Source: an uncultured Pseudomonadota bacterium (GTDB lineage: Bacteria; Pseudomonadota; Gammaproteobacteria; Burkholderiales; Burkholderiaceae_C). Taken from it: DNA of 8,444 bases. The DNA lies in NCBI GenBank assembly GCA_900320815.1, contig ONTY01000035.1, positions 4,797 to 13,240 on the forward strand, in the 5' to 3' direction. The translations under genes and the position numbers were made by a program. Below the pieces are notes generated by a model. That model was not told the DNA's origin. It did not search any database and was given only the letters and a program-made list of their open reading frames with translations. Shown here in pieces: positions 1-8,444 of the stretch (within the stretch, counting starts at the first letter, position 1; every line of letters begins with the position of its first letter).

Positions 1-600
1 CGCGCGTGGGAAAAGCGCCGCGAAACTCTGGCCGATGGCACGCTGGCAGCGCTGCCGCCGCCCCCTTTGCCCAAGGGCCGGAAAAAAACACCCCGCTTTT
101 GCGAACGCATTATTTCCGGCGGACAAACAGGAGCGGACCGTGCGGCGCTGGACTTCGCCATCCGGCTGCGGTATCCGCACGGCGGTTTTGCCCCATGCGG
201 GCGCATGGCAGAAGATGGACGCATTGCGCCGAAATATCAGCTCATTGAATTGACGCAGGGCAGTTATCGCCAGCGCACGCGCCGCAACGTGCTGGAAAGC
301 GAAGGCACGCTGATTGTGAATACCGGCGCGCTGGACGGCGGCACGCTGGCCACGCAGCGATTTGCGCAAAAACTCGCCCGCCCCTGTTTTGTGGCGCAGC
401 TTGACGGCCAAGACATGCCCCACGCCAGCGCCCGCGCACTGGCGTGGCTGCGCGCGCACGCCATCCGCACGCTCAACATCGCCGGCCCGCGCGAGAGCAA
501 ACGCCCCGGCATCTACCGCCTCACCGCCAAACTGCTTGACGCAATGCACGCCGCGCACGGCGCCGCGCGCCGCACACCTGAAAGCGACTGGCTGCCTTAG
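1..600 (+). CDS. putative molybdenum carrier (YpsA/LOG-like Rossmann) protein, 5' end outside window
   Basis: The frame is open from base 1 to a TAG at 598-600. The core begins with IISGGQTGADRAALDFA, the nucleotide-binding glycine-rich start typical of the putative molybdenum-carrier family (related to YpsA/LOG Rossmann proteins). It continues with GGFAPCGRMAEDG, a conserved ERTR-like stretch (QRTRRNVLESEGTLI) and NIAGPRESKRPGIY, all in the expected order. Function is inferred from the family only; the molybdenum role is itself weakly supported. The start is unclear. No ATG lies in frame; a TTG at 67 is possible but has no ribosome binding site. About 35 extra codons precede the core, including a PPPPLPKG linker, so the protein probably continues upstream and may carry another domain. 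It overlaps the end of xerC by two bases, tail to tail. Confidence 0.75.
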   Translation, partial: RAWEKRRETLADGTLAALPPPPLPKGRKKTPRFCERIISGGQTGADRAALDFAIRLRYPHGGFAPCGRMAEDGRIAPKYQLIELTQGSYRQRTRRNVLESEGTLIVNTGALDGGTLATQRFAQKLARPCFVAQLDGQDMPHASARALAWLRAHAIRTLNIAGPRESKRPGIYRLTAKLLDAMHAAHGAARRTPESDWLP

Positions 601-1610
601 CGCGTTTTGCGCCGCGCGCGCGGGTGCGCGCTGTCATAGGTGTGTGCGGCGTGCTGGAAGTCCAGATGCGTGTAAATCTGCGTGGTGCCCACGCTGGCGT
701 GTCCCAGCATCTCCTGCACGCCGCGCAGGTCGCTGCCTGACTGCAGCAGGTGGCTGGCGAAGCTGTGGCGCAGCATGTGCGGGTGCACCGGCTTGGCCAC
801 GCCCGCCAGCAGCCCAAGGCGCCGCAGACGCTTTTGAATGCTGCGCGCGCTCAGGCGCGTGCCAAGCTGCCCGATGAACAGGGCGCGCGCGGCGTCCGCA
901 TCCTTGGGCGGACGTTTGAGGCCGGCGCTGCGCTGCGCCAGCCACGCCTGCAGCGCCTGCACAGCGGGCGGCCCCACGGGCACGGCGCGCCATTTGCTGC
1001 CTTTGCCGCACACCTGCACCATGCTTTCGGCGGCGTCAATCCAGCCGCGTCCAGCCGCTTGCCCTGCGGTGCTGGCGGCGGCATCCAGCCCCACGAGTTC
1101 GCTCACGCGCAGCCCGGCGCCGTAGAGCAGCTCCACCATGAGGGCGTCGCGCGCACGCAACCAAGGCGTGTCATCGTCCTGCTCAAACTCCGCCAGGCGC
1201 ATGGACTCGTCCACGTCCAGCACAGCGGGCAGCGGGTGCTGCTGGCGCGGCGCGCGAACGCCGGCAACGGGGTTCAGCCGCACCTGCTGCTGGCGCCCAA
1301 GCCAGGCGTACAGGCCACGCCAGCCCGAGAGGTTGAGCGCAATGGTGCGCGCGTCCAACCCTTGCACGCGCAGCTGCCGCACCCAGGCGCGCACGTGCTC
1401 GGGCTGCACCTGGAGCAGCGTCAGCTGCTGCGCGGCGGCCAGCGCGCCCAGGCGGCGCAGCGCCAGCGTGTAGAGCGTGCAGGTGCGCGCGGCCAGGCGC
1501 TTTTCATGCTGCACATAGCCCAGGTAGCGGCGCACGAGGGCGGCGTCGGCAGCGCCCATGCCGGGAAAATCCAGTGGCGCTGGCGCAGCGGCAGACACGG
1601 GAGAGTTCAT
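597..1610 (-). CDS. xerC: tyrosine recombinase XerC
   Basis: This 337-residue site-specific recombinase of the Xer family would act with XerD at the chromosomal dif site to resolve dimers. Residues ~24-120 form the SAM-like core-binding domain (LVRRYLGYVQHEKRL). The catalytic domain follows with all expected residues visible: R168 (GAGLRVSEL), K203 (VCGKGSKWR), H278 and R281 (HPHMLRHSFASHLL), H304 (MLGHASVGTTQIY) and nucleophile Y313 (IYTHLD). It is longer than the usual ~300 residues, mainly through an alanine/glycine-rich insertion at ~176-196 and a basic tail. The start is ATG at 1608-1610 with no strong Shine-Dalgarno. It lies 19 bases after the lipoprotein gene, so it may be co-transcribed with it. 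XerC rather than XerD is my reading of overall similarity; a phylogeny would settle it. Confidence 0.88.
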   Translation of the reverse strand: MNSPVSAAAPAPLDFPGMGAADAALVRRYLGYVQHEKRLAARTCTLYTLALRRLGALAAAQQLTLLQVQPEHVRAWVRQLRVQGLDARTIALNLSGWRGLYAWLGRQQQVRLNPVAGVRAPRQQHPLPAVLDVDESMRLAEFEQDDDTPWLRARDALMVELLYGAGLRVSELVGLDAAASTAGQAAGRGWIDAAESMVQVCGKGSKWRAVPVGPPAVQALQAWLAQRSAGLKRPPKDADAARALFIGQLGTRLSARSIQKRLRRLGLLAGVAKPVHPHMLRHSFASHLLQSGSDLRGVQEMLGHASVGTTQIYTHLDFQHAAHTYDSAHPRARRKTR

Positions 1611-1629
1611 CGTTCAGAAAAAAACAGGG

Positions 1630-2415
1630 TCAACGCACCGGCAAAAAGCCCAGAATGGGCGTGAAAGTGAGCGACTGCACATAATTGATGGCGGTGCGGC
1701 GAAAACGTTCGGTCAAATATCCCGCCAATAAATCCAGGCGGCCAATGATTTTGCCAAACTCGCGCTCAAAACTCAGGTTCCGCACCTCGCCGTGCATTTC
1801 ATTGGCCAGCAGCAGCGGCGTGCCGTCTGCCGCTTTGCGTGTATTCAGAATCCACAGCGCAATTTCCATATTGCGCGCGGCGTTGTAGAGGTATTGCGGG
1901 TCCACGCCGTTCAGATAATAAAACTCGTGGCGCCCGTTGTGCGCGGTAATTAATGTATCGGCGCAGGCGGCGATAAAGGCGGCCACGCGGTCGCCTTCAA
2001 AGTCCGGCGCCAGCGCCAGCGACAGCGCGGCTGTGTCGCGCTGCCCGCCCAGCGGCGCCCAGGGTTGGTGCGCATAGATGGAGTGGCGCAGTGCATCCAG
2101 AGCCGCTTCAAGCGAAGCGGCGGTTTTGCGCCACTGCACCGGGTTGCGCCGGTAGAGCTTGCCCGCCAGCAGCATGAGGCTGTCCAGGTTCGCCTCCATC
2201 GTCACTTGCGTGATGCGGTTGGAGTCGCTTTGCAGCCATTCGCCACGCTCAAACTCGGCGCCCTTGACTTCGCCCCACGTCGTGGGCGCCGGAGCGCGCG
2301 TGGCACAGCCGCACAAAGGCACCAAACACAAGGCGGCCATAAAAAATGCCGCCGCAGCGGCTGCTGGTGGCAGCGCATGGGCGACGGCAGGCCGTGTGGC
2401 AAATGGTGGGAGCAC
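1630..2415 (-). CDS. predicted outer-membrane or periplasmic lipoprotein of unknown function
   Basis: This 261-residue protein starts with GTG at 2413-2415. The N-terminus has an arginine followed by a long alanine-rich hydrophobic stretch ending in the lipobox LCGC, with the lipidated cysteine at residue 37. It is therefore probably exported and lipid-anchored. The mature part is mostly helical-looking and soluble, with no domain I can name; LYNAARNMEIALWILNTRK and the C-terminal FTPILGFLPVR are distinctive. The GTG is chosen because a later in-frame ATG (residue 26) would leave a signal too short and uncharged. The start is only 2 bases after the bactofilin stop codon, so the two genes are very likely translated together. 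This suggests a cell-envelope role linked to the bactofilin scaffold, which is inference. Confidence 0.72.
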   Translation of the reverse strand: MLPPFATRPAVAHALPPAAAAAAFFMAALCLVPLCGCATRAPAPTTWGEVKGAEFERGEWLQSDSNRITQVTMEANLDSLMLLAGKLYRRNPVQWRKTAASLEAALDALRHSIYAHQPWAPLGGQRDTAALSLALAPDFEGDRVAAFIAACADTLITAHNGRHEFYYLNGVDPQYLYNAARNMEIALWILNTRKAADGTPLLLANEMHGEVRNLSFEREFGKIIGRLDLLAGYLTERFRRTAINYVQSLTFTPILGFLPVR

Positions 2416-2417
2416 GT

Positions 2418-2936
2418 TTATTTCTTGGCCGCCGCTTGCGGGGCGCCACAGGAGACTTCGCCAGAAAGCTGGCCGCCTTCTTCAATGACGATTTTGCCGT
2501 AGCGGATTTTGCCTGTCACGCGACCGGTCGAGTAAATCATCAATTTCTGGCGCGCAGTCAGCGTGCCGTCAAACACGCCGCGCACCTCGGCAATATCCAC
2601 CTCGGCGTTGCCCTTGAACTCGCCGCGCTCGGAGATTTGCACCAGGCGCGAGTTCATATTCGCTTCCACCATGCCTTCGATGACCAGCGTGTCGCAGTCA
2701 GTAATTTCTACGCCACGCAGTTTGATATTGGCGCCGACGGTGAGTTTGGCGGCACCGGCATCAGAAGCGGGTGCGGGCGCGCTGCCGGGAGCCGCTGGCG
2801 CGGGCATGGGCGCGGGCGCGGGCACAAAAGGCGCGGGCGCCGGTGCGGGGGTTGCGCCGGGTGCAGCACCAGGGGCGCGGGGAGTGGTGGCGGGGGTGTG
2901 GTCGCTGTCGCGTTTGCCGAAGAAGGGTCCAGCCAT
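2418..2936 (-). CDS. bactofilin (polymer-forming cytoskeletal protein)
   Basis: This 172-residue protein has a short N-terminus (MAGPFFGKRDSD), a low-complexity proline/alanine linker at about residues 15-65, and a bactofilin (DUF583) beta-helix domain at about 70-160. The domain shows repeating short beta rungs such as LVIEGMVEANMNSRLVQISE, FKGNAEVDIAEV and GVFDGTLTARQKLMIYSTGRVTGKIRYGKIVIEEGGQLSGEV. Bactofilins polymerise without nucleotide and act as membrane-associated scaffolds for wall enzymes and cell shape. The ATG at 2934-2936 is preferred over longer in-frame starts because AAGGA sits 8 bases upstream and the upstream extension is alanine/arginine-rich noise. It heads a probable operon with the lipoprotein and perhaps xerC. 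Confidence 0.9.
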   Translation of the reverse strand: MAGPFFGKRDSDHTPATTPRAPGAAPGATPAPAPAPFVPAPAPMPAPAAPGSAPAPASDAGAAKLTVGANIKLRGVEITDCDTLVIEGMVEANMNSRLVQISERGEFKGNAEVDIAEVRGVFDGTLTARQKLMIYSTGRVTGKIRYGKIVIEEGGQLSGEVSCGAPQAAAKK

Positions 2937-2944
2937 GTTCGGAT

Positions 2945-2949
2945 TCCTT
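2945..2949 (-). promoter_or_regulatory. ribosome binding site deciding the bactofilin start
   Basis: AAGGA on the minus strand lies 8 bases before the ATG at 2936. It supports the 172-residue protein rather than the longer open frame reaching 3266. Confidence 0.7.
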
Positions 2950-2969
2950 GGGTTGTGATGTGTCGTATC

Positions 2970-3004
2970 AAAAAAAAGAACGCCGCGCATTGCCCGCAGC
3001 GGCG
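2970..3004 (-). terminator. rho-independent terminator after the two-component operon
   Basis: On the minus strand, CGCCGC and GCGGCG (3004-2999 and 2986-2981) form a perfect 6-bp stem with a 12-base loop. This is followed by TTC and a run of eight T (2977-2970). It lies between the sensor kinase stop and the bactofilin start, which places it to end the kinase/regulator transcript and separate it from the bactofilin operon. The loop is somewhat long, so this is likely rather than certain. Confidence 0.6.
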
Positions 3005-3078
3005 CCCGCTGTGCTGCACTGCGGCAGCGGTGCGCCAATCGTAACCGCGCTGCCGCCTGCTGACCGCTGCGCGTGCCC

Positions 3079-4299
3079 TCACTGCGCCGCCAGCGGCAGC
3101 CGCAGCGTGAAGCGTGCCCCACGCCCAGCGTGCGCGCCGCAGCAGGCGCTGCCGCCGTGGCGCTGGGCGATGGAGCGCACCAGCGCCAGCCCCAGCCCCC
3201 AGCCGCCTTCGCGCTCGCTGGCGCCACGGGCGCGGTAGAACGGCTCAAAGATGCGTTCCCTCTCATCTTCGGGCACGCCCAAGCCTTCGTCGTCCACGTG
3301 CAGCACAGCGTGCGCGCCTTCGGCGGCCAGCGTGGCGCGCACCGCGCCGCCGCCGTAGCGCAGCGCGTTGTGCAGCAGGTTGCGGATGGCGCGGCGCAGC
3401 AATTTGTCCACGCCGCGCACGGGCAGCTGCGTCACGCCGCGCGCCAGCACCATCTCCACGCCGCTGCGCGCGCACTCCTCGGCTGTCAGCGCCAGCAGGT
3501 CAAGCTCTTCCACTGTGCCCATGTCCGCCTGCCGCGCGTCCAGCCGGCTGGCCAGCAGGATTTCGTCAATCAGCTGGTCCAGCTCTGCGATGTCGCGCTG
3601 CAACTCGGCGCGGCGTGCATCGTCGGCATTGGGCAGCAGTTCGATGGCCATGCGGATGCGCGCCAGCGGCGAGCGCAGCTCGTGCGAGGCGTTGGCCAAG
3701 AGCGATTTTTGCGACTGCAGCAGCGCCGCCTGCGCCTCCATCAGGCTCTGGATGTGCGCCGCCGCCGCGTTGAAGTGGCGCGCCAGGTCAGCGGCCTCAT
3801 CGTTGCCATCGGCTGGCACGCGCAGCGCCAGCTCGCCTGCGCCCCAGCGTTCTACGGCGCGCTGCAGCGCCTCCAGCCGCCGCGCCATACGGCGCGTGAT
3901 GGGAAACACGCCCACCATCACCGCCAGCGCCGAGAACAGCAGCACCCACCACAGGCTCCAGGGCGGACGCAGCGCCGCCGGAATGCGCGCGGCCAGGCGC
4001 TGCTGCGACTCACTGCGGCGCGGCGCCAGCTGCAGCGTCAACTCTTCGCCGCTGGGCAGCGTGATGAGCACCGCAGGCGACTTGCGATCGCCCAGGCGCA
4101 ACTCACGCACCTGCACCAGGCTCTCGACGCCGCTGGCATCGCTTAGCACCGCTTCGCGCGGCGGACGGCGCTCCCTTTCTTGCACGGCGGTGTGCCAGGC
4201 CAGCCCGACCAGGGCGCTCAATGCCGCCACGCTCAGCGCCACCACCAGCCAGATGCGCCAATACAGCCGCCGAGGAACGAAGCGTCGCCATACTGCCAT
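3079..4299 (-). CDS. two-component sensor histidine kinase (HAMP, HisKA, HATPase)
   Basis: This 406-residue inner-membrane kinase has transmembrane segment 1 at ~15-35, a periplasmic sensor region of about 80 residues, transmembrane segment 2 at ~116-134, then a HAMP linker (ITRRMARRLEALQRAV). The dimerisation/phosphoacceptor helix is SHELRSPLARIRMAIELLP with the phosphorylated histidine at ~206. The ATP-binding domain shows an N box (RNLLHNALRYG), G1 (DEGLGVP), F box (IFEPFYR) and G2 (GWGLGLALV). The architecture is that of RstB/CpxA-like OmpR-partner kinases; the signal is unknown. I chose the ATG at 4297-4299 because AAGGA lies 10 bases upstream. An in-frame TTG at 4321-4323, overlapping the regulator stop as TTGA, would add 8 residues but has no well-spaced ribosome site. 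It follows the regulator gene directly. Confidence 0.92.
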   Translation of the reverse strand: MAVWRRFVPRRLYWRIWLVVALSVAALSALVGLAWHTAVQERERRPPREAVLSDASGVESLVQVRELRLGDRKSPAVLITLPSGEELTLQLAPRRSESQQRLAARIPAALRPPWSLWWVLLFSALAVMVGVFPITRRMARRLEALQRAVERWGAGELALRVPADGNDEAADLARHFNAAAAHIQSLMEAQAALLQSQKSLLANASHELRSPLARIRMAIELLPNADDARRAELQRDIAELDQLIDEILLASRLDARQADMGTVEELDLLALTAEECARSGVEMVLARGVTQLPVRGVDKLLRRAIRNLLHNALRYGGGAVRATLAAEGAHAVLHVDDEGLGVPEDERERIFEPFYRARGASEREGGWGLGLALVRSIAQRHGGSACCGAHAGRGARFTLRLPLAAQ

Positions 4300-4309
4300 A
4301 TCTGATGCA

Positions 4310-4314
4310 TCCTT
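4310..4314 (-). promoter_or_regulatory. ribosome binding site deciding the sensor kinase start
   Basis: AAGGA on the minus strand lies 10 bases before the ATG at 4299. It favours this start over the upstream TTG at 4323. Confidence 0.55.
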
Positions 4315-4319
4315 ACCGT

Positions 4320-5030
4320 TCAATCCTGCTGGCGAGCAAATACATACCCTACGCCTCGTACGGTAACAATGCGCTTGGGATTTTTCACATCGCTCTCAAT
4401 GGCGGCGCGAATGCGCCCGATGTGCACATCAATGGAGCGGTCAAAGGCTTCCAGCTCTCTGCCGCGCACGGCCTCCATGATTTGATCGCGCGTGAGCACG
4501 CGCCCAGCGCGCTCGGCCAGCGCCACCAGCAGGTCAAACTGGTAGCTGGTCAGCTCTGCCTCGCGCCCGCCCACGGTGACGCAGCGCGCGTCGCGGTCAA
4601 TTTCCAGCGCGCCAAAGCGCATCAGCTGCTGCGTCGTTTGCACCGGGCCATACGAGCGGCGCCGCAGCACGGCGCGCACGCGCGCCAGCAACTCGCGCGG
4701 CTCAAAGGGCTTGGGCACGTAGTCGTCCGCGCCCAACTCCAGGCCGATGATGCGGTCCATCGGGTCGCCCTTGGCGGTGAGCATGAGCACTGCCAGCCGC
4801 CCGGTCTCGCCGGGCAGCGCGCGAATGCGCCGGCACACCTCCAGCCCGTCGATGTCGGGCAGCATCAAATCAAGAATGAGCAAATCAAACGCCTGCGTCT
4901 GCACCATCGCCAGCCCGCTGGCGCCGTCGCCCGCGTGCTGCACTTCAAAACCGTTCTCGCGCAAATACTGCGCCACCATTGACGCCAGGCGGGCGTCGTC
5001 TTCAATAAGCAAAAGGCGCGAAGCAGTCAT
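4320..5030 (-). CDS. OmpR-family two-component response regulator
   Basis: This is a DNA-binding transcription factor activated by phosphorylation from the adjacent kinase. The receiver domain (~1-120) has the acidic pocket (LLIEDDARL), the phosphoacceptor aspartate in LILDLMLPDIDG (residue 54 from this ATG), the conserved threonine in MLTAKGD and the lysine in DDYVPKPFEPREL. The winged-helix OmpR/PhoB domain fills the C-terminal half (ELTSYQFDLLVALAERAGRVLTRDQIM, then DVHIGRIRAAIE and IVTVRGVGYVF). Total length, 236 residues, is normal. The ATG at 5028-5030 is preceded by an in-frame GTG at 5033; GGATGG just upstream fits either. The kinase ATG lies 20 bases after its stop, so the pair is one operon. 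The residues resemble RstA-like regulators, but I do not assign a symbol. Confidence 0.93.
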   Translation of the reverse strand: MTASRLLLIEDDARLASMVAQYLRENGFEVQHAGDGASGLAMVQTQAFDLLILDLMLPDIDGLEVCRRIRALPGETGRLAVLMLTAKGDPMDRIIGLELGADDYVPKPFEPRELLARVRAVLRRRSYGPVQTTQQLMRFGALEIDRDARCVTVGGREAELTSYQFDLLVALAERAGRVLTRDQIMEAVRGRELEAFDRSIDVHIGRIRAAIESDVKNPKRIVTVRGVGYVFARQQD

Positions 5031-5085
5031 CACACCATCCAGTCTTCAAAAGAAAAAGAAACACACGCGGCGGATCGCCTGGCGC

Positions 5086-5150
5086 CTACCATACCTTCCA
5101 TATACTCCACATATAAACATTGCATTACCGGCATATCTTGCCGGCATATG
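5086..5150 (-). promoter_or_regulatory. repeat-rich upstream region of the response regulator (possible operator)
   Basis: Two repeat patterns stand out in an AT-richer stretch of otherwise GC-rich DNA. First, CCGGCATAT occurs twice in direct orientation (5128-5136 and 5141-5149); the same stretch also forms a perfect inverted repeat, CCGGCA-TATCT-TGCCGG, at 5128-5144. Second, three contiguous 9-base units run from 5089 to 5115: CCATACCTT, CCATATACT, CCACATATA. OmpR-family regulators commonly bind direct repeats and regulate themselves, so an operator is plausible. There is no T-run after the hairpin, which argues against a terminator. A clear -35/-10 pair is not visible. Confidence 0.35.
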
Positions 5151-5162
5151 AAGCATACCCTA

Positions 5163-5588
5163 TCATAACTCGATAGGAGCGACGCCAGAATCGTGAAACG
5201 CCGCGTAGCGCCGTGCCAGCAATTGCGCCGCCTGCTCCAGCAAAATGCCAGCGTCTGCCGGGCTGATTTTTTTATAAAACACCGCCCTCGCTTTGGCGCT
5301 GCCGCAGCCCGTGCGCAGCAGGGCACGCGCAATATGTCCGCTGGCGGGCACGGGTGCTTTTTCCAGCGCGTTGGGCACGTAGATATTCTTGTGCTCATCA
5401 AAAAACAGCTTCTGCGCCACCGGCACATTTTCATGGTGCAGTTTGAAAGCGCCCAGCCGCCGTGCGGCCACGCGCCAGCCGCGCTGCGGCACCCGCTCCA
5501 CGCACACCGCCAGCGGCGCGCGCTCGGGAAGGCGGGCGGCATTGAAACGGCGAATCAACATGGCTGCCAAGCGTTCAACGGTGTTCAT
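5163..5588 (-). CDS. conserved-looking hypothetical protein, 141 residues
   Basis: I do not recognise this protein. The predicted product is soluble, basic and without a signal peptide or membrane segment. The N-terminal helix (VERLAAMLIRRFNAARLPE) is followed by a mixed region with GAFKLHHENVPVAQKLFFDE and KNIYVPNAL, then a helical C-terminus (ADAGILLEQAAQLLARRY). The ATG at 5586-5588 is chosen because AAGAGGAG sits 11 bases upstream; the open frame continues to 5717 but without that support. GC content and third-position bias match the neighbouring genes, so it looks like a genuine resident gene. It lies upstream of the response regulator on the same strand, with the repeat region between them. 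Confidence 0.6.
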   Translation of the reverse strand: MNTVERLAAMLIRRFNAARLPERAPLAVCVERVPQRGWRVAARRLGAFKLHHENVPVAQKLFFDEHKNIYVPNALEKAPVPASGHIARALLRTGCGSAKARAVFYKKISPADAGILLEQAAQLLARRYAAFHDSGVAPIEL

Positions 5589-5599
5589 GGTGTCTTGTG

Positions 5600-5607
5600 C
5601 TCCTCTT
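5600..5607 (-). promoter_or_regulatory. strong ribosome binding site of the 141-residue protein
   Basis: AAGAGGAG on the minus strand lies 11 bases before the ATG at 5588. It is among the best Shine-Dalgarno matches in the window and is the main reason for the short start. Confidence 0.6.
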
Positions 5608-5756
5608 GGTGAATGTGGGCGTATCTTCCCTGCCGCCCATGTCACGCACACCGCTGCTGTGTAAAGTTTTGCTGCCCCCTGCGCACAAGCTGCAACCGTT
5701 ATAGGTGCCAGTATCAACTTTGCTCCCTTATATTGCGCCGGAAACAGCGTATCAAA

Positions 5757-6686
5757 TCAATGGGTATTGGCCAGCGCCTGCCCCTGGCGCGCACGTGCGC
5801 CGCTGCGCCAGTCCGCCTCAAAGCGCAGCGGCTGCGGCTGGCGCCAGAGCATCACCACCGTCGAGCCCATCAGAAAGCGCCCCATCTCCTGCCCACGCAC
5901 CAGGCGCATGTGCTGCGCGCTGTAGTCCCAGACCTGTGGCGCCGCCTCGCGCGCCGCGCGCATCACGCGCCCCTGCCAGGGCAGCTGCACGCTGCCCACA
6001 ATGGCCGCGCCCACCAGCACCAGCGCCAGCGGGCCATGCGCCGTCTCAAACACGCACACCACGCGCTCATTGCGCGCAAACAGTCCCGGCACCGCCTGCA
6101 CCACACGCGGCGCCACGCTCATCAGCGCACCGGGCACATACACCACGCGCGTCAGCCAGCCATCGCACGGCATATGCACGCGGTGATAGTCGCGCGGACT
6201 CAAATACACCGTCGCAAACTGCCCGCCCTCAAAGCGCCGCGCCAGCGCCGCATCTCCGCCCAGCAGCGCCTGCACGCTGTAGCTGCTGCCCTTGGCCTGC
6301 AGCGCCAGTCCGGCGTGCACAGCGCCGCACTCGCCCGCCGTGCCATCGGCGGGCACCAGCAGCGACGCATCGGCCACAGCCGAGCACACCATAGAGTCGG
6401 GCTCACGGCTGTCGTGGCGCAGCACCACGCCGTCGCCGAACACCTGGTAGTGGCAGCCGTCCTCCCCTACCCCGAAGCGGCACTTGACACCCGAGACTTC
6501 GAGGTCGTAGGAGTAAAGCCAGCGACAAGGTGGCAGCATCACCTGCTCGTCGAGGCGCACCACCATGCCGTCGGCCCCAGGCTGCGCAAACACAGCCATG
6601 CCAGGCAGACGCATGGCCAGCGCCACACTGGCGCCGCCGGTCAGCGTCACTCCGATACCGCCTATCGACAAACGGGCATTCTCCAT
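5757..6686 (-). CDS. psd: chimeric ORF: HprK-like N-terminus joined in frame to phosphatidylserine decarboxylase lacking its N-terminus
   Basis: From about residue 111 the protein is a bacterial phosphatidylserine decarboxylase, the membrane enzyme that makes phosphatidylethanolamine from phosphatidylserine. Visible are VPADGTAGECG (catalytic aspartate at 114), LQAKGSSYSVQALLGGD, YLSPRDYHRVHMPCDG (His168 and His171), PGLFARNERVV and MGSTVVML, where self-cleavage before Ser275 gives the pyruvoyl group (the family usually has LGST). All catalytic residues are present, but the ~85-90 N-terminal residues of a normal enzyme are missing. Residues 1 to ~110 are instead unrelated and Bacteroidetes-like (see the separate entry). 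Codon use and GC also change there. The natural psd gene of the GC-rich organism must have started elsewhere. Whether this joined frame exists in any cell is doubtful. Confidence 0.8.
   Translation of the reverse strand: MENARLSIGGIGVTLTGGASVALAMRLPGMAVFAQPGADGMVVRLDEQVMLPPCRWLYSYDLEVSGVKCRFGVGEDGCHYQVFGDGVVLRHDSREPDSMVCSAVADASLLVPADGTAGECGAVHAGLALQAKGSSYSVQALLGGDAALARRFEGGQFATVYLSPRDYHRVHMPCDGWLTRVVYVPGALMSVAPRVVQAVPGLFARNERVVCVFETAHGPLALVLVGAAIVGSVQLPWQGRVMRAAREAAPQVWDYSAQHMRLVRGQEMGRFLMGSTVVMLWRQPQPLRFEADWRSGARARQGQALANTH
6357..6686 (-). pseudogene. 5' fragment of an HPr-kinase-like gene (Bacteroidetes type)
   Basis: The first ~110 residues of the fused ORF begin MENARLSIGGIGVTLTGG and contain LDEQVMLPPCRWLYSYDLE, GVKCRFGVGEDGCHYQVFGDG and LRHDSREPDSMVCS. 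From memory this matches the N-terminal region of HPr(Ser)-kinase-like proteins in Bacteroidetes, where such a segment precedes a helical region and then a P-loop (GESGTGKST-like). The P-loop and kinase part are absent because the frame switches to decarboxylase at about 6355. Its ATG is 3 bases after the pqqD-like stop codon, matching the usual PqqD-HprK pairing. The family call is moderately sure; the foreign character relative to the rest of the frame is clearer. Confidence 0.55.
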
Positions 6687-6689
6687 TGT

Positions 6690-6959
6690 TCAGTCTATTA
6701 TCAAGTGCTCGTGGCGCATGCTTGCCACCAGCGCCTCGGCGTCGGCCAGCGCTGTGGCCTCATCCACCTCGTACTCATCGGTCAGCACGCGCGCCACGTC
6801 GGCCACGGCAAACTCCTTGCCTTTCAGCTGCTCATACACAAGCATGGCACTCTCGTTGAGGGCCACCACCTTGGTCATATCGGCCTCGCCGTCGGCCTGC
6901 ATGATGACGATGTTCTCGCCAGCCACCGTGCGCACTTTCTTACGCTCGTCAAATCTCAT
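6690..6959 (-). CDS. PqqD-family protein (peptide-binding chaperone type)
   Basis: This 89-residue protein has the length and pattern of PqqD-like domains: an N-terminal basic beta region (MRFDERKKVRTVAGENIVIM), VVALNESAMLVYEQLKGKEF in the middle (the characteristic LNESA..V/L signature), VADVARVLTDEYEVDEATALADAEAL, and a short helical end. PqqD domains bind precursor peptides and present them to modifying enzymes in RiPP-type pathways. In Bacteroidetes stand-alone PqqD genes often sit beside HPr-kinase-like genes, as here (3-base gap to the next ATG, likely translationally coupled). No precursor peptide or radical-SAM enzyme is visible, so the pathway cannot be named. The start is ATG at 6957-6959 with no Shine-Dalgarno, which is normal for Bacteroidetes. 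Confidence 0.78.
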   Translation of the reverse strand: MRFDERKKVRTVAGENIVIMQADGEADMTKVVALNESAMLVYEQLKGKEFAVADVARVLTDEYEVDEATALADAEALVASMRHEHLIID

Positions 6960-7052
6960 GGTTCTGTTCTGTTATATAATGTCATAACGCAATAACTTCC
7001 GTTTTATTATATGACAAACACCACTCAATAATCAATAACTTGTAACCAATAA
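6960..7052. other. AT-rich intergenic region between pqqD-like gene and insertion sequence
   Basis: The base composition drops sharply to strongly AT-rich. CAATAACTT appears twice in direct orientation (6990-6998 and 7033-7041). It presumably holds the promoter of the pqqD-like gene on the minus strand, but I see no convincing TTTG/TAnnTTTG pair there. Confidence 0.5.
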
Positions 7053-7068
7053 CACTAGTGTCTCTTAA
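7053..7068 (+). repeat. left terminal inverted repeat plus possible target duplication
   Basis: CACTAGTGTCTCTTAA, a perfect 16-base match to the reverse complement of the right end. The first 8 bases are palindromic and may be duplicated target rather than element. Confidence 0.8.
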
Positions 7069-7108
7069 TTATTGTTAAATTAATTTATAATATTCTTATG
7101 CATAGTGT

Positions 7109-7139
7109 TTTGAGCAACAAAACTTGTGTCCGACTTTTG
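7109..7139 (+). promoter_or_regulatory. candidate Bacteroidetes-type transposase promoter
   Basis: TTTG (7109-7112), a 19-base spacer and GACTTTTG (7132-7139) match the Bacteroidetes pattern TTTG-N19-21-TAnnTTTG with a single mismatch at the first base of the -7 box. Transcription would start about 35 bases before the transposase ATG and include the hairpin at 7155-7175. Sequence match only. Confidence 0.35.
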
Positions 7140-7154
7140 AAATGCGTATATTAT

Positions 7155-7175
7155 GGTCTGAATCGAAATCAGACC
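7155..7175 (+). promoter_or_regulatory. hairpin immediately upstream of the transposase start codon
   Basis: GGTCTGA and TCAGACC form a perfect 7-bp stem with a 7-base loop, ending 4 bases before the ATG at 7180. In several IS families a structure at this place hides translation initiation in transcripts entering from outside. The structure is visible; the role is inferred. Confidence 0.5.
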
Positions 7176-7179
7176 GGTT

Positions 7180-8337
7180 ATGCATACAGGAAGTTATGTT
7201 TTTGCTCAAATCACAATGTACTTGCCACAACGGCAATTCAGGAGGATTGTCGCGAAGTACCCGGACAGGACCCATGGATGGGGTTTCTCCCATTGGAACC
7301 ACCTGCTTGTGCTCATGTTCGGGCAACTCATAGGCTGCAGAAGCCTCAGGGAACTTACAGATATAACAACTGCTCATGCTAAAAGGTCTTTCTATCTCGG
7401 ATTTGGTGCGGCAACCGTTGTCAGGAACACCCTCTCGAAAGCCAATATGCTCCGTGAGCCTCGAATCTTCGAGGAATTCGCTTTCTATATGGTGTCTCTT
7501 GCTCAGCGAAGACGAATCACCAAGGAGTTTGAACTTCACGGACGCTTCTACGCTGTCGATTCCACCACAATCGACCTCTGCATGTCCGTCTTTCGTTGGG
7601 CACGCTTCCGCAGTACCAAGTCCGGCATCAAAGTCCACACTCAGATTGACATCGCAACAGAGATACCTGTATTCTATCGCATCACCAATGCCAACGTGCA
7701 TGACACCAAATTCATGGACAGTATTGGGTATGAATCCAATGCTGTATACATTTTTGACCGGGGATATTTCGACCTCGCAAGACTTTCCGCCATACATCTC
7801 TGTGGGGCTTTCTTCGTCATCCGCGAGAAACGGCATCCAAATTTCGAGATTGTCGACGGAGACGAGGCTGTCAATGGAGAAGACAACGTCTTGCTTGACC
7901 AGACAATTCGTTTCACCGGTAACAGAAATAGAGGGAATTACCCAACTGAAATCAGAAGAATTGTCTACTACGCTTCCGACCTTGGGCAGTCTTTCGTCTA
8001 CTACACCAACAACTTCTATCTCGCAGGCAAGGACATTGCCCTGCTTTACCGCTACCGCTGGCAGGTGGAACTTTTCTTCAAATGGATCAAGCAGCATCTC
8101 CAAGTCAAGTCTTTCTGGGGTGATACCGAGAATGCTGTCAGGATACAGATTCACGTCGCCATCATCACATACTGCCTCATTGCAATTATCGAGCACGACC
8201 TCCAACTTGGCAGGCCTGTGGCTCAGGTACTGCGCATACTCGGAAGCTCCTTGTTGGTCAAAGACGACCTGCCGGAACTCTTCGGACGAGGAACTGATGA
8301 TGGAACTGATGACGGTCAACTTGAAATTGAATTTTAA
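7180..8337 (+). CDS. IS4-family DDE transposase (Bacteroidetes type)
   Basis: This 385-residue cut-and-paste transposase has an N-terminal domain (YVFAQITMYLPQRQFRRIV, then SHWNHLLVLMFGQLIGCRSL) typical of the DUF4372-type domain before an IS4 DDE core. Catalytic acids are D127 (YAVDSTTIDL), D193 (YIFDRGYFD) and E297. The IS4 signature Y-2-R-3-E-6-K is perfect: Y290, R293, E297, K304 in YRYRWQVELFFKWIK. The reading frame is intact from ATG at 7180 to TAA at 8335-8337, so the element looks recently active. The acidic tail has a small duplication, GTDD GTDD, from a 12-base tandem repeat. Codon use and GC differ clearly from the left part of the window and fit Bacteroidetes. Confidence 0.93.
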   Translation: MHTGSYVFAQITMYLPQRQFRRIVAKYPDRTHGWGFSHWNHLLVLMFGQLIGCRSLRELTDITTAHAKRSFYLGFGAATVVRNTLSKANMLREPRIFEEFAFYMVSLAQRRRITKEFELHGRFYAVDSTTIDLCMSVFRWARFRSTKSGIKVHTQIDIATEIPVFYRITNANVHDTKFMDSIGYESNAVYIFDRGYFDLARLSAIHLCGAFFVIREKRHPNFEIVDGDEAVNGEDNVLLDQTIRFTGNRNRGNYPTEIRRIVYYASDLGQSFVYYTNNFYLAGKDIALLYRYRWQVELFFKWIKQHLQVKSFWGDTENAVRIQIHVAIITYCLIAIIEHDLQLGRPVAQVLRILGSSLLVKDDLPELFGRGTDDGTDDGQLEIEF

Positions 8338-8349
8338 TTGTTAAATTTT

Positions 8350-8365
8350 TTAAGAGACACTAGTG
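8350..8365 (-). repeat. right terminal inverted repeat plus possible target duplication
   Basis: TTAAGAGACACTAGTG, the exact reverse complement of 7053-7068. It follows the transposase stop by 12 bases. Confidence 0.8.
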
Positions 8366-8384
8366 ACAAAACAATTATTTTTCG

Positions 8385-8431
8385 TATATTTGCAATAAGT
8401 TTATTTTAATTTATGGATAATATTATATTTG
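8385..8431 (+). promoter_or_regulatory. two TATATTTG motifs like Bacteroidetes -7 boxes
   Basis: TATATTTG occurs at 8385-8392 and 8424-8431, both exact matches to TAnnTTTG. No TTTG is correctly placed upstream of either, so these are partial promoter matches in the AT-rich flank of the insertion sequence. They may drive a gene beyond the window. Confidence 0.3.
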
Positions 8432-8444
8432 CGCAATATACTAA

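Follow-up and report, generated by a model that had tools for sequence, protein, structure and literature searches.

An apparent Bacteroidales–betaproteobacterial fusion gene at a draft-genome contig end is probably a metagenome-assembly error

An apparent gene in a draft betaproteobacterial genome is, on the evidence of sequence comparison, the start of a Bacteroidales gene joined to most of an unrelated betaproteobacterial decarboxylase gene. With a probability that we put at about 0.78, the junction is a metagenome-assembly error, in which the contig path crossed between genomes at a short word common to both genes, and the fusion is most likely not natural. The predicted fusion protein would lack both the decarboxylase N terminus and the Bacteroidales P-loop. 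The original prediction, made from the DNA alone, had proposed an inter-phylum junction within one frame; to this our analysis adds the exact breakpoint, a shared six-residue word (ADASLL) and a likely second break at an insertion sequence (IS).

Results

The window (the whole stretch of DNA analysed, 8,444 bp) is the right-hand part (positions 4797-13240) of the 13,240-bp contig C215 in G000, a draft genome of 2.10 Mb in 339 contigs (completeness 81.39%, contamination 0.5). Window base 8444 is the last base of this contig, and the foreign 2.1 kb forms the contig's terminal part. The chimeric frame (5757-6686, minus strand) is open over 309 codons, encoding 309 amino acids. Elsewhere in the window, the longest bactofilin-domain frame (2418-3266) overlaps a histidine kinase frame (3079-4323), and the true bactofilin start probably lies further inside its longest frame.

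The downstream part of the frame (codons 105-309 plus stop; 5757-6374, minus strand) had been read, from about residue 111 onwards, as a betaproteobacterial phosphatidylserine decarboxylase, and the profile and protein matches agree. Residues 106-306 match PS_Dcarbxylase (Pfam PF02666; E 1.9e-48, 165.2 bits against a cut-off of 22) and residues 109-307 match TIGR00163 (190.9 bits against a curated cut-off of 111.75), with both matches beginning late in the profile, at position 20 of 198 (the first 19 positions unmatched) and position 37 of 243 (the first 36 unmatched), respectively. The frame retains GST at residues 274-276, which we take to be the decarboxylase self-cleavage site. A protein search also recovered an intact parent of 301 amino acids, P0002, which from its residue 97 (window A105) to its end has 204 of 205 residues the same as the window, and the first 96 residues of which sit where other decarboxylases carry their N-terminal part, giving the usual kind of start. 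This half is betaproteobacterial, with a parent that is probably an Ottowia.

When the whole frame was used as the query, 7,993 of the 7,999 scored candidates passed, and among the best 120 of these 7,993 only the window's own protein, P0001, covered the entire query (87% for the next best). The same full-length 309-residue protein in another genome had been named as an observation that would speak against an artefact; it was found neither among those best 120 decarboxylase matches nor among the 43 matches to the Bacteroidales half described below. P0002 was matched in 30 of the 41 genomes searched, including G000 with its truncated copy, which is the one decarboxylase match in that genome. 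The native decarboxylase N terminus was not found in G000, where the search gave a single match (E 0.09); its absence is what would be expected if the contig left its true path at the junction. Gene order around the decarboxylase was uninformative, as no other window protein queried by tblastn was matched in the six same-genus regions (14-19 kb). In one same-genus genome the decarboxylase is split over two overlapping matches (G003:C1:1341880-1342709), which looks like a frameshift or sequencing error.

The upstream part of the frame (6357-6686, minus strand) corresponds to the first 110 codons of a 285-amino-acid Bacteroidales P-loop protein, differing at 1 of 110 residues from P0121 and at 2 from the protein of locus L011, which lies in the metagenome-assembled genome (MAG) RUG377. 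Searched alone, residues 1-112 returned 43 proteins: P0001 and 42 others, mostly of 283-288 amino acids and with identities from 62% to 99%. PF27840 was assigned to 41 of the 42 relatives, no domain to the remaining one and PF02666 to none, leaving P0001 as the only one of the 43 proteins with a decarboxylase domain; the match of residues 1-110 to decarboxylases that would have undone the two-source claim was thus not seen. P0121 and its aligned relatives run past residue 110 into a P-loop (GESGTGKST in P0121, after the breakpoint), which the window frame lacks.

The match extends to DNA and to the neighbouring gene. Window positions 6357-7053 match L011 over 697 bp at 99.57% identity (3 mismatches, no gaps), and the intact 285-amino-acid gene in RUG377 runs on beyond the breakpoint. 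Seven loci were related at the DNA level, every record being titled Bacteroidales or Bacteroidetes bacterium: besides L011, the same stretch is matched at 91.1% by L012 and at 90.5% by L013, and L014 to L017 match portions of it at 72-78%. These loci come from RUG and RGIG isolates, with sheep rectum and roe deer reticulum named in two of the seven titles. A PqqD-like gene (6690-6959, minus strand; PF05402, E 1.7e-12) belongs to the same Bacteroidales locus and occupies the same position in L011, where its product is 98.9% identical over 89 residues. In L011 (4907-7622), an opposite-strand CutC gene is followed by the PqqD-like gene, the P-loop protein gene and lastly a gene whose parts resemble S24 peptidase and VanZ.

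The original prediction had described the N-terminal part as a Bacteroidetes HprK-like protein, of which the taxonomic half held and the functional label proved weak. The intact Bacteroidales gene matched ScmC (E 1.1e-7, residues 110-187) at 31.5 bits, below the curated cut-off of 125, and HprK_rel_A (E 0.0028, residues 82-187) at 16.8 bits, below the cut-off of 200, with both matches falling mostly past the breakpoint. P0121 had no Pfam match at E 0.01 (weak ones appeared only at E up to 5), no solved structure related to the Bacteroidales protein was found at E up to 1, and no paper in the collection searched named HprK, PqqD and Bacteroidetes together. The parent would accordingly be described as a P-loop protein that appears only weakly related to ScmC and HprK.

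With both intact parents in hand (P0002 as protein; P0121 and L011 as protein and DNA), the claim that the frame has two sources was upheld. A single source, with the N-terminal part a native but unusual decarboxylase extension, would account for the continuity of the frame, yet it merits next to no credence: near-identity to a protein of another family in the residue 1-112 search, the usual decarboxylase start in the P0002 alignment and the DNA match to RUG377 led us to reject it. Bin-wide contamination was likewise rejected as the source of the Bacteroidales DNA, because a search of G000 in which 40 of 70 first-look candidates were scored did not recover the remainder of the 12.9-kb Bacteroidales locus; apart from the 697-bp piece it gave two matches, one of 166 bp at 72% and one of 42 bp at 90%. 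The Bacteroidales gene was present in G000 alone among the 60 genomes searched (G000 and 59 relatives at genus, family and order level).

Base composition had also been proposed to separate the two sides. GC content is indeed high to the left of the junction (0.665 in window positions 1-6356) and lower in the intergenic stretch (6960-7052; 0.29), the insertion element (0.462) and the final 79 bp (0.177). The coding part on the Bacteroidales side, however, is GC-rich as well (0.658 for 6357-6686 and 0.600 for 6690-6959), so that GC content does not mark the junction.

The window leaves the L011 sequence at 6356/6357, within the interval 6354-6362 that had been predicted. L011 reads ...GCCGATGCGTCGCTGCTG and then CGCTATGTG, whereas the window has the same 18 bases followed by GTGCCCGCC. 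The Bacteroidales gene thus matches the window through GCCGATGCGTCGCTGCTG (6357-6374, minus strand), which encodes ADASLL, and P0002 has the same six residues; the preceding residue is Leu in P0002 and Val in the Bacteroidales protein. Short microhomology had been suggested at this point, and a shared stretch is present, although it is longer than the proposed CTGCTGGTG, running over the whole of GCCGATGCGTCGCTGCTG. The two parents probably share 18-20 identical bases at the join, the identity on the betaproteobacterial side being deduced from the P0002 protein: with TG as the last two bases of the P0002 Leu codon, and no difference in the other codons, the shared stretch would reach 20 bases (6357-6376). 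If the join had no bearing on the codons of the decarboxylase side, all six would agree with those of the window with a probability of about 0.006 (from codon usage in six window frames), so that DNA identity at ADASLL is to be expected only on the view that the shared word gave rise to the join.

A stretch of 18-20 bases is as long as a small k-mer used in assembly. By arithmetic on uniform composition, 8.8 shared 20-base words are expected between genomes of 2.1 Mb and 2.3 Mb (both strands), which would leave nothing unusual about such a crossing in a mixed sample. When 118,098 positions from seven loci on the Ottowia side (six regions from relatives, and C215 to the left) were compared with both strands of L011 alone, four exact 16-base words were common to the two, 5.7 times the uniform rate; speaking against such a crossing, this small sample held no common word of 18 or 20 bases.

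These features suggest a mechanism in which the assembler path crosses from one genome into the other at a short common word, the 18-20 bases of the join being present in the betaproteobacterial DNA too; the crossing may have occurred in a de Bruijn graph at small k, with the path then passing through a repeated IS into another Bacteroidales locus, where the contig stops. PMC8171044 describes chimeric nodes in the graph as sequence that two similar species have in common. The assembly settings given in PMC6785717 and PMC5830445 are those of RUG genomes and say nothing of the way in which the window's genome was put together; RUG377 does not occur in the main text of the latter. Against misassembly, the reading frame continues through the join, which a genuine fusion would require, but the shared word is in the same frame in both genes.

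The main rival to misassembly is an amplification chimera. The join would then be physical and pre-date assembly, most likely through a template switch in PCR, library preparation or multiple-displacement amplification, aided by the shared word. Its position inside six codons for the same residues in both parents suits such a switch, which a shared word can also help. A rare chimeric molecule would, however, become part of a contig only if it were locally dominant, and a template switch does not account for the likely second break, which at a repeat such as the IS is an everyday difficulty of assembly. Displacement amplification was used in a cattle-gut study mentioning Ottowia (PMC12918008), but that study is not known to have any link to this genome. 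We consider this explanation unlikely, if well ahead of those that invoke a natural fusion. The original prediction had named an assembly or amplification chimera as the most likely origin; recovery of the intact parents supports an artefact, more probably of assembly than of amplification.

Misassembly, our preferred explanation, is further consistent with what lies to the right of the PqqD-like gene, where a complete 1,313-bp IS4-family element (7053-8365, plus strand) carries a transposase gene (7180-8337; NF033592, 234.3 bits against a cut-off of 115) between 16-bp perfect terminal inverted repeats. The window copy is flanked by AACCAATAA and ACAAAACAA, with no 9-bp target duplication. Eight loci with related copies were inspected; both ends could be read in six (L029 to L033 and L036), and L034 and L037, each lacking one exact end motif, were left out of the count. 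An exact 9-bp duplication flanked five of the six complete copies, L033 being the exception. Across 190 genomes of the RUG377 family, 67 had some match to the element (many under 60 bp; two first-look candidates scored per genome) and three had near-identical copies (0, 1 and 0 mismatches). In L029, L030 and L031 the element is identical or one base off, the insertion point differs each time and a 9-bp duplication is always present; this pattern suggests that the element has recently moved between species.

At the position of the window's IS, L011 carries none and runs on into a different sequence, and the IS with its flank matched none of the three genomes that hold L011, L012 and L013, so that the source strain must differ there from RUG377 and its two nearest relatives. 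The 79-bp flank between the IS and the contig end (8366-8444) had no match in L011, and 65 of its 79 bp match the end of contig C8 of another genome, G155, at 94%; the G155 relative of P0121 (42% identical) sits on a different contig, C20. The flank is thus likely to derive from a different Bacteroidales locus, and the IS is likely a second place, 0.7 kb from the junction, where the assembly path switched locus. This second break is likely rather than certain, as L033 also lacks an exact duplication, and a deletion adjoining the IS is possible instead. The flank also holds a TTTTTCGTATATTTGCA stretch, which resembles the Bacteroidetes promoter motif, and the surroundings of which recur as short matches in several Bacteroidales genomes.

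The open frame and a mobile element 0.7 kb away are also what might be cited for a real horizontal transfer, in which a Bacteroidales piece with its IS was inserted into a betaproteobacterial decarboxylase gene. We regard this as very unlikely. The 697-bp match to a Bacteroidales MAG demands a very recent event, the IS lies away from the junction, has no duplication and has an outer flank that seems to belong to a different locus, and the contig ends on the right without returning to betaproteobacterial DNA. The single decarboxylase match of G000 would, moreover, have lost its N terminus while an intact, near-identical gene is on record. Still slightly less probable is the specific version of a very recent inter-phylum transfer with in-frame fusion via the short common sequence, the Bacteroidales start replacing the decarboxylase N terminus. 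If true, this would be a rare case of genes from two phyla fused within a central, and important, lipid pathway. An IS-driven junction was rejected for the 6356/6357 breakpoint, from which the IS starts 0.7 kb away.

Discussion

The terminal position of the foreign 2.1 kb on its contig, the IS copy without a target duplication and the two intact parents together favour misassembly. A clean in-frame fusion with a Pfam match above its cut-off can likely arise at one short shared word, and fused genes that lie close to a contig end in a draft genome call for comparison with intact parents.

Like phosphatidylserine decarboxylases (TIGR00163/PF02666), residues 106-309 score above the curated cut-offs and retain GST, but the domain is not full-length in comparison with the archaetidylserine/phosphatidylserine decarboxylases of TIGR00163, as unrelated sequence replaces the N-terminal part. 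In contrast with HPr kinase-like proteins, the frame has no P-loop, and even the intact parent falls below the curated cut-offs for HprK-related families. The window shares gene order and near-identical DNA with the PqqD and P-loop gene pair of RUG377, but has just codons 1-110 of the second gene, the P-loop part being cut off. The insertion element has the transposase and terminal repeats of the IS4 family, with the target duplication absent from the window copy. The window also resembles inter-species chimeric metagenome contigs: non-overlapping parts of the window match different species, the join falls at a word that both genes encode, and the foreign part runs to the contig end and into a repeated IS, the shared word here being identical in DNA to the Bacteroidales parent and the same in all six residues in P0002.
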